From Streptomyces antibioticus (GTDB lineage Bacteria > Actinomycetota > Actinomycetes > Streptomycetales > Streptomycetaceae), in NCBI RefSeq assembly GCF_001514065.1, contig NZ_KQ948435.1:270217-334216 (forward strand): 64,000 nt of DNA, in the 5' to 3' direction. A model generated the notes under the pieces. It was not told the DNA's origin, made no database searches, and was given only the letters and a program-made list of their open reading frames with translations. The first letter of the stretch is position 1. The number at the start of each line of letters is the position of its first letter. Positions 1 to 64,000 of the stretch are shown here, piece by piece. The translations under genes were made by a program, and so were the position numbers.

Positions 1-1699
1 GTTCCTTGTGCACGAGTTCGCGGTGCACGCCCACGGCCACGACCTCGCCCTCGTGGACCAGGACGACCCGGTCCGCGCGGTCCAGCAGCAGCGGCGAGGA
101 TGTGAACACCACGGTGGTGCGGCCCGCCCGCAACTCCCGTACGCCCGTAGCGATCCGGGCCTCGGTGTGCGAGTCGACGGCCGAGGTGGGCTCGTCCAGG
201 ACGAGCACCTCCGGGTCGGTGAACAGCGACCGGGCCAGCGCGAGCCGCTGGCGCTGACCGCCCGACAAGGAGCGCCCGCGTTCCGTGATCCGGGCGTCCA
301 GCGGGTCCTCGGCACCGAGCGAGCCCTGCACCAGGGCGGCCAGGACGTCCTCGCACTGCGCGGCCGTCAGCGCCTCGCGGGCGTCGACGTCCCCCGACGC
401 GGGGACGTCGAGGAGTTCGCGCAGGGTGCCGGAGAGCAGGACCGGGTCCTTGTCCTGCACGAGGACGGCCGTGCGCGCGGCGGAGAGCGGCAGCTCGTCC
501 AGCGGCACGCCGCCCAGCAGCACCGACGGCTCCCCCTCGGTCGAGGACGGGTGACCGCCCAGCCGTTCCGCCAGCCGTCCCGCCGCGTCCGGGTCCCCGC
601 ACACCACGGCGGTGAGCCGGCCCGCGGGCGCGAGCAGTCCGGTCGCCGGGTCGTACAGGTCACCCGTGGGTGCCGTACCGGCCTGCGAGCCGTCCTCGGA
701 CGTGGCGCGCCGCAGCGACAGCACCCGCGCGGCCCGGCGGGCCGACGGACGCGAGAAGGAGTACGCCATGGCGATCTCCTCGAAGTGCCGCAGCGGGTAG
801 GTCATCACCATGACCGAGCTGTAGACGGTGACCAGTTCGCCTACGGAGATCCGGCCCTCGCGGGCCAGGCCCACGCCGTGCCAGACGACCGCGATGAGCA
901 GCAGTCCGGGGAGCAGCACCTGGATCGCCGAGATCAGCGACCACATCCGGGCGCTGCGCACGGCGGCGTGCCGCACCTCCTGGGAGGCGCTGCGGTAGCG
1001 GTCGAGGAACAGCTCCTCGCCGCCGATGCCGCGCAGCACCCGCAGCCCGGCGACGGTGTCCGAGGCCAGTTCGGTGGCGCGGCCGGCCTTCTCGCGCTGG
1101 AAGTCGGCGCGCCGGGTCGCCCGGGGCAGCAGCGGCAGCACCGCGAGCGCCAGCACGGGGAGCCCGACGGCGACGACCACCCCGAGCGAGGGCTGGTAGA
1201 CGACCAGGCCCACACAGACGAACACGATGGTGAGCGCGGCGGCGGTGAACCGGGAGACGGCCTCCACGAACCAGCCGATCTTCTCGACGTCGCCGGTGGA
1301 CACGGCCACGACCTCACCGGCCGCGACCCGCCGGGTCAGCGCCGAGCCCAGCGTCGCCGCCTTGCGGGCGAGCAGCTGCTGGACGCGGGCGGCGGCCGTG
1401 ATCCAGTTGGTGATGGCGGCGCGGTGCAGGAAGGTGTCGCCGATCGCGTTGCCGGCGCAGGCCAGCGCCAGCAGCCCGCCCGCGAGGGCGAGTCGGGTGC
1501 CGGAGCGGTCGACGACGGCCTGGACGGCGTAGCCCACACAGAACGGCAGGGCGGACACGGACAGGAAGTGCACCAGTCCCCAGGCCAGTGATCTGACCTG
1601 GCCGCCCAGCTGATTCCGGAAGAGCCACCACAGGAATCGGGGACCCGAGCGCGCGTCCGGCACTCCCGGGTCGGGATAGGGAAGGTCTTGAATCTGCAT
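1..1699 (-). CDS. ABC exporter subunit, fused membrane and ATPase domains, degenerate ATP site (3' end outside window)
   Basis: Type I ABC exporter half-transporter; the frame is open from an ATG at 1699 to the window edge. The N-terminal half (residues about 1-330) is a six-helix membrane domain. The nucleotide-binding domain follows, with Q-loop (LVQDKDP), signature LSGGQRQR and Walker B LVLDEPTSAVD. The Walker A region reads VVCGDPDAAGR, with no GK[ST], and the switch-histidine position reads VVFTSSPLLL, with no histidine. It therefore probably cannot hydrolyse ATP at its own Walker A. Such subunits normally pair with a canonical partner; none is adjacent on the right, so the partner may lie beyond position 1. 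Substrate unknown. Confidence 0.85.
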   Translation of the reverse strand, partial: MQIQDLPYPDPGVPDARSGPRFLWWLFRNQLGGQVRSLAWGLVHFLSVSALPFCVGYAVQAVVDRSGTRLALAGGLLALACAGNAIGDTFLHRAAITNWITAAARVQQLLARKAATLGSALTRRVAAGEVVAVSTGDVEKIGWFVEAVSRFTAAALTIVFVCVGLVVYQPSLGVVVAVGLPVLALAVLPLLPRATRRADFQREKAGRATELASDTVAGLRVLRGIGGEELFLDRYRSASQEVRHAAVRSARMWSLISAIQVLLPGLLLIAVVWHGVGLAREGRISVGELVTVYSSVMVMTYPLRHFEEIAMAYSFSRPSARRAARVLSLRRATSEDGSQAGTAPTGDLYDPATGLLAPAGRLTAVVCGDPDAAGRLAERLGGHPSSTEGEPSVLLGGVPLDELPLSAARTAVLVQDKDPVLLSGTLRELLDVPASGDVDAREALTAAQCEDVLAALVQGSLGAEDPLDARITERGRSLSGGQRQRLALARSLFTDPEVLVLDEPTSAVDSHTEARIATGVRELRAGRTTVVFTSSPLLLDRADRVVLVHEGEVVAVGVHRELVHKE

Positions 1700-1836
1700 G
1701 ACGGATGACGTCCCAGTGGCTCGTGTCAGGGGGGTGGGTGGGACCGCGGACGGCGGTAGCAAACCGTGAAAGGTTCGCGTCATTGCGTGCTCGGAGGCAA
1801 ACGGTTTTCCGTGCGGCCGGGTGCGACCATGGCGGG

Positions 1837-2547
1837 GTGGCGATCGATGTACGGCGTGCGATGCTCTGCGGCTTTCTGACGCTGGCCCTGGGCGGCTGCG
1901 CGGGGCCCCGGGACGCCGGCCCACCGGCGAAACCGCAGGCCCGAGCCGCGACCACAGCCGCGACTCCGACCGGCATCCCCGACATCGGCGACCGCTTCCA
2001 GCGCCGCATCCCCGCCGACGCCGACCAGGTCGTCGCGGTCTACGGCGACGGCGTCGACGCACCGGACTCCACGGTCGTGCTCTACACGAGGCGGGGCACC
2101 GGCTGGGACCGCGCGCGGAGTTGGCCCGCGCACAACGGCAAGAAGGGCTGGACGACCGACCATCACGAGGGCGACAAACGCAGCCCCGTGGGCGTGTTCA
2201 CGCTCAGCGACGCGGGCGGCGTCCTGAAGGACCCGGGCTCGAAACTCCCGTACACGCAGTCCGCCGCCTTCGCGGCCCCGCGCTGGTGGGCGAAGTCGCA
2301 CTGGCACGACTTCGACTACGTCATCGCCATCGACTACAACCGCGTCAAGGGCACCCCGCCGAACGACCCGACCCGCCCCGAGGGCGACGGCAAGGGCGGC
2401 GGGATCTGGCTGCACATGGACCACGGCAGCGGTACGTCGGCCTGCGTCAGCCTCTCCAGGCCCGCGATGGAGTACCTGCTGCGCACGCTCGACCCGGACC
2501 GGCATCCCGTGGTGGTGATGGGAGACAGGGCCGCCCTGGCGGGCTAG
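1837..2547 (+). CDS. L,D-transpeptidase-fold (YkuD) lipoprotein
   Basis: Exported protein of about 236 residues. A GTG at 1837 gives a short lipoprotein signal with lipobox LGGC; an ATG at 1861 is an alternative start, and neither has a strong ribosome binding site. The body carries a YkuD-like catalytic region ending in HMDHGSGTSACVSLS, which matches the HG...S-x-C pattern of L,D-transpeptidases, with Cys as the likely nucleophile. The family makes 3-3 cross-links in peptidoglycan or attaches proteins to it. There is no N-terminal peptidoglycan-binding domain, so it may act on another substrate. It is divergent from the ABC subunit gene and upstream of the PNGase A-like gene. Confidence 0.75.
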   Translation: MAIDVRRAMLCGFLTLALGGCAGPRDAGPPAKPQARAATTAATPTGIPDIGDRFQRRIPADADQVVAVYGDGVDAPDSTVVLYTRRGTGWDRARSWPAHNGKKGWTTDHHEGDKRSPVGVFTLSDAGGVLKDPGSKLPYTQSAAFAAPRWWAKSHWHDFDYVIAIDYNRVKGTPPNDPTRPEGDGKGGGIWLHMDHGSGTSACVSLSRPAMEYLLRTLDPDRHPVVVMGDRAALAG

Positions 2548-2604
2548 TCCTCGTGCCGGAGGCGTCATTGCGCCGGGCGCCCGACTCGCCGTAGAACACC
2601 GGCC

Positions 2605-4188
2605 ATGAAGAGACGGATCATCATGTCCATGCTCGCCGGAGCGACCCTCCTCGCGGGCACCCTCCTGGGAGCGGCGCCGGCCCGATCCGCGGACGTACCG
2701 GCGGAGTTCGGCAGTGACTGGCACGACCCGGTCACCGCCGCCCCGCCCGTCGGCAGGCCCTCCGGAAAGTCCTGCCAAGTCACGCTCGCGGACGCCCGGT
2801 TCCGCGACTTCACGCCGTACAAGGGGAGTTACACGCCCCCCGACGGCTGCGGCGACCGCTGGAGCAAGGTGGTCCTGCGGATGGACGGCAAGGTGAAGGG
2901 CCGTCAGTACGACCGGCTCGGCTATCTGCGGGTCGGCGGAATCGAGATCTTCCGTACGTCGACTCCGGAGCCGTCGCCGGACGGGATCGAGTGGTCGGTC
3001 GAGAATGACGTCACGCGCTACAGCGACACCCTCCGCTCCGGCCAGGACGTCGAGATGCTCATCGGCAACGTCGTCGACGACACGTACACGGGTGTCATCG
3101 ACGTCAAGGTGACGCTGACGTTCTACGCGGGCAGGCCGGACGCGGCCAAGATCCCCGACCAGGTTCTGCCGCTCACCGACGGCACGGTCACCACTCCGCG
3201 CAACAGCGAACGCATCGTCGCCGAGGTGTACGCGACCGGTTCCGGCGGTGGGTGCGAGGAGTACTGGTATCTGACGGTGCCGGACGTGGCGCCGTACTCC
3301 TGCAAGGCCGCGGGCGGCCCCTACCGCGAGGTGCAGATCAAGGTCGACGGCCAACTCGCCGGAATCGCCGCCCCGTTCCCGCACGTGTGGACCGGTGGCT
3401 GGTCCAATCCCTTCCTCTGGTACGTCGTTCCGGGACCGCGCGCCTTCGACGTCAAGCCGATCGAATACGACCTGACCCCGTTCGCCGGTCTCCTCAACGA
3501 CGGCGAGCCGCACCGCGTGCAGGTCGATGTCGTCGGCGTCCCCGAAGGGCAGAGCGGCTGGAGCGCACCCGTGAACGTCGCCGTCTGGCAGGACGCGAAG
3601 CGCGCCCACGTCACCGGGAAACTCACCGCGCACACCGTCGGCGACCTCACCAACTCCTCGGTCCACACACCCGGTTCGGAGCACCGCCTGGACACCGAGG
3701 GAGCCCACCGGCTCACCGTCGCCGGATACGTCGACACCTCGCACGGCCGGGTGACCACCACCGTCCGCCGGTCTCTGACGAACACCTCCACGCACCGCTG
3801 GACCGAGGGCGAGAACGTCGACGGACTCGACGCGACCTGGACGGACACGGAGTCGGTCACCGTCGACGGACCCGGCCCGGCGCACACGACGCGCACGCAG
3901 CGGACGTACACGATGAACGGCACCACGACGATCGGCACGGACGACCGGCTGCGGACGGTGCTGACGCTCGGCGACCGGGCCTCGGTCGTCGCCGACGGAC
4001 GTCTGCGGCAACGCCTCGACGACACCTACACCGGCGACGCCACCTGGACCCTCAACGTCCCCCGTGACCAGCGGCACGCGGTCGGCACGACGAGTGAGCG
4101 CTACCGGCTCGTGAGCCCGGGCCGCTGCTACGAGCGTTCCCTGACCACCGCCCAGGGGGTGCTCACCGAGGATCGCGCGGGCTGCTGA
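2605..4188 (+). CDS. Secreted PNGase A-like peptide-N4-asparagine amidase
   Basis: 527 residues. The first 29 residues form a Sec signal peptide (MKRR, hydrophobic stretch, cleavage near APARSA). The mature part has the features of the peptide N-glycanase A family: FRDFTPYKGSYTPP, RMDGKVKGRQYDRLGY, VGGIEIFRTSTPEP and the paired beta-sandwich layout up to about residue 330. Family members remove N-linked glycans from glycoproteins by cleaving at asparagine. Two cysteines in the GGGCEEYWYL/YSC segment could form a disulfide. The C-terminal 200 residues are a beta-rich segment with many Thr/Arg that I cannot assign. It probably processes plant or fungal glycoproteins outside the cell. Start chosen for the signal peptide. 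Confidence 0.8.
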   Translation: MKRRIIMSMLAGATLLAGTLLGAAPARSADVPAEFGSDWHDPVTAAPPVGRPSGKSCQVTLADARFRDFTPYKGSYTPPDGCGDRWSKVVLRMDGKVKGRQYDRLGYLRVGGIEIFRTSTPEPSPDGIEWSVENDVTRYSDTLRSGQDVEMLIGNVVDDTYTGVIDVKVTLTFYAGRPDAAKIPDQVLPLTDGTVTTPRNSERIVAEVYATGSGGGCEEYWYLTVPDVAPYSCKAAGGPYREVQIKVDGQLAGIAAPFPHVWTGGWSNPFLWYVVPGPRAFDVKPIEYDLTPFAGLLNDGEPHRVQVDVVGVPEGQSGWSAPVNVAVWQDAKRAHVTGKLTAHTVGDLTNSSVHTPGSEHRLDTEGAHRLTVAGYVDTSHGRVTTTVRRSLTNTSTHRWTEGENVDGLDATWTDTESVTVDGPGPAHTTRTQRTYTMNGTTTIGTDDRLRTVLTLGDRASVVADGRLRQRLDDTYTGDATWTLNVPRDQRHAVGTTSERYRLVSPGRCYERSLTTAQGVLTEDRAGC

Positions 4189-4360
4189 CGCCAGTTGTGT
4201 GCGATGCGTCACTCACGGCGTGATTTACGGGGCCGAAACACGGCGGTCTCGTGGGTGATCAACGGCGCGGTCAAAGTGATCGCCACGGAAGCCGCTTTCC
4301 GTATCGCAGAAGTTCTCCCCCTGGACTTCCGCGCGCCGACGTCCCCCACAAGGAGTGCCC

Positions 4361-5722
4361 GTGCCGCCGTCCGTCCCGTCCCTGCCGCGACGCGTCGCAC
4401 ACATACTGCGTACCTCTCTCTTCGTACAGGTCCTCTGTGCGCTCGTCCTCGGCATCGTTGTCGGCAAGCTCTGGCCCGACTTCGCCACCGACCTCCAGCC
4501 GCTCGGCGACGGCTTCACCCGGCTCATCAAGACGATCATCTCCCCGCTCGTGTTCTGCGTGGTCGTCATCGGGATCGCCAAGGCCGGTGACCTCAAGGCC
4601 TTCGGCCGGATCGGGCTCAAGGCCCTGATCTGGTTCGAGGTCGCGAGCACGCTCGCGCTGGTCATCGGCCTGCTCGCCGCCAACGTCGTCCAGCCGGGCT
4701 CCGGCATGCACGTGGACCCGTCGACGCTGGACGCCTCCGCGGTCGACGCGAAGACCGGCGGGGGTTCGCTGCCCTCGACGACCGAGTTCATCGTCAACGC
4801 GATCCCGACCAGTTTCATCGGGGCCTTCGCCGAGAACAGCCTCCTCCAGGTCCTCATCCTGGCCTGCCTGGTGGGCGCCGCGCTGCTCCACCTCGGCCAC
4901 ACCAAGGTGCCGAAGGTGCTGCCCGCCGTCGAGCAGGCACAGGAGATCATCTTCGCGGTCGTCGGCTTCATCATGCGGCTCGCCCCGATCGCGGTGTTCG
5001 GCGCGATGGCCGTCCTCATCGGCCAGTACGGACTCGGCGTCATCGAGACCTACGCCAAGCTGATCGTCCTGTGCTACGCGGCCGCCGCGTTCTTCATCGC
5101 GCTCCTCGCCATCGCCCTGCGCCTGGTCACCGGGCTCAGCCTCTGGAAGTTCCTGCGCTACATCCGCGCCGAGATGCTGCTCGCGCTGGGCACCGCCTCC
5201 ACCGAGTCGGTCATGCCGCGCGTCATGCAGAAGCTGCGCAAGGCGGGCGCCCGCGACGACGCCGTGGGTCTGGTGCTGCCGACCGGCTACTCCTTCAACC
5301 TCGACGGCGCCTCGCTCTACCTGTCCATCGGCACGCTGTTCATCGCCCAGGCGGTCGGCGTCGACCTCAGCCTCGGCCAGCAGATCACCGTGGTCCTGGT
5401 GCTGATGCTCACCAGCAAGGGCATGGCCGGCATCCCCGGTTCCGCCTTCCTCGCCCTGTCCGCGACCGCGTCCTCGCTGGGCGCGATCCCGGCCGGCGCG
5501 GTGGCGCTGCTGCTGGGCGTGGACCGGATCATGGACTCGATGCGCGTCGTGACGAACCTGCTCGGCAACTGCGTCGCCGTGTTCGCGGTGTCCCGGTGGG
5601 AGGGGGCGCTGGACCTGGAGAAGGCGAAGAAGGTGCTGGACGGTGACGTCGAAGCGGCTCCGGAAGCCACTTCCGAGGTTCCCGCCCAGCAGACCAAGGA
5701 GACGGTGACCGAGGCCAGTTGA
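4361..5722 (+). CDS. dctA: Dicarboxylate:cation symporter, DctA/GltP family
   Basis: About 453 residues with eight or more membrane segments and two re-entrant motifs. It has the serine-rich TASTESVMPRVM stretch, the substrate motif PTGYSFNLDGASLYLS (NLDG) and the second hairpin TSKGMAGIPGSAF typical of C4-dicarboxylate carriers of the DctA type. It imports succinate, malate or fumarate with protons or Na+. There are two possible GTG starts, at 4355 and 4361. The AAGGAG at 4350-4355 overlaps the first, so the second is taken. The acidic C-terminal tail (EAAPEATSEVPA) is variable in the family. It is convergent with the MarR gene and followed by a strong terminator. Confidence 0.88.
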   Translation: MPPSVPSLPRRVAHILRTSLFVQVLCALVLGIVVGKLWPDFATDLQPLGDGFTRLIKTIISPLVFCVVVIGIAKAGDLKAFGRIGLKALIWFEVASTLALVIGLLAANVVQPGSGMHVDPSTLDASAVDAKTGGGSLPSTTEFIVNAIPTSFIGAFAENSLLQVLILACLVGAALLHLGHTKVPKVLPAVEQAQEIIFAVVGFIMRLAPIAVFGAMAVLIGQYGLGVIETYAKLIVLCYAAAAFFIALLAIALRLVTGLSLWKFLRYIRAEMLLALGTASTESVMPRVMQKLRKAGARDDAVGLVLPTGYSFNLDGASLYLSIGTLFIAQAVGVDLSLGQQITVVLVLMLTSKGMAGIPGSAFLALSATASSLGAIPAGAVALLLGVDRIMDSMRVVTNLLGNCVAVFAVSRWEGALDLEKAKKVLDGDVEAAPEATSEVPAQQTKETVTEAS

Positions 5723-5738
5723 CATCGGCCACCGGACA

Positions 5739-5763
5739 GGGCCGCGGTGATCAGCCGCGGCCC
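5739..5763. terminator. Bidirectional rho-independent-like hairpin
   Basis: Perfect 9-bp stem GGGCCGCGG / CCGCGGCCC around a seven-base loop TGATCAG. It is followed by TCTTCTC on the plus strand and sits between the convergent symporter and MarR genes, so it probably ends both transcripts. Confidence 0.8.
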
Positions 5764-5776
5764 TCTTCTCATGCCC

Positions 5777-6271
5777 TCAACAGCGCTTCCCCGCCTCGGG
5801 CGCGTCCCCGTCGACCAGCGTGTCCAGCAGTCCGCCGAGGGTCCGTCGCTGCTCCTGAGTCAGCGGGGCCAGAATCTCCGCCGCCGCCGACCGCCGTGCC
5901 CCCCGCAGTTCGCTCAGCGCCTTGCGCCCCTCGTCCGTGAGCTCGATCCGGATCACCCGCCGGTTCGTCGGATCCGGCACCCGCCGCACCTTGCCGCCCG
6001 CCTCCAGGCCGTCGACCAGCGTGGTCACCGCGCGCGGGACGACCTCCAGCCGCTCGGCGAGGTCGGCCATGCGCGGCGGTGAGCCGTAATGCGCCAGGGT
6101 GCGCAGCAGCCGTGACTGGGCAGGGGTGACCCCCAGACCGCTCTGCTCGATGTGCCGCTTCTGGATGCGATGCACACGCCGGGTGAACCGGAGCAACTGC
6201 TCGGCGAGCAGGCTGTCGGAATCGGGGGCGGTCGCCGGCGCGGGGGCGGTCACGGACGCGGGGTCACTCAT
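5777..6271 (-). CDS. MarR family transcriptional regulator
   Basis: 164 residues with a winged helix-turn-helix. The recognition region PRMADLAERLEVVPRAVTTLVDGLEAGGKVRR and the wing DPTNRRVIRIELTDEGR match the MarR fold, flanked by dimerisation helices. The first 20 residues are Ala/Pro-rich and probably disordered. The gene is divergent from the ABC exporter starting at 6366, and a palindrome lies between them (6297-6319). The usual arrangement is repression of the neighbouring exporter and of the regulator itself, relieved by a small ligand; the ligand here is unknown. Confidence 0.88.
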   Translation of the reverse strand: MSDPASVTAPAPATAPDSDSLLAEQLLRFTRRVHRIQKRHIEQSGLGVTPAQSRLLRTLAHYGSPPRMADLAERLEVVPRAVTTLVDGLEAGGKVRRVPDPTNRRVIRIELTDEGRKALSELRGARRSAAAEILAPLTQEQRRTLGGLLDTLVDGDAPEAGKRC

Positions 6272-6296
6272 ACGGGAACAATAACAGGACCATGTG

Positions 6297-6319
6297 CATT
6301 GTGAGTATAGGTAACAATG
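6297..6319. promoter_or_regulatory. Inverted repeat, probable MarR operator
   Basis: CATTGT-N11-ACAATG, with perfect 6-bp arms, in the 94-bp gap between the divergent MarR and ABC exporter genes. TTGT...ACAA half-sites at this spacing are common for MarR dimers. The element starts 25 bp upstream of the MarR start codon. Confidence 0.6.
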
Positions 6320-6365
6320 AGCTATGGTCCGTGAGTCTCACCCGACAAGTCTCCCGAAGGAGCCC

Positions 6366-8168
6366 ATGCACCCCGACAACGAACCCAAGTGGACACCGGC
6401 CGGCGACGCACCGGAGCAGCCCCGGCAGGTCCGCCGCATCCTGAAACTCTTCCGCCCCTACCGCAGCCGCCTCGCCGTCGTCGGCCTCCTGGTCGGCGCC
6501 GCCTCACTGGTCTCCGTCGCCACCCCCTTCATGCTGAAGGAGATACTGGACGTCGCGATCCCCGAGGGCCGCACCGGGCTGCTCAGCCTCCTGGCGCTCG
6601 GCATGATCCTCAGCGCCGTCCTGACCAGCGTCTTCGGCGTCCTCCAGACCCTGATCTCCACCACGGTCGGCCAGCGCGTCATGCACGACCTGCGCACCGC
6701 CGTCTACGACCGCCTCCAGCGCATGTCGCTCGCGTTCTTCACGCGCACGCGCACCGGCGAGGTCCAGTCCCGCATCGCCAACGACATCGGCGGCATGCAG
6801 GCCACCGTCACCTCCACCGCGACCTCCCTGGTCTCCAACGCCACCAGCGTCGTCGCCACGATCGTCGCGATGGTCGCCCTCGACTGGCGGCTGACCGTCG
6901 TCTCGCTGCTCCTGCTCCCCGTCTTCGTGTGGATCAGCCGCCGGGTCGGCAACGAACGCAAGAAGATCACCACCCAGCGCCAGAAGCAGATGGCCGCGAT
7001 GGCCGCCACCGTCACCGAGTCCCTCTCGGTCAGCGGCATCCTCCTTGGCCGCACCATGGGCCGCTCCGACTCGCTGACGCAGTCCTTCTCGGAGGAGTCC
7101 GAGCGCCTGGTCGACCTTGAGGTGCGGTCGAACATGGCGGGCCGCTGGCGCATGGCCGTCATCACGATCGTCATGGCCGCCATGCCGGCCGTCATCTACT
7201 GGACCGCGGGACTCGCCCTCCAGATGGGCGGCCCGGACGTCTCGATCGGCACCATCGTCGCCTTCGTCTCGCTCCAGCAGGGCCTGTTCCGCCCGGCGGT
7301 GAGCCTGCTCGGCACCGGCGTCCAGATCCAGGCCTCCCTCGCGCTGTTCCAGCGCATCTTCGAGTACCTGGACCTGCCGATAGACATCACCGAGCGCGAG
7401 AACCCCGTCCACCTGGACACCGTCAAGGGCGAGGTCCGGTTCGAGAACGTGGAGTTCCGCTACGACGAGAAGAGCGCCCCGACCCTCACGGGCGTCGACA
7501 TCACCGTGCCCGCGGGCGCCAGTCTCGCGGTCGTCGGCCCGACCGGCGCCGGCAAGTCCACCCTGGGCCACCTGGTGCCGCGGCTCTACGACGTGACCGG
7601 CGGCCGGGTCACCCTGGACGGCGTCGACGTCCGTGACCTCGACTTCGACACGCTCGCGCGCGCGGTCGGCGTCGTCTCCCAGGAGACGTACCTCTTCCAC
7701 GCCTCGGTCGCCGACAACCTGCGCTTCGCCAAGCCGGACGCCACCGACGAGGAACTGCACGCGGCGGCGAAGGCGGCCCAGATCCACGACCACATCGCGA
7801 ACCTGCCCGACGGCTACGACACGGTGGTCGGCGAGCGCGGCCACCGCTTCTCGGGCGGCGAGAAGCAGCGGCTGGCCATCGCTCGCACGATCCTGCGCGA
7901 TCCGCCGGTCCTGATCCTCGACGAGGCGACCAGCGCCCTGGACAACCGCACCGAACGCGCCGTCCAGGAGGCCATCGACGCCCTGTCCGCCAACCGCACC
8001 ACGCTCACCATCGCGCACCGGCTGTCCACGATCCGGGGCGCCGACCAGATCGTGGTCCTGGACTCCGGCCGTACCGCCGAACGCGGCACGCACGAGGAAC
8101 TGCTGGAACTGGACGGACGGTACGCGGCCCTCGTACGCCGGGATGCTCAACTGGAACCGACAAGCTGA
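6366..8168 (+). CDS. ABC multidrug-type exporter, fused membrane and ATPase domains
   Basis: 600 residues. Residues about 25-320 form six membrane helices of a type I exporter; the ATPase domain follows with Walker A GPTGAGKST, Q-loop VVSQETYLF, signature RFSGGEKQR, Walker B VLILDEATSALD and switch region IAHRLST. All catalytic motifs are intact, so it can act as a homodimer. The ATG at 6366 is preferred because GAAGGAG lies just upstream; an in-frame ATG at 6324 would overlap the operator region. Pairing with a divergent MarR regulator points to drug or toxic-metabolite export, but the substrate cannot be read from sequence. Confidence 0.88.
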   Translation: MHPDNEPKWTPAGDAPEQPRQVRRILKLFRPYRSRLAVVGLLVGAASLVSVATPFMLKEILDVAIPEGRTGLLSLLALGMILSAVLTSVFGVLQTLISTTVGQRVMHDLRTAVYDRLQRMSLAFFTRTRTGEVQSRIANDIGGMQATVTSTATSLVSNATSVVATIVAMVALDWRLTVVSLLLLPVFVWISRRVGNERKKITTQRQKQMAAMAATVTESLSVSGILLGRTMGRSDSLTQSFSEESERLVDLEVRSNMAGRWRMAVITIVMAAMPAVIYWTAGLALQMGGPDVSIGTIVAFVSLQQGLFRPAVSLLGTGVQIQASLALFQRIFEYLDLPIDITERENPVHLDTVKGEVRFENVEFRYDEKSAPTLTGVDITVPAGASLAVVGPTGAGKSTLGHLVPRLYDVTGGRVTLDGVDVRDLDFDTLARAVGVVSQETYLFHASVADNLRFAKPDATDEELHAAAKAAQIHDHIANLPDGYDTVVGERGHRFSGGEKQRLAIARTILRDPPVLILDEATSALDNRTERAVQEAIDALSANRTTLTIAHRLSTIRGADQIVVLDSGRTAERGTHEELLELDGRYAALVRRDAQLEPTS

Positions 8169-8211
8169 AGATATGCCGGGTTTGTAACGATATGAGGGTT
8201 ACCGTGCCCGC

Positions 8212-9054
8212 ATGTACCAGAACACTCCGTCACGGAGCACGATTCGACTGACGCGCCGGGGCCGACTCGTCCTCATTGCGACCGGGGCCGTCGTGGCCGG
8301 CACCGCCGTGGCGGTGCCGCTGCTGAGCCTGGACAGCGACAAGGCCGCCAAGCCCACTGCACTGGTCATCCCGGAGGGCTGGCGCGCCGGCCAGGTGTAC
8401 GACGCCGTCGACAAGGCCCTCGCCCGCCCGGCGGGCACCGCCAAGAAGGCGCTGGCCAGGGCCGCGCTGAAGCTGCCGACCGACGCCGAGGGCAACCCGG
8501 AGGGCTACCTCTTCCCGGCGACGTATCCGCTGAACGACAAGACGACCCCCGAGTCGCTGCTGTCGTTCATGGTCAACACCGCGAACCAGAAGTTCAACGG
8601 GGCGCCGACCGCCGCCGGCGCCCAGCGCAACTCGATGAACGTCTACCAGGCCGTCACCATCGCGAGCATCGTCCAGGCGGAGGCCGCCTCCAAGGCCGAC
8701 ATGGGCAAGGTGGCCCGGGTCATCTTCAACCGCCTCGAACGCGGGATGCCGCTCCAGATGGACTCCACCATCAACTACGCGCTCAACCGCGCCACGCTGA
8801 AGACGTCCGACGCCGACACCCGGATCGACAGCCCCTACAACTCGTACCAGCGCATGGGCCTGCCGCCGACGCCGATCGACAACCCGGGCGAGGAGGCGAT
8901 GCGCGCCGCGATCACCCCCACGCCGGGCGACTGGCTGTACTTCGTCACCGTGAAGCCGGGGGACACCCGCTTCACCGCCAATTACGAGGAACACCTGCGC
9001 AATGTGGCCGAGTTCAACGCCAACCAGAAGAAGAGCGCACAGCCCGCGAAGTGA
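8212..9054 (+). CDS. mltG: MltG/YceG-like endolytic murein transglycosylase, short form
   Basis: 280 residues with one N-terminal membrane anchor (about residues 20-42) and an external YceG domain. Recognisable motifs are EGYLFPATYPL, ASIVQAEA, QMDSTINYALNR, SPYNSYQRMGLPPTPIDNPG and YFVTVKPGDTRFTANYEEH. MltG cuts nascent peptidoglycan glycan strands and sets their length. The motif that is ASIVEKE in the E. coli enzyme reads ASIVQAE here, so one acidic residue is Gln while the second Glu is kept. The protein is roughly half the size of the long MltG usual in Streptomyces, so it looks like an additional short paralogue. It is convergent with the monooxygenase gene. Confidence 0.82.
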   Translation: MYQNTPSRSTIRLTRRGRLVLIATGAVVAGTAVAVPLLSLDSDKAAKPTALVIPEGWRAGQVYDAVDKALARPAGTAKKALARAALKLPTDAEGNPEGYLFPATYPLNDKTTPESLLSFMVNTANQKFNGAPTAAGAQRNSMNVYQAVTIASIVQAEAASKADMGKVARVIFNRLERGMPLQMDSTINYALNRATLKTSDADTRIDSPYNSYQRMGLPPTPIDNPGEEAMRAAITPTPGDWLYFVTVKPGDTRFTANYEEHLRNVAEFNANQKKSAQPAK

Positions 9055-9069
9055 CGTCCCGGGACGTCA
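9052..9069. repeat. 18-bp perfect palindrome containing both convergent stop codons
   Basis: TGACGTCCCGGGACGTCA reads the same on both strands. Its first TGA is the stop of the MltG-like gene and its last three bases (TCA) are the stop of the monooxygenase gene on the other strand. It has no loop, so it is a poor terminator unless the centre opens. Confidence 0.9.
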
Positions 9070-10134
9070 GGCGGCGACCGGCTCCCCGGCCAGCAGCCGC
9101 CTGATGTCCCGCACGGCCGCCCGCCCCGCGCGGTTGGCGCCGATGGTGCTGGCCGAGGGGCCGTAGCCGACGAGGTGGATCCGCGGGTCGGCGACCGCGC
9201 GCGTGCCCTCGACGCGGATGCCGCCGCCGGGCTCGCGCAGCTTCAGCGGTGCCAGATGGTCGATGGAGGCGCGGAAGCCGGTCGCCCACAGGATCACGTC
9301 GGCGTCGATGTGCCGCCCGTCGTTCCAGGCCACCCCGTCCGGGGTGATCCGGTCGAACATCGGCTGCCGGTCGAGTACGCCGTCGGCGATGGCCTGCCGG
9401 ATCGCGTCGTTGAGCGGCAGCCCGGTCACCGACACCACGCTCTTCGGCGGCAGCCCCTGCCGCACCCGCTCCTCGACCATCGCCACGGCCTCCCGGCCGA
9501 TGTCCTCGGTGAAGGGGCCCTCGCGGAAGACCGGCGGCCGCCGGGTCACCCAGGTGGTGGCAGCCGCGTACGGGGCGATCTCCATCAGATGCTGGGTGCC
9601 GGACGCCCCGCCGCCCACCACCACGACCCGCAGCTCCGCGAACTCCTCGGGTCCGGGGTACTGCGCGGTGTGCAACTGCCGCCCCTGGAAGGTCTCCTGG
9701 CCCGGATAGCGCGGCCAGAAGGGCCGGTCCCAGGTCCCGGTCGCGTTGATCAGCGCCCGCGTCGCCCAGGTGCCGGCCGAGGTCTCGACGAGCAGCCGCC
9801 CGCCCTCGCCCTCCCGAACCGCGTGCACGTCCACGGGCCGCCGCACCCGCAGGTCGAACGTCCGCTCGTAGCTGTCGAAGTACTCCGTGATCACCTCGGA
9901 GGACGGCCGCGCGGGATCGGCGTCCGTCAGCTCCATCCCCGGCAGCGCGTGCATGCCGTGCACCTTGCCGTACGTCAGCGACGGCCACCGGAACTGCCAG
10001 GCGCCGCCCGGGCCGGGGGAGTGGTCAAGGACGACGAAGTCGCGCTCGGGCTCGAATCCGGTCCGGCGCAGGTGATAGGCGCTGGAGAGACCTGCCTGAC
10101 CAGCGCCTATGACGACGACCTCAGTGTTGTTCAC
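9067..10134 (-). CDS. Flavin-containing monooxygenase-type NAD(P)/FAD oxidoreductase
   Basis: 355 residues. N-terminal FAD-binding Rossmann motif GAGQAGLSSA at residues 11-20, a family motif of the FxGxxxHxxxY type (FQGRQLHTAQY), and a second dinucleotide motif VVGGGASGTQ for NADPH. A later segment ILWATGF is typical of FMOs. These enzymes insert one oxygen into S- or N-containing substrates or ketones. The gene begins 40 bp after the stop of the sulfonate-binding protein and runs in the same direction, so it is probably the last gene of the cysteine-leader operon. That suggests a role with organosulfur compounds, which is inference from position only. Confidence 0.85.
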   Translation of the reverse strand: MNNTEVVVIGAGQAGLSSAYHLRRTGFEPERDFVVLDHSPGPGGAWQFRWPSLTYGKVHGMHALPGMELTDADPARPSSEVITEYFDSYERTFDLRVRRPVDVHAVREGEGGRLLVETSAGTWATRALINATGTWDRPFWPRYPGQETFQGRQLHTAQYPGPEEFAELRVVVVGGGASGTQHLMEIAPYAAATTWVTRRPPVFREGPFTEDIGREAVAMVEERVRQGLPPKSVVSVTGLPLNDAIRQAIADGVLDRQPMFDRITPDGVAWNDGRHIDADVILWATGFRASIDHLAPLKLREPGGGIRVEGTRAVADPRIHLVGYGPSASTIGANRAGRAAVRDIRRLLAGEPVAA

Positions 10135-10173
10135 CCTTCTACCAACTGTGTCGGGGCCCGGGATCTTCCCTGA

Positions 10174-11187
10174 CTAGCCCTCGCCGCGCGCCGGTGTGGT
10201 CGACGGCGGCAGATCGGCGTTGAACCGCGTGTCCACGTACTCGGCGAAGTCGACCTTCTTCGGGATCAGCTTCAGGCCGGTGAAGGTGTCGGCGATCTCC
10301 TGCTCGGAGGCGATCAGCGGCTTGTCGACGGCGACCGAGATCCGGGTGGAGTTGGTCCGCTTCACCGAGGCCAGCGCGACCTCGTAGGGCAGCCCGGTGT
10401 CCTTCGCCCAGACCTTCGCCCACTCCTCCTGGTGGTCGTGCACCCAGGTCGTGGCCCGCCGCAGCCGCTCCAGGTAGTCCTTGATCGCGGCGGCCTTCTT
10501 CTTGTCCTTGAGCGCGGAGGGCGCCGCCACCTGGAAGGTGAGCCCGTTGGTGACCCCGTCGCCGGTCGTCAGGATCCGCCCCTGCTTCGCCTGGAGCACC
10601 TGAGAGGTGTACGGGTCCCACACCGCCCACGCGTCGACCTTGCCGGACGTGAACGCGGCGAGCGCGTCGGCCGGCTGGAGGTACTTGACCTTCACGTCGT
10701 CCAGGCTCAGCCCTGCTGCCTTCAGGGAGGCGACCAGCTGGTAGTTGGCCGACGAACCCTGCGCCACGGCAACGGACTTGCCCTTGAGCTGCTCGGGCTT
10801 CGTCAGCTTCGAGTCGTTCGGTACGAGGATGGCGTCGCCCTTGGACGTGCCGTGGAAGGCGGACACGACCGTGATCTTCGAGCCCGCGCCGGCGGCGAAC
10901 ACCGGCGGCGTGTTGCCGACCCCGCCGATGTCGACGGCCTTGGCGTTGACGGCCTCCAGCAGCGGCGGGCCCGAGGTGAACGTCGACCACTTGATCTTGT
11001 AGTCGAGGCCCTTGAGTTCACCGGCGGCTCGCAGGATCGCCTCCGAACCGCCCTTCTGGTCACCGACGTTGAGGGTGAGCGACCCCTGGCCGTCGGTGTC
11101 GGAGCCGGCGGAGGCGCTGCCGCCGCAGGCAGTGAGCAGGAGGGCGAGCGGGAGGAGCAGGGCGGCGGGGGCGAGGCGTCGTCGCAT
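10174..11187 (-). CDS. Sulfonate/taurine-type ABC substrate-binding lipoprotein
   Basis: 337 residues. Lipoprotein signal with lipobox LTAC and mature start CGGSASAG. The body is an SsuA/TauA-like periplasmic-binding fold: LNVGDQKGGSEAILRAAGEL, VDIGGVGNTPPVFAAGAG, and GKVDAWAVWDPYTSQVL, all typical of aliphatic sulfonate binding proteins. The ATG at 11187 is chosen because it begins the lipoprotein signal; the ribosome binding site is weak. It delivers substrate to the permease and ATPase encoded upstream. Sulfonate, taurine or a related organosulfur compound is the likely substrate, supported by the cysteine leader in front of the operon. Confidence 0.88.
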   Translation of the reverse strand: MRRRLAPAALLLPLALLLTACGGSASAGSDTDGQGSLTLNVGDQKGGSEAILRAAGELKGLDYKIKWSTFTSGPPLLEAVNAKAVDIGGVGNTPPVFAAGAGSKITVVSAFHGTSKGDAILVPNDSKLTKPEQLKGKSVAVAQGSSANYQLVASLKAAGLSLDDVKVKYLQPADALAAFTSGKVDAWAVWDPYTSQVLQAKQGRILTTGDGVTNGLTFQVAAPSALKDKKKAAAIKDYLERLRRATTWVHDHQEEWAKVWAKDTGLPYEVALASVKRTNSTRISVAVDKPLIASEQEIADTFTGLKLIPKKVDFAEYVDTRFNADLPPSTTPARGEG

Positions 11188-11216
11188 GGTGGTTCCGTTC
11201 TCGGGGTGGGGGTGGT

Positions 11217-11966
11217 TCAGGCGGCTTCGGCGGCGGTGTCGACGCCGAGCCGTTCCAGCAGGCCGGCGCGAAGCTCGGCGAAGCGGGGGTCGGTGATGTC
11301 GCGCGGGCGGTCGAGGTCGATGTGCTGCTCGTGGGCGATGACCCCGTCGTCCATCACCAGGACGCGGTCGGCGAGCAGGACGGCCTCCTCGACGTCGTGC
11401 GTGACGAGCAGGACCGCGCAGCCGCGCCGCTGCCACAACTCGCCCACCAGGCGCTGGGCCTTGATACGGGTGAGGGCGTCGAGGGCCCCGAACGGCTCGT
11501 CGAGCAGCAGGAGATCGGGCTCGCGCACCAACGCCCGTGCCAGAGAAGCGCGTTGGGCCTCGCCGCCGGAGAGGGTCTTGGGCCAGGCGTCCGCGCGGTG
11601 GCCGAGGCCGACCTCCTCCAGCGCCTGGTCGGCGACGGGGCGTCCCGGCTTGCCGGGCAGGCCCAGCAGGACGTTGCGCCACACCTTCTTCCACGGCATG
11701 AGCCGGGGCGACTGGAACGCCACGGCCTTGCGGCGCGGCACCAGCACGGTGCCCTCGATGTCCCGGTCGAGACCGGCGAGGATGCGCAGCAGGGTGGACT
11801 TGCCGCAGCCGCTGCGGCCGAGGAGGGCCACGAACTCTCCCTGTCGGACGTCGAGTCGGAGATCGTCGATGACGGCGCGGCCGTCGAAGGAGCGGGTCAG
11901 CCCCTCGACGCGCACCGCCGGGGCGTTCCGGCGGGTGGTCACCGGCCGGTGAACGTCGGTCGCCAT
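11217..11966 (-). CDS. Sulfonate-type ABC transporter ATPase
   Basis: 249 residues. Walker A GRSGCGKSTLL, Q-loop AVAFQSPRLMPW, signature LSGGEAQRASLARAL, Walker B LLLLDEPFGALD and switch His in LLVTHDVEEA are all present. Closest to the SsuB/TauB/NrtC group that powers uptake of sulfonates and related anions. The start at 11966 lies inside the end of the permease gene (28-bp overlap), so the two are translationally coupled. The binding protein follows after 29 bp. Confidence 0.9.
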   Translation of the reverse strand: MATDVHRPVTTRRNAPAVRVEGLTRSFDGRAVIDDLRLDVRQGEFVALLGRSGCGKSTLLRILAGLDRDIEGTVLVPRRKAVAFQSPRLMPWKKVWRNVLLGLPGKPGRPVADQALEEVGLGHRADAWPKTLSGGEAQRASLARALVREPDLLLLDEPFGALDALTRIKAQRLVGELWQRRGCAVLLVTHDVEEAVLLADRVLVMDDGVIAHEQHIDLDRPRDITDPRFAELRAGLLERLGVDTAAEAA

Positions 11967-12814
11967 TGCAGCAGCAGCCTTTCGAGGGAGCGGACGACGA
12001 AGTCGGCCAGCAGGCCGAGGAAGGCGTAGACGATCAGGCAGACCACGATGACGTCGGTCCGCAGGAAGTCCCGTGCCTGCACCATGAGGAACCCGATCCC
12101 GGAGTCCGCGTTGACCTGCTCGGCGAAGACCAGTGCCAGCCAGGCGATGCCGAGGGAGTACCGCAGGCCGGTCAGGGCACCGGGCAGGGCGCCCGGCAGG
12201 ACGACGTGCCGTACCAGCCCCCACCTGGACAGCCCCAACGACTCACCGGCCTCGATGAGTTGGGAGTCCACACCGCGGATGCCGGCGTAGACGTTGAGGT
12301 AGAGCGGGAAGGTCACGCCGAGCGTGATGATGGCGATCTTCGGCGCCTCGCCGATGCCGAACCAGATGATGAACAGCGGGATGAGACCGACGAACGGCAC
12401 GGTCCGCAGCATCTGGACGGGCGCGTCGACCAGGTCCTCGCCGATCCTGAACAGGCCCGAGACCAGGGCGAGTCCGGTGCCGACGAGCGTGCCGAGGAGC
12501 AGCCCCGCCGCGACCCGCTGGAGCGAGGTGCCCATGGCGGAGGTCAGCGATCCGTCGGCGATCAGATCCCTCCCTACCTCGGCGATCCGGCCCGGGGAGG
12601 CCAGTACGTCGGAGGTCAGCACGCCGGTGGCGCTGAGGACCTGCCACAGCAGGACCAGGACCACGGGACCGGTCGTGCGGCGCAACCAGCGGGGGACACG
12701 GGTGCGGCGGGAGGAGGCGGGGACGAGGGGTTCGAGCTCCAACGAGCCGTCCTTGCCGGGTATTTCGGAAATATCCGGCTCGGGAGCGCTGGGTGGGGCA
12801 TGGCTGATGCTCAT
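11939..12814 (-). CDS. Sulfonate-type ABC transporter permease
   Basis: 291 residues with about six membrane helices starting at residue 47. The cytoplasmic coupling loop EAGESLGLSRWGLVRHVVLPGALPG is the EAA motif of BPD-type permeases; overall like SsuC/TauC. The first 45 residues are Pro/Ser-rich and cytoplasmic. First gene of the operon after the leader peptide: about 125 bp separate the leader stop from this ATG, which is preceded by GTGGAG at proper spacing. Confidence 0.9.
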   Translation of the reverse strand: MSISHAPPSAPEPDISEIPGKDGSLELEPLVPASSRRTRVPRWLRRTTGPVVLVLLWQVLSATGVLTSDVLASPGRIAEVGRDLIADGSLTSAMGTSLQRVAAGLLLGTLVGTGLALVSGLFRIGEDLVDAPVQMLRTVPFVGLIPLFIIWFGIGEAPKIAIITLGVTFPLYLNVYAGIRGVDSQLIEAGESLGLSRWGLVRHVVLPGALPGALTGLRYSLGIAWLALVFAEQVNADSGIGFLMVQARDFLRTDVIVVCLIVYAFLGLLADFVVRSLERLLLQWRPTFTGR

Positions 12815-12939
12815 GAGTGCTCCACGGAGGGGGAGAGCGGGGTGCGCCGGAGCGCCGCCGCGTCAGAAACGCGGACGGGCAGGGGGACGGGCAGGAGGTG
12901 GCGCGGATGCGAGAAGCGCGGAAGAGGCGGTGAAAGGCG
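12815..12939 (-). promoter_or_regulatory. Leader region between cysteine leader peptide and permease gene
   Basis: 125 bp of untranslated leader on the minus strand, from the leader-peptide stop to the permease start. It holds a small hairpin, CCGCGT-N5-ACGCGG at 12858-12874, and C/T-rich runs that could pair with the ribosome binding site. It probably transmits ribosome stalling on the leader to downstream expression. The exact switching structure cannot be fixed by eye. Confidence 0.5.
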
Positions 12940-13023
12940 TCAGCAGCCGCGGCGACACGCGGCGGAGGCCACCCGCAGCAGGTCGATGTGACCGCGCGTG
13001 GTGAGCAGAACTGAACGCAACAT
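12940..13023 (-). CDS. Cysteine-codon leader peptide of the sulfonate operon
   Basis: 27 codons, ATG at 13023 to TGA. The peptide contains the block RGHIDLLRVAS and ends A-C-R-R-G-C-stop, so two Cys codons (TGT, TGC) lie in the last five positions. This RGHIDLLRV...C pattern is the actinobacterial leader peptide repeatedly annotated upstream of sulfur-assimilation and sulfonate-uptake genes. The expected action is that a shortage of charged cysteinyl-tRNA stalls the ribosome at the terminal Cys codons and changes folding of the downstream leader, raising transporter expression. It is too short for routine gene calling. The pattern match is strong; the mechanism in this strain is inferred. Confidence 0.85.
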   Translation of the reverse strand: MLRSVLLTTRGHIDLLRVASAACRRGC

Positions 13024-13145
13024 GCCGTCGAACGTAGCCAGATGGCGTGGCCATGGTCAATGGCGTCTCGCGGAGTGGACCCGCCGTATCGCAGAGCGGG
13101 CGCCGGATCGCCCTTGCGGCCTGACGGATGGGTGACGATGGCGGT

Positions 13146-13574
13146 ATGTCAGACACGTTCACCACCCGAGTACTGAACATCACCTCCGGATCGGCCGAGC
13201 GCGTGGTCGACCTCACCGGCGACTGCGCGGCCTTCCTGCGCGAGGCCGCCGCCGGCCGGGACGGCCTCCTCAACCTCTTCGTCCCGCACGCCACCGCGGG
13301 GATCGCGATCATCGAGACCGGCGCCGGCAGCGACGACGACCTGCTCTCCGCCCTGCACACCCTCCTCCCTGCCGACGACCGCTGGCAGCACCGGCACGGC
13401 AGCCCCGGTCACGGCCGCGACCACGTCCTCCCGGCCTTCGTGCCGCCGCACGCGACGCTGCCGGTGATCGACGGACGGCTGGAGCTCGGGACATGGCAGT
13501 CGGTGTGCCTGGTCGACACCAACAAGGACAACCCGCAGCGCAAGGTGCGTCTCACGTTCCTCGCGGGCTCCTGA
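13146..13574 (+). CDS. YjbQ/UPF0047 family protein
   Basis: 142 residues from ATG 13146. Conserved segments NLFVPHATAGIAIIE, HGRDHVLPAF, PHATLPVIDGRLELGTWQ and the terminal RKVRLTF identify the YjbQ family (secondary thiamine-phosphate synthase activity reported for some members). The three histidine-containing motifs are the conserved pocket. The in vivo role is unclear in most bacteria. It is a single gene, transcribed away from the sulfonate operon. Confidence 0.85.
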   Translation: MSDTFTTRVLNITSGSAERVVDLTGDCAAFLREAAAGRDGLLNLFVPHATAGIAIIETGAGSDDDLLSALHTLLPADDRWQHRHGSPGHGRDHVLPAFVPPHATLPVIDGRLELGTWQSVCLVDTNKDNPQRKVRLTFLAGS

Positions 13575-13619
13575 GACGGTCGACACCGGGGTCCGGGCGG
13601 CGGCTCGGTCCGCTACAGT

Positions 13620-13641
13620 CTAGGTAGACCTACCTACCTAG
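13620..13641. promoter_or_regulatory. Inverted repeat, probable TetR operator
   Basis: CTAGGTAG-N6-CTACCTAG, perfect 8-bp arms, 14 bp upstream of the TetR start codon. The size and position fit autoregulation by the TetR protein, with the EamA gene co-regulated because it overlaps the TetR gene. Confidence 0.7.
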
Positions 13642-13654
13642 TTTGGAGTCGGCG

Positions 13655-14260
13655 ATGAGTGAGACCGACGCGGGCGCCGCCGGGAAGGCGCGGCGGCGCC
13701 CCGCCCGGGAACGGCTGTTGGCGGCCGCGGCCCGCCGGTTCTACGCCGACGGCGTGGCCGCGACCGGCATCGACACGATCACCGCCGAGGCCGGTGTGGC
13801 CAAGATGAGCCTGTACAACAACTTCTCCTCCAAGGCCGAACTGGTCCGCGCCTATCTGGACGCCCGGCACGAGGAATGGCTCGGGCTGTACCGGGCGCGT
13901 CTGGAGCAGGCCGGGGGGCCGCGCGACGGCGTGCTGGCGGTCTTCGACGCCTACGCCGACCACGCCGCGTTCGCCTACGAGCACGGCTTCCGCGGCTGCG
14001 GTCTGCTCAACGCCGCCGCCGAACTCCCGGCCGGGGACGAGGGCCGAGCCGTGGTCCGTGCCCACAAGGAGCAGGTCGAGCAGCTGATCGCCGGGCATCT
14101 GGAGCGGCTGCTGCCCGACCGCCCCGACGTGACCCGCGCAACGGCCGAGCACCTCTCCTTCCTGCTGGAGGGCGCGATGGCCCGCGCCGGCCTGGAAGGC
14201 GACGGCGAGCGCCTCCGGCACGCCCGCGCCCTCGCGGCGACTCTGCTGGACCGGCTGTGA
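13655..14260 (+). CDS. TetR family transcriptional regulator
   Basis: 201 residues. N-terminal helix-turn-helix (RERLLAAAARRFYADGVAATGIDTITAEAGVAKMSLYNNFSSKAELV) is classic TetR; the C-terminal ligand domain includes GCGLLNAAAELP, as in the TetR group often linked to exporters. The ATG at 13655 has GGAG at the right spacing; the upstream TTG is less likely. Its stop overlaps the GTG start of the EamA transporter (GTGA at 14257-14260), so the pair is translationally coupled and the regulator probably controls the exporter. Confidence 0.88.
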   Translation: MSETDAGAAGKARRRPARERLLAAAARRFYADGVAATGIDTITAEAGVAKMSLYNNFSSKAELVRAYLDARHEEWLGLYRARLEQAGGPRDGVLAVFDAYADHAAFAYEHGFRGCGLLNAAAELPAGDEGRAVVRAHKEQVEQLIAGHLERLLPDRPDVTRATAEHLSFLLEGAMARAGLEGDGERLRHARALAATLLDRL

Positions 14261-15849
14261 AGGGCACCGCACACGGCGGTTCCGCCACGACGGGAGCCCT
14301 GTGCGTGCTCGCGGCCTCCGTGCTGTGGGGGACGACCGGCACGGCCGCCACCCTGGCCCCGGAGGTCGGCCCGCTCGCCATCGGCGCCGTCGCGATGGGC
14401 CTGGGCGGACTCCTCCAAGCCCTCGTCGCCGCACCGCGGATCGCCCGCGACACCGACCGGCTGCGGGCGCGGCGCGGCACGGTCCTGCTCGGCGCCGCCG
14501 CGGTGGCGATCTATCCGCTCGCCTTCTACACCTCGATGCACCTGGCCCGAGTCGCCGTCGGCACCGTCGTCTCCATCGGCACGGCCCCGCTCGCGTCGGC
14601 GGTCATCGAACGCGTCCTGGACCGCCGCCGACTCACCCGGCGCTGGCAGCTCGCCGCCGCCCTCGGACTGCTCGGCACCGCCCTGCTGTGCGTCGCCGAG
14701 GCCGCCCAGGCCGACGACGACACGGGCGCGGGGTCCATGGCGGCCACGCTGCTCGGCATCGGTCTGGGCCTGGTCGCCGCCACGACGTACGCCCTCTACT
14801 CCTGGGCCGCGCACCGGCTCATCATCGGTGGCATCCCCTCCCGCGCGGCGATGGGCGCCGTGTTCGGGCTCGGCGGGCTGTTCCTCGTGCCCGTCCTCCT
14901 GGCGACCGGTGGCGCGCTCGTCAGTTCCTGGTCCCATGCCGCGGTCGGCGCCTACATGGCCGTCGTCCCGATGTTCGCCGGGTACATGCTGTTCGGCTGG
15001 GGGCTGGCGCACGTCCCGGCGAGCACCGCCACGACCCTGTCCCTGCTCGAACCGGCGGTCGCGGCCGTGCTCGCCGTCCTGGTCGTCGGCGAACGCCTCC
15101 CGGCCGCCGGCTGGGCCGGGATCGCGTGCGTCATCGCCTGTCTCGCCGTCCTCACCACCCCGGCGCGGAGCTCAGTAGACCGACAACCCGTAGGCGGTCA
15201 GCGCCTCTTGGATCGGCTGGTAGTAGGTGGTGCCGCCGGACGTGCAGTTCCCGGAGCCGCCGGAGAGGATGCCGATCACCTTGTCGCCGGCGTAGAGCGG
15301 GCCGCCGCTGTCGCCGGGTTCCGCGCAGATGTTGGTCTGGATCAACCCGTAGACCACGTCTCCGCTCCCGTAGTTGACGGTCGCGTTCACCGCGGTGACC
15401 CGGCCGCAGTGGACGCCGGTGGTCGCTCCCCGGTGGCAGACGGCCTGGCCGACGTAGGCGGTGGCGGTCCCGGTGATGTCGACGGTGCCGATGGTGCCGG
15501 GGTGCGGTACGGCCGAGTTGGTGTAGCGGACGACGCCGAAGTCGTCGCCGGGGAAACTGGTGGCGGTGGTCGGGCCGATCGCCGTCGTCAGGGCGGAGCC
15601 GGTGTACCAGGTGGCCGCGCCGTCGGTGCAGTGGCCGGCGGTGATGAAGTAATACGTGCTTCCGCTCTGGACGTTGACCCCGGCGGAGCAGCGCCGGCCG
15701 GCCGTGTAGATGCCGTCCCCGCCCGACACGAGGGTGCGCAGCCGGCCGTCGAGGCGGGTGAGGGTCGCGGCGCCGGTGAACCGTCCGGTGGTCTGCCGCA
15801 GTCTCGTCAGGTCCGGGTCCGAGACCGCGGCGTCGGCGAACACCCGTAA
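14257..15849 (+). CDS. EamA (DMT) family exporter with unexpectedly extended frame
   Basis: The first about 305 residues are a ten-helix EamA/RhaT-type transporter (two EamA repeats: [16 protein letters not shown] and [16 protein letters not shown]; last helix [17 protein letters not shown]). The conserved domain ends near 15170, but no stop codon follows. The frame stays open for another 225 codons to 15849, exactly antisense to and in codon register with the S1 protease gene. The tail (Arg/Gly/Val-rich) has no membrane segments and looks like antisense of the protease. Either the stop has been lost or an indel near 15170 hides it. Export of amino acids or small metabolites is typical; the substrate is unknown. 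Confidence 0.65.
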
Positions 15850-16056
15850 GCGCCCGGTGCGTTCGTCCGCGACCCAGCTCGTGCCCGCGATCCCCAGGGA
15901 TTCGACGGCGACGGCCGCGCCGGTCAGCGAGGCGCGGGTGGTGGCCGCGGCCGCGGCGCCGGTGCCGGATCCCGCGACGGCGGCGAGGATCAGCAGGCCC
16001 AGCGCCGAGGCGCATAAGCGTGAGCGTCTGAGGGTGGTGCGGCGATTTCTGAACAT
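15172..16056 (-). CDS. Secreted S1 family serine protease, streptogrisin-like
   Basis: 294 residues as a prepro-protein: Tat/Sec-like signal ([16 protein letters not shown], ending near AAAAATT), a propeptide of about 85 residues, and a mature chymotrypsin-fold protease starting near [12 protein letters not shown]. Catalytic triad visible: His in [10 protein letters not shown], Asp in GDDFGVV, Ser in [10 protein letters not shown]. Cysteine pairs around GHC and GNC fit streptogrisin disulfides. It degrades proteins outside the cell. Its whole C-terminal half is overlapped antisense by the run-on EamA frame; the protease is the better-supported product there. Confidence 0.9.
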
Positions 16057-16102
16057 CGATGCCTCCGATGAGGACGATGGGGTGGGTGGCTACCCTCACG
16101 AG

Positions 16103-16462
16103 ATGATCGAGAATCCTCCCCCCTGTCCGAAGTGCTCCTGCGAGTACACCTATGAAATGAACGCCCTGGTCGTGTGCCCCGAGTGCGGCCACGAATGGGT
16201 TCCCGCAAACGGCTCGACCGAGGCTGAGGCCGGTGCCGGTGAGCGGGTCGTCAAGGACTCCGTGGGCAACGTGCTCCAGGACGGCGACACCGTGGTGGTC
16301 GTCAAGGCGCTCAAGGTCAAGGGCAGCCCGTCCGGGATCAAGGCCGGGACCAAGGTGCGCAACATCCGGCTGGTCGACGGGGTCGACGAGCATGACATCG
16401 ACTGCAAGGTCGACGGTTTCGGGGCGATGCAGTTGAAGTCCAGCGTGGTCAAGAAGGCCTGA
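16103..16462 (+). CDS. PhnA/YjdM family zinc-ribbon protein
   Basis: 119 residues. N-terminal zinc ribbon [25 protein letters not shown] (CxxC ... CxxC), followed by the conserved YjdM/PhnA core [25 protein letters not shown] and VRNIRLVDG with terminal [10 protein letters not shown]. Despite the name of the family, its link to phosphonate metabolism is weak and the function is unknown. The gene is divergent from the protease; the ATG at 16103 begins the zinc ribbon. Confidence 0.88.
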
Positions 16463-16517
16463 CACCCCCGCGCGAGCCCGCTCGTCGGCGGGGTCGCGAG
16501 CGGCGTAGCTTGATGCG

Positions 16518-16539
16518 CAATTGCATAATTTCGCAATTG
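16518..16539. promoter_or_regulatory. Inverted repeat, probable ArsR operator of the SulP operon
   Basis: CAATTGC-N8-GCAATTG, perfect 7-bp arms in an A/T-rich patch (N8 is ATAATTTC) that stands out from the GC-rich surroundings. It lies about 135 bp upstream of the SulP start. ArsR/SmtB dimers often bind such sites, and an ArsR gene is the last of the operon. Confidence 0.65.
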
Positions 16540-16673
16540 GTTAGATGCTGTGTCGGCTGTGCTCGCAGGTAGCCGCGGGCACGGTCTTTCGCGTCCGCCA
16601 TCGGGGTGGGGCTCGCAGGGGAAGCCGAGGCGTCGTGTCCGTTCCGCGGTACCAGCCGGGTCAGCCACACGTG

Positions 16674-18398
16674 ATGACCACGGCGTTCAGCCGGGCCTGG
16701 GCCCGGATCGGCCCGCTGCTGCCCGGCCGTGACGACCTCGCCGAGATGCGGCGCGATCCGCGGCGGGACCTGCTCGCCGGGCTGACCGTGGCGATCGTGG
16801 CGCTCCCGCTGGCCCTCGGTTTCGGGGTCTCCTCGGGGCTGGGCGCGGCGGCGGGACTGGCGACCGCGGTGGTCGCGGGCGCGCTCGCCGCGGTCCTCGG
16901 CGGATCGAACCTGCAGGTGTCGGGTCCGACCGGCGCCATGACGGTGGTCCTCGTCCCGATCGTCGGCGCGTACGGTCCGACGGGCGTCCTCACGGTGGGG
17001 CTGATGGCCGGCGTCATGCTCGTCGCCCTGGCCGCGCTGCGGGCCGGCCGTTACATGCAGTACGTGCCCGCCCCGGTGGTCGAGGGCTTCACGCTCGGCA
17101 TCGCCTGTGTCATCGGCCTCCAGCAGGTCCCCAACGCGCTCGGCGTGCCCAAGCCCGAGGGCGACCGAGTGCTGGTGGTGGCCTGGCGGGCGGTCGAGGC
17201 GTTCGCGAAGTCCCCGAACTGGACCGCGCTCGCATTCGCCGTCGCCGTCTCGGTGGTCATGCTCGTCGGTGCCAGATGGCGGCCCACCGTCCCGTTCTCC
17301 CTCCTCGCGGTCGTCGGCGCCACGGTGGTGGCCCAGGCGGCCGGCCTGGACGCGGCGCGGCCGATCGGCGACCTGCCGTCCGGGCTGCCCGCTCCCTCGC
17401 TGTCCTTCCTGGAGCCCGGCTCGCTCGGCACCCTGCTCGCCCCCGCCGTGGCGGTCGCGGCGCTCGCCGCCCTGGAGTCCCTGCTGTCCGCCTCGGTGGC
17501 CGACGGAATGACGGTGGGCCAGAAGCACGACCCCGACCGGGAACTGCTCGGCCAGGGCGTGGCCAACATCGCGGCCCCCTTGTTCGGCGGGGTCCCGGCG
17601 ACCGGCGCCATCGCCCGCACCGCCGTCAACGTCCGCACCGGCGCGAGCTCCCGGCTGGCCGCCCTCACCCATGCCGCGATCCTCGCCGTCATCGTCTTCG
17701 CGGCGGCACCGCTGGTGTCGAAGATCCCGCTCGCCGCGCTCGCCGGCGTCCTGCTGGCCACCGCGCTCCGCATGGTCGAGACCGGCTCGCTGCGGGCGAT
17801 GGCGAAGGCCACCCGCTCCGACGCCCTGATCCTCGTCCTGACCGCCGCCGCGACCCTGGTCCTGGACCTGGTGTACGCCGTGATCATCGGCTTGGTGGCA
17901 GCGGGCGCCCTCGCCCTGCGTGCCGTGGCCAAGCAGGCCCGCTTCGACCAGGTGCCGCTCGACCGGGGCGACCACAGCGCCGAGGAGCACGCCCTGCTGG
18001 CCGAGCACATCGTGGCGTACCGCATCGACGGGCCGCTGTTCTTCGCCGCCGCCCACCGCTTCCTGCTGGAGCTGACCGAGGTGGCCGACGTCCGGGTCGT
18101 CGTCCTGCGCATGTCCCGGGTGTCGACGATGGACGCCACCGGCGCGCTGCTCCTGAGGGACGCCGTGGAGAAGCTGCACCGCCGCGGCATCCTCGTCCTC
18201 GCCTCCGGGATACGCCCGGGCCAGCGCCAGGTCCTCGGCTCCACGGGTGCGCTGGAGCTGTTGCGGCACGAGGGCCGGGAGTACGCGACGACACCCGAGG
18301 CGATCCGCGCCGCCCGCGACCATCTGGAGACGGCCGGACTGCTGCCGGCCCGCGCCGAGCACGCGTCCCGAACGGCCGGCGAGGAAACCGTCCGATGA
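16674..18398 (+). CDS. SulP family anion transporter with STAS domain
   Basis: 574 residues. N-terminal SulP signature region (DLLAGLTVAIVALPLALGFGVSSG, NLQVSGPTGAM), 10-12 membrane segments, ALESLLSASVADGMTVGQKHDPDRELLGQGVANIAAPLFGG motif, and a C-terminal STAS domain (residues about 450-545; VVVLRMSRVSTMDATGALLL). It moves sulfate, bicarbonate or related anions. The start ATG at 16674 has no obvious ribosome binding site; in-frame alternatives lie upstream. The stop overlaps the next gene's start (ATGA), and the ArsR gene follows, so this is an operon preceded by the CAATTGC operator. Confidence 0.88.
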   Translation: MTTAFSRAWARIGPLLPGRDDLAEMRRDPRRDLLAGLTVAIVALPLALGFGVSSGLGAAAGLATAVVAGALAAVLGGSNLQVSGPTGAMTVVLVPIVGAYGPTGVLTVGLMAGVMLVALAALRAGRYMQYVPAPVVEGFTLGIACVIGLQQVPNALGVPKPEGDRVLVVAWRAVEAFAKSPNWTALAFAVAVSVVMLVGARWRPTVPFSLLAVVGATVVAQAAGLDAARPIGDLPSGLPAPSLSFLEPGSLGTLLAPAVAVAALAALESLLSASVADGMTVGQKHDPDRELLGQGVANIAAPLFGGVPATGAIARTAVNVRTGASSRLAALTHAAILAVIVFAAAPLVSKIPLAALAGVLLATALRMVETGSLRAMAKATRSDALILVLTAAATLVLDLVYAVIIGLVAAGALALRAVAKQARFDQVPLDRGDHSAEEHALLAEHIVAYRIDGPLFFAAAHRFLLELTEVADVRVVVLRMSRVSTMDATGALLLRDAVEKLHRRGILVLASGIRPGQRQVLGSTGALELLRHEGREYATTPEAIRAARDHLETAGLLPARAEHASRTAGEETVR

Positions 18399-18679
18399 GC
18401 ACACCCCCGCCCCTTCTCCGCATGGTCGAACTCTCCGGCGCGGAGGCGCTGTGGCTGCTGGAGGGCAGCAGCCCGGGCCGGCTGGTGTACGCCCACCGGG
18501 AACTGACGACGGTCCGGCCCGCCCGGCACGTCCGGGAGCACGGACGCCTGGTCATCCGTACGCCGGTCCCGGCTCAAGGGGTGGCCGCGACGACGGCGTA
18601 CCAGGTGGACGAGATCCGGGCCGTGCACGGCACCGGCTGGACCGTCACCGGCCTCCCTCTGAACCGCGCGGCGGAGTGA
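18395..18679 (+). CDS. Small pyridoxamine-oxidase-like (PPOX) split-barrel protein
   Basis: 94 residues. The sequence LSGAEALWLLEGSSPGRLVY...TVRPARHVREHGRLVIRTP resembles the N-terminal part of flavin-binding split-barrel proteins that have a conserved start of the type L-x-x-x-E-x-x-x-x-L...G-R-x-x. It is shorter than the usual 130-150 residues, so the C-terminal half of the barrel is missing or reduced. The start ATG overlaps the SulP stop (ATGA). The cofactor (FMN or F420) cannot be told. Confidence 0.7.
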   Translation: MSTPPPLLRMVELSGAEALWLLEGSSPGRLVYAHRELTTVRPARHVREHGRLVIRTPVPAQGVAATTAYQVDEIRAVHGTGWTVTGLPLNRAAE

Positions 18680-18830
18680 GCGGTGGCGGCGCGATCAGGT
18701 CCGATTCGGTGCTGTCCGGCGTACAGGCGAGGATGGGGCGCATGGACCTGACGAGTGGGTGGACGCGAGGGGCGGCCGGGGGGCCGCCGGGTTCCGGGCC
18801 CTGCTGCCGCACCGGGGAGGCGACGGCCGG

Positions 18831-19181
18831 GTGAGTACGCCGCTGTACCAACTGAAGGCCGAGTTCTTCAAGACGCTCGGCCACCCGGCCCGCATCCGGG
18901 TCCTGGAGCTGCTGAGTGAACGCGAGCACGCCGTCGCCGAGATGCTGCCCGAGGTGGGCATCGAACCCGCCCATCTCTCCCAGCAGTTGGCCGTGCTGCG
19001 ACGGGCCAACCTGGTCGTGACCCGCAAGGAGGGCTCGACCGTCTACTACTCGCTGACCAGCCCGCACATCGTGGAACTCCTCCGCGTGGCCCGCACCATC
19101 CTCTCCGGCGTCCTGGCCGGCCAGGCCGAGCTGCTCGCCGATCTGCAGGCGGCGCAGGGGGAGCCGAAGCCGCGGGGGTGA
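18831..19181 (+). CDS. ArsR family transcriptional regulator
   Basis: 116 residues from GTG 18831 (GGGGAGG about 10 bp upstream). Winged helix: FFKTLGHPARIRVLELLSEREHAVAEMLPEVGIEPAHLSQQLAVLRRANLVVTRKEGSTVYYSL. No metal-binding Cys cluster is visible, so it probably senses something other than a classical metal. Position after SulP and PPOX genes and the operator upstream suggest it represses this operon. A 150-bp gap separates it from the PPOX gene. Confidence 0.85.
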   Translation: MSTPLYQLKAEFFKTLGHPARIRVLELLSEREHAVAEMLPEVGIEPAHLSQQLAVLRRANLVVTRKEGSTVYYSLTSPHIVELLRVARTILSGVLAGQAELLADLQAAQGEPKPRG

Positions 19182-19204
19182 GGGCGACCTCGGCGGGCGT
19201 GGCG

Positions 19205-20056
19205 TCACGGGGCGGCGGGGCCGGTGATGAGGTGCCCCTCGGCGTCGTACGGCCAGACGTTCGGGACGCAGCCGTGCATGCCTTTTATCTGCTGCATCAT
19301 CGCGGGGGCCGGCTTCCCCTTGCCGGGGCAGGTGACATGGCCGTGGTGGAGGAAGTGGCCCACCTCGTGGTTGATGATCAGCGCGCGGTAGGCGGTGACG
19401 TCCTTCGCGTAGACGGGGGTCGCCAGGACCCAGCGGTCGAGGTTGACCATGACCTGGTCGTTCGCGGAGCAGTTGTACTTGCCGCCCGTGTCGAGGCCGC
19501 TGCGCCCGCAGACCGCGTCGACGGTCGCGGGGGTGGCCAGGCGGACGACGAAGTCGGTGGGACCGTCGGCGACCCGCTGGAACGCCGAGTTCCCGTCGGC
19601 GGTCCAGCCGCGGGGGTCGCCGAGGATGCGGTCCACCGCCTCGGCGACCCCGGCCGCGGACAGGTCGATGTTCTCCTCCACCTCGACCCGGTAGCGAAAC
19701 GGCGTTCCCCTGCCCGCCCGCGCGCTCCCGCCCGGTGCCGTGACGTATGTCCCCGGGCCCTGCCGGGGGAGGGCGGGGGACTTCGTGGCGCTCGGGGACG
19801 TTCGAGGTCCGGGCGTGCGGCTCGGAGTCGGTGTCGGTGACGGTGTCGGTGACCTGCTGGTGGCCGGTTCCGACAGGGAGTTGTCCGACGACCGCAGGGG
19901 CGGGTGCGAGGGCGGCCATGCCACCACCGTGCAGCCCACGGCCCCGAGGACCGTCAACGCGGCCAGACCGAAGGCCAGTTGGCCTTTGCGGCGTGGGCCG
20001 GCGGCCCTCCGGCGATGGCTGCTGACGGGTTTTCGCTTGTGCTTGGTCACGTCCAT
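19205..20056 (-). CDS. DUF3152 family exported putative metalloprotease
   Basis: 283 residues from ATG 20056. One N-terminal membrane segment (LAFGLAALTVLGAVGCTVVAWP), then a long Ser/Pro/Thr linker (PTPSPTPTPSRTPGP), then the DUF3152 domain, with the zincin-like motif HEVGHFLHHGHVTC (HExGHxxxHxH) and a second cysteine in GMHGC. The domain is seen across Actinobacteria; substrate unknown. Extracellular, anchored by the single helix. The gene is divergent from the response regulator; the two 11-bp-period direct repeats lie just upstream of its start codon. Confidence 0.85.
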   Translation of the reverse strand: MDVTKHKRKPVSSHRRRAAGPRRKGQLAFGLAALTVLGAVGCTVVAWPPSHPPLRSSDNSLSEPATSRSPTPSPTPTPSRTPGPRTSPSATKSPALPRQGPGTYVTAPGGSARAGRGTPFRYRVEVEENIDLSAAGVAEAVDRILGDPRGWTADGNSAFQRVADGPTDFVVRLATPATVDAVCGRSGLDTGGKYNCSANDQVMVNLDRWVLATPVYAKDVTAYRALIINHEVGHFLHHGHVTCPGKGKPAPAMMQQIKGMHGCVPNVWPYDAEGHLITGPAAP

Positions 20057-20061
20057 CACGT

Positions 20062-20111
20062 TGTGATCGGAATGTGATCGGACCTGGCCCGACAGATAAC
20101 GAAAAGGTAAC
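20062..20111. promoter_or_regulatory. Two pairs of 11-bp-period direct repeats between DUF3152 and response regulator genes
   Basis: TGTGATCGG occurs at 20062-20070 and again at 20073-20081 (start-to-start 11 bp). TAAC occurs at 20097-20100 and 20108-20111 (also 11 bp). OmpR-type regulators bind tandem half-sites spaced by one DNA turn, so these are candidate sites for the adjacent response regulator. Confidence 0.5.
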
Positions 20112-20148
20112 TCCCGTGGCTGGTGGTGCCCTTGTGGATACTGACCCC

Positions 20149-20841
20149 ATGCCACGAGTGCTGCTGATCGAAGACGACCGTGCCGTCCGTGAGGGCGTCG
20201 CCCTGGCGCTGCGCCGTCAGAACCACGACGTCGCCGCCGCCTCGACGGGGGAGGAGGGGCTGGAGCAACTGCGGTCGTTCCGGCCGGACATCGTGGTCCT
20301 CGATCTGATGCTGCCCGGCATGCCCGGACTCGACGTCTGCCGCGCGATCCGCGCCCTCGACCAGGCGCTGCCGATCATCATGGCCACCGCCCGCGGCGAC
20401 GAAGTGGACATCGTCATCGGTCTGGAGGCGGGAGCCGACGACTACGTCGTCAAACCCGTGACCGCCCGGGTGCTCGACGCCCGCATCCGCGCCGTCCTGC
20501 GCCGCTCGGGCGGTGTGCCCGCCGGTGAAGGGCTGCCGAAGATCAACACGTACGGCGAACTGACCGTCGACCGGGCCGGGTTGACGGTCAGGCTGGGCGA
20601 TGAGCCGATCGCGCTGGCCCCTTCAGAACTGCGGCTGCTGCTGACGCTCTCCGCCTCGCCGGGCCAGGTGTTCAGCCGGCAGCAACTGCTGGAGGCGGTC
20701 TGGGAGCACGACTTCCACGGTGACGCCCGGCTGGTGGACGCCTGCGTCAAGCGGCTGCGCACGAAGATGTCCGAACCGCCGCGCGCACCCCGGTACATCC
20801 ACACGGTCCGCGGTTTCGGCTACCGCTTCGCGGCCCCGTGA
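20149..20841 (+). CDS. OmpR-family response regulator, AfsQ1-like
   Basis: 230 residues. Receiver domain with acidic pocket (IEDDR), phospho-acceptor Asp in VVLDLMLPGMPG and Lys in DDYVVKPV; winged-helix DNA-binding domain (QVFSRQQLLEAVWEHDFHGDARLVDACVKRLRTKM...IHTVRGFGYRF). The KPVTARVLDARIRAVLRR and WEHDFHGD...VDACV segments resemble AfsQ1 of Streptomyces, but this looks like a paralogue. The ATG at 20149 is chosen as the start of the receiver. Its stop overlaps the GTG of the kinase (GTGA). Confidence 0.9.
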   Translation: MPRVLLIEDDRAVREGVALALRRQNHDVAAASTGEEGLEQLRSFRPDIVVLDLMLPGMPGLDVCRAIRALDQALPIIMATARGDEVDIVIGLEAGADDYVVKPVTARVLDARIRAVLRRSGGVPAGEGLPKINTYGELTVDRAGLTVRLGDEPIALAPSELRLLLTLSASPGQVFSRQQLLEAVWEHDFHGDARLVDACVKRLRTKMSEPPRAPRYIHTVRGFGYRFAAP

Positions 20842-22307
20842 AGCGCCGCCGACTGCGCGGGCTGCGGCCGCGCCTCGTCGTCGCCTTCGGACTGGTCGCC
20901 GGTGTCGCCGCCGCCACGACCGGGGCGCTGACCTTCCGGGAGGCCCGCATCGGAGTCCTCCAGCAGAGCCAGGACGCGGTGATCGGGCAGTTGCGGGCGC
21001 GGTTGAGCGAGCGGGCCCCCGAACTCCCCTACCCGCCGGGCGAGTCCGCGCTGCGACAGTTCGCGACGGACGTCTCCGCCGCCGACGCGTCGGGCAGCTG
21101 GCGCGTGCTGGTGACGTACCGGGAGCTGAGCGCGTCCTCCGTGCCCGGTGACCGCTTCCCCGAGCTGACGCCCGCCGTCCGTACGGCCGTCGCCTCCAGC
21201 CGGGCCACCGTCTTCCAGCGGGTGAACGAAGGCGGCCGTCCCACCCTGGTCGTCGGCATGTCGGTCACCTTCGGCGACCCGGACGGGTCCCGGCTGGCGT
21301 CCGGCGTCCGGGTGTTCCTGGTCGTGCCGCAGACCACGGAACAGGCCTCCGTCGACGCCCTGGTCAGTGCCGTCGAGCGGGCCATGGTGCCGGCGCTGGG
21401 CCTCGCCGTGGTGCTCGCGCTGTTCGCCGCGCGGGGCGTCCTCGTGCCGGTGCGCGCGCTCCGGCAGGCCACCCGGCGGATGGCCGAGGGGCGCCTCGAC
21501 ACCCGGCTCGACGTCAACGGTGCCGACGAACTCGCCGAGCTGTCGCACGCGTTCAACGAGACCGCCGCCGAGCTGGAGACGTCGGTGGCGGAGCTGCGCG
21601 AGATGGAGGCGCGGGCCCGCCGCTTCGCCGCCGACGTCTCGCACGAGCTGCGCACGCCGCTCGCCGCGATGTCGGCCGTCACCGACGTCCTGGACGAGGA
21701 CGCCGCACGGCTGGCCCCCGACACGGCCACCGCGGTCCGGCTGATCAGCGAGGAGACCGTCAAACTCACCCGTCTCGTCGACGACTTGATGGAGATATCC
21801 CGATTCGACGCGGGGGCGGCGGTGCTGCACCTCGACGAGATCGACCTCGCCGAGTCGATCCGGCGCACGCTCGCCGCCCGCGGCTGGTCGGACACGGTGG
21901 ACACACGGCTGCCGCCTCCCGACGCGGCCCGCGGACGCGTGGACCCGCGCCGCCTCGACGTGGTCGTCGCCAACCTGGTCGGCAACGCGCTCAAGCACGG
22001 CGGCACACCGGTCCGGGTGCGCCTGGACGTGCACGGCTCCGGCGAACGCGCCGCGGTCATCGAGGTGCGCGACAGCGGTCCCGGCATCCCGGACGACGTC
22101 CTGCCGCATGTCTTCGAGCGGTTCTACAAGTCCGACACCGCCCGCAGCCGCTCCGAGGGCAGTGGCCTCGGCCTGGCGATCACCGCCGAGAACGTCCGCA
22201 TCCACGGCGGCACCGTCCGCGCGGCGAACCATCCGGCGGGCGGTGCCGTCTTCACCGTGGAACTCCCTTTGCAGCGCCACGAGGTGACCGAGGAGCAGCC
22301 GTCATGA
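20838..22307 (+). CDS. Sensor histidine kinase, partner of the AfsQ1-like regulator
   Basis: 489 residues. First membrane helix at about residues 12-32, an extracytoplasmic sensor region to about 170, second helix (ALGLAVVLALFAARGVLVPV), HAMP segment (RMAEGRLDTRLDVNGADELAELSHAFNE), dimerisation/phospho-acceptor motif FAADVSHELRTPLAAM with His, and ATP-binding boxes N (VVANLVGNALKHG), G1 (VRDSGPGIP), F (FERFYKSD) and G2 (GSGLGLAI). It is coupled to the response regulator by a GTGA overlap and to the lipoprotein by an ATGA overlap. Signal unknown. Confidence 0.9.
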   Translation: MKRRRLRGLRPRLVVAFGLVAGVAAATTGALTFREARIGVLQQSQDAVIGQLRARLSERAPELPYPPGESALRQFATDVSAADASGSWRVLVTYRELSASSVPGDRFPELTPAVRTAVASSRATVFQRVNEGGRPTLVVGMSVTFGDPDGSRLASGVRVFLVVPQTTEQASVDALVSAVERAMVPALGLAVVLALFAARGVLVPVRALRQATRRMAEGRLDTRLDVNGADELAELSHAFNETAAELETSVAELREMEARARRFAADVSHELRTPLAAMSAVTDVLDEDAARLAPDTATAVRLISEETVKLTRLVDDLMEISRFDAGAAVLHLDEIDLAESIRRTLAARGWSDTVDTRLPPPDAARGRVDPRRLDVVVANLVGNALKHGGTPVRVRLDVHGSGERAAVIEVRDSGPGIPDDVLPHVFERFYKSDTARSRSEGSGLGLAITAENVRIHGGTVRAANHPAGGAVFTVELPLQRHEVTEEQPS

Positions 22308-22906
22308 ACGCCCCACGCCGCCTCGCGCTGCTCGCCGTGCCCGCGCTGCTCGCGCTCGCCTCCTGCGACATCCCCACGACCGGCGTGGTGGAGGCCGGAG
22401 AGCCCGCGAGCGGGATCCGGCCGATCACGCCGGTCTACTTCGTGTACGACGACGCGCTCGTCGCCGTCCCCCGCACGACCGCGTACCCGGGGGACGCCGG
22501 GGAGGCGGTGGGACTGCTGCTGCAGGGGCCGACGCCCGCGGAGGCGGGGAAGCGGCTGACCACGGAGATCCGGGAGCGCCGGGAGATTCCGGCCTCGCCG
22601 GCACCCTCCACCGCCGAGCCGGAGTGGCAGCCGGCCCTCAGCGAGCCGCCGACGGACGCACCCACCGACCTGCAAGCGCAGCCGCCGACCGATGCACCCA
22701 CCGCCGATGTGCACGGCGACCGCATCACCCTCCGACTGCCCCGCGGCACCGGCCCGTTGAACCCCGTCGCGAACCGGCAGGTGATCTGCACGGCGGCGGG
22801 CGCCCACCGGATCACCACCGAGTCCGCCGCCCCGGTCACCGTCAAGGTGACCGACGGCAGCGGATGGAGTGCCACCGGCACGGACGAGGGCTGCCCCTCC
22901 CTCTAG
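22304..22906 (+). CDS. Lipoprotein of the two-component cassette, GerMN-like
   Basis: 200 residues. Lipobox LASC gives mature start CDIPTTGVVEAGEPA. The segment YFVYDDALVAVPRTTAYPGDAGEAVGLLLQGPTPAEAGKRLTTEI resembles the GerMN fold found in LpqB-like lipoproteins. A low-complexity region with two copies of PPTDAPT follows. Position downstream of the kinase with a 4-bp overlap parallels AfsQ3 and CseA, lipoproteins that modulate their kinases. Its TAG stop shares the palindrome CTAG with the stop of the hydrolase gene on the other strand. Confidence 0.75.
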   Translation: MNAPRRLALLAVPALLALASCDIPTTGVVEAGEPASGIRPITPVYFVYDDALVAVPRTTAYPGDAGEAVGLLLQGPTPAEAGKRLTTEIRERREIPASPAPSTAEPEWQPALSEPPTDAPTDLQAQPPTDAPTADVHGDRITLRLPRGTGPLNPVANRQVICTAAGAHRITTESAAPVTVKVTDGSGWSATGTDEGCPSL

Positions 22907-24285
22907 CGCCCGTCACCCGGGTGCGCGAGGTCGTACGGCCGCAGGTACGGCGTCGGGCGGTACGTCACATAGCGGGCCGGAGTCGTGGAATCGGCGGCTG
23001 TGGCCCGCGAGTTGAGGGAGGCGGCGTCCGTCGCGGGCCACTTGCCGGTGCCGATGCGGTCCTCCAGCGTGTGCAGGGCGCCGAGCTGCTCGGCCGGACT
23101 GAACGTGCAGTGCCCGGCGTTGTCGACGTAGGCCTGCCGCAGCAGGGCCGACGTTCCGGCGGCGGCGACCGTGCGCTTGAGGGCGCTCTCCGTCTGGACC
23201 GGGACGAGGGCGTCACCGATGGTGTGGATGTCCAGCTGCGGCTTGGTCAGCTTGCCGGTGAAGGCGCTCGTGCCCCTCATCCAGGCGACGGCGGACGGAT
23301 CGGCGGCGATCCGCGGAGCCTTGTTGAGGGTGGCGAGGTCCGCTCGCAGCGACAGACCGGCCTTCTTGTACAGCTCGGTGACCTCCTTGCGGACCGAGGA
23401 CTTCCCGAGGAGCCGCACGTAGTCCACCCCGGTGTTCCAGGACATGTTGCCGCCCGCCCGGGTCTCGGCCTCCAGCCGCCAGCTGAACGCGGGGAGCTGC
23501 ACCAGGCCCTTGAGGGCGCCGTACTGGTTTGCCTCCCGGCTGTCCCAGTCGGTCTCGGCGGGCCGGGGCTGGGAGGGGTCGTTCCAGCCCGGGATGTTGT
23601 GCAGGGCGGCGGCCAGCGCGATCCGGGCCCGCCCCGCGGGCGTGGTCTGCGCCGCATCCACTGCGGCCGTCAGGGTGTTGGCGGCGTCGGTGGCCGCCGC
23701 CTGGTCCGGGAAGCCGACGAGCGGGATGCCGGAGTCGGGTGCGAGGAGCGTCTTGAGGGCGAATACCGGGTCGAGGGTGTTGTTCCAGTTGGCGACGCCG
23801 CCGTGGACGAGGCCGCACATCGCCAGGGAACCGTCGATGCGCCGCGGGGCGCGCTCGGCGATGGCGGTGGTGACGAGCCCGCCGTACGACTGCCCCCACG
23901 CGATGGTCCGGCGCGCCGCCCCGAAGCGGTCCTTGAAGGTGGCGAGGGTGGCGAGCTGGTCCGGCACCGCGTCCGTCACCGCCCAGCCGGTGCTCGCGTA
24001 GGAGGAGCCGACGAGGGCGTAACCCTGTTGCAGGAGAAGGGACTTGGTGCGGTCGTCCGGCGCGTTCTGGGCGGGGTTGGGGCCGCCCTTGGCGCGGTAG
24101 CCGTGGCTGAAGAGCAGGACCGTGCCGTTCCAGTCGGCGGGCACGTCCATCATGTACGCGGCGCCGGAGGGGAGTTGACCCTCGACATGGCTGGTCTCCG
24201 CGGTGGCCGCCGCTGCCGCGGCGGGCAGGGCGGCGACGGCGAGCAGGAGGGCTGAGGCGGACGCCGTGCGGGCGCGGGTCGTCAT
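22903..24285 (-). CDS. Secreted alpha/beta hydrolase
   Basis: 460 residues. Signal peptide rich in Ala (cleavage near AAATAET), then an alpha/beta hydrolase domain: LFSHGYRAKGG near the oxyanion position, nucleophile elbow GQSYGG, and a late histidine in DNAGHCTFSP. The acid is not certain. The gene starts with ATG 24285 overlapping the stop of the MFS gene and has GGAGGAG upstream, so the transporter and hydrolase form a translationally coupled operon. Extracellular; it probably releases a small molecule that the MFS protein imports, or processes an exported one. Confidence 0.82.
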   Translation of the reverse strand: MTTRARTASASALLLAVAALPAAAAAATAETSHVEGQLPSGAAYMMDVPADWNGTVLLFSHGYRAKGGPNPAQNAPDDRTKSLLLQQGYALVGSSYASTGWAVTDAVPDQLATLATFKDRFGAARRTIAWGQSYGGLVTTAIAERAPRRIDGSLAMCGLVHGGVANWNNTLDPVFALKTLLAPDSGIPLVGFPDQAAATDAANTLTAAVDAAQTTPAGRARIALAAALHNIPGWNDPSQPRPAETDWDSREANQYGALKGLVQLPAFSWRLEAETRAGGNMSWNTGVDYVRLLGKSSVRKEVTELYKKAGLSLRADLATLNKAPRIAADPSAVAWMRGTSAFTGKLTKPQLDIHTIGDALVPVQTESALKRTVAAAGTSALLRQAYVDNAGHCTFSPAEQLGALHTLEDRIGTGKWPATDAASLNSRATAADSTTPARYVTYRPTPYLRPYDLAHPGDGR

Positions 24286-25634
24286 GCGGAGATCTCCTCC
24301 GTGTGGGGGGTGGTGGACGGTGCGGTGGGCTCGGTGAGGGTCGTGCGGTGGGTCTCGCGGACGAAGCACACGGTCAGCGCGGTGATCGCGGCACCGCCGC
24401 ACAGCAGCCAGGCGACCGGCGTGCCGCTGTCGCTGCCCGCCACCAGGCTCCCGGCGATCATGGGGGAGAAGCCGGCGCCGATGAGGGTCGCGCCCTGGTA
24501 GCCGAGCGAGGCGCCGGTGTAGCGGACCTTGGTGCCGAACATCTCGGTGAGCAGGGCGCCCAGCGGGCCGTACATCGTGGACTGGGCGATGCCGTGACCG
24601 AGGACCACGGCCAGGATCAGCAGTCCCGGCGACTTCGAGTCGACCAGCGCGAGCACGGGGAAGGCGAGCGCGGCCGAGGCGACGGCTCCGGCGAGCACGA
24701 CCGGGCGGCGGCCGACGCGGTCCGAGAGCGCGGAGGCGCAGGGCAGCACGACGAGGGCGACACAGGCGGAGACGGTGAGGGCGTCCAGCACCTGCGAACG
24801 GGCGTATCCGATGCCCGTGGCGTACGCGATCATGTAACTGGTCAGCAGCGACTGGGCGGTGAAGGCGCCGATGCCCACGCAGCAGGCCAGCAGCACCGGG
24901 CGCGGGTTGCGCAGCACGTCGAGGATCGGCAGCCGGGACTCGGCGCTGTCCTTCTTGACCTCCGCGAACAGCGGGCTCTCCACCACCTTCAGCCGGACGA
25001 ACATGCCGACGCCGAGCAGGACGACGCTCAGCAGGAACGGCACCCGCCAGCCCCAGGCCGCGAACTCCTCCTTCGGGAGCGTCACGACGTAGGCCACGAC
25101 GGCCGTGGACAGCAGCGAGCCGAGCGGGGCTCCCATCTGCGTGAAGCTGGACCACAGGCCGCGGCGGCGCTCCCCGGCGTGCTCGACGACCATCAGGGTG
25201 GCGCCGCCCCACTCGCCGCCGATGGCGATGCCCTGGACGACGCGCAGGGCGATCAGCAGGACCGGCGCCCACACGCCGATCGTGTCGTACGTGGGCAGCA
25301 GGCCGATGAGGAAGCTGGCGCCGCCCATCAGGCCCATGGTGAGCAGCAGCATCGACTTGCGGCCGAGCCGGTCGCCGAAGTGGCCGAAGAGGACGCCGCC
25401 GAGCGGGCGGGCGACATAGCCGGCGGCGAAGGTGCCGAAGGCGGCGATCGTGCCCACGGCCGGGTCGGCGCCCGGGAAGAACAGTTCGCCGAAGACGAGC
25501 GCGGCGACGGTTCCGTAGACGAGGAAGTCGTAGAACTCCACGGCTGTGCCGAGCAGCCCGGAGAGGGCCACTCGGCGCAGTTGGCGGGTCCGTTCGGAGG
25601 CCGTGGGCGGTGCGGCGACGGGGGACGAGGGCAT
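24282..25634 (-). CDS. MFS transporter, metabolite:H+ symporter (MHS) type
   Basis: 450 residues with 12 membrane helices. Motifs of the MHS group include FYDFLVYGTVAALVFGELFFP, YVARPLGGVLFGHFGDRLGRKSML, RVVQGIAIGGEWGGA and the paired motif SDRVGRRPVVL. The group imports organic acids and betaine-like solutes; the exact substrate is not shown. ATG 25634 with AAGGGAG upstream is preferred to the longer frame. It is the first gene of the operon with the hydrolase. Confidence 0.88.
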   Translation of the reverse strand: MPSSPVAAPPTASERTRQLRRVALSGLLGTAVEFYDFLVYGTVAALVFGELFFPGADPAVGTIAAFGTFAAGYVARPLGGVLFGHFGDRLGRKSMLLLTMGLMGGASFLIGLLPTYDTIGVWAPVLLIALRVVQGIAIGGEWGGATLMVVEHAGERRRGLWSSFTQMGAPLGSLLSTAVVAYVVTLPKEEFAAWGWRVPFLLSVVLLGVGMFVRLKVVESPLFAEVKKDSAESRLPILDVLRNPRPVLLACCVGIGAFTAQSLLTSYMIAYATGIGYARSQVLDALTVSACVALVVLPCASALSDRVGRRPVVLAGAVASAALAFPVLALVDSKSPGLLILAVVLGHGIAQSTMYGPLGALLTEMFGTKVRYTGASLGYQGATLIGAGFSPMIAGSLVAGSDSGTPVAWLLCGGAAITALTVCFVRETHRTTLTEPTAPSTTPHTEEISA

Positions 25635-25650
25635 CGCGGTCTCCCTTGAG

Positions 25651-25720
25651 AGCGGTCTGCCATGAGAGGGGTGACCCTGGAGAGCGGTGACCCGGGGGGA
25701 GCGGTCTCTCATGAGCGGGG
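25651..25720. repeat. Imperfect direct repeats in the MFS leader region
   Basis: AGCGGTCT-N2-CATGAG-N-GGGG occurs at 25651-25671 and 25700-25720 (49-bp period; 18 of 21 positions match), with further AGCGGT and GGTGACCC copies between. It lies immediately upstream of the MFS start on the minus strand. Confidence 0.7.
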
Positions 25721-25811
25721 AAGGACACCGCGAAGCTAGGCCCTCAGATAACTGCCGTCAATAAAGTGCACAACATTGAGTCGTGGTCTCCTGCGGCCCA
25801 CGCCCCGCCGG

Positions 25812-26582
25812 TCAACTCGCCTGGCCCGTCGGCATGACCGTGACCTGCTGGACGTTCACCCGCGGCGGCAGCGAGGCGATGAACCCGACGGTCTCGGCGA
25901 TGTCCTGCGGGACGAGCCACTCCATCGACGCCCGGGCGCCGTCCAGCCAGGCGAGGGCGCCCTCGTCGGTGACATGGCCCTGGAGTTCGGTGCCGACGAT
26001 GCCGGGCTCGACCGCCGAGACACGGACGTTCTTCGCGCCCAGTTCCGCCCGCAGATGCCGGGAGAGATGGGTGACGTACGCCTTCGTCGCGGAGTAGACG
26101 GCGAAGGCCGGGTAGATGTTCTGGGCCGCGATCGAGGAGGTGTTGATCAGGTCGGCCACACCGCGCTCGGCCGCCGAGGCGACCAACTGCGGGGTGAAGG
26201 CCGCGATGGCGTTCATCAGCCCGTTGACGTTGAGGTCGATCTGCTGCCGCCACTGCTCCGTCGCCAACTCCTCGACAGGCGCGGGGAGCATGACGCCGGC
26301 GTTGTTGAACAGCAGGTCGGCGCCCCCGAGTTCGGCCGCCACCCGGTCGGCGGCCGCCTGGACCGCCGCCGCGTCGGTGACGTCCACGGAGAGGGCGAGG
26401 GCCCGGCCGCCGTTCTTCGCGACACGAGCGACCAGGTCGTCCAGCCGCTCGGTGCGACGCGCCAGCACGGCGACCCGGGCGCCCAGCGCGGCCAGGTGCT
26501 CGGCGGAGGCCTCGCCGATGCCGCTGGAAGCGCCGGTGACGACGGCGACGCGGCCGGAGAGGGGGAGTGCGGAGGTGGTCAT
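25812..26582 (-). CDS. SDR family oxidoreductase
   Basis: 256 residues from ATG 26582. Classical short-chain dehydrogenase: cofactor motif TGASSGIG, NNAG motif (FNNAGVM), catalytic Ser in INTSSIAAQN, Tyr-x-x-x-Lys in YSATKAY. The shape (NADP-preferring, EPGIVGTELQGH) is that of the YdfG/serine-dehydrogenase-like group. Substrate unknown. It is divergent from the XRE regulator, which probably controls it. Confidence 0.88.
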   Translation of the reverse strand: MTTSALPLSGRVAVVTGASSGIGEASAEHLAALGARVAVLARRTERLDDLVARVAKNGGRALALSVDVTDAAAVQAAADRVAAELGGADLLFNNAGVMLPAPVEELATEQWRQQIDLNVNGLMNAIAAFTPQLVASAAERGVADLINTSSIAAQNIYPAFAVYSATKAYVTHLSRHLRAELGAKNVRVSAVEPGIVGTELQGHVTDEGALAWLDGARASMEWLVPQDIAETVGFIASLPPRVNVQQVTVMPTGQAS

Positions 26583-26773
26583 GACGGATGCCTTCCGGAG
26601 TACGGAACGAGGAGTGGAGAAGGGGCCGCTGCGGCCCTCATCCAGACAACCGCCCGCCGAGCCCCCGCGGGGCGCCGGAAAGTGCCCTGACCGGGCGGGT
26701 ATCCGCGAGGCAGGTACTGGCAGGACCACCTACGCCGGGGCAGCTCACGGGCGCCTTCGGCAGACTGGACGGC

Positions 26774-27613
26774 ATGGACGACCGTGGCAGAGAACTCGCC
26801 GACTTCCTGCGCTCCCGCAGGTCCCGCCTCACCCCCGACCGGGCCGGGCTGCCCGAGGACGGCCGGGCCCGCCGGGTCCCCGGGCTGCGCCGCGACGAAG
26901 CGGCCCGCCTGGCCGGGGTGAGCACCGAGTACTACACCCGGCTCGAACAGGGCCGCGCCCAGAACCCCTCACCCGAGGTCGTCGAAGCCCTCGCCCGCGC
27001 CCTCCAGCTCGACCACTCCGAGCGCGAGCACCTCACCGACCTGCTGGCCCGCCCGTCCGCACCGCGCCGCGCCCCGGTCGCCCCGCAGCGGGTCCGGCCG
27101 GGCCTGCACCTGATGCTCCAGACCCTCGACCACGTGCCCGCGTTCGTCCTGGGCCGCCGCACCGACGTCCTGGCCGCGAACCGCCTCGCCCGCGAGGTCC
27201 TCACCGACTTCGAGGCGCTCCCCGCCAACCGCCGCAACCTGGCCCGCTACTACCTCCTCGACCCCGAGGCCCGCACCCGCGTCGGCGACTGGGAGCAGAT
27301 CGCCACCGACACGGTCGCCGTGCTGCGCCTGGAGGCCGGACGGTACCCGCAGGACCGGCAGCTGGCCGACCTCGTCGGCGAACTCACCCTGATGTGCCCC
27401 GAGTTCAGCGGCTGGTGGAACGACCACCGGGTGCTCCACCGCACCCACGGCACGAAGTACTACCACCACCCCCTCGTCGGTGAACTCCACTTCTCCTACG
27501 AGTCCTTCGAACCGCCCGGCGACACCGACCAGACCCTGTGCGTCTACAACGTCGAGCCGGGCTCTGAGACGGCCGCCTCGCTCCGGCTGCTCAGCGCCAT
27601 GAGCATCCGCTGA
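26774..27613 (+). CDS. XRE family regulator with MmyB-like ligand domain
   Basis: 279 residues from ATG 26774. N-terminal helix-turn-helix (RRVPGLRRDEAARLAGVSTEYYTRLEQGRAQNPSPEVVEALARAL) and a C-terminal MmyB-like PAS-type ligand domain (VPAFVLGRRTDVLAANRLA...WWNDHRVLHRTHGTKYYHHPLVGELHFSYE), which can bind fatty acids in studied homologues. In Streptomyces such genes commonly sit divergent to an SDR gene, as here, and regulate it. It ends 9 bp from the convergent DUF6174 gene. Confidence 0.88.
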   Translation: MDDRGRELADFLRSRRSRLTPDRAGLPEDGRARRVPGLRRDEAARLAGVSTEYYTRLEQGRAQNPSPEVVEALARALQLDHSEREHLTDLLARPSAPRRAPVAPQRVRPGLHLMLQTLDHVPAFVLGRRTDVLAANRLAREVLTDFEALPANRRNLARYYLLDPEARTRVGDWEQIATDTVAVLRLEAGRYPQDRQLADLVGELTLMCPEFSGWWNDHRVLHRTHGTKYYHHPLVGELHFSYESFEPPGDTDQTLCVYNVEPGSETAASLRLLSAMSIR

Positions 27614-27622
27614 CCCTGGGGA

Positions 27623-28069
27623 TCAGGCGGGTTCGTACGACTCGACGACGTACCGTTCCTCGTCGTCGACCGCGTTCTCGTCCCAGTCCAGGAAGATCCG
27701 CTCCGGGTGCCCGTCGGCCGCGTACTCGGCCTCGGCGGTGTCCGCGCCGTCGCTCCGGGCCTGTTCCAGCTCGCCCAGCAGGGCGCCCAGCGTGGGCACG
27801 AGGTCCGGCGTCCGTGCTACGAACTGGCGTGCGCTGTCGTCCAGACCGACCGCCTCCGTGACCTTGCCGTCCCTGACGGTGACCCGGAACCTGCCGATGA
27901 GGGAGCGTTCGCCCTCGCTGGACGTCAGGGTGTAGGTGTACGCGGCGGGCTCCTCCCACGTCACCTCCTGCCGGGCCGAGGTCGAGGACGACTCCGCGCC
28001 GCAGGCGGCCACCGCGCAGACCAGTCCGGCCGTGGCGAGCAGCCCGGCACCCGTGCGTACGACCGTCAT
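27623..28069 (-). CDS. DUF6174 family lipoprotein
   Basis: 148 residues. Lipobox VAAC and mature start CGAESSSTSARQEV. The C-terminal segment YAADGHPERIFLDWDENAVDDEERYVVESYEP matches the conserved end of DUF6174 proteins. Function unknown. ATG 28069 is preferred because GAAGGGAC lies upstream and it starts the lipoprotein signal; the longer frame has no signal. Cell-surface exposed. It is divergent from the desulfurase-like gene. Confidence 0.8.
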   Translation of the reverse strand: MTVVRTGAGLLATAGLVCAVAACGAESSSTSARQEVTWEEPAAYTYTLTSSEGERSLIGRFRVTVRDGKVTEAVGLDDSARQFVARTPDLVPTLGALLGELEQARSDGADTAEAEYAADGHPERIFLDWDENAVDDEERYVVESYEPA

Positions 28070-28223
28070 CGTGGTCCCTTCGTTCGTCGCCCCCGCGGAG
28101 CACGTCACTCCTGGGACGCCGCTCACCCCTCGGACGTTCAGGCTCCGTCACCCGGGGGCGAGGTCGCCCGCGCCCGCGTGATGAGGTTGACTCGTGCACC
28201 GGCCACCATCGAAGGAGCTGCAC

Positions 28224-29429
28224 GTGACGTACGACATCGCCGCCCTCCGCTCCCTGTTCCCCGCCCTCGCGGCCGGCACGGCCCACTTCGACGGCCCCGG
28301 CGGCACCCAGACACCCCGGCCCGTGATCGACGCCGTCGCCGACGCCCTGGCGCACCCCCTGTCGAACCGCGGTCACGGCGTACCGGGGGAGCGCAACGCC
28401 GAGACGATCGTCACCGAGACCCGCGCCGCCCTGGCCGACCTGCTGGGCGCGGAGGCGTCCGGGATCGTCTTCGGCCGCAGCGCCACCCAGCTCACCTACG
28501 ATTTCTCCCGCACCCTCGCCAAGACCTGGTCGCCCGGTGACGAGGTGGTCGTCACCCGGCTCGACCACGACGCGAACATCCGCCCTTGGGTACAGGCCGC
28601 CGAACGCGTCGGAGCCGTCGTGCGCTGGGCCGACTTCGACCCGGCCACGGGCGAGCTGACCGTCGACGACATCCGTGCCGTGCTCTCCGAGCGGACCCGG
28701 CTCGTCGCCGTCACCGCCGCCTCCAACCTCATCGGCACCCGCCCCGACATCCCCGCGATCTCCCGACTGGCCCACGAGGCAGGGGCGTTGGCCTACGTCG
28801 ACGGCGTCCACCACACCGCGCACGCCCTGCTCGACCTGTCACGGCTGGGCGCCGACTTCTACGTCTGCTCCCCGTACAAGTTCCTCGGCCCGCACCACGG
28901 AGTCCTCGCCGCCCGCCCGGAGTTGCTGGAGACCCTGCACCCCGACAAGCTCCTGCCGTCCACCGACGTCGTCCCGGAACGCTTCGAACTGGGCACGCTG
29001 CCCTACGAGTTCCTGGCCGGCACCCGGGCGGCCGTCGACTTCCTCGCGGGCATGGACGCCACGGCATCGGGAACGCGACGACAGCGTCTGGAGGCGTCGT
29101 TCGCGGAGCTCGAAGCCCACGAGCAGGTCCTGCGCACGCAGTTGGACAAGGGGCTGGCAGCGCTCGACGGGATCACGATCCATTCCCGGGCCGCCGACCG
29201 CACGCCCACCCTGCTGCTGACCTTCGAGGAACACGGCACGGTGGACGCCTACCGCTTCCTCGCCGACCGAGGCGTCCACGCGCCGTCCGGCTCCTTCTAC
29301 GCGATCGAGGCCTCCCGGCGGCTCGGCCTCGGCGACACCGGGGGCCTGCGCATCGGCCTCGCGCCCTACAACGACGCGGACGACGTCGACCGGCTCCTGA
29401 CGGGCCTGGCCGACTTCCTGGCGCGCTGA
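28224..29429 (+). CDS. Cysteine desulfurase-like PLP enzyme (class V aminotransferase fold)
   Basis: 401 residues from GTG 28224 with GAAGGAG upstream. Class V aminotransferase features: FDGPGGTQTPRPV near the start, FGRSATQLTYDFSR, AYVDGVHHTAHALLD and PLP lysine in CSPYKFLGPHHG. It resembles the desulfurase-like group that lacks a mobile active-site cysteine loop, so cysteine desulfurase activity is not assured. It is followed after 4 bp by the barstar-like gene, suggesting co-transcription of this gene, barstar, the mini-ORF array and the P450. Confidence 0.85.
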   Translation: MTYDIAALRSLFPALAAGTAHFDGPGGTQTPRPVIDAVADALAHPLSNRGHGVPGERNAETIVTETRAALADLLGAEASGIVFGRSATQLTYDFSRTLAKTWSPGDEVVVTRLDHDANIRPWVQAAERVGAVVRWADFDPATGELTVDDIRAVLSERTRLVAVTAASNLIGTRPDIPAISRLAHEAGALAYVDGVHHTAHALLDLSRLGADFYVCSPYKFLGPHHGVLAARPELLETLHPDKLLPSTDVVPERFELGTLPYEFLAGTRAAVDFLAGMDATASGTRRQRLEASFAELEAHEQVLRTQLDKGLAALDGITIHSRAADRTPTLLLTFEEHGTVDAYRFLADRGVHAPSGSFYAIEASRRLGLGDTGGLRIGLAPYNDADDVDRLLTGLADFLAR

Positions 29430-29433
29430 GGTC

Positions 29434-30057
29434 ATGAACGCCTGGCTCATCGAACGCCGCCCGCCGTGGGTCGTGATCGCCGGCCGTGACGACCCGTGGT
29501 CGGCGGCCGGGACCGCCGAGCTGCGGGCCCGGGGCGGAGAGGTGGTCCGCCTCGACGGACGGCAACTCCCCGACCCCGCGGCCGTGTTCACCGCCTTCGC
29601 CGACGCGCTGTCCTTCCCCGGCTGGTTCGGCCGCAACTGGGACGCGCTCGTGGACTGTCTGCGCGACCGGCACTCCTGCGGGGGCGGCCCGCGGGACACG
29701 GCCGTCCTGATCGACCACGCCGACGCGCTGCTGAACGCCGACTTCCTCGGGCTGTTCGTCTCGGTCCTGTGCCAGGCCGCCTGGCAGGCCAACCTGCGGC
29801 TGGACGCCGACGGACTGCCGCAGGACCTGCCGACCCACGCCCTGCACTTCCTTCTCCTCCTCGACGACACCCCGCCCGCCGCCTTCGCCCCGGCCGTGGC
29901 GAGCGGCATGGACGTGCGCGTGGCCCTCGACGGGGGACGTCTGACGGCGACCCTGAGCGGCGAGGACTGGCTCGTACCGCCGGACCCTCCTCGCCCTGGG
30001 GCGTCGCCTGTGACCGCCCGTGATCTCTCCGGCCCTCGCCCTGGGCGTCGCCCGTGA
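29434..30057 (+). CDS. Barstar-like protein with repeat-derived C-terminal extension
   Basis: 207 residues. The central segment EVVRLDGRQLPDPAAVFTAFADALSFPGWFGRNWDALVDCLRD is the barstar (RNase inhibitor) fold signature; GWFGRNWDAL is diagnostic. No barnase-type RNase gene is seen in the window, so its partner is elsewhere or it has another role. The final 16 residues (VTARDLSGPRPGRRP) are one unit of the downstream 44-bp tandem repeat read in frame. The preceding unit contains one extra G near 30001; without it the protein would end at 30013 (about 192 residues). Start ATG 29434 has GAGG inside the upstream stop. Confidence 0.78.
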   Translation: MNAWLIERRPPWVVIAGRDDPWSAAGTAELRARGGEVVRLDGRQLPDPAAVFTAFADALSFPGWFGRNWDALVDCLRDRHSCGGGPRDTAVLIDHADALLNADFLGLFVSVLCQAAWQANLRLDADGLPQDLPTHALHFLLLLDDTPPAAFAPAVASGMDVRVALDGGRLTATLSGEDWLVPPDPPRPGASPVTARDLSGPRPGRRP

Positions 30058-30355
30058 CCGCCCCTGCCCCCGGTACCCCGCCCGGAGTCGCTTGTGACGG
30101 CCCCTGACCTCGCCGAAGCTCGCCCGGAGCGTCGTGTATGACTGCGCCCGGCCTCCCCGAAACCCCGCCCGGAGCCTGGCCTATGACGGCCACCGGCCTC
30201 CCCGAACCCCGCATGGAGCCTGGCCTATGACGGCCACCGGCCTCCCCGAATCCCGCCTGGAGCCTGGCCTATGACGGCCACCGGCCTCCCCCAACCCCGC
30301 CCGGAGCCTCGCTCATGACCACCCCCGGTCTCCCCCAACCCCACCCGGAACTGTG
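30010..30355 (+). repeat. 44-bp tandem repeat array forming translationally coupled mini-ORFs
   Basis: Units begin at 30010, 30054, 30094, 30138, 30183, 30227, 30271 and 30315 (periods 44, 40, 44, 45, 44, 44, 44). From 30094 on, units start with (A/G)TGAC(G/C/T)GC(C/G) and carry GGAG 8 bp before the next start. A 44-bp period puts each TGA one base past the A of the next ATG, giving ATGA overlaps at 30138, 30227, 30271 and 30315. Reading frames: VTAPDLAEARPERRV (30094), a 30-residue double unit (30138, the only 45-bp step), MTATGLPESRLEPGL (30227), MTATGLPQPRPEPRS (30271) and MTTPGLPQPHPEL (30315), whose TGA overlaps the P450 start. The peptide consensus is MTATGLPEPRxEP. Confidence 0.85.
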
Positions 30356-31531
30356 ATGAGCCTTCTCGAATCGTTCCCGTTGGGTGCCGCGACCACCCTC
30401 GCCGAGCTCGCCGACAATCCCCACCCCCGGCTCGCCCTGCTCCGCGCCCACGAGCCCGTGTCCTGGCTGCCCGAGCTCGACGGCTGGCTGGTGACCCGCC
30501 GGGATCTGGCCCTGACGGTGATGAGGGACGCCAGGACCTTCACCGTCGACGACCCCCGCTTCTCCACCGCCCAGGTCGTCGGCCCGAGCATGCTGTCCCT
30601 CGACGGTCCCGAGCACGCCCGGCACCGCGACCCCTTCGCCGCCCCCTTCCGGCCGCGGCAGACCCACGACCGGTTCGCCGCGTTCGTCGAACAGGAGACC
30701 GACCGGCTCGTCACCGCCCTCGAACCCGCCGGCGCCGCCGAACTGCGCCGCTCCTTCGCCGGCCCGCTCGCGGTCGCCGTCGTCACCGAGGCGCTCGGCC
30801 TGTCCGGCGTCAGCACCGACACCGTCCTGACCTGGTACGAGGCCATCGTGGCGTCGGTCTCCGACATCACCGCCGGGCACGCCCCCAGCCCGGCCGGCAC
30901 CGCCGCCTACGCACAGCTGAGGGCCGCCGTGGACACCACCCGCGGCACGTCCTCCCTGCTCGGCGCCGCCGCCGACCGGCTGTCCCTGCCGGAGGTCGCC
31001 TCCAACGCCGCGGTCCTGATGTTCGGCGGCATCGAGACCACCGAGGCGATGATCACCAACGCCGTCCTCCACCTCCTGCGCCACCCCGAGCAACTCGCCC
31101 TCGTCCAGGCCGAGTCCGACCTCCTTGACGGGGCGATCGAGGAGTCCCTGCGTCTCGAACCCGGCGCCGCCGTCGTCGACCGCTACGCCACCCGCGACAC
31201 CGACCTGGGCCTGGCGACGATCCGGCGCGGCGACCTGGTCACCGTCTCCCTCGCCGGCGCCAACCGCGACCCGGCCGTCTTCCCCGACCCCGACCGCTTC
31301 GACGTCCGCCGCGAGAACGCCCGCCTCCAACTGGCCTTCGCCCACGGCCCCCATCACTGCATCGCCGCCCACCTGGCCCGCCTGGAGACCCGCATCGCCC
31401 TGCGGACTCTTCTGGCCCGGCTTCCGGGCCTGCGGCTCGACGCGGAGCACCCGGCGGCACCGTACGGTCTCGTCTTCCGGAAGCCGGCCGCGCTCCACGT
31501 ACGGTGGGGTCACAACGGGCAAACAGGTTAA
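30356..31531 (+). CDS. Cytochrome P450
   Basis: 391 residues. I-helix motif MFGGIETTEAMI (with acid/Thr pair), ExxR in EESLRLEP, and the heme ligand in FAHGPHHCIAAHLARLE, where Cys coordinates iron. Bacterial class I P450, so it needs a ferredoxin and reductase that are not next to it. ATG 30356 overlaps the TGA of the last mini-ORF (TGATG); a GTG at 30353 is the alternative. The substrate is unknown; the gene lies in the same run as the desulfurase-like and barstar-like genes. Confidence 0.88.
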   Translation: MSLLESFPLGAATTLAELADNPHPRLALLRAHEPVSWLPELDGWLVTRRDLALTVMRDARTFTVDDPRFSTAQVVGPSMLSLDGPEHARHRDPFAAPFRPRQTHDRFAAFVEQETDRLVTALEPAGAAELRRSFAGPLAVAVVTEALGLSGVSTDTVLTWYEAIVASVSDITAGHAPSPAGTAAYAQLRAAVDTTRGTSSLLGAAADRLSLPEVASNAAVLMFGGIETTEAMITNAVLHLLRHPEQLALVQAESDLLDGAIEESLRLEPGAAVVDRYATRDTDLGLATIRRGDLVTVSLAGANRDPAVFPDPDRFDVRRENARLQLAFAHGPHHCIAAHLARLETRIALRTLLARLPGLRLDAEHPAAPYGLVFRKPAALHVRWGHNGQTG

Positions 31532-31623
31532 ATCTCCGTTTCCGAGTGACCTGCCTCTCATGGCACCCGGAGGCCATAGCCGCGACCATGGTGTCCGTCA
31601 CCGGCAGGCCGAAGGGATCGGGA

Positions 31624-34600
31624 ATGCTCCGCAAGGTACTGGTAGCCAACCGAGGCGAGATCGCGATTCGCGCCTTCCGCGCCGGCTATGAACTGGGCGC
31701 GAGGACCGTCGCCGTCTTCCCCCACGAGGACCGCAACTCACTGCACCGGCTCAAGGCCGACGAGGCGTACGAGATCGGCGAGCCGGGCCACCCGGTGCGG
31801 GCCTACCTCTCCGTGGAGGAGATCGTCCGCGCAGCTCAGCGGGCCGGTGCCGACGCCGTCTACCCGGGCTACGGGTTCCTCTCCGAGAACCCCGAGCTGG
31901 CCCGCGCCTGCGAGGAAGCCGGGATCACCTTCGTCGGCCCCAGCGCGGAGATCCTGGAACTCACCGGCAACAAGGCGAGGGCGGTGGCCGCGGCCCGAGC
32001 GGCCGGCGTGCCCGTCCTCGGTTCCTCCCAGCCCTCCAGCGACGTGGACGAGCTGGTGCGGGCCGCAGAGGACATCGGCTTTCCGGTGTTCGTGAAGGCC
32101 GTCGCCGGTGGCGGCGGGCGCGGTATGCGGCGCGTCGAGGACCCGGCCCAGCTGCGGGAGTCCATCGAGGCGGCGGCCCGCGAAGCGGCCTCCGCGTTCG
32201 GTGACCCGACCGTCTTCCTGGAGAAGGCCGTCGTCGACCCCCGCCACATCGAGGTGCAGATCCTCGCCGACGGCCAGGGCAACGTCATCCACCTCTTCGA
32301 GCGCGACTGTTCCGTCCAGCGCCGCCACCAGAAGGTCATCGAGCTGGCCCCGGCGCCGAACCTCGACCCGGAGCTGCGCGACCGCATCTGCGCCGACGCG
32401 GTGCGCTTCGCCCGCGAGATCGGCTATCGCAACGCCGGCACCGTGGAGTTCCTCCTCGACCCGCAGGGCAACCACGTCTTCATCGAGATGAACCCGCGCA
32501 TCCAGGTCGAGCACACGGTCACCGAGGAGGTCACCGACGTCGACCTCGTCCAGTCCCAACTCCGCATCGCCGCTGGTGAGACCCTCGCCGACCTGGGGCT
32601 GTCCCAGGAGACGGTCACCCTGCACGGCGCCGCCCTCCAGTGCCGGATCACCACCGAGGACCCCGCCAACGGGTTCCGCCCGGACACCGGCCGCATCAGC
32701 GCCTACCGCTCGCCCGGCGGCTCCGGCATCCGCCTCGACGGCGGAACCACCCACGCCGGTACGGAGATCAGCGCCCACTTCGACTCCATGCTGGTGAAAC
32801 TCACCTGCCGGGGCCGGGACTTCTCCACCGCCGTCAAGCGTGCCCGGCGTGCCGTCGCCGAGTTCCGCATCCGCGGCGTGGCCACCAACATCCCGTTCCT
32901 CCAGGCCGTGTTGGACGACCCGGACTTCCAGGCGGGCCGCGTCACCACCTCGTTCATCGAGCAGCGTCCCCACCTGCTGACCTCCCGCACCTCCGCAGAC
33001 CGCGGCACCAAGCTCCTCACCTACCTCGCCGACGTCACGGTCAACAAGCCGCACGGCGAGCGCCCCCAGCTCATCGACCCCAGCAGCAAGCTGCCGCGGC
33101 CCACGAACGAGGTGCCGCCCGCCGGTTCGAAGCAGAAGCTCACCGAGCTCGGCCCGGAGGGCTTCGCCCGCTGGCTGCGCGAGTCCCCGACCATCGGCGT
33201 CACCGACACCACCTTCCGCGACGCCCACCAGTCGTTGCTCGCGACCCGCGTGCGCACCAAGGACCTCCTCGCCGTCGCCCCGGTCGTCGCCCGCACCCTG
33301 CCCGAACTCCTGTCCCTGGAGTGCTGGGGCGGCGCCACCTACGACGTCGCGCTCCGCTTCCTCGCCGAGGACCCGTGGGAGCGGCTCGCCGCCCTGCGCG
33401 AGGCCGTCCCCAACATCTGCCTCCAGATGCTGCTGCGCGGCCGCAACACCGTCGGCTACACCCCGTACCCGACCGAGGTGACCGACGCCTTCGTCGAGGA
33501 GGCCGCCGCCACCGGCATCGACATCTTCCGCATCTTCGACGCGCTCAACGACGTCGGCCAGATGCGCCCCGCCATCGAGGCCGTACGCGAGACCGGCACC
33601 GCGATCGCCGAGGTCGCCCTCTGCTACACGAGCGACCTGTCCAACCCGAACGAGCGGCTCTACACCCTCGACTACTACCTGCGGCTCGCCGAGCAGATCG
33701 TCGAGGCCGGCGCGCATGTCCTGGCCGTCAAGGACATGGCCGGTCTGCTGCGGGCGCCGGCCGCCGCCACCCTCGTGTCCGCGCTGCGCCGGGAGTTCGA
33801 CCTGCCGGTGCACATCCACACCCACGACACCGCGGGCGGTCAGCTCGCCACCTACCTGGCCGCGATCCAGGCCGGCGCGGACGCCGTGGACGGAGCCGTG
33901 GCCTCCATGGCCGGTACGACGTCCCAGCCGTCGCTGTCGGCGATCGTCGCCGCCACCGACCACTCCGCCCGGCCCACCGGCCTCGACCTGCTCGCGGTCG
34001 GCGACCTGGAGCCGTACTGGGAGAGCGTCCGCCGGATCTACGCCCCCTTCGAGGCAGGCCTTGCCTCGCCGACCGGCCGGGTCTACGACCACGAGATCCC
34101 CGGCGGACAGCTCTCCAACCTGCGCACCCAGGCCGTCGCGCTCGGGCTCGGCGACCGCTTCGAGGACATCGAGGCGATGTACGCCGCCGCCGACAAGATC
34201 CTCGGCCATCTCGTGAAGGTCACCCCGTCGTCCAAGGTGGTCGGCGACCTCGCCCTGCACCTGGTGGGCGCGGGGGTGTCGCCGGAGGAGTTCGAGGCGA
34301 CCCCGGAGCGGTTCGACATCCCCGACTCGGTCATCGGCTTCCTCCGCGGCGAGCTGGGCACCCCGCCCGGCGGCTGGCCGGAGCCGTTCCGCAGCCGGGC
34401 CCTGGAGGGCCGCGCCGACCCCAAGCCGGCACCGGAGCTGACCGCCGAGGACCGCGACGGCCTGGAGAAGGACCGCCGTGCCACTCTCAACCGGCTCCTC
34501 TTCCCCGGCCCCACGCGGGAGTTCGAGACGCACCGCCAGACCTACGGCGACACCAGCGTCCTCGACAGCAAGGACTTCTTCTACGGGCTGCGCCCCGGCC

Positions 34601-34998
34601 AGGAGTACGCCGTCGACCTGGAGCCGGGCGTCCGGCTGCTGATGGGTCTGGAGGCCGTGGGCGAGGCCGACGAGCGCGGCATGCGGACCGTGATGTCCAC
34701 GCTCAACGGCCAGTTGCGGCCCATCCAGGTCCGCGACACCGCCGCCTCCTCCGACATCCCCGTCACCGAGAAGGCCGACCGCTCCAACCCCGGCCATGTC
34801 GCTGCCCCGTTCGCCGGTGTGGTGACCCTCGCGGTCGCCGAGGGCGACGAGGTCGCGGCCGGCGGCACGGTCGCCACCATCGAGGCGATGAAGATGGAGG
34901 CCGCGATCACCGCGCCCAAGGCGGGCAAGGTCTCCCGGCTGGCCATCAACAAGATCCAGCAGGTGGAGGGCGGCGATCTGCTGTTCGTGATCGGCTGA
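31624..34998 (+). CDS. pyc: Pyruvate carboxylase
   Basis: 1124 residues in one chain, the full length for bacterial Pyc. Biotin carboxylase domain (KVLVANRGEIAIRAFRA at the start, ATP-grasp GGGGRGM near residue 162, EMNPRIQVEHTVTEEVTD near 290), carboxyltransferase domain from about residue 520 (TDTTFRDAHQSLLATRVRT; metal-binding HIHTHDTAG), and the C-terminal biotinyl domain with biotinylated Lys at about residue 1090 in EAMKMEA. It converts pyruvate, bicarbonate and ATP to oxaloacetate, refilling the TCA cycle. ATG 31624 gives the standard N-terminus; AAGGGA lies upstream. Confidence 0.95.
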   Translation: MLRKVLVANRGEIAIRAFRAGYELGARTVAVFPHEDRNSLHRLKADEAYEIGEPGHPVRAYLSVEEIVRAAQRAGADAVYPGYGFLSENPELARACEEAGITFVGPSAEILELTGNKARAVAAARAAGVPVLGSSQPSSDVDELVRAAEDIGFPVFVKAVAGGGGRGMRRVEDPAQLRESIEAAAREAASAFGDPTVFLEKAVVDPRHIEVQILADGQGNVIHLFERDCSVQRRHQKVIELAPAPNLDPELRDRICADAVRFAREIGYRNAGTVEFLLDPQGNHVFIEMNPRIQVEHTVTEEVTDVDLVQSQLRIAAGETLADLGLSQETVTLHGAALQCRITTEDPANGFRPDTGRISAYRSPGGSGIRLDGGTTHAGTEISAHFDSMLVKLTCRGRDFSTAVKRARRAVAEFRIRGVATNIPFLQAVLDDPDFQAGRVTTSFIEQRPHLLTSRTSADRGTKLLTYLADVTVNKPHGERPQLIDPSSKLPRPTNEVPPAGSKQKLTELGPEGFARWLRESPTIGVTDTTFRDAHQSLLATRVRTKDLLAVAPVVARTLPELLSLECWGGATYDVALRFLAEDPWERLAALREAVPNICLQMLLRGRNTVGYTPYPTEVTDAFVEEAAATGIDIFRIFDALNDVGQMRPAIEAVRETGTAIAEVALCYTSDLSNPNERLYTLDYYLRLAEQIVEAGAHVLAVKDMAGLLRAPAAATLVSALRREFDLPVHIHTHDTAGGQLATYLAAIQAGADAVDGAVASMAGTTSQPSLSAIVAATDHSARPTGLDLLAVGDLEPYWESVRRIYAPFEAGLASPTGRVYDHEIPGGQLSNLRTQAVALGLGDRFEDIEAMYAAADKILGHLVKVTPSSKVVGDLALHLVGAGVSPEEFEATPERFDIPDSVIGFLRGELGTPPGGWPEPFRSRALEGRADPKPAPELTAEDRDGLEKDRRATLNRLLFPGPTREFETHRQTYGDTSVLDSKDFFYGLRPGQEYAVDLEPGVRLLMGLEAVGEADERGMRTVMSTLNGQLRPIQVRDTAASSDIPVTEKADRSNPGHVAAPFAGVVTLAVAEGDEVAAGGTVATIEAMKMEAAITAPKAGKVSRLAINKIQQVEGGDLLFVIG

Positions 34999-35059
34999 GC
35001 CGCCCGGTCGGATTTCCCGATCGAGTGGTGACGGGCGTCACACCGGCGTACGGTCGTCT

Positions 35060-35079
35060 AGTGGACGGCACCGTTCACT
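35060..35079. promoter_or_regulatory. Palindromic operator upstream of the DHA2 exporter
   Basis: AGTGGACGG-CA-CCGTTCACT: arms of 9 bp with one mismatch, 41 bp upstream of the exporter ATG. The form is typical of TetR-family operators. A second, partly overlapping hairpin GGCACCGT...ACGGTGCC spans 35067-35098. Confidence 0.55.
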
Positions 35080-35120
35080 GACCCGTGGTGACGGTGCCAC
35101 TCCCGAGAGTCGATGCGCCC

Positions 35121-36659
35121 ATGACCAGCTCCAGTTCCGCGGCGAAGACGGCCACCCCCGGCACCGGGGGTGGCGGAAACGCCATGGCGCTGCTGGTCAT
35201 CGCCTCGTGTCAGCTGATGGTGGTCCTCGACATCACCATCGTGAACATCGCCCTCCCGGACATCCAGCGCTCTCTCGACTTCTCCACCACCAGCCTGTCG
35301 TGGGTGGTCAACGCCTACACGCTCACCTTCGGCGGGCTGCTGCTGCTCGGCGGGCGGACCGGTGACATCCTCGGGCGGCGGCGGATGTTCATCGTGGGCG
35401 TGCTGCTCTTCGTGCTCGCGTCGCTGCTCGGCGGGCTCTCCCAGAACGAGGCCCAACTCCTCGCCGCACGCGCCTTCCAGGGCGTCGGCGGCGCCATCGC
35501 CTCCCCGACCTCGCTCGCCCTGATCAGCACGACGTTCCGTGAAGGGCCCGAACGCAACCGGGCGTTCGGGGTGTTTGCCGCGGTGTCGGCGGGCGGTGGC
35601 GCGATCGGACTGCTGGCCGGAGGCATCCTCGTCGAGTACCTCAACTGGCGCTGGGTGCTGTTCGTCAACGTCCCCATCGGACTGCTCATCGCGGCCGCCG
35701 CACCCCGCTATATCAAGGAGTCCGAGCGCCATCCCGGCCACTTCGACATCGCCGGCGCCCTGACCTCCACCGTCGGCATGGTGCTGTTGGTGTACGGGTT
35801 CATCAGAGCCGCCCAGGAGGGCTGGCGGGACCCCTACACGCTGGGCTCGTTCGGCGCGGCCGTCGTCGTCCTCACCGCGTTCGTCCTCATCGAGCGGCGC
35901 TCCCGGCAGCCGATCACGCCGCTGCACATGTTCGCCGACCGCAACCGGGCGGGGACATACGGCATCATGCTCTGCCTCGCCGCGGCGATCTTCGGCATGT
36001 TCTTCTTCCTCACGCTCTTCGTGCAGAACGTGCTGGACTTCAGCCCGTTGCAGGCCGGTTTCGCGTTCCTGCCGGTCAGCGCGGTCATCGCGGTCGGCGC
36101 CGGACTGGCCTCGCGGTTCCTGCCCGTCTACGGGCCGAAGCCCTTCATGGTGGTGGGCGCGATCCTCGCCGCGGCCGGTCTCGCCTGGCTGACGCTGACC
36201 GACATCCACTCCACCTACGCGGGCAGCGTCCTCGGCCCGATGCTGGTGTTCAGCCTCGGCATGGGCATGGAGTTCGTGTCGCTGACGCTGATGGCGCTCT
36301 CCAACGTGCCCGTGCAGGAGACCGGCGCGGCCTCCGGGCTCCTCAACGCCACCCAGCAGGTGGGCGGTTCGCTGGGGCTGTCCATCCTGGTGACCACGTA
36401 CGGCACGGCCAGCAGCAACGAGACCGAGAAGTTCTTCGAGCAGGCCACCCCGGCCGAGCGGCTCTTCTTCAAGCGCACGGGACAACTGCCCGGCACATGG
36501 GCCGACCAGGTGCTCACCGCCGGTGTCTCGGCCGCGTTCATCGTCGCGGCGATCTTCACCGCGGTCGCCGCGCTGATCGCCGTACTCGCCATTCAGGTAC
36601 GGCCGTCCGACCTGGAGCGGCTCCAGGGCAACGGCGGCGGAATGCCCTCACCGCCGTGA
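35121..36659 (+). CDS. DHA2 family (EmrB/QacA) MFS drug exporter
   Basis: 512 residues with 14 predicted membrane helices, as in DHA2 exporters. Motifs: QLMVVLDITIVNIALPDIQ near the N-terminus (motif D), GGRTGDILGRRRMFIVG (motif A), and the antiporter motif C in GVFAAVSAGGGAIGLLAGGILVEYLNWRWVLFVNVPIG. Exports drugs or natural products in exchange for protons. ATG 35121 starts a short Ser/Ala-rich tail before helix 1. The gene overlaps the convergent LuxR gene by 12 bp. Confidence 0.9.
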   Translation: MTSSSSAAKTATPGTGGGGNAMALLVIASCQLMVVLDITIVNIALPDIQRSLDFSTTSLSWVVNAYTLTFGGLLLLGGRTGDILGRRRMFIVGVLLFVLASLLGGLSQNEAQLLAARAFQGVGGAIASPTSLALISTTFREGPERNRAFGVFAAVSAGGGAIGLLAGGILVEYLNWRWVLFVNVPIGLLIAAAAPRYIKESERHPGHFDIAGALTSTVGMVLLVYGFIRAAQEGWRDPYTLGSFGAAVVVLTAFVLIERRSRQPITPLHMFADRNRAGTYGIMLCLAAAIFGMFFFLTLFVQNVLDFSPLQAGFAFLPVSAVIAVGAGLASRFLPVYGPKPFMVVGAILAAAGLAWLTLTDIHSTYAGSVLGPMLVFSLGMGMEFVSLTLMALSNVPVQETGAASGLLNATQQVGGSLGLSILVTTYGTASSNETEKFFEQATPAERLFFKRTGQLPGTWADQVLTAGVSAAFIVAAIFTAVAALIAVLAIQVRPSDLERLQGNGGGMPSPP

Positions 36660-37472
36660 GGCGGGCGTCGGGACCAGCCCCAACTGCTGGGCGCGCAGGA
36701 CGGTTCCGAGCCGGTCGTGGGTGCCGAGCTTGCGGTAGATGTTCGCGACGTGCTTGTGCACCGTCCGCTCCGAGATGCCGAGCCTGCGGCCCATGGCGGC
36801 GGCGGTGAGCGCGTCGGTGAGCAGCAGCAGCACGGTCGTCTCCCGGGGCGTCAGCCCCGCCTCGGCCGTACCCGCGTCGGGTGCGACCGTCCGCCGCCAG
36901 CGTTCCAGGAGCTGCCGCTGCTGCTCGATCCCGGAGAGGAGGGGCTGGAGCTGCCCGGCGTCCCGCACCGTGTCCTCGGTGAAGTCCCGGCCCGAGCGGT
37001 AGACGAGACAGCCGGTGATGGGCGAACCGGACTCCGGAAGCGGTATCCCCAGCACATGGTCGACGTCCAGGAGGTCGTCGAGCAGCCGCGCGGTCCGGCT
37101 GGTGCCCCACGCCCGCCCCGCCGCCGTCCGCGCCGTCACCGGCGTCCGGTCCGGCACGGCCGCGTAGTGCCCGGCGAAGGGGTAGCCCGCGCGCAGCAGC
37201 CCCATCGCCTCCTCCCCGAGCCCGCCGAACTCCGGGGCGGCCTCCGCGGACAGGCCCAGCGTGCCGCCGTCCTCGCTCCAGTCGTCCAGCTTGTAGATCA
37301 GCGCCTCGCCGCCGCACAGCTCCGGCAGCGCGGCCGCCACCAGCGGCCAGAGCAGGTCGGGGTCCCGTTCGTGGAGTGCGGCCACGGCCACCGACAGCAT
37401 CCGCTCGTAGGCCCCGCCCAGCCCCTGTGCCACGTTCCCTCTCCGCCCGCTCACGTACGCAGTTCTACCCAT
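36648..37472 (-). CDS. LuxR family transcriptional regulator
   Basis: 274 residues. C-terminal LuxR helix-turn-helix: GLTPRETTVLLLLTDALTAAAMGRRLGISERTVHKHVANIYRKLGTHDRLGTVLRAQQLGL. The N-terminal 190 residues look like a PAS/GAF-like input domain but have no clear family motif; no ATPase. ATG 37472 is the longest sensible start; a GTG at 37433 has a better GAGGGAAC site. Two strong hairpins upstream (37511-37597) separate it from the SDR gene. Target genes unknown; the DHA2 exporter is the nearest candidate. Confidence 0.82.
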   Translation of the reverse strand: MGRTAYVSGRRGNVAQGLGGAYERMLSVAVAALHERDPDLLWPLVAAALPELCGGEALIYKLDDWSEDGGTLGLSAEAAPEFGGLGEEAMGLLRAGYPFAGHYAAVPDRTPVTARTAAGRAWGTSRTARLLDDLLDVDHVLGIPLPESGSPITGCLVYRSGRDFTEDTVRDAGQLQPLLSGIEQQRQLLERWRRTVAPDAGTAEAGLTPRETTVLLLLTDALTAAAMGRRLGISERTVHKHVANIYRKLGTHDRLGTVLRAQQLGLVPTPASRR

Positions 37473-37510
37473 ACCTGCGGGTGATTCCGCCGTTCCAGAA
37501 TGCAACAGCG

Positions 37511-37597
37511 GGGGAGAACAGGCCCGGAGGGGGTGCCTGGTTCTCTCCCTCTTGCGTGCGGGCCGCCGGAACGGGGGACCGGCGGCCCGCACGCAAG
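37511..37597 (-). terminator. Two adjacent hairpins terminating the SDR transcript
   Basis: The hairpin at 37551-37597 has a perfect 19-bp stem (CTTGCGTGCGGGCCGCCGG and its complement) around a 9-base loop. A second, GAGAACAGGC...GCCTGGTTCTC at 37514-37545, has one bulged base. Both lie downstream of the SDR stop on the minus strand and just upstream of luxR. Confidence 0.75.
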
Positions 37598-37603
37598 CGC
37601 CGC

Positions 37604-38356
37604 CTACGAGGCGTCCGGCCGCATCGCGTCCGAGATGGACTTGACGCCCCCGTGCGCCGTGAGGCCCCCGTCCACCGGAATGTCGGTGCCGGTGATAAAC
37701 GACGACTCGTCGGAGATCAGGAACACCACGAGCGGGGCGATGTCGGCGACGGTGCCGCTGCGTCCCAGCGGCGTCTCCCGCAGGGTCGTCTCGCGGAAGG
37801 ATTCCGTGGCGGCGGCGGTCATCTCCGTCTCGATGTAGCCCGGGTGGATCGTGTTGACCCGGATGCCGCGCGGCCCCAGCTCCATCGCCGCGATCCTCGA
37901 CACCCCGCGCAGCGCCCATTTGCTGGCCGTGTAGGCGACCGGATAGTAGCCGGTCAGGGCGGCCGACGAACCGACGTTGACGACGGAGGAGCCCGGCGGC
38001 ATCAGCGGGGCCAGGTACTGGATGCCGAGCAGCGGACCGGTGGTGTTGACGGCCTGCACCCGCGCCATGTCCTCGGCGCTCACGTCCCCCAGCCGGCCGC
38101 GCTGGATGATCCCGGCGTTGTTGACCAGGCCGTGGACGTGCCCGTACGTCTCCTTGAGTTCGGCGGCCAGTTCCGCCCAGTCGCTCTCCTCGCTCACGTC
38201 GAGGCGACGGCAGCCGTCGCCCTCGGGACGTACGTCGGTGGCGACCACCTGGGCCCCGGCCCGGGCCAGGGCGGCCGCCTCCGCGGCACCCTGGCCACGG
38301 GCCGCGCCCGTGACGACGACGACCTTCCCGGCCAGCCGGGTCGTGCTCTCGCTCAT
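37604..38356 (-). CDS. SDR family oxidoreductase, hydroxysteroid dehydrogenase-like
   Basis: 250 residues. Cofactor motif TGAARGQGAAEA, Asp in TDVRPEGD (NAD preference), NNAG in VNNAGIIQR, catalytic Ser in NVGSSAALTG and YTASKWALRG (YxxxK). The TGAARGQG form is that of 3-alpha/20-beta hydroxysteroid dehydrogenase-like SDRs. ATG 38356 starts MSESTTRL; the upstream TTG is weaker. Substrate unknown. Transcript ends at the hairpins at 37511-37597. Confidence 0.88.
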   Translation of the reverse strand: MSESTTRLAGKVVVVTGAARGQGAAEAAALARAGAQVVATDVRPEGDGCRRLDVSEESDWAELAAELKETYGHVHGLVNNAGIIQRGRLGDVSAEDMARVQAVNTTGPLLGIQYLAPLMPPGSSVVNVGSSAALTGYYPVAYTASKWALRGVSRIAAMELGPRGIRVNTIHPGYIETEMTAAATESFRETTLRETPLGRSGTVADIAPLVVFLISDESSFITGTDIPVDGGLTAHGGVKSISDAMRPDAS

Positions 38357-38435
38357 GCCGGACAACCTACTGGCGGGTCGACCATGAGCTGGTCCGCAAG
38401 ATGTGTCGGTGAGGCAAAGAGCCGAGCGTCCCGCG

Positions 38436-38834
38436 TCAGTCCCGGTCGGCGCGGGCCGCCTTCTCGGCGTGCAGCTTCTTCACGCGGGCGCCTTCCTTGC
38501 GGACCTCGGCCTGCGTGGCGCGCTCCTTGACCAGCCACTCGGGCTGCTCCTGCTTCAGCGCCTCGATCTGCTCCGTGGTGAGTGGCTCGGTCACGCCGCC
38601 GCGCGCCAGACCGGCGATGGACACGCCGAGCTTGGCCGCGACCACCGGACGAGGGTGCGGGCCGTTGGCACGCAGGTCCTGGAGCCACTGGGGCGGATCG
38701 GCCTGGAGCTGGTTAAGCTCGGCCCGCGAGACGACACCCTCACGGAACTCGGCGGGGGTGGCCTCGAGGTACACACCCAGCTTCTTCGCCGCGGTCGCGG
38801 GCTTCATCGTCTGGGTGCTCTGGTGCTGCGTCAT
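38436..38834 (-). CDS. DUF5997 family protein
   Basis: 132 residues, hydrophilic, no membrane segment. The sequence KPATAAKKLGVYLEATPAEFREGVVSRAELNQLQADPPQWLQDLRANGPHPRPVVAAKLGVSIAGLARGG is the conserved DUF5997 core; C-terminus Lys/Ala-rich. Function unknown. It is divergent from the LysR-effector gene with only 58 bp between the starts, a pairing that I believe recurs in Actinobacteria. Confidence 0.82.
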   Translation of the reverse strand: MTQHQSTQTMKPATAAKKLGVYLEATPAEFREGVVSRAELNQLQADPPQWLQDLRANGPHPRPVVAAKLGVSIAGLARGGVTEPLTTEQIEALKQEQPEWLVKERATQAEVRKEGARVKKLHAEKAARADRD

Positions 38835-38892
38835 GGGGTCCAGGGTATCGACTGGGTGAACCTTCGCCGACCACGGCGGGTAACCTGGCCAG

Positions 38893-39669
38893 GTGACAGG
38901 CGTGGACGAACCCCCGAAGACAGGCCCGGCAGCACCCCCCGCGTTCCGGCTCGCCTACGTCCCGGGAGCGACCCCCGCGAAGTGGGTGCGGATCTGGCAG
39001 GAGCGGCTGCCGGACACCCCGCTGACCCTCCTCCAGCTGTCCGGCGCCGAGGCGGTCGCCGCGCTGCGGGACGGCTCCGCGGACGCCGGTCTGGTACGGC
39101 TGCCGGTCGACCGTACGGTCTTCAGCGCCATCCCCCTCTACACCGAGACCACGGTCGTCGTCGTCCCGAAGGACCACGTCATCGCCGCGGTCGAGCAGGT
39201 GACCCTGGAGGATCTGGCCGACGAGACCGTGCTCCACCCCCTCGACGACGTCTTCGAGTGGGAGCAGCCACCGGGGGAGCCCGCCTTCGAGCGCCCCGCG
39301 ACGACCGAGGACGCGATCGAGCTGGTCGCGGCCGGTATCGGGGTGCTCGTCGTCCCGCAGTCCCTGGCCCGTCTGCACCACCGCAAGGACCTCACCTACC
39401 GTCCGGTCACCGACGCCCCCGAGTCCTCCGTCGCCCTGTCGTGGCCGGAGGAGGCGACCACGGACCTGGTCGAGGACTTCATCGGCATCGTCCGCGGGCG
39501 CACGGTCAACAGCACACGGGGCCGTGCCAAGGAGCAGCCCGAGGCGAAGCCCGCGAAGGCCAAGGCGGCCGGTCAGCCCAGGAAGCCGCAGCAGAAGCGG
39601 GCGGCCCCCGCCGGCGGACGCCGCAAGCCGCCGGCGGCCAAGCGGGGCAAGCCCAAACGCAGGTCGTAG
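38893..39669 (+). CDS. LysR-type effector-domain protein without a DNA-binding domain
   Basis: 258 residues from GTG 38893. Residues about 15-205 match the substrate-binding domain of LysR regulators (FRLAYVPGATPAKWVRIWQERLP, ADAGLVRLPVDRTVFSAIPLYTETTVVVVPKDH, AAGIGVLVVPQSLARLHH), but the N-terminal winged helix is absent. The last 50 residues are very Lys/Arg/Pro/Ala-rich (AKPAKAKAAGQPRKPQQKR) and could bind nucleic acid. It may sense a ligand and act with the DUF5997 protein. The stop is 2 bp from the stop of the convergent beta-propeller gene. Confidence 0.8.
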   Translation: MTGVDEPPKTGPAAPPAFRLAYVPGATPAKWVRIWQERLPDTPLTLLQLSGAEAVAALRDGSADAGLVRLPVDRTVFSAIPLYTETTVVVVPKDHVIAAVEQVTLEDLADETVLHPLDDVFEWEQPPGEPAFERPATTEDAIELVAAGIGVLVVPQSLARLHHRKDLTYRPVTDAPESSVALSWPEEATTDLVEDFIGIVRGRTVNSTRGRAKEQPEAKPAKAKAAGQPRKPQQKRAAPAGGRRKPPAAKRGKPKRRS

Positions 39670-39671
39670 GC

Positions 39672-41273
39672 CTACGGTGTAATCGAACAGTCGAGGATGC
39701 GCCCGTCGACCGTGCCGACCAACAGCCGGTCGGCGGCGGTGAGTTCGAGGGAGAGGGCGACGACGGGCTGACCGTCGACCGTCAGGTGGTGCCGCCAACG
39801 GACGGTCCCGTCACCGGCGTTGAAGGCCACCAGCTCACCCGAGTTGTACGCGACGTACACCGTGTCCTCGTCGCCGTCCACCGCGGTCGCGGGATGGTCG
39901 GCGGTGACCTCCCAGCGCGCTGCCCCGTCCGTGAGGCTGCGGCGTACGACGAAGGCGTTGCCCGGCAGCAGTCCGGCACCGTCGTGCACGGCCCCCGCGT
40001 GCACCAGATCCCCGCCGACCTCGACACCCGGCCCGCCGAACAGATGCCTGGCGGGCGTCCGCCAGTCGAGCGGGAACAGCCGACGCGGCCCGTCGCTGCC
40101 GTACGGATCGACCTCGACCACCCACTTGTCCCGCCACGGCTCGCGGCCGTTTCCCTGGAGGAAGAGCAGCCGACCGCTGCGCCGGATCGGGAAGGCGTGG
40201 TTGAAGAGGTCGTAGCCGCTCAACGGCACGGTCGCTTCCGGGGCCTCCCCCGCGGGCGGGACCAGGCCGACCGGCTGGGCGTCGCGCCGCCTGTGCACGT
40301 CCGTGGACCGGAGCGCCAGCCAGCCGTCCCGGCGTGTGGTGAACACGGCAGGGAAGCCGAGTGCGAGGGTGCCGAGCGACTTCCCGTCCGCGGGTGACAG
40401 CCGGGCGATGAGCGGCGACGGGGTGACCCACTCCCGTCCCACCCGGCGCACCCGTCGTCGCTCCGCGTTGACCCAGACCTCGTGCCCACGGACGACGAGC
40501 TGCCGTCCGCCCTCCTCGTCCGGCACACACCAGTCAAGGCGCCCGTCGGGCAGCCACGCCTCGGCCAGCACCTCCTCCAGACAGGCCAGCACCCGCCCGT
40601 CCGCGAGCCCGTGGACGTCCCAGACCTGACGGCGCGGCTCCCACCCCGGCTCCCCGGTCAGCGCGGCCACGGCCTCGACGGCGTCCTCGTGCGCCGACCG
40701 CTCGAACGTGACCCGCCGCCCGCCCAGTTCCTCCTGCAGCACCGAGCCCTGCGGGACGGCACTCCAGTCGGGCCGCTCGACGATCACGTCGAAGCCGTGC
40801 GCGTGCGCTTCCTCGTCGAACTCGCCCTCGTCCGGAGGGGCCAGGACCAGCCGCAGCGCCCGCGCGCTCCTCCACTCCAGCTTCAGCACCTCGCGCGCCC
40901 CGCGCATGACCGTTCGTGCCCGCCCCGACACCAGGTCGAGCAGCAGCAACTCGCCCTCGAAGAAATACCCCCCGTCGTACGACCCCGTGCCGATCGCGAC
41001 GAGCGGAAGCGTGGGGTGGAAGGCGAGGCACCGGACGGGCCAACGAGAAGAGACGACCCCTCGGCAGCGCAGATCGTCCGCGCCGTAGACGCCCACCCGG
41101 TACTGCTGCCAGCGGCTGCCGGCCGTGCCGTCCGCGGACCATTGCAGATACCCGAGATCACCGCCCACGACGACGAGCCCGCGCTCCTCACCGACGGCCA
41201 CGGTCGTGGGCCTGCCGATCTCGGCGAAGGGCCGGTCGCCGAGGACGCGGTGCACGGTCAGGGGTGCGGTCAT
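39672..41273 (-). CDS. Beta-propeller (PQQ/WD40-like) protein
   Basis: 533 residues from ATG 41273; no signal peptide, so probably cytoplasmic. Repeated WD40/PQQ-like blades: CLAFHPTLPLVAIGTGSYDGGYFFEGELLLLDL, VYVAYNSGELVAFNAGDGTVRWRHHLTVDGQPV and LLVGTVDGRILDCSI. No catalytic motif is visible. Unclear role; such propellers scaffold protein interactions. It is divergent from the SDR gene at 41328 with a 54-bp gap. Confidence 0.65.
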   Translation of the reverse strand: MTAPLTVHRVLGDRPFAEIGRPTTVAVGEERGLVVVGGDLGYLQWSADGTAGSRWQQYRVGVYGADDLRCRGVVSSRWPVRCLAFHPTLPLVAIGTGSYDGGYFFEGELLLLDLVSGRARTVMRGAREVLKLEWRSARALRLVLAPPDEGEFDEEAHAHGFDVIVERPDWSAVPQGSVLQEELGGRRVTFERSAHEDAVEAVAALTGEPGWEPRRQVWDVHGLADGRVLACLEEVLAEAWLPDGRLDWCVPDEEGGRQLVVRGHEVWVNAERRRVRRVGREWVTPSPLIARLSPADGKSLGTLALGFPAVFTTRRDGWLALRSTDVHRRRDAQPVGLVPPAGEAPEATVPLSGYDLFNHAFPIRRSGRLLFLQGNGREPWRDKWVVEVDPYGSDGPRRLFPLDWRTPARHLFGGPGVEVGGDLVHAGAVHDGAGLLPGNAFVVRRSLTDGAARWEVTADHPATAVDGDEDTVYVAYNSGELVAFNAGDGTVRWRHHLTVDGQPVVALSLELTAADRLLVGTVDGRILDCSITP

Positions 41274-41327
41274 GCCGTCATCATCGGCGATCAAGGCAGC
41301 CCGACGGTACTGAAATAGGGTGCGGGC

Positions 41328-42107
41328 ATGACCTCGCAGGCCTACCTCTCCGCACTGTTCTCCCTCGACAACCGCGTCGCCCTCGTCACCGGCGGCAGCT
41401 CCGGCATCGGCCGCGCCGTCGCCGGCGCCCTGGCCCGCGCCGGAGCGAGTGTCGTCGTCCTGGCCCGCAAGGAAGCGGAACTGGCGGCGACCGTGGACGG
41501 GTTGACGGCCGACGGCTGCCGCGCCGCATGGGTCGGCGCCGACCTCGGCACCCGCGACGGCGTGCGCGCCGCGGCCGAGGAGGCGGTGCAGGCCTTCGGG
41601 GAGCCCGACATCCTCGTCAACTCCGCCGGCATCAACCTGCGGCCCCCGCTGGGCGAGCTGACCGAGGACGTGTGGGACACCACCCTCGCCGTCAACCTGG
41701 AGGCGCCCTTCCTGCTGGGGCAGCGCTTCGGCCCCGGCATGGCCGAGCGCGGATACGGACGGATCATCCACATCACCTCCCAGCAGGCCCACCGCGCCTT
41801 CGTGCAGAGCGGCGCCTACGGCGTCTCCAAGGGCGGCCTCGAATCACTCGCCCGGTCGCAGGCGGAGGCCTGGTCGCCGTACGGCGTCACCTGCAACACG
41901 CTCGTGCCGGGCTTCGTGATGACGCCCCTCAACGCCCGCCTCGCGAACGACCCGGAGAAGGTCGAGGCGCTCGCCGCCCGCACGATGGTCGGGCGCAACG
42001 GCCTCGCCGAGGACTTCGAAGGCGCGGCGGTCTTCCTCGCGAGCCGCGCCGCCGCGTACGTCACCGGCCAGTCGATCTTCGTCGACGGCGGCCTCTCCGT
42101 GCACTGA
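41328..42107 (+). CDS. SDR family oxidoreductase
   Basis: 259 residues. TGGSSGIGRAVA cofactor motif, NSAGINLR, catalytic Ser in IIHITSQQAH, YGVSKGG (YxxxK), and C-terminal TGQSIFVDGGLSVH. Resembles gluconate 5-dehydrogenase-like and fabG-like enzymes. Tetrameric NAD(P)-dependent dehydrogenase of unknown substrate. It is followed by the 47-bp repeat block upstream of the LAL regulator. Confidence 0.88.
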   Translation: MTSQAYLSALFSLDNRVALVTGGSSGIGRAVAGALARAGASVVVLARKEAELAATVDGLTADGCRAAWVGADLGTRDGVRAAAEEAVQAFGEPDILVNSAGINLRPPLGELTEDVWDTTLAVNLEAPFLLGQRFGPGMAERGYGRIIHITSQQAHRAFVQSGAYGVSKGGLESLARSQAEAWSPYGVTCNTLVPGFVMTPLNARLANDPEKVEALAARTMVGRNGLAEDFEGAAVFLASRAAAYVTGQSIFVDGGLSVH

Positions 42108-42123
42108 CCCCTGCGTGGCCGGT

Positions 42124-42349
42124 CTCGGCACTGCCGTGCTCGGCAGATCGGCCGCATCCGTCACCTTCCGCTCGGCACTGCCGCGCTCGCTGGATCGGCC
42201 GGAGCCGGCATTCCCCTCAGCACGGCCGCACCCGGCAGAATGACCACATCCGGCACCCTCGGCTCGGCACTGCCGCGCCCGGCAGAATGACCACATCCGG
42301 TCCCTGCCCGACCCGGCTCCCCAGCGGAGCGCTCTGGCAGAATCGGCCC
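42124..42349 (+). repeat. Degenerate 47-bp tandem repeats upstream of the LAL regulator
   Basis: Units start with CTCGGCACTGCCG or a variant at 42124, 42171, 42216 and 42263, with periods 47, 45 and 47, and a partial unit from 42317. Units 3 and 4 share GGCAGAATGACCACATCCGG. The last piece ends GGCAGAATCGGCCC directly at the GTG start of the regulator. The block fills the whole gap between the SDR and LAL genes. Confidence 0.8.
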
Positions 42350-44992
42350 GTGGATCGGTGGATCCTCGAACGCGAGCGCGAGCTGACGCGACTGGCCGCG
42401 GCCGCCCGGGAGGCGGCAGCCGGTGCCGGTTCGGTGGCGCTCGTCTTCGGTGAGGCCGGCATCGGCAAGTCCAGTCTGGTGAAGGCCATGCCGGAGCGGC
42501 TGCCCGCGCAGGCGCGTGTCCTCGTCGGCCAGTGCGACGACCTCGCCACCCGCCGCCCCCTCGGCCCGTTCCGCGACCTGGTCGGCAGCGTCGGCGCCGA
42601 CCTCGCCCGCAGCGTCATGGAGGGCGGCGACCGCCACCGCGTCTACGAGGCCCTGCACGCCGAACTCGCCGCCACCCCGCACCCGGCGGTCCTCGTCGTC
42701 GAGGACGTCCACTGGGCCGACGAGGCATCCCTGGACGCCCTGCGTTTCCTGGTCCGCCGGGTGGAAGGGCTGCCGGCGCTGCTCGTCCTCACCTACCGCG
42801 ACGACGAGCTGAGCCGCGAACACCCCCTGCGCCACCTGCTGGGCCAGGTCTCCCGCACGTCCCGGGTGCACCGGCTGCCCCTCGCCCGGCTCTCCCTCGA
42901 CGCGGTGCGGGCGCTCAGTGCCTCCCGCCGGCTCGATGCCGCCCAGGTGTACGAGGTGACGTCCGGCAACCCGTTCTTCGTCGCCGAGATCGTGGCCGCG
43001 GGCGGCACCGGGGGAGTGCCCCCGACGGTCGTGGACGCCGTCCTGGCCCGGCTGCGGGGCCTGGACCCGGCGACGGTGGACGCGCTGGAGCAGCTCGCCG
43101 TCGTGCCCTCGGCCGTCGAACGGCCCCTGGTGGACGCCCTGTTCACCGACGGCGTGGCCGTGCTGGCCACCGCCGAGCAGCGCGGACTGCTCACGGTGGA
43201 GCCGGACCGGGTGGCGTTCCGGCACGAGCTGATCCGGCGGGCCGTCGCCGACTCCCTGCCCGCGGCCCGCCGCATCGCCCTCAACCGCGAGGTCCTCGCC
43301 GCGCTCGTCGCCCGGCCCGGCTGCGACGCCGCCCGCATCGTCCACCACGCCGACCAGGCCGGCGACCAGGACGCCATCGCCCGCTACGGACCCGACGCCG
43401 CCAAGGACGCCGCGTGCGCCGGCGCCCACCGCGAGGCCGCCGCCCAACTCCGGCTCGTGCTGCGCCAACGGCACCGCTACGGGCCGGCCGACCTCGCCGA
43501 CCTCCTCGAACGCTATGCCGTGGAGAGCTACACCATCGCCGACTCGGCCGCCGCCGTCACCGCCCAGCACGAGGCCGTCGGCCTGCGCCGCTCCCTCGGC
43601 GACACCCTCGGGCTCGGCGCCGACCTGCGCTGGCTGTCCCGCATCCACTGGTGGGCCGGCGACGCCGACCAGGCCCAGGAGGCCGCCCGCGAAGCCGTCA
43701 CCGTCCTCGAACACGCCGGCGACGACCGGCTCCTCGCCCTCGCCGTCAGCAACACCGCCCAACTGCGCATGCTCTCCGACCGCTACGCCGAGGCCGTCGA
43801 ACTCGGCGAACGCGCCATCACCCTGGCCCGCAAGGCCGACGACGCGGCGATCCTCTCCCACGCCCTCAACAACGTCGGCACGGCCCGCTGGCGCGGGGGC
43901 GACCCCGGCGGGCGGCTCCAGCTGGAGGAGAGCCTGGAGGTGGCGCTCGCCGCCGGCGAGGTCGAGCACGCCTGCCGCGCCTACGCCAACCTCATCTGGA
44001 CCCTCCTCGACAACCTCCGGTACGCCGAGGCCGACCTGTTCCTGCCCCCGGCGATGGACCTGGCCGACCGCGCCGAACACCTCGGCTTCCTCAACTACCT
44101 CCACGTCGAGCTGGCGGTACGGCGTCTGGCCGCCGCCGACTGGGAGGCCGCCGAGAAACACGCCGAGTTCGGCATGCACGACTTCGTCCCGGCCCGCTGC
44201 CCCGCGCTCACCGTTCTCGCCCGGGTCCGCGTCCGCTGCGGCCGCCCCGGCGCCGGTGAACTCCTCGCCGAGGCCCGCCGGATCGCCGTACGCACCAGGG
44301 AACTCCAGCGCACCGGGCCCGTCGCGGCGGCCCTCGCCGAGGCGGCCTGGCTGCGCGGCGACCTCGCCGCCCTCACCGCCGCCGCGGGGCCCGTCCACGC
44401 CCAGGCCGACCGGCTGCCCGGCGTCCCCTACCGCGCCGAGCTCGGCTACTGGCTCACCAAGGCAGGCCACCCCGTCCGGCTCGACGACTCGGACCACCCG
44501 TACGCCCTCCAGGCCCGCGGCCTCTGGCGGCAGGCCGCCACCCGCTGGCTGGAGGCGGGCTGCCCCTACGAACACGCCGGCGCCCTCGCCGAGAGCCCCG
44601 ACCCCGCAGACAAGCTCACCGCGCTCACCACCCTCGACGCCCTCGGCGCCGAACCACGGGCCCGGCTGCTCCGCACCGAGCTGCGCCGCATCGGTGTCCA
44701 GCACATCCCGCGCGGCCCGGTCGCCGCGACCCGGGAGAACCCCGCCGGCCTCACCCGGCGCCAGCTCCAGGTCATGCGGCTGCTCGCGGACGGACTGACC
44801 AACGCGGAGATCGCCGCCCGGCTCGTGGTGTCGGTACGGACGGTCGACAACCACGTACGAGCCGTCCTCGACAAGCTGGACGCCCCCACCCGACGGCACG
44901 CGGCCGACCGTGCGGCACGGCTCGGACTGCTGGCGGACGACGAAGGCCCGCCCCCGGAGCCCGAGGGGCCGCTTCCGCACACCGAAACGTAG
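42350..44992 (+). CDS. Large LuxR-family regulator with AAA ATPase domain (LAL type)
   Basis: 880 residues from GTG 42350. N-terminal AAA ATPase: Walker A FGEAGIGKSSLV, Walker B VLVVEDVHWADEASLD, sensor-like TYRDDE. The middle is a tetratricopeptide-like helical region (EAAREAVTVLEHAGDDRL, YAEAVELGERAITLARKA). C-terminal LuxR helix-turn-helix GLTRRQLQVMRLLADGLTNAEIAARLVVSVRTVDNHVRAVLDKL. LAL proteins activate carbon-use or antibiotic genes on binding an inducer. The 47-bp repeats upstream may be its own or another regulator's sites. The FAD oxidoreductase gene follows 102 bp downstream and is a possible target. Confidence 0.88.
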   Translation: MDRWILERERELTRLAAAAREAAAGAGSVALVFGEAGIGKSSLVKAMPERLPAQARVLVGQCDDLATRRPLGPFRDLVGSVGADLARSVMEGGDRHRVYEALHAELAATPHPAVLVVEDVHWADEASLDALRFLVRRVEGLPALLVLTYRDDELSREHPLRHLLGQVSRTSRVHRLPLARLSLDAVRALSASRRLDAAQVYEVTSGNPFFVAEIVAAGGTGGVPPTVVDAVLARLRGLDPATVDALEQLAVVPSAVERPLVDALFTDGVAVLATAEQRGLLTVEPDRVAFRHELIRRAVADSLPAARRIALNREVLAALVARPGCDAARIVHHADQAGDQDAIARYGPDAAKDAACAGAHREAAAQLRLVLRQRHRYGPADLADLLERYAVESYTIADSAAAVTAQHEAVGLRRSLGDTLGLGADLRWLSRIHWWAGDADQAQEAAREAVTVLEHAGDDRLLALAVSNTAQLRMLSDRYAEAVELGERAITLARKADDAAILSHALNNVGTARWRGGDPGGRLQLEESLEVALAAGEVEHACRAYANLIWTLLDNLRYAEADLFLPPAMDLADRAEHLGFLNYLHVELAVRRLAAADWEAAEKHAEFGMHDFVPARCPALTVLARVRVRCGRPGAGELLAEARRIAVRTRELQRTGPVAAALAEAAWLRGDLAALTAAAGPVHAQADRLPGVPYRAELGYWLTKAGHPVRLDDSDHPYALQARGLWRQAATRWLEAGCPYEHAGALAESPDPADKLTALTTLDALGAEPRARLLRTELRRIGVQHIPRGPVAATRENPAGLTRRQLQVMRLLADGLTNAEIAARLVVSVRTVDNHVRAVLDKLDAPTRRHAADRAARLGLLADDEGPPPEPEGPLPHTET

Positions 44993-45094
44993 GTACCCGG
45001 CGGCCCCGAGCTGGGTGACGCACACGGATGTCCGTTCGGTGGCGACGCGAGTAGAACGGGCGAATCGACACGAATTTCCGAAACGGGGGACCGC

Positions 45095-46510
45095 ATGTCC
45101 AGCACCATCGCCCACGCGGCGCGCACGGAACTCACCGTCTTCAACGGTGAGTTGATCGGCCCCGACGACACCGCCTACCAGCAGGCCCGAGGCGTCTACA
45201 ACGCGATGATCGACCGGCACCCCGCCCTCGTCGCCCGCTGCGCCGACGCGGACGCCGTCGCCCGCGTCATCGCCTTCGCCCGCGCCCACGACCTGCCCCT
45301 CGCCGTACGGGGCGGCGGCCACCACGGCGCCGGCCTCGGCACCGTCGACGGAGGCGTCGTCGTCGACCTGTCCCCGCTGAAGGGCATCGAGGTCGACCCC
45401 GACTCCCACACCGTCCGGGTCGGCGGCGGCTGCGTCTGGGGCGAGGTCGACCGCGCCACCAACGCCCACGGCCTCGCCACGCCCAGCGGCATCATCTCCA
45501 CCACCGGCGTCGGCGGCCTCGCCACCGGCGGCGGGCTCGGCCACCTCACCCGCAAGTGCGGGCTGACCATCGACAACCTGCTGGAGGCCGAGATCGTCCT
45601 CGCCGACGGCAGGAAGGTGACCGCCAGCGGCTACGAGAACAGCGACCTGTTCTGGGCGGTCCGTGGCGGCGGCGGCAACTTCGGGGTGGTCACCTCGTTC
45701 CTGTTCCGGCTGCACGACATCAGCACGGTCGTCGCCGGGCCCACCTTCTGGCCGGTGGAGGACAGCGCCGAAGTCCTCGCCGCCTACCGGGACTTCATCC
45801 TGAACGCGCCCCGGGAACTCAACGGCTTCTTCCTGCACGGCACCGTGCCGCCCGCCCCGCCGTTCCCCGAGGAGATCCAGCTCCGCAAGACCGCCGGCAT
45901 CGTCTGGTGCTGGACCGGCGCCGACCCCGAGGCCGCCGCCCGCGAGATGGCCCCGCTGCTCGACGCGCTGCCCGCGCCGCTGCTGCACGCACCCATGGTG
46001 CTGCAACACCCCGAACTCCAGACGATGTTCGACGGGCTCTACCCGCCCGGCCACCAGTGGTACTGGCGCGCCGACTTCGTCGAGACCATCCCCGACGACG
46101 CCGTCGCCCTCCACGCCAAGTTCGGTGCCGAGGTCCCCACCATGCAGTCGACCATGCACCTCTACCCGATCGACGGCGCCGCCCACGACGTCGGCCAGGA
46201 CGCCACGCCCTGGGCCTACCGCCATGCCAACTGGGCGTCCGTGTACGCCGGAGTGGACCCCGACCCCGCCAACGCCGAGCTGATCAAGCGCTGGACGGTC
46301 GACTACTTCGACGCCCTGCACCCGTACTCGGCGGGCGGCGCCTACGTGAACATGATGATGGACGAGGGACAGGAACGGGTCCGGGCCAGCTACCGCGACA
46401 ACTACGCCCGTCTGGCCCGCGTCAAGGCCGACCGCGACCCGGACAACGTCTTCCGCCTCAACCAGAACATCCAGCCGGCGCCGAAGCCGACGCACGGGTC
46501 ACGACCGTAG
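45095..46510 (+). CDS. FAD-linked oxidoreductase with BBE domain
   Basis: 471 residues. FAD-binding PCMH domain with LAVRGGGHHGAGLGTVDGGVVVDLSPL (histidine of the GGGHH motif probably binds FAD covalently), GVGGLATGGGLGHLTRKCGLTIDNLLEAE and WAVRGGGGNFGVVTSF; C-terminal berberine-bridge (BBE) segment YRDNYARLARVKADRDPDNVFRLNQNI. Such enzymes oxidise sugars, alcohols or ring systems. No signal peptide is visible, so likely cytoplasmic. A GGGGA site precedes ATG 45095. The gene lies just after the LAL regulator. Confidence 0.88.
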   Translation: MSSTIAHAARTELTVFNGELIGPDDTAYQQARGVYNAMIDRHPALVARCADADAVARVIAFARAHDLPLAVRGGGHHGAGLGTVDGGVVVDLSPLKGIEVDPDSHTVRVGGGCVWGEVDRATNAHGLATPSGIISTTGVGGLATGGGLGHLTRKCGLTIDNLLEAEIVLADGRKVTASGYENSDLFWAVRGGGGNFGVVTSFLFRLHDISTVVAGPTFWPVEDSAEVLAAYRDFILNAPRELNGFFLHGTVPPAPPFPEEIQLRKTAGIVWCWTGADPEAAAREMAPLLDALPAPLLHAPMVLQHPELQTMFDGLYPPGHQWYWRADFVETIPDDAVALHAKFGAEVPTMQSTMHLYPIDGAAHDVGQDATPWAYRHANWASVYAGVDPDPANAELIKRWTVDYFDALHPYSAGGAYVNMMMDEGQERVRASYRDNYARLARVKADRDPDNVFRLNQNIQPAPKPTHGSRP

Positions 46511-46573
46511 TCCGCGCGTCGGGCGAGCGGTGCCCCGGCTGCGGGGCGGGGCACCGCGGCGATCGCCGACCGG

Positions 46574-47269
46574 TCAGGACGGGCGGGCCGAGGCCGCCAG
46601 CCAGTCGTACGCGGCCCGGGCCGTGAACTCCTCCTGACCGCCGCGCAGCAGCAGATCGGCGGTGGCGAACTCCGGGGCACCGGCCTGGGCGGCGACGTAC
46701 GGGACGGCGATGCAGCGCATCCCGGCCGCGTGCGCGGCGGCGGCGCCCGGGGCCGCGTCCTCCAGGACCACGCAGTCGGCCGGGGCCGCGCCGAGCCGGC
46801 GGGCCGCCTCCAGGAAGACGTCCGGGGCGGGCTTCCCGCGCTCGACCTCGTCGGCCGAGACGACGGTGTGCAGGAAGGCGTCCAGGCCGGTGCCGGCCAG
46901 GATCGCCTCGATGGCCTCCGGCGACGAACCCGACGCCACGGCCATCGGGACGCCCTCGCCCGCGAGCAGCTCCACGAACCTGCGCATCTCCGGGTACGCG
47001 CGCGTGGCGGCGCGGGCCAGCTCCAGATAGCGGCGGTTCTTCGCGTCGAACACTTCTGCCACGGTGGCCGCGAGTCCGTACTCCCGCTTCCAGACCTCCA
47101 CCGTCTCCAGGGTGCTGATCCCGACGTACCGCTCGTGGTCCGTCCAGCTGTAGCCGGGGACGCCGTACTCGGCCAGGACCTGACGGCCGGCTTCGTAGTA
47201 GTTCGGCTCGCTGTCCACGAGCGTTCCGTCGAGATCGAAGATGACCGAGGTCGGACCGAGAATGCTCAT
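46574..47269 (-). CDS. HAD family phosphatase/phosphomutase
   Basis: 231 residues from ATG 47269. HAD motif I FDLDGTLVDSEP (nucleophile Asp), motif II VASGSSPE, motif III Lys in GKPAPDVFLEAA, motif IV VLEDAAPGAAAAHAAGM. It belongs to the beta-phosphoglucomutase-like group, with a small helical cap. Substrate unknown. It begins 20 bp after the Lrp/AsnC gene and is likely co-transcribed with it. Confidence 0.85.
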   Translation of the reverse strand: MSILGPTSVIFDLDGTLVDSEPNYYEAGRQVLAEYGVPGYSWTDHERYVGISTLETVEVWKREYGLAATVAEVFDAKNRRYLELARAATRAYPEMRRFVELLAGEGVPMAVASGSSPEAIEAILAGTGLDAFLHTVVSADEVERGKPAPDVFLEAARRLGAAPADCVVLEDAAPGAAAAHAAGMRCIAVPYVAAQAGAPEFATADLLLRGGQEEFTARAAYDWLAASARPS

Positions 47270-47289
47270 GGCGTCCAGGATGTCAAAGG

Positions 47290-47766
47290 TCAGTTCCGGG
47301 CCGCGCGGCCGATCGACTCCACCAGCGGCAGCAGTCGGTGCGGCACCCGCTCGCGCAGGGCCACCTCGGTACGGGTGCGGACGACGCCCGGCAGACTGAT
47401 CACCTTCTGGATCACGTCCTCCAGGTGCGCGTTGTCCCGCGCCACCACCCGCGTCAGCAGGTCGCCGCCGCCCGCGATCGAGAACGCCTCGACGATCTCC
47501 GGTACCGCGGCCAGTGCGTCGCCCACGTCGTCGAGCCGCCCCTGGGTGACCTCGATGTGCACGAACGCCAGCACCGGGTGGCCCAGGGCGGCGGGGGAGA
47601 GCGAGGGCCCCGTGCCGGTGATCACTCCGTTCCGTTCCAGCCGGTCGAGACGGGCCTGGAGGGTGCCGCGGGCGACCCCGAGGATGCGGGCGTACTCGCG
47701 CACGCTCGTGCGCGGCTGCTCCAGCAGCAGCCGCAGGATGCGGGTGTCGAGCTCGTCCACGGCCAT
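47290..47766 (-). CDS. Lrp/AsnC family transcriptional regulator
   Basis: 158 residues. N-terminal HTH (LDTRILRLLLEQPRTSVREYARILGVARGTLQARLDRLERNGVI) and C-terminal RAM/AsnC ligand domain (VLAFVHIEVTQGRLDDVGDALAAVPEIVEAFSIAGGGDLLTRVVARDNAHLEDVIQ). Lrp/AsnC proteins usually sense amino acids. It is divergent from the FUSC-type transporter, with about 200 bp between them; the HAD gene follows downstream on the same strand. Confidence 0.9.
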   Translation of the reverse strand: MAVDELDTRILRLLLEQPRTSVREYARILGVARGTLQARLDRLERNGVITGTGPSLSPAALGHPVLAFVHIEVTQGRLDDVGDALAAVPEIVEAFSIAGGGDLLTRVVARDNAHLEDVIQKVISLPGVVRTRTEVALRERVPHRLLPLVESIGRAARN

Positions 47767-47973
47767 CGCGTCCGGTCTCCTCGTTCATGGTCCGTTGGCC
47801 CGTCGGTGGACGGGCGGCATCCCTTTTGTCCGTGCCAATGGTCCAGCATATTCGATGCCACTTGAGCCAGTCGCGGGCCTGGTGCTGCAATGAACCCGTC
47901 GATGGCGCTGCGGACCTCCGCGGCGCCTTTTTCATGCCGGCGTGGCGCCGAGTGACACAGGGGGCGGGAAGCA

Positions 47974-49464
47974 GTGCTGAAGAGGGTGTTCGTTGCTCCG
48001 GACCCGGGCCGGGTGCGGCTGCGCTTCGCGGCGCGGGCCGTCGTCGGCATCGGGCTCGCGGTCGTGGTGTCCGGGCTCGCCGGGCACTCCCTCGTCGGCG
48101 CGGTCACCGGCGGGCTCGCCGCGCTGCTCGCCCTGTTCACCGTCACCGACGCCACCGTCCGCGGCCAGGCGGTCACCACCGCACTGCTGCCCGCCGTGGG
48201 CCTGCCCGTACTCGCCGCCGCGGCCGAGCTGCACGACCACCCGGTCGCCCGCGACCTCACGTTCCTCGCCGTGATCGGCGCGGGCGTGTACGCGCGCCGC
48301 TGGGGCCCGCGCGGGCACAGCCTCGGCGTGTTCGCGTTCATGACCTTCTTCGTGGCCCAGTTCCTGCACGCCACGAGCGACCGGCTGCCCGAGCTCTACG
48401 CCGCCGTCCTGCTCTCCGTGGCCACCGCCGCGGCCGTGCGCTTCGGCCTGTGGTGCTACGAGCGCCGCCTGCCGCCCGCTCCGGTGCCCGCCCCGCCCGC
48501 CGGCACCGGCCTCGCCCGGGTGACCACCCGGCAGGCCGTCCAGGCCACCGTCGGCGCGGCCTTCGCCCTCGTCGTGGGGCAGCTGGTGTCCGGAGACCGC
48601 TGGTACTGGGCCGTCGGCGCCACCTGGTGGGTCTTCGTCAACACCACCTCGCGCGGCGAGACCCTCGTGCGCGGCTTCCGCCGGGTCCTCGGCACCGTGA
48701 TCGGCATCGGCCTCGGCCTGCTCGTCGCCGTCCCGCTGAACGGCGCCGGGCTCCCCACGGCCGTGCTCCTCACCGCCTGCGTCTTCGGGATCTTCTACAC
48801 GGCCGCGGTCTCGTACACCTGGATGATGCTCTGCGTCACCGTCCTCGCCGAGCTGCTCTACGGCCTCCTCGGCGTCCTCACTCCGCACCTGCTCGCGCTG
48901 CGCCTGGCGGAGACCGGCATCGGCGCGCTCGGCGCGGCCCTCGCCGTGCTGTTCGTCCTGCCCGTCACCACCCACATCACGACCGACGCCTGGATCCAGC
49001 GCGCCCTGCGCTGCGTCCACGCCTGCACCGCCGAGGCCGCCGCGCGCCTGGCCGGGGCGGACGCCGACCCGGCCCCGCGCGTGGCCGAACTGGAACAGCT
49101 GCTGGCCCGGGTACGGCTCTCCGTGGCCCCGCTCGTGCACCCGCTGAACCCGATGCTCGGCCGCAAGCGGCGCGCCCGCCGGGTCCTGACGCTTCTGGAC
49201 GACTGCGCCCGCGAGATCCGCGGCCTGGTCGCCGTCGCCGCCGATCCCGAGGCGTCCCACGACGCCCGCCTGGCCGCCGCCTGCTGGCGCGTGGAGGCGG
49301 CGGTCGAAGCCCTCACGGGCGGCACCCACGGCGACCTGCCGGTCACGGACCACCCGCCCGCCGAGGGCCCCGCCCTGGCCCACCTGCACGGCCTGGAACG
49401 AGCCCTCGCCGACCTGGCGACGCCCCTGCGCACACCGCCGGGTTCGCCCCTGGTCGGGGCCTGA
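47974..49464 (+). CDS. FUSC family (aromatic-acid exporter-like) membrane protein
   Basis: 496 residues from GTG 47974. Two blocks of membrane helices (residues about 20-155 and 190-330), with GDRWYWAVGATWWVFVNTTSRGETLVRGFRRVLGTVIGIGLGLL as the fusaric-acid-resistance (FUSC) signature, then a cytoplasmic helical C-terminus. Such proteins probably export aromatic acids. It is divergent from the AsnC gene. The following gap carries the DasR-like box for the next gene. Confidence 0.82.
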   Translation: MLKRVFVAPDPGRVRLRFAARAVVGIGLAVVVSGLAGHSLVGAVTGGLAALLALFTVTDATVRGQAVTTALLPAVGLPVLAAAAELHDHPVARDLTFLAVIGAGVYARRWGPRGHSLGVFAFMTFFVAQFLHATSDRLPELYAAVLLSVATAAAVRFGLWCYERRLPPAPVPAPPAGTGLARVTTRQAVQATVGAAFALVVGQLVSGDRWYWAVGATWWVFVNTTSRGETLVRGFRRVLGTVIGIGLGLLVAVPLNGAGLPTAVLLTACVFGIFYTAAVSYTWMMLCVTVLAELLYGLLGVLTPHLLALRLAETGIGALGAALAVLFVLPVTTHITTDAWIQRALRCVHACTAEAAARLAGADADPAPRVAELEQLLARVRLSVAPLVHPLNPMLGRKRRARRVLTLLDDCAREIRGLVAVAADPEASHDARLAAACWRVEAAVEALTGGTHGDLPVTDHPPAEGPALAHLHGLERALADLATPLRTPPGSPLVGA

Positions 49465-49536
49465 GACCTCCGCGGCCGTCTAGGACCGCACCGGCGCGGT
49501 ACTGACGTCCGCCGCGGCGGGGCGAAACCTTCGCCG

Positions 49537-49552
49537 CATGGTCTAGACCGCT
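49537..49552. promoter_or_regulatory. DasR-like (dre) operator
   Basis: TGGTCTAGACC at 49539-49549 matches the core of the DasR operator ACTGGTCTAGACCAGT; about 12 to 13 of 16 positions fit. It lies 44 bp upstream of the lactonase start. DasR controls N-acetylglucosamine use and development in Streptomyces. Confidence 0.5.
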
Positions 49553-49595
49553 GCTACCGTCAGCCCCGACGGCTCAGGACCGAGAGGGGACAGCG

Positions 49596-50627
49596 GTGGC
49601 AGACGGTGGCGAGCGGCAGCGGAAGGCCTACATCGGCTCGTTCACGGCGGCCGGAGGCCCCGGCATCGTGACGGCGGCCGTCACCCCGGACAGCGGCGCG
49701 CTCACGCCCCTGAGCAGTTACGACGGCCTTCCCGACCCCTCCTACCTGACCCTGGCGCCGGACGGCGGCACGCTCTACGCGGTCAGCGAGACCGCCGAGG
49801 GCACGGTGGCCGCCTTCCGCGTCACCGGCGACCGCCCCGAGCCCGCCGGACGCCCGGTGCCGGTCGGCGGCGGACCGACCCACCTGGGCCTCTACGACGG
49901 CCACGTCCTGACCGCCGACTACGGCTCCGGCAGCATCACCGCCGTACCGCTGCGCCCCGACGGCGCCCTCGCCGGCCCCGCCTCCGGCACCCTGCGCCAC
50001 ACCGGCTCGGGCCCGCACACGCGGCGCCAGCAGGCCCCGCACGCCCACCAGGTGCAGGCCGACCCGAGCGGCCGGTGGGCCGTCAGCGTGGACCTCGGCA
50101 CGGACTCCGTACGCGTCTGCACCCTGACCGGCGGCACGCCGGAACCGCACCGCGAGATCGCCCTGCGCCCCGGCTCGGGACCGCGCCACCTGGCCTTCCA
50201 TCCGGACGGTACGTACGCCTACGTCGTCAACGAACTCGCCCCCACCCTCACCGTCTGCCGCTGGGACGCCACGGAAGGCCTGCTGAAGCCGCTGACGGAG
50301 GTCCAGGTGCTCGCGGACGCCCCGGCCGGGGACGCCTACCCCTCCGGCGTCGTCGTCTCGCCCGACGGCCGTTTCGTGTGGACCGCCACCCGCGGCGAGG
50401 ACGTCCTGTCCACGTTCGCCGTCGCCGGTGACGAACTGCGGCTCGTCGCCACCGTCCCGTGCGGCGGCCACTGGCCTCGGGCGATCGCCGAGTCGGGCGG
50501 GTTCCTGTACGTCGCCAACGAGCGTTCCGGCGAGGTCACCTGGTTCGCGCTCGACCCGGAGACGGGGCTGCCGGCCCGCGCCGGTGCGGTGAAGGTGCCG
50601 GCGGCGTCCTGCGTGGTGCTCGGCTGA
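49596..50627 (+). CDS. Lactonase family (7-bladed propeller, 6-phosphogluconolactonase-like)
   Basis: 343 residues from GTG 49596 with GAGAGGGGA upstream. Seven-bladed lactonase repeats: YIGSFTAAGGPGIVTAAVTPDSGALTPL, SYLTLAPDGGTLYAVSE, PHAHQVQADPSGRWAVSVDLGTDSVRVC, GPRHLAFHPDGTYAYVVNEL. The family includes 6-phosphogluconolactonase and 3-carboxy-cis,cis-muconate cyclase; activity here is not shown. Cytoplasmic. It may be DasR-controlled (box at 49537) and ends before a strong terminator. Confidence 0.85.
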   Translation: MADGGERQRKAYIGSFTAAGGPGIVTAAVTPDSGALTPLSSYDGLPDPSYLTLAPDGGTLYAVSETAEGTVAAFRVTGDRPEPAGRPVPVGGGPTHLGLYDGHVLTADYGSGSITAVPLRPDGALAGPASGTLRHTGSGPHTRRQQAPHAHQVQADPSGRWAVSVDLGTDSVRVCTLTGGTPEPHREIALRPGSGPRHLAFHPDGTYAYVVNELAPTLTVCRWDATEGLLKPLTEVQVLADAPAGDAYPSGVVVSPDGRFVWTATRGEDVLSTFAVAGDELRLVATVPCGGHWPRAIAESGGFLYVANERSGEVTWFALDPETGLPARAGAVKVPAASCVVLG

Positions 50628-50653
50628 GACGGCCCCGGCCCTCGCTGTCGTAT

Positions 50654-50695
50654 GCCGAAGGGCCCGTCTCCCGTAGTGGGAGCGGGCCCTTCGGC
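50654..50695. terminator. Bidirectional hairpin terminator
   Basis: GCCGAAGGGCCCG...CGGGCCCTTCGGC, perfect 13-bp arms with an inner CTCCC/GGGAG stem. It sits between the convergent lactonase and CbiX-like genes. Confidence 0.85.
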
Positions 50696-50729
50696 GTTGC
50701 TCATGTCGTACGCATGCCGTACGCGCGTC

Positions 50730-51650
50730 TCAGCGCGTGGGCGCGCCCTGCGCCTGCTGCGGGGCGATGCCCAGCGCCGTCGTGTACTTCGCCAGCGCCA
50801 GCTTGCCGATCGCCGGGTACGGGCCGAGCGCCTCGGCCGCGGAGCAGCCCGCCTCCTTGGCCGCCTCCTCGATCAGGCCCGGGTCGATCTCCGGCCCTAT
50901 CAGGTACGGCGCCAGCGCCAGCTGCTGCGAACCCGACGCCCGCAGCTGCTCGGCCACGGACGCGATCGAACCCTCCTGGTCGAGCGCGGCCGCCATCACC
51001 GGCACGGCGAGGCGCGCGGCGAGCAGCATGCCGGTGATCCCGGCCGCCTGCACGGCCTCCTCACCGCCCACGGAAGCCAGGATGATGCCGTCCGCCGCGG
51101 TCGCCACGGTGAACAGCCGGGCACGGTCGGCGCGGGCCAGACCGGCCTCGGACAGCCGCACGTGCAGCGCCTCGGCGAGCAGCGGGTGCGGACCGAGGAC
51201 ATCGGTGAGGTCGGCCGCCACACGGCTGTCCATCACGGCCTGGCGGACCACCCGCAGCAGCGCGCTGTCCGGACCGGCCAGCAGCGGCACGACGACGGCG
51301 ACGGGGCCCTCGGGCTCCTTGACGTCGACTCCCGCGGCCCTGGCCTGCTCGTAGCGGGCGGTGCGCTCCTCGCCCGCGTGCGCGAGCACGGACTGGAGCG
51401 TGGGGAACTCCGCGTCGTCCCCGTCGAGGTAGCCGATCCGCGCGTCGAGGCCGGGGAGCTCGGAGCGGGCGATGCTCACGACCTCCTCGGCGAGGCTGCG
51501 CGTGGCAGCGCTCGGCGTGCCCGGCACCGCGAGGACGAGCGCGGGCGCGCCCTCGGGAGCCGCCAGCGGCTCGGGACGGCGGTGCCGTCCGGGCTGGCGG
51601 GGGCGCGGCATTCGTACTGGCAGGCCGGCGGGCCCAGTGGGGGAGCTCAT
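50730..51650 (-). CDS. CbiX/sirohydrochlorin chelatase-like protein
   Basis: 306 residues with two CbiX-like halves. The first is ALVLAVPGTPSAATRSLAEEVVSIARSELPGLDARIGYLDGDDAEFP; at the position of the usual HGS motif it reads PGTPS, so the first metal-binding histidine is missing. The second half keeps GPHPLLAEALHVRLSEAG and PYLIGPEIDPGLIEEAAKEAG. It may have lost chelatase activity or bind another tetrapyrrole. N-terminal 30 residues Pro/Arg-rich. No other sirohaem or cobalamin genes are nearby. Confidence 0.75.
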   Translation of the reverse strand: MSSPTGPAGLPVRMPRPRQPGRHRRPEPLAAPEGAPALVLAVPGTPSAATRSLAEEVVSIARSELPGLDARIGYLDGDDAEFPTLQSVLAHAGEERTARYEQARAAGVDVKEPEGPVAVVVPLLAGPDSALLRVVRQAVMDSRVAADLTDVLGPHPLLAEALHVRLSEAGLARADRARLFTVATAADGIILASVGGEEAVQAAGITGMLLAARLAVPVMAAALDQEGSIASVAEQLRASGSQQLALAPYLIGPEIDPGLIEEAAKEAGCSAAEALGPYPAIGKLALAKYTTALGIAPQQAQGAPTR

Positions 51651-51769
51651 GGCGCCGCATGTTACTGGCTTACTGGGCTTCCCTGTTCGGGGAGGGTGCA
51701 GGTGAGCGGTATCCGTCCGGTTTTGTCTGATGAGTTACGTACGGATCGGACGCGGGTGCCGTGTCGGGA

Positions 51770-52921
51770 TCAGTCGCCCGTTCCGGTCATCACGTGCACC
51801 ATCGACGCATCACCCGGCAGAGTGAGCACCCCTGTCGCCAGGTCCGTCGCGATCCGCACCGCCCCCCGCAGCGGGTCCCCGGCGGCCTCGACCCGGCGCG
51901 CGTGCGGCAGCCGTTTCGCCAACTCCTCGTCCAGCGGTACGAGGAGCGGGGCGCCCATCTTGAACAGCCCGCCGGTGACGGCCACCTGGGGTTCGCCGCC
52001 GGTCGGGCAGACCGCGGCCGCCGACTCGGCGATGTGCCGCGCCGCCGTGTGCAGGATGCCGGTGGCCACCGGGTCGCCGTCGGCGCAGGCGGCGACGTGC
52101 GGGGCGAAGGAGGCGAGGACGGCGGGCCGGTCCGGGCGCGGATAGAGCAGGCCGGGCAGCCCCGCCAGCGGTCCGAACTCGCCCTCGGCGCGGGCCAGCA
52201 GCCCGGCGGAGCCGCCCGGCCGCCCGTCGTACGCCCGCAGGGCCGCTTCCAGCCCCGCCCGGCCGATCCAGGCACCGCTGCCACAGTCGCCCAGCAGATG
52301 CCCCCAGCCGTCCGCACGGCGCCAGCCGGTCAGGTCCGTGCCGACGGCGATGAGCCCCGTACCGCCCGCGACCACGGCACCCGGCCGCGGCCCGAGGGCG
52401 CCCACGTAGGCGGTGACGGCATCGGCGACGAGGGCGACCGGCCCGACCCCGAACTCCCGCCGCAGGGCGCCCGGGAGGTCGGCGCGCAGGGCGTCGCCGA
52501 GCGTGGTCAGCCCGGCGGCCCCCACGACGGCCGTGCCCGGCCGGGCCACCCCCGTCTCGGCGGCCAACTCCCGGACCATCGGCACCAGTTGTTCCATCAG
52601 ATGCGCGGCGTCGATGCCCCGCGCGCCCGTACGCACCGGTACCCGCGACTCCCGCACTCCCAGCGCACCGCGCGCCGCCGTACCGAGGGCGACCCGCAGG
52701 CCGGAGCCGCCGGAGTCGACGGCGAGGATTCCCGGGTCGGTCGCGGCTGGAAGGCCCCTGATCTCACCCGGGCCGGTCGCACGCCCTCCCTCGCCCGCGC
52801 CGGCCGCGCGTCCCCGGTCACCGGGGCCGGTTGCACGTCTCCGGCGGTCGGCGCCCGTCCGAAAGCCCCCGTCGCCCGCGCCGGTCGCACGTCCCCCGGC
52901 GCCCCCGCCCGTCGCGGTCAC
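51770..52921 (-). CDS. BadF/BcrA-type N-acetylglucosamine kinase-like ATPase
   Basis: 383 residues from GTG 52921, whose GTGA overlaps the stop of the uracil-DNA glycosylase gene. The ATPase core begins near residue 61: [16 protein letters not shown] (phosphate 1), later [50 protein letters not shown] and [18 protein letters not shown]. This is the sugar-kinase/actin fold of the GlcNAc kinase type in the BadF group. Residues about 10-52 are an unusual Gly/Arg/Ala repeat (see repeat entry). It probably phosphorylates an amino sugar with ATP. Confidence 0.78.
52766..52894 (-). repeat. Imperfect short repeats at the kinase N-terminus
   Basis: The protein shows [35 protein letters not shown] and GRATGPGE, five imperfect units of 8-10 residues encoded by GC-rich DNA between the glycosylase stop and the kinase core. 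Likely a disordered linker. Confidence 0.7.
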
Positions 52922-53595
52922 GGCAGGCGCCAGTCCACCGGTTGTCCTCCCTGGCGGACCAGCAGGTCGTTGGCCCGGCTGAACGGACGGGAGCCGAAGA
53001 AGCCGCGGTCCGCCGACATGGGGGAGGGGTGCGCCGACTCCACGGACGGCAGGTCGCCGAGGAGTGGACGCAGATTGCGGGCGTCGCGCCCCCAGAGGAT
53101 CGACACGAGCGGCTTGCCGCGCGCGGCGAGCGCCCGTATCGCCTGCTCGGTGACCTCTTCCCAGCCCTTGCCCCGATGCGCGGCCGGCTTGCGCGGGGCC
53201 GTGGTGAGCGCCCTGTTGAGCAGCAGCACGCCCTGCTGGGTCCACGGCGTCAGATCACCGTTGGAGGGCTGCGGCAGCCCCAGATCGGTGTTCAGCTCGC
53301 GGTAGATGTTGATCAGACTGCCGGGCAGCGGACGCACCTCCGGCGCGACCGAGAACGACAGTCCCACCGCGTGTCCGGGCGTCGGGTAGGGATCCTGACC
53401 GACGATCAGGACGCGGACGTCGTCGAAGGGCTGCTGGAAGGCCCGCAGGACATTGGGCCCGGCCGGGAGATAGGTGCGTCCCGCGGCGATCTCCGCCCGC
53501 AGGAAGTCGCCCATCTCGGCGATCCGTCCAGCGACGGGTTCGAGGGCCTTCGCCCAGCCCGGTTCGACGATCTCATGCAAGGGTCGTGGTGCCAC
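52918..53595 (-). CDS. ung: Uracil-DNA glycosylase
   Basis: 225 residues from GTG 53595 ([14 protein letters not shown]), which matches the usual N-terminus; a GTG at 53604 is an alternative. Active-site motif [17 protein letters not shown] (Asp activates water) and C-terminal [22 protein letters not shown] are diagnostic of family 1 UDG. It removes uracil from DNA in base-excision repair. A second Ung is common in Streptomyces. It overlaps the start of the kinase gene (GTGA). Confidence 0.93.
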
Positions 53596-53668
53596 GGGCG
53601 TCACCCTACTGCCGTACAGGCAACGGCGATCAACCGGTGGCCAAGGCCCGGTGGTCCCCCCGCGTGGC

Positions 53669-54754
53669 TCATCCCACCACCGCGGCCCGCACACACAGCA
53701 CGTCCGGCAGATGCGAGGCGAGCTGCTGCCAGCTGTCGCCGTCGTCGGCCGAGGCGAACACCTCGCCGTTGCGGTTGCCGAAGTACACCCCCGCCGGGTC
53801 CGCGTCGTCGGTGCACAACGCGTCGCGCAGCACCGTGCCGTAGTGGTCGCCCTGCGGCAGGCCGGCGGACAACGGCTCCCAGCTCTTGCCCGCGTCCGTC
53901 GTACGGAAGACCCGGCAGCGGTGGTCGGCGGGCACCCGGTCCGCGTCGGCGTTGATCGGGAACACGTACGCGGTGTCGCCGCGGTGCGGGTGGACGGCCA
54001 TGGCGAAGCCGAAGCTGGACGGCAGCCCCTCGCCGATGTCGGTCCAGTGCGCGCCCGCGTCGTCGCTGCGGTAGACGCCCCAGTGGTTCTGCAGATACAG
54101 CCGGTCCGGGGTCACCGGGTCCTGGGCGACCTTGTGCACGCACTGGCCGAACTCGGGGTCGGGATCGGGCAGGAACACCGCGGAGACACCGGAGTTGGAG
54201 GGCGTCCAGCTCGCGCCGCCGTCGGACGTCCTGAACACCCCGGCCGTCGACACGGCGACCGTGACGGCACGGGGATCACGCTTGTCCGTGACGACCGTGT
54301 GCAACCCCTCCCCGCCGCCGCCCGGGACCCACTTCGACCGGGTCGGGTGCTCCCACAGCGGGCGGACCAGCGTGAACGTCTCGCCTCGGTCCTCGGAGCG
54401 GTACAGCGCCGCCGGTTCGGTGCCGGCGTACACCACGTCCGGCTCCGCGGCCGCCGGATGCAGCTGCCACACCCGCTCCAGCGAAGCGCCGGTGTCCTTC
54501 GGGAACTTGACGGCGGGCTGGGCCGGTTCGGTCCAGGTCCGGCCGAGGTCGTCGGAGTGGAACACCGACGGCCCCCAGTGCGCGCTGTCGCCGCCCGCCA
54601 GCAGCCGCGGGCGCTCGCCCCGGGTGTCGATCGCGACCGAGTACACGGCCTGCGCGTTGAAATACGGGCCCTCGTCGAACTCCCAGGTCCCACCTCGCCT
54701 GCGCCCGATGAACAGGCCCTTGCGGGTCCCCACGGCGAGCAGTACCTCGGTCAT
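53669..54754 (-). CDS. BNR/sialidase-repeat-like beta-propeller protein
   Basis: 361 residues from ATG 54754 with GGAGGTGAT upstream. Repeated Asp-box-like blades: [81 protein letters not shown]. No signal peptide, so likely intracellular, unlike true sialidases. Function unknown; such proteins in Streptomyces are annotated as WD40/BNR-repeat proteins. Confidence 0.8.
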
Positions 54755-55025
54755 GCCGATCACCTCCGCGACGTCCTTGTCTCAGATATCGGCCAGTCTG
54801 CACCCAGCCACTGACAGTTACCCCCGGAAAGGGCTTCGCCGCAGGTCAGGGCGGTGATGGTAACGCGTGTCGGCGATCCGCGGGCCGCTTTCGCGAACAC
54901 CGCGCGGGCCCGCGGCACCTGTGCGACGGTCGAGTTGAGGGGACTCGCCGTGAGCACCTCGGCGACGTCCCCCGTATGGAAGGGCGGCCCGGCATGTTCA
55001 CGCGCACATGAGGAGGAAGCCTTCG

Positions 55026-55610
55026 ATGGCGTTCCGTGGTTCGAAGGTGTGGTTGTGGCGGTGGCGGCGCAATCCGCTCCGGCGCCGAGCCGACAAGGTG
55101 GAGGCCTGGGTCGTGCTCGGCGCCTGGCTGCTCACCGCCCTCGCGGGAGTCGTCGCCGGCCTGGCGACGAGCCGGTCCGTCGAGGGCACCCTTGCCCGCG
55201 AGCGCGTCGAGTGGCGACAGGTCGAGGCCCGGCTCGTGGCGAAGGCACCCGGCACCTTCGCCGGGCAGACCGGCACCGCGAGCAGCGACCAGGTGTGGGC
55301 GAAGGTCCGCTGGGCGGCCCCCGACGGCTCCTCGCACACCGGCCAGGTCCGCGTCCGCCCCGGCAGCGCCACCGGCACCCCGGTCGCCGTCTGGACCGAC
55401 GCGGAAGGGCGTCTGGTCACCCGCCCCACGACCCCGGGGCAGGCTCACCTCCGAGCCGCCCTGATCGGCGCCCTCGTGGGCGCGAGCGCGGCGATCGTGC
55501 CGTTCGTCGGCGGCCGCACCCTCCGCGCCCGCCTGGAACGCCGCCGGATCGACCAATGGGACGCGGACTGGGCCCGCTTCGGACAACAGCGGGGTCGGAC
55601 GGCTGGTTGA
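55026..55610 (+). CDS. Rv1733c-like two-helix membrane protein
   Basis: 194 residues from ATG 55026, which has AGGAGG at 55011-55016. Two membrane helices: residues about 29-48 (AWVVLGAWLLTALAGVVAGLA) and a second near the C-terminus (LIGALVGASAAIVPFVGG), with a soluble segment between them (LVAKAPGTFAGQTG...VAVWTDAEGRLVTRP). The layout matches the Rv1733c family of actinobacterial membrane proteins. Role unknown. Divergent from the BNR gene. Confidence 0.7.
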   Translation: MAFRGSKVWLWRWRRNPLRRRADKVEAWVVLGAWLLTALAGVVAGLATSRSVEGTLARERVEWRQVEARLVAKAPGTFAGQTGTASSDQVWAKVRWAAPDGSSHTGQVRVRPGSATGTPVAVWTDAEGRLVTRPTTPGQAHLRAALIGALVGASAAIVPFVGGRTLRARLERRRIDQWDADWARFGQQRGRTAG

Positions 55611-55816
55611 GTTCCCGACGCCGGGATCAGTGACGGGACGCCGGGCTGCGCCACCGACGCCGGAGCAGAGGCGGGTCGGCAGGCTGGGCGGCCGACATGG
55701 GCGGCGACGGGGGACGGCGGGCTGAGCAACCGGCGCCGCCGAAGGACCCGGCACGCCACTCGCCCGCCCCCGCTCAGCCGACCCACGGCCCCCGCACCCG
55801 CGGGCCCTATCCCCGC

Positions 55817-57826
55817 TCACCTCACCCCAAGCACCCCCTGGCAGATCCGCAGCAACCGCTCGTCCGACAGGACGGCCACGGGACCGAACCCCCCGGAGGG
55901 CCCCGTGTACCGCTGCGGAGATGCCAGCTCGGTGCGCAGCAGGTCGTGCAGCGGCGCTCCCGCCGGTCCCAGGTCCGCGACGCACTGAGCGATCGGCTGA
56001 CGCCGGTTCGGCGTCTCCGTCCACGCCCCGCGCAGCAGCGGAAGCACCCGCGCCGCCTCCGTCTCGCCGCCGATCCGCCACAGCGCGCACGCCACCGCCG
56101 TCCGCTGCCACTCGTGCGGCGAGTCGAGCATCCGCCGGAGCCCGGCCACGGCGGGTGCGGCCGCCGGCCCCATACGACCCAGCACCTCGGCTGCGTCTCG
56201 GTGCCCGACGACGTCCCCGTCCCGTGTCATCAGAACGGGCAGTACGGCATCGGCGTCCCCCTCCAGCGCCCAGAGCGCGTCCGCCGCCTCGACCGCGCTC
56301 TCGCCCTCCAGCAGCCCGCGCACCACGGGTATCGCCTCATGAGCCGCCGCCCCGAACCCGCGGAGCGTGCGCAGCGCCGTGTGGACGACGACCGACCGCA
56401 GCCGGTGTTCCGGGAGACCGGTCAGCAGCCGCAGCACCAGCGGCACGCTCTCCGTGTCGTCGAGCGCCCCGAGCGCCGACAGCAAAGCCTCCGCACGGTC
56501 GTGGATGTCCGGGGCATCCAGACGGAGGCCGGCGAGACTCTCCCGCAGGGCGGGTGCGAGACAGCCGGCGCTCGTGCCCAGATGGCCGACGACATGCCCC
56601 AGGTCGGAGGGAGTGCCGGGGGTGTCGAGGAGCTCCGCCAGCACCGGCACCGCGCGCGGATCCCCGCTCCTGGCCAGCGCCTTGAGCGGTCCGCCCAGCG
56701 CCGGCCCGCCGTACTGCCGGTGCTGCACCCACAGGTCGGGGCGGGCCGTCACCAGCCGGTGGAGGTCGTCCGCGGCGGGCGCGGCCAGGTGGTAGAGGTC
56801 ATCCAGGACGGAGATCGCCGCATAACGCAACTGGTCTTCCTCGGCGGCCAGTTGGGCGCCGATCAGGGCGACGGGTGTGCTGTAGTCGGCGCGCCAGTCG
56901 AGGAAGAGTCCCAGGGACATCCACATCGCGTTGCACCGGACGGTCGGGTCCGTGCTGGTCAACTGCCCGTTCAGCAGGGCGATCCGGTCGGCCACCCGTC
57001 CGTCGAGAGCGGTGTGCAGGGTGCGCAGAAGCTGGGAGCCCTCCTCGTCCGAAGGGCGCAGCCGCCGCAGTCGGCCGACCAGCGTGTTCGTGTCGGGGCG
57101 ATCGGGTTCGCACGAGGGGCGGGCGCGTTGCTCGGACCGCTGCCGGAGCAGGCCGAGGACCGTGGGCACGAGGTCGGCCGGGAGCCGGTCGGGGGCGCAG
57201 CCCGCCAACTGCCCCAGCGCGGCCAGCCGTTGACCGGGGCCGTAGGGTGCGGTGCCCAGGGTGGTGAGAAGATCCACGGCCTCGGTCGCGTGCCCGGGGT
57301 GCCGGCGGGCCAGCAGGCCCAGGCTCTCGGTGAGCGCGATCAGGACCCGGTCGTCCCGCTCCACGGTGATCCGCCCGCGCAGCAGACCGAGCATCCGCCC
57401 TGGCTCGTCGAGGTAGCGAACCACGGCATTCGCGGCTGCCCGGCGCACCCCCGGGTCCGGGTCCCCGGTGAGCCCGGCGAGGACCTCGCCGCCGGCCCGG
57501 ACCGCCACGCGGGCCATGGCGCCGGCCTCGTCCATTCCCTCGGAGGTCTCCCCGTCACCGCCGATGCTGACGAGGAGCTCCACGATCTCGCCCCGGTCCC
57601 GCACCTCCTCGCGCGCGGCGAGCGCGAAGAGATACGGAATGCAGGCGAGTGTCGAGTCGTACACGTCTCCCTGGTGGTGCACCGCGCCGTACATCCCGTC
57701 GAGCGCGATCTCCCGCTCGGCCGGGTCCGCGGAGGCCAGCCCCCGCAGCAGTCCGGGAACGTCCTCCGCACTGCCGTACGCATGCCGCATCGAAGCCCAG
57801 TCGACCTCGTCGATCCCCGTGAACAC
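55817..57826 (-). CDS. HEAT-repeat protein
   Basis: 669 residues from GTG 57826 with GGGGAGGG upstream. All-helical, with repeated HEAT-like units such as GDPDPGVRRAAANAVVRYLDEP, SGDPRAVPVLAELLDTPGTPSDL, AVEAADALWALEGDADAVLPVL and AAAPAVAGLRRMLDSPHEWQRTAVACALWRIGG. No catalytic motif or signal peptide. HEAT arrays act as protein-interaction scaffolds, so the function is unknown. The following 120 bp to 57950 hold nothing recognisable. Confidence 0.8.
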   Translation of the reverse strand: MFTGIDEVDWASMRHAYGSAEDVPGLLRGLASADPAEREIALDGMYGAVHHQGDVYDSTLACIPYLFALAAREEVRDRGEIVELLVSIGGDGETSEGMDEAGAMARVAVRAGGEVLAGLTGDPDPGVRRAAANAVVRYLDEPGRMLGLLRGRITVERDDRVLIALTESLGLLARRHPGHATEAVDLLTTLGTAPYGPGQRLAALGQLAGCAPDRLPADLVPTVLGLLRQRSEQRARPSCEPDRPDTNTLVGRLRRLRPSDEEGSQLLRTLHTALDGRVADRIALLNGQLTSTDPTVRCNAMWMSLGLFLDWRADYSTPVALIGAQLAAEEDQLRYAAISVLDDLYHLAAPAADDLHRLVTARPDLWVQHRQYGGPALGGPLKALARSGDPRAVPVLAELLDTPGTPSDLGHVVGHLGTSAGCLAPALRESLAGLRLDAPDIHDRAEALLSALGALDDTESVPLVLRLLTGLPEHRLRSVVVHTALRTLRGFGAAAHEAIPVVRGLLEGESAVEAADALWALEGDADAVLPVLMTRDGDVVGHRDAAEVLGRMGPAAAPAVAGLRRMLDSPHEWQRTAVACALWRIGGETEAARVLPLLRGAWTETPNRRQPIAQCVADLGPAGAPLHDLLRTELASPQRYTGPSGGFGPVAVLSDERLLRICQGVLGVR

Positions 57827-57949
57827 GCTGCCCTCCCCAGGCGTAGTGCCAAGTGATCCCGAGTCTGCACCACGGCACTGACAACCAAGCGGAATCACGG
57901 GGTGACGGTCTGTCGGCCATGCCGACATCGGCCAAGGGGCAGCGTCCTG

Positions 57950-59605
57950 TCAGCCAGTGCTCGGCAACGCCCGCCCCAGGACCGCCCCCACGTCCGCCGC
58001 GTCCGGCAACGTCCCGAAGGCGTGCCCCCAGTCGCCGCCGAGCCGGGTCGCGCAGAACGCGTCGGCGATCGCGGACGGGGCGTGCCGGACCAGCAGAGAG
58101 GCCTGGAGCGTGAGCGCCATGTGCTCGACCAGGCGCCGCGCCCCGGCCTCCGAGCCCTCGCGCACCATGCCCTTCAGACGGTGCACCGCGGTGTCCAGCC
58201 GGGCGTCCGCCCCCTGCGCCAGGGCCAGTTCACCGAACAGGGCCTCCGCGGTCCCCGCCTCCCGCGTCAACGCCCGCAGTACGTCGAGGGCGTTGACGTT
58301 CCCCGAGCCTTCCCAGATCGACAGCAGGGGAGCCTCGCGGTAGTGGCGGGGCATGCCGGAGTCCTCGACGTAGCCGTTGCCGCCGAGGCACTCCAGGGCC
58401 TCTGCGGTGAAGGCCGGGCCCCGCTTGGTGACCCAGTACTTGCCGACGGCGGTGGCGATCCGCCGGAACGCCTGCTCACCGGCGTCCCCGCGCACCGCCC
58501 GGTCGGCCGCGCCCGCCAGCCGCAGGGTCAGGGTCGTTGCCGCCTCCGACTCCAGGGCGAGATCGGCGAGAACGTTGCGCATCAGCGGCTGGTCGCTCAG
58601 CCGGGCCCCGAACGCACTGCGGTGCCGGGCGTGGTGCCCCGCCTCGACGAGCGTCTTGCGCATCAGCGTGGCCGACATCATCACGCAGTCGAGGCGGGTG
58701 CAGTTGACCATGTCGATGATGGTCTTCACCCCCCGCCCCTCGGGCCCGACGAGCCACGCCACGGTCCCGTCGAACTCCGGCTCGGAGGAGGCGTTCGACC
58801 GGTTGCCGAGCTTGTCCTTCAGCCGCTGGATGCGGAAGGTGTTGCGGCTGCCGTCGGGCAGGACGCGCGGCACCAGAAAACAGGACAACCCCTGGGGCGC
58901 CTGCGCCAGCACCAGGAAGACATCGCACATGGGCGCCGACGTGAACCACTTGTGCCCGCGCAGGGTGTAGACGCCCGGCTCCGAGGTCGGCGCGGCCACC
59001 GTCGTGTTCGTCCGGACGTCGGACCCGCCCTGCTTCTCGGTCATCCCCATGCCCGCCAGCAGCCCGCGCTTCTCGGTGGGCACCCGCAGTCCGGGCTCGT
59101 ACTCCCGGGCGGTCAGCAGCGGCTCGTAGAGCTTCGCGAGGTCCGGCTGGTGACGCAGCGCGGGGACGGCGGCGTACGTCATCGAGGTCGGACAGCCGTG
59201 CCCGGCGTCGGTGTGCCCCCACGCCAACCCGCCTGCCGTACGCGCCACATGGGCGCCGGACCGGTCGTCGGCCCAGGGCGCACCGGCCAGTCCCTCGGCG
59301 ACCGCGGTCCGCATCAGGTGATGCCAGCTCGGATGGAACTCGACCTCGTCGACGCGTTGGCCGTACCGGTCGTGCGTCCGCAGTTCGGGCTCGTGACGGT
59401 TGGCGAGATCGGCCCACTCCTGCGCCTGCACGCTGCCCGCGATCCGGCCGATCCGGCGTACGTCCTCCTCGGCCCAGCCCGCGCCCTCCCGGCGCAGCCC
59501 CTCCAGCAGGGCTGCGTCCTCCGACGCGTCGTACGGGGCCAGGGGAGGGGGCTGATTGGTGACGTCGTGTGTCGCGTTGCCCTCGTGCGCCGGTGAGAAG
59601 ACCAT
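57950..59605 (-). CDS. AidB-like acyl-CoA dehydrogenase family protein
   Basis: 551 residues. FAD-binding acyl-CoA dehydrogenase fold: MTEKQGGSDVRTNTT, GHKWFTSAPMCDVFLVLAQAP, RHRSAFGARLSDQPL and ECLGGNGYVEDSGMPRHYREAPLLSIWEGSGNVNALDVLRAL, which are AidB-like. AidB is linked to the alkylation response in E. coli; relatives include true dehydrogenases. ATG 59605 lies 66 bp from the divergent PaaX gene. Confidence 0.88.
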   Translation of the reverse strand: MVFSPAHEGNATHDVTNQPPPLAPYDASEDAALLEGLRREGAGWAEEDVRRIGRIAGSVQAQEWADLANRHEPELRTHDRYGQRVDEVEFHPSWHHLMRTAVAEGLAGAPWADDRSGAHVARTAGGLAWGHTDAGHGCPTSMTYAAVPALRHQPDLAKLYEPLLTAREYEPGLRVPTEKRGLLAGMGMTEKQGGSDVRTNTTVAAPTSEPGVYTLRGHKWFTSAPMCDVFLVLAQAPQGLSCFLVPRVLPDGSRNTFRIQRLKDKLGNRSNASSEPEFDGTVAWLVGPEGRGVKTIIDMVNCTRLDCVMMSATLMRKTLVEAGHHARHRSAFGARLSDQPLMRNVLADLALESEAATTLTLRLAGAADRAVRGDAGEQAFRRIATAVGKYWVTKRGPAFTAEALECLGGNGYVEDSGMPRHYREAPLLSIWEGSGNVNALDVLRALTREAGTAEALFGELALAQGADARLDTAVHRLKGMVREGSEAGARRLVEHMALTLQASLLVRHAPSAIADAFCATRLGGDWGHAFGTLPDAADVGAVLGRALPSTG

Positions 59606-59610
59606 GGATC

Positions 59611-59661
59611 GAGTGTTGCACTCTCGCTACGGCTGTAGCAATGCTGCAATACGCAATACAG
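59611..59661. promoter_or_regulatory. Repeat-rich divergent promoter of the AidB-like and PaaX genes
   Basis: Contains GAGTG-TTG-CACTC (59611-59623) and three GCAAT copies at 59638, 59646 and 59653 (spacing 8 and 7 bp), ending in a CTGTA...TACAG inverted repeat (59633-59661). Candidate binding site for PaaX. Confidence 0.4.
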
Positions 59662-59670
59662 TACGTGACC

Positions 59671-60402
59671 ATGCGGACGAACCAGGCTGAGCCCGACCAG
59701 CTCGAACTGCGTCCCCTGTCCGCGCGCTCGGTGGTCCTGAGCCTGCTGCTGGGCGCGCATCCGCCCGAGCTGCCGGTGAAGGAGCTGGTCCGCCGGGTGG
59801 AGCCCTTCGGTGTCGGCGGCTCCACCGCGCGGGCCGCGCTCAGCCGCATGGTCGCGGCCGGTGACCTGCGCCGCACCGACACCGTCCACCGCCTCAGTGA
59901 CCGGCTCCTGGAGCGTCAGCGGCGCCAGGACGACGCCGTGCATCCCCGCACGCGCGCGTGGGACGGCGACTGGGAGATGTTCGTGATCACGGCGACGGGC
60001 CGCGGCCCCGCCGAACGGGCCGATCTGCGCGCCCGGCTGGCCGCGCTGCGCCTCGCCGAGCTCAGGGAGGGCGTCTGGTTGCGTCCTGCCAATGTGAGCC
60101 GCCCGCTGCCGGACGACCTCGCCCAGGTGGGGGAGCGGTACACGGCCCGTCCCGACCGCCCCGCGGCCGAACTGGCCGTCACCCTCTGGCCGTTGGACGC
60201 CTGGGCCGCGAAGGGCAGGGCCCTGCTCGCCCACACCGCGCGCGTGGACGGCCCCGCCGACCGCTTCACCGCCTTCGCGGCGGTCGTCCGCCATCTGCTC
60301 GCGGACCCCGTCCTGCCCGCCGAACTCCTGCCCGCCGACTGGCCGGGAACCGCCCTGCGCACCGCGTACGCCGGCTACCGACGCGAACTCGGGACGCGGT
60401 GA
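59671..60402 (+). CDS. PaaX family transcriptional regulator
   Basis: 243 residues from ATG 59671. N-terminal winged helix (SARSVVLSLLLGAHPPELPVKELVRRVEPFGVGGSTARAALSRMVAAGDLRRTDTVHRLSDRLLERQ) and PaaX C-terminal region (WDGDWEMFVITATGRGPAERADLRARLAALRLAELREGVWLRPANV). PaaX represses phenylacetate catabolism in many bacteria. Here the divergent partner is the AidB-like acyl-CoA dehydrogenase, so the ligand may be another acyl-CoA. It is convergent with the pectate lyase gene. Confidence 0.85.
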   Translation: MRTNQAEPDQLELRPLSARSVVLSLLLGAHPPELPVKELVRRVEPFGVGGSTARAALSRMVAAGDLRRTDTVHRLSDRLLERQRRQDDAVHPRTRAWDGDWEMFVITATGRGPAERADLRARLAALRLAELREGVWLRPANVSRPLPDDLAQVGERYTARPDRPAAELAVTLWPLDAWAAKGRALLAHTARVDGPADRFTAFAAVVRHLLADPVLPAELLPADWPGTALRTAYAGYRRELGTR

Positions 60403-60416
60403 GCCGCACACGACGC

Positions 60417-60461
60417 GGCGGCCGTACGAAGCGCCGTGCGGGGACGCTTCGGACGGCCGCC
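60417..60461. terminator. Hairpin between PaaX and pectate lyase genes
   Basis: 17-bp stem with one mismatch, GGCGGCCGTACGAAGCG paired with its near-complement around an 11-base loop. Serves the convergent PaaX and pectate lyase transcripts. Confidence 0.75.
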
Positions 60462-60490
60462 TTCACCGAGGGGGGAACGGGCTGACGTGC

Positions 60491-61294
60491 CTACTTGTAG
60501 GTGATGTCCGAGGACGCGTACTTGCAGTAAGTCCCGTCAGGCCCCGAACCGTTGGTGGTCGGCTCCTTGCCCGTGTTGTTGCCGATGTACTTCTGGCAGG
60601 GGACGATCTTCTTGCCGGAGTCCCCGACGATCGTGATGCCCCGCAGGGTCGCGCTGTCGCCGTAGTTGGTGTTGATGCCGACGAGCTTGCCGCCCTTGTA
60701 GGTCGCCTCGATGGTGCTGAGGTTGATCGTCCGCTTGTACTGGGTAGAGCAGTTGCCGCACGAGCGGACGAACGTACCGAAGTTCTTCACCGCGAAGTTG
60801 GAGACGTTGAGCGTCCCGGCGCCGTTGAACTGGAACACCTTGTCGCTGGCTTCCTTCGCGCCGCCACCGGAGACGGTGTACACGTTCGACGACGAGGAGC
60901 CGCGGAACGTCGCCGCGTCCTCGCCGACGTCCTCCCACCAGACGTTCTGCAGCGTGCAGCTGCCCTCGCAGTGGATGCCGTCCGCCGCGGGTGCGCCGAT
61001 GATGACGTTCTTGAGAACCGTGCCGGCCGCCAGTTTCAGGATCGGGCCCTGGTCCTCGTCCTGGTTGTCGCTGCCCAACTCGCCGTCGCCGTAAAGGCGT
61101 TGCATCCCGTAGTCCTTGGTGCCGGACAGCGAGATGGTGGCGGTGACCGCCTTGCTGCTGGTGGGGGTGGGCCAGGTGGCGGCGTTCGCCGTCGGTGCGT
61201 TGATTGCCATGAGCATGCCAACCGAAAGGCCGAGCGCGGCTGCCGCGCCGGTCAGTGTGCGTCGGCGTGTGCGGGGAGGTGGCGAAGAAGTCAT
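60491..61294 (-). CDS. Secreted pectate lyase, family PL3
   Basis: 267 residues from ATG 61294. Twin-arginine-like signal (RTRRRTLTGAAAALG), cleavage near ANAATWP. The mature enzyme is a short parallel beta-helix: GSCTLQNVWWEDVGEDAATFRGSS, AKEASDKVFQFNGAGTLNVSNFAVKNFGTFVRSCGNCSTQYKR and CKYASSDITYK match PL3 lyases. It cleaves polygalacturonate by beta-elimination with Ca2+. Divergent from the CBM2 esterase, sharing a region with CebR-like boxes, so the pair serves plant cell wall use. Confidence 0.9.
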   Translation of the reverse strand: MTSSPPPRTRRRTLTGAAAALGLSVGMLMAINAPTANAATWPTPTSSKAVTATISLSGTKDYGMQRLYGDGELGSDNQDEDQGPILKLAAGTVLKNVIIGAPAADGIHCEGSCTLQNVWWEDVGEDAATFRGSSSSNVYTVSGGGAKEASDKVFQFNGAGTLNVSNFAVKNFGTFVRSCGNCSTQYKRTINLSTIEATYKGGKLVGINTNYGDSATLRGITIVGDSGKKIVPCQKYIGNNTGKEPTTNGSGPDGTYCKYASSDITYK

Positions 61295-61438
61295 GTCCCG
61301 ATTCCTTCTCTGCGGGGGTTGGTCGTTGATCGCGTACATGAACGCTGATTTCGATTACGAACGACGCGCGCAGGTTCGTGCGGCTCTCCAGCGGGGAGGC
61401 GCGCCGTGCGGTCACCCTGCTGAACGGAACGTAGAGGG

Positions 61439-61497
61439 TAAGCGCTTTCTGGTCAACGCCTCGCGCGGAACGTTTCTATGGCGTGGGAGCGCTTCCA
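61439..61497. promoter_or_regulatory. LacI-type boxes, one CebR-like
   Basis: TGGGAGCGCTTCCA at 61484-61497 differs by one base from the CebR operator TGGGAGCGCTCCCA, and TAAGCGCTTT at 61439-61448 is a second LacI-type AAGCGCTT palindrome. Both lie between the divergent pectate lyase and esterase genes. Confidence 0.65.
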
Positions 61498-61577
61498 TGA
61501 CGGCCATGTGCATGCCACCATTCCTGGTGCTCCCCTCAGCGATGCCCCCACGAGCCGTCATCACGAAGGGACCCGAC

Positions 61578-62891
61578 GTGTCCGCCACTGCCGGCACCAT
61601 CGCGAGGAGACCGCTGCGCGCGGTCCTTGTCGCGCTCCACGGAATGCTGGTGGCGTTACTCGCCGCCGCGCTCCTCACCGCACCTCCGGCCGCCGCCGAG
61701 GAGGCCGCCCCGACCGCGACCCTCACCGAGATCACCAACTTCGGCACGAACCCCAGCAACCTGCAGATGTACCTGTACGTCCCCCAGAGCGTCACCGCGC
61801 ATCCGGCGATCCTGGTGGCCGTCCACTACTGCACCGGTTCCGGCCCGGCGATGTACTCCGGCACCGAGTACGCCTCGCTCGCCGACCGGTACGGCTTCAT
61901 CGTCGTGTATCCGTCCGTCACCCGCTCCAGCAAGTGCTTCGACGTCTCCTCGCCGCAGGCCCTCAAGCGCGGCGGAGGCAGCGACCCGGTCGGCATCAAG
62001 TCGATGGTCGACTGGACGGTCGGCCGCTACAACGCCGACACCAGCCGCGTCTTCGTCACCGGCATCTCCTCCGGCGCGATGATGACCAACGTCCTGCTCG
62101 GCGACTACCCGGACGTCTTCGCCGCCGGCGCCGCCTTCGCTGGCGTGCCCTTCGGCTGCTTCGCCACCAGCGACGGCTCCGAGTGGAACAGCGCGTGCGC
62201 GCAGGGCACGATCACCCGCACCGCGCAGCAGTGGGGCGACATCGCCCGCGCCGCCTACCCCGGCTACACGGGCCCTCGCCCGCGGATGCAGCTGTGGCAC
62301 GGCACCGCCGACGACACGCTGCGCTATCCCAACTTCGGTGAGGAGATCAAACAGTGGACGAACGTGCAGGGGGTGAGCCAGACCCCGGCCGCCACCGACT
62401 CGCCCCAGGCCGGCTGGACCCGCACCCGCTACGGCGGCACCGGTGACCGGGCCCAGGTGGAGGCGATCAGCCTTCAGGGCGTCGGCCACGGTGTGTACGC
62501 CTCGGGCATGGGCGCCCGCGTGCTCACCTTCTTCGGCCTCGACGGCGGCGGCACCGTGCCCCCACCCCCGGCCGGCCCCTGCAAGGTGACCGTGACCACC
62601 AACGCCTGGAGCAGCGGCCTGACCGCGTCCGTGACGATCACCAACACCGGCACGAGCACGGTCAACGGCTGGCAGCTCGCCTTCACGCTGCCCGGCGGGC
62701 AGACGATCACCAGTGGCTGGAGCGCCACGTACGCGCCGAGTTCGGGCGCGGTGACGGCGACGAACGCCTCGTACAACGCGACGCTCGCCCCGGGCGCGAG
62801 CGTCGGCATCGGCTACCAGGCGACCCACACCGGGAACAGTGCGGCACCGGGCGCCTTCAGTCTCAACGGGAAGGCCTGCACGGTCGGTTGA
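61578..62891 (+). CDS. Secreted PHB-depolymerase-type esterase (acetyl xylan esterase-like) with CBM2
   Basis: 437 residues from GTG 61578 with GAAGGG upstream. Signal peptide (LVALLAAALLTAPPAAAEE), then an esterase domain with AVHYCTGSGPAMY, nucleophile motif GISSGAMM and late histidine in GVGHGVYASG; then a Pro/Gly linker (GGGTVPPPPAGPCK) and a C-terminal CBM2 (VTVTTNAWSSGLTASVTITNTGTSTVNGWQLAFTLPGGQTI). Family members de-acetylate xylan or release feruloyl groups; CBM2 holds the enzyme on cellulose or xylan. Under likely CebR-type control. Confidence 0.88.
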   Translation: MSATAGTIARRPLRAVLVALHGMLVALLAAALLTAPPAAAEEAAPTATLTEITNFGTNPSNLQMYLYVPQSVTAHPAILVAVHYCTGSGPAMYSGTEYASLADRYGFIVVYPSVTRSSKCFDVSSPQALKRGGGSDPVGIKSMVDWTVGRYNADTSRVFVTGISSGAMMTNVLLGDYPDVFAAGAAFAGVPFGCFATSDGSEWNSACAQGTITRTAQQWGDIARAAYPGYTGPRPRMQLWHGTADDTLRYPNFGEEIKQWTNVQGVSQTPAATDSPQAGWTRTRYGGTGDRAQVEAISLQGVGHGVYASGMGARVLTFFGLDGGGTVPPPPAGPCKVTVTTNAWSSGLTASVTITNTGTSTVNGWQLAFTLPGGQTITSGWSATYAPSSGAVTATNASYNATLAPGASVGIGYQATHTGNSAAPGAFSLNGKACTVG

Positions 62892-62954
62892 GGTGATGCA
62901 GCCTCAACGGATCGGCCCACGGAGTCGGTTGACGTGATCCGGCCGCAGGCGCCG

Positions 62955-63056
62955 TCAGTACGGCAGCAGCCGTCCGGACGGTGTCCTGCGGTCGATCGTC
63001 TCGTCCCGGCGGGGAACGGGCCTGCGGATGACACGGATACGGGTCTGGCCCTTCAT
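62955..63056 (-). CDS. Possible small Arg-rich protein (33 aa)
   Basis: ATG at 63056, TGA at 62955, with GAGGAGGGCGTC directly upstream (GGAGG, 6-bp spacing), among the best ribosome binding sites in the window. The product starts MKGQTRIRVIRR and ends RTPSGRLLPY, with about ten arginines and GC-rich third codon positions. No similarity that I can name. It could be a small regulatory protein or a chance ORF. Confidence 0.45.
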   Translation of the reverse strand: MKGQTRIRVIRRPVPRRDETIDRRTPSGRLLPY

Positions 63057-63180
63057 GACGCCCTCCTCATGCCTGATACCAACAGCCTCGCTGTCGCGGG
63101 CGCCTGGCACATCGTGCCTGGGAAGGCATTACCCCTGACCTGGGGGGAGCAACCGCCGGGGGTGCCCTACTTCTTCGGGA

Positions 63181-63211
63181 GGACCGGGACGTACTCCCCA
63201 GGTCCCGGTCC
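63181..63211 (-). terminator. Hairpin downstream of the old yellow enzyme gene
   Basis: GGACCGGGAC-N11-GTCCCGGTCC, perfect 10-bp arms, 24 bp past the stop of the minus-strand flavin oxidoreductase. Confidence 0.7.
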
Positions 63212-63234
63212 CCCCGAGGCCGCGGGCCGCCGGC

Positions 63235-64000
63235 TCAGACCGACCGGTGGTACTGGTCCGGCACGTGCACGTCCCCGCCCAGCTCGCGCGCGGCCTGCCG
63301 AGCCCAGGACGGGTTGCGCAGCAGCTCACGGCCCAGGAGCACGGCGTCCGCCTCACCGTTGACCAGGATCTTCTCCGCCTGCTCGGGCTCGGTGATCAGG
63401 CCGACCGCGGCGACCGGCAGCGTGGTCTCGGCCTTGACGCGGGCCGCGAACGGCACCTGGTAGCCGGGGCCGATCGGCATCCGCACGCCGGAGGCGTTGC
63501 CGCCGGTGGAGACGTCGAGCAGGTCGATGCCGTGGGCCTGGAGGTCGGCGGCGAACCGGACGGTGTCGTCCGGCGTCCAGCCGCCCTCCTCCAGCCAGTC
63601 CGTCGCCGAGATCCGGAAGAACAGAGGCTTGTCCTGCGGCCACACCTCCCGTACGGCGTCCACGACTTCGAGCGCGAAGCGGGTGCGGTTCTCGTACGAG
63701 CCGCCGTAGGCGTCGGTGCGGTGGTTGGAGTGCGGGGAGAGGAAGTTGCCGATCAAGTAGCCGTGGGCGCCATGGATCTCGGCGATCTCGAAACCGGCGG
63801 CGAGGGCACGACGGGCGGCATCCGCGAACTGGCCGACGATCTCCTGGATCTGGGTGACCGTCAGCTCGGTCGGCACCGGGTGCTTCTCGTCGAACGCCAC
63901 CGGGCTCGGCCCGAGCGGCTGCCAGCCGTGGGCCTCCGGCCCGATGGGCGCGCCACCCTTCCAGGGCCGCTCGGTAGAAGCTTTGCGGCCGGCATGCGCC
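63235..64000 (-). CDS. NADH:flavin oxidoreductase, old yellow enzyme family (5' end outside window)
   Basis: The C-terminal about 255 residues are present; the frame is open at the right edge. Visible motifs: HAGRKAS (start of visible part), FEIAEIHGAHGYLIGNFLSPHSNHRTDAYGGSYENRTRFALEVVDAVREVW (FMN/substrate region), and GEADAVLLGRELLRNPSW (FMN phosphate). Resembles YqjM-type OYEs, which reduce activated C=C bonds using NAD(P)H. Cytoplasmic, FMN-dependent. The true start and N-terminal domain lie to the right. Confidence 0.9.
   Translation of the reverse strand, partial: AHAGRKASTERPWKGGAPIGPEAHGWQPLGPSPVAFDEKHPVPTELTVTQIQEIVGQFADAARRALAAGFEIAEIHGAHGYLIGNFLSPHSNHRTDAYGGSYENRTRFALEVVDAVREVWPQDKPLFFRISATDWLEEGGWTPDDTVRFAADLQAHGIDLLDVSTGGNASGVRMPIGPGYQVPFAARVKAETTLPVAAVGLITEPEQAEKILVNGEADAVLLGRELLRNPSWARQAARELGGDVHVPDQYHRSV

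Follow-up and report, generated by a model that had tools for sequence, protein, structure and literature searches.

An array of coupled mini-ORFs between a barstar-family gene and a cytochrome P450 gene in Streptomyces antibioticus, best explained as a serially duplicated gene junction

A tandem array of eight diverged units, each 40–45 bp long, was observed at positions 30010–30355 of the window (the whole 64,000-nucleotide stretch of Streptomyces antibioticus DNA that we analyzed), with a barstar-family gene on its upstream side and a cytochrome P450 gene downstream. The array is real, although the first-pass annotation of this DNA had partly misdescribed its details. That annotation offered three readings, namely a tunable translational delay, a peptide-producing array, or a run of duplicated gene junctions, and the last of these is the best supported. 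Our preferred explanation, to which we assign a probability of roughly 0.57, is that the array formed through serial local tandem duplication of a coupled gene junction, in a manner that kept the P450 start overlapped by a translated frame.

The copied junction would have consisted of the 3' tail of the barstar-like gene, an embedded GGAG and an overlapping start codon. As 44 bp is 2 mod 3, each copy would form a mini-ORF whose stop overlaps the next start within RTGA. Copies would have been tolerated because this period preserves the stop/start overlap, and with a copy length of 2 mod 3 the P450 start would be overlapped by a translated frame whatever the copy number. Ribosomes that finish one mini-ORF would re-initiate, or be recruited by the GGAG of the unit, and could step from ~30094 into the P450 gene; as some ribosomes would probably be lost at each step, the P450 would be made at a lower level than the product of the gene upstream. 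Which way the duplication ran, that ribosomes re-initiate and that the P450 level is affected are all our inferences, and ribosome flow and any tuning role go a step beyond the geometry of the sequence.

Anatomy of the array and its stop/start chain

The array lies within a run of co-oriented genes that has the following features:

28194..29429, + strand: class-V aminotransferase or cysteine-desulfurase-like gene, first in the co-oriented run (Pfam Aminotran_5; TIGR01976 above cut-off)
29434..30057, + strand: barstar-family gene, its last codons running through unit 1 and its stop lying in the GTGA of unit 2 (Pfam Barstar, E 1.3e-17)
30010..30053, + strand: unit 1, 44 bp, GTG start, without GGAG, in frame with the barstar ORF
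30054..30093, + strand: unit 2, 40 bp, GTG start, without GGAG, ORF overshooting to 30107 (the chain break)
30094..30137, + strand: unit 3, 44 bp, GTG start, GGAG 6 nt upstream, 15-codon mini-ORF into ATGA 30138
30138..30182, + strand: unit 4, 45 bp, ATG start, fused in frame with unit 5 as a 30-codon mini-ORF
30183..30226, + strand: unit 5, 44 bp, ATG start, 15-codon mini-ORF into ATGA 30227
30227..30270, + strand: unit 6, 44 bp, ATG start, 15-codon mini-ORF into ATGA 30271
30271..30314, + strand: unit 7, 44 bp, ATG start, 15-codon mini-ORF into ATGA 30315
30315..30355, + strand: unit 8, 41 bp, ATG start, 13-codon mini-ORF with its TGA at 30354–30356
30356..31531, + strand: cytochrome P450 gene, alternative start GTG 30353 (Pfam p450, E 4.3e-27)

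RTGAC opens all eight units, at the first base of each, with GTG as the start in units 1–3 and ATG in units 4–8. Tandem Repeats Finder reported a period of 44 (6.3 copies, 83% matches at 30075–30349) and a period of 88 from 30037. The first-pass annotation had counted six to eight 44-bp units; eight units do bridge the two genes, but they are not uniformly 44 bp in length. It had also placed GGAG 8 bp before most ATGs. GGAG was found upstream of six of the eight unit starts, 8 nt away in five but 6 nt away in one, units 1 and 2 have none, three of the starts are GTG, and the P450 gene has GGAA instead. Units 4–7 are 82–95% alike and units 5–7 86–95%, whereas units 1–3 and 8 are 55–73% like the others, and the middle copies are therefore the recent ones. 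By eye, the unit sequence had no likeness to the P450 gene's own 5' end, a point that counts against our preferred explanation, as do the break in the chain at unit 2 and the two units that lack GGAG.

From GTG 30094 to the P450 gene, every mini-ORF stop was observed to overlap a unit start, either directly or via an in-frame fusion. The direct TGA/start overlaps lead from 30094 to 30138, from 30183 to 30227, from 30227 to 30271 and from 30271 to 30315, and the unit 4 ORF reads through unit 5 to stop at the same 30227 junction. The stop of unit 8 overlaps the P450 GTG at 30353 by four bases (GTGA) and the ATG at 30356 by one base. An own start, a ribosome-binding site and a stop overlapping the next start are all present in units 3 and 5–8, and in unit 4 through its fusion, and this combination is lacking in units 1 and 2. 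The ORF of unit 2, from 30054, stops beyond the start at 30094, which breaks the strict chain once, and therefore the link from the barstar gene to the array is incomplete. The earlier description, in which the TGA of each 15-codon ORF overlaps the next ATG, is correct from 30094 onward, but only four ORFs (30094, 30183, 30227 and 30271) have 15 codons on their own, unit 4 is fused and the last has 13 codons. The coupling geometry proposed to run unit by unit into the P450 gene was likewise right, apart from the break at unit 2, and 27 of 41 P450 relatives have a coupled mini-ORF (see below).

The longest RTGA chain in the region has six links. It starts at a further GTG within unit 1, at 30020; counted from 30094, there are five links. 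At most three links were found in 3000 dinucleotide-type shuffles of the region, versus the six observed. In a model array with unit lengths of 38–50, any length that is 2 mod 3 yielded a full or nearly full chain; an ATGA repeat of such a period chains automatically, and so the chain itself amounts to about a 1-in-3 coincidence. The length changes among units (-4, +1 and -3) gave no sign of frame selection, and our search for it in the unit lengths of the array produced no clear evidence. That TGA is kept in all units is weak evidence (0.03), and partly circular since the units were cut at RTGA.

These properties bear on the possibility that the array is a neutral minisatellite, in which slippage expanded a 44-bp ATGA-containing stretch, the chain is without effect, and ribosomes reach the P450 gene only from the site of the last unit or from its own site. 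Any 44-bp repeat with ATGA would make such a chain, and the divergence of units 1–3 and 8 and the out-of-step unit 2 also fit this explanation. We nevertheless regard it as somewhat unlikely, for reasons that come from other loci and are given below.

The peptides encoded by the units were observed to be free of constraint. Of the 24 differences that separate adjacent units, 18 are non-synonymous (pN/pS 1.1), which indicates that there is no purifying selection on the peptides, as a neutral minisatellite would also have it. A control over unit pairs gave pN/pS values of 1.16, 0.42 and 1.32 for the mini-ORF, +1 and +2 frames, respectively; these counts rest on few, non-independent differences, and we draw nothing from the 0.42. 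The peptides had been said to share MTATGLPEPRxEP, and close forms of MTATGLPxxRxEP do occur, but in three units only. The residues common to those three units are what speaks for functional peptides of this type being made from the mini-ORFs. We give that idea almost no credence, given the mostly non-synonymous differences between adjacent units, which argue against the peptide-producing array of the first-pass annotation, and given that among 392 genus-level genomes only the organism's own genome matches across the array.

Two further candidates were rejected. A structured RNA had no Rfam match up to E 1 in 29000–31600, and folding equaled that of shuffles (z 0.05). A single protein could not span the whole array in one frame, given a period that is not divisible by three.

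Distribution of the array and the leaders of P450 relatives

No other copy of the array was found. A whole-genome search with four units returned this locus only, the next match having an E of 0.01 over 25 bases, which rules out a dispersed repeat. An 801-bp query matched 66 of the 392 genus-level genomes (the own genome included) at E 1e-5 or better, mostly in its P450 part, and besides the own genome none of the 392 had a match spanning the array. Weak matches in units 1–3 in two genomes (G320 and G027; 51–61 bases, E ~5e-6) proved to be GC-rich stretches without an array, and the single 42-base match among plasmid records, in the P450 part, was unrelated. When barstar plus array was searched against 199 relatives from 55 genera, matches outside the own genome were confined to the barstar part. 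Counting the own genome, 27 of the 392 genomes had a barstar relative at E 1e-15 or better, and no array was found downstream of them at 15 loci outside the own genome. Among 109 loci fetched by P450 similarity (80 from the P450 search and 29 from the 801-bp query, some maybe from the same genome), the array match was never better than E 0.001 (23–48 bases).

Mycobacterial interspersed repetitive units (MIRUs) were reportedly described by Supply et al. in 1997. That a mobile element of the MIRU kind landed at the start codon of the P450 gene and later multiplied is very improbable. The logic of an ORF coupled at -4 is that of MIRUs, but the genome has no second copy of the unit, and the P450 and barstar relatives examined are without it.

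A different idea is that the array acts as a copy-number rheostat, where a strain-variable number of units would set the barstar-to-P450 ratio, by analogy with the fpg1 repeat. The likeness of units 5–7 would fit, as it points to recent expansion, and a precedent for a relation of repeat length to expression is given in PMC2734929. A second strain with another unit number was not found in our genome set, which holds one genome per species, and we judge a rheostat improbable.

Only one of the 109 P450 loci had a barstar homologue within the flank, that of Streptomyces sp. GKU 895 (L028). This locus also carries the aminotransferase gene and a pyruvate carboxylase gene; the aminotransferase gene alone was near in three others, and the carboxylase gene was near in S. 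justiciae (L021), which has the P450 and carboxylase genes in common but unrelated repeats upstream. In GKU 895 (L028, 2604–3200) the barstar gene has deletions of 126 and 93 bp and the array is represented by one partial unit. The P450 gene has two one-base insertions as recorded, the aminotransferase gene carries a single 34-bp insertion close to its end, and the aligned carboxylase is gap-free. The degraded look of the barstar and P450 genes, with largely intact outer neighbors, suggests a decaying locus, and this degraded appearance is a point in favor of a neutral minisatellite. The single partial unit may be a collapsed repeat of the draft assembly. In the barstar frame it reads ...DPARLPEPRRSV, with the same residues (LPEPR) as the mini-ORFs. 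Because this partial unit reads as barstar tail, the unit is likely a copy of the barstar tail, a ribosome-binding site and the next start, and local duplication is favored over insertion by a mobile process. Units drifting out of frame in relatives had been named beforehand as counting against an array of coupled ORFs; units 1, 2 and 4 of the array partly show drift of this kind, and the only syntenic relative found is without the array.

The P450 gene was found to be preceded by a short coupled frame in many relatives. We analyzed 41 P450 relatives of at least 75% amino-acid identity with distinct upstream sequence. In 27 of these, a TTAGCCT-like element is followed, after 5 or 7 nt, by a mini-ORF of 11–32 codons whose stop forms a four-base overlap with a start in the P450 frame; this mini-ORF differs from the array unit. 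Such a coupled ORF is present in one more relative (L118), where our rule chose another start. Coupling of the P450 to a short frame is therefore common in the family. The start-to-start distances in the 27 (32, 35, 47, 50, 65 and 95) are all 2 mod 3, as the overlap requires. Going by the promoter consensus, we take the TTAGCCT-like element to be a putative -10 element and the mini-ORF to be probably leaderless. In seven relatives the element leads directly into the P450 frame, and two of these (L025 and L035) look like +1 versions fused to that frame. The element is absent from six relatives, including the two nearest, L021 and L028. In another two of the six (L024 and L122) a long frame, a 17-codon mini-ORF and the P450 gene are joined by GTGA and ATGA, which is a one-unit version of the layout upstream of the P450 gene in the array locus, and L123 has the same sequence as these with only 22 open codons upstream. 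The leader peptide has no clear constraint (pN/pS 0.90, with 1.16 and 0.88 in the other frames). The S. antibioticus lineage carries the array in place of the usual leader of the family.

The first residues of the leader, often VIGFP, resemble the start of the P450 itself (VIGFPLG) in those relatives where the element drives the P450 gene directly. It looks as if the P450 start region had been duplicated.

Coupled mini-ORFs at other Streptomyces junctions

A like architecture was observed elsewhere in Streptomyces. We searched 392 Streptomyces genomes for two GGAG-ATGA sites in succession and found the pattern in 169 of them, with more than 150 matches versus, by our own count, a total of 17 in a backward control. 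We typed 144 rows, 140 of them outside the array, several being overlapping or orthologous. The start-to-start distance in these 140 rows, among the matches listed, was 2 mod 3 in 78, 0 mod 3 in 39 and 1 mod 3 in 23. Uninterrupted mini-ORFs ending in ATGA made up 73 of the 78, again among the matches listed. Sixty loci were fetched, which took in all but four of the rows with two ribosome-binding regions at least half alike. A locus was counted as a junction when a frame open for at least 50 codons lay on either side, the upstream one ending in the first ATGA and the downstream one starting at the second. Thirty-two of the 60 loci were junctions in this sense, with a distance, among the matches listed, of 2 mod 3 in 26, 1 in 3 and 0 in 3; they include orthologous junctions and do not represent 32 independent events. 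The binomial p for 2 mod 3 was 9e-9 (78/140) and 4e-8 (26/32) assuming independent rows, which they are not fully. Ten of the 32 junctions were tandem by score (period 2 mod 3 in eight and 0 in two), as were 24 of the 60 loci overall (14, 7 and 3 for 2, 0 and 1 mod 3).

Five of these loci are clear cases, in which the mini-ORF, by eye, is made of the last codons of the upstream gene and the first codons of the downstream gene, as duplication of a junction would predict:

L284: 32 bp, three mini-ORFs, between HbpS-like and SnoaL-like genes
L282: 35 bp, two mini-ORFs, between two ABC-transporter genes
L281: 47 bp, between ABC ATPase and permease genes
L288 and L291: 38 and 41 bp, seemingly one junction in two species, the L288 pair being ABC transporters

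The coupled mini-ORFs at 26 of 32 fetched junctions and in 27 of 41 P450 relatives, all 2 mod 3, are the evidence against a neutral minisatellite, as coupling as such seems to be kept. A plain scan of the own genome points the other way. Within 1.25 Mb, RTGA ends 292 frames, and 30 starts lie downstream of these within range, at a distance of 2 mod 3 in 9, 0 in 14 and 1 in 7, so that no 2 mod 3 excess was found. Where the second start was itself RTGA (n = 11), six distances were 2 mod 3 and five were 0 mod 3. GGAG-like sites at both starts together with coupling were present in only one case. A second instance of the architecture in the own genome lies before sbcC (L259 1263–1343, C14 ~101263), where duplication of the junction has left a 26-codon coupled mini-ORF with an internal start; the upstream gene is presumably sbcD, a guess from the usual gene pair.

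With its eight units, the array described here is among the longest cases that we met, together with a 17-bp array in L286 (G164). There, at 2015–2134 and in reverse orientation, the 17-bp unit, which carries GGAG and ATGA, is repeated seven times and gives six-codon coupled frames of the MTETAR type.

Several other repeats were noticed. In one genome (G350), a 19-bp unit, GAGCGGGAGGGGCCCCCAT or near, is present in 4–6 copies at three places (L275, L276 and L277), with GGAG-N8-ATGA each time and a period of 1 mod 3. A GTGA-rich 31-bp repeat in the own genome (L268 12735–12828, C3) forms a formal stop/start chain that is longer than that of the array, with very short spacings, and is probably unrelated to it. 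The window itself has a second tandem repeat at 42124–42300 (period 47, 3.8 copies), between the end of an SDR-looking gene (by eye) and a large downstream gene. It has two ATGACCACATCCGG copies 47 bp apart and no GGAG, and therefore is not a coupled array. Lastly, L214 and L215 (own genome, start of C1) have several period-61 arrays of a constant part and variable spacers, with a CRISPR-like look.

It is tempting, if rather doubtful, to extend duplication of coupled junctions to the genus as a whole. In that case junction duplication would be a recurrent source of relay mini-ORFs in Streptomyces, the copies would survive mostly when 2 mod 3, and copy number would be a heritable dial on the ratio of the flanking proteins.

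If our explanation of the array as a serially duplicated junction is true, there would be a simple mutational route by which spacers that preserve coupling are inserted between operon genes. The 2 mod 3 length rule that it predicts could be checked in any genome set. The array would also be a natural multi-step coupling chain, in which the loss per re-initiation step could be measured directly, and Streptomyces would have a P450 family whose translation seems routed through a leader mini-ORF.

Comparison with known systems

The array had been introduced as resembling no described system, which is too strong a statement, since MIRUs carry an ORF coupled at -4 (PMC12548453). In the open-licence literature we came across no account of arrays made by local junction duplication; our search there returned only the MIRU papers, the synthetic single ORF discussed below and general papers. 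Bacillus tandem repeats of constant length (PMC8161180) do not fit.

According to PMC12548453 and PMC2734929, MIRUs are short intergenic repeats, often tandem, whose ORF overlaps the following gene in a -4 nt coupling. The latter source gives a repeat size of ~40–100 bp and 41 places in M. tuberculosis H37Rv, and MIRUs are apparently mobile. The array is alike in size and place, with units of 40–45 bp between two co-oriented genes. It is also alike in -4 coupling through its RTGA overlaps, which for the P450 gene exist only via GTG 30353, as ATG 30356 is overlapped by one base. By the same accounts MIRUs are scattered genome-wide, whereas the array unit is at one locus only, and therefore we do not file the array as a MIRU; the two are set apart by the published description, and MIRUs are the closest known kind. 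The other Streptomyces arrays also differ from MIRUs as so described in being unrelated in sequence, each seemingly made from its own junction.

In the M. tuberculosis complex, rnc and fpg1 are separated by a repeat array whose length correlates with the fpg1 mRNA level (PMC2734929). In the portion of that paper available, no chain of coupled mini-ORFs is described for it, and the link to expression is at the mRNA level.

Short upstream ORFs can deliver ribosomes by coupling, according to a review (PMC12548453), and in E. coli a gene is translated more strongly behind a synthetic "nonsense" ORF, a single one that contains a ribosome-binding site (PMC13255528). The array is like these in having a mini-ORF with a ribosome-binding site by its stop, directly before the target, and a peptide that is unimportant. 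Those ribosome-delivering ORFs are described as single, whereas the array has up to eight successive units behind an upstream gene.
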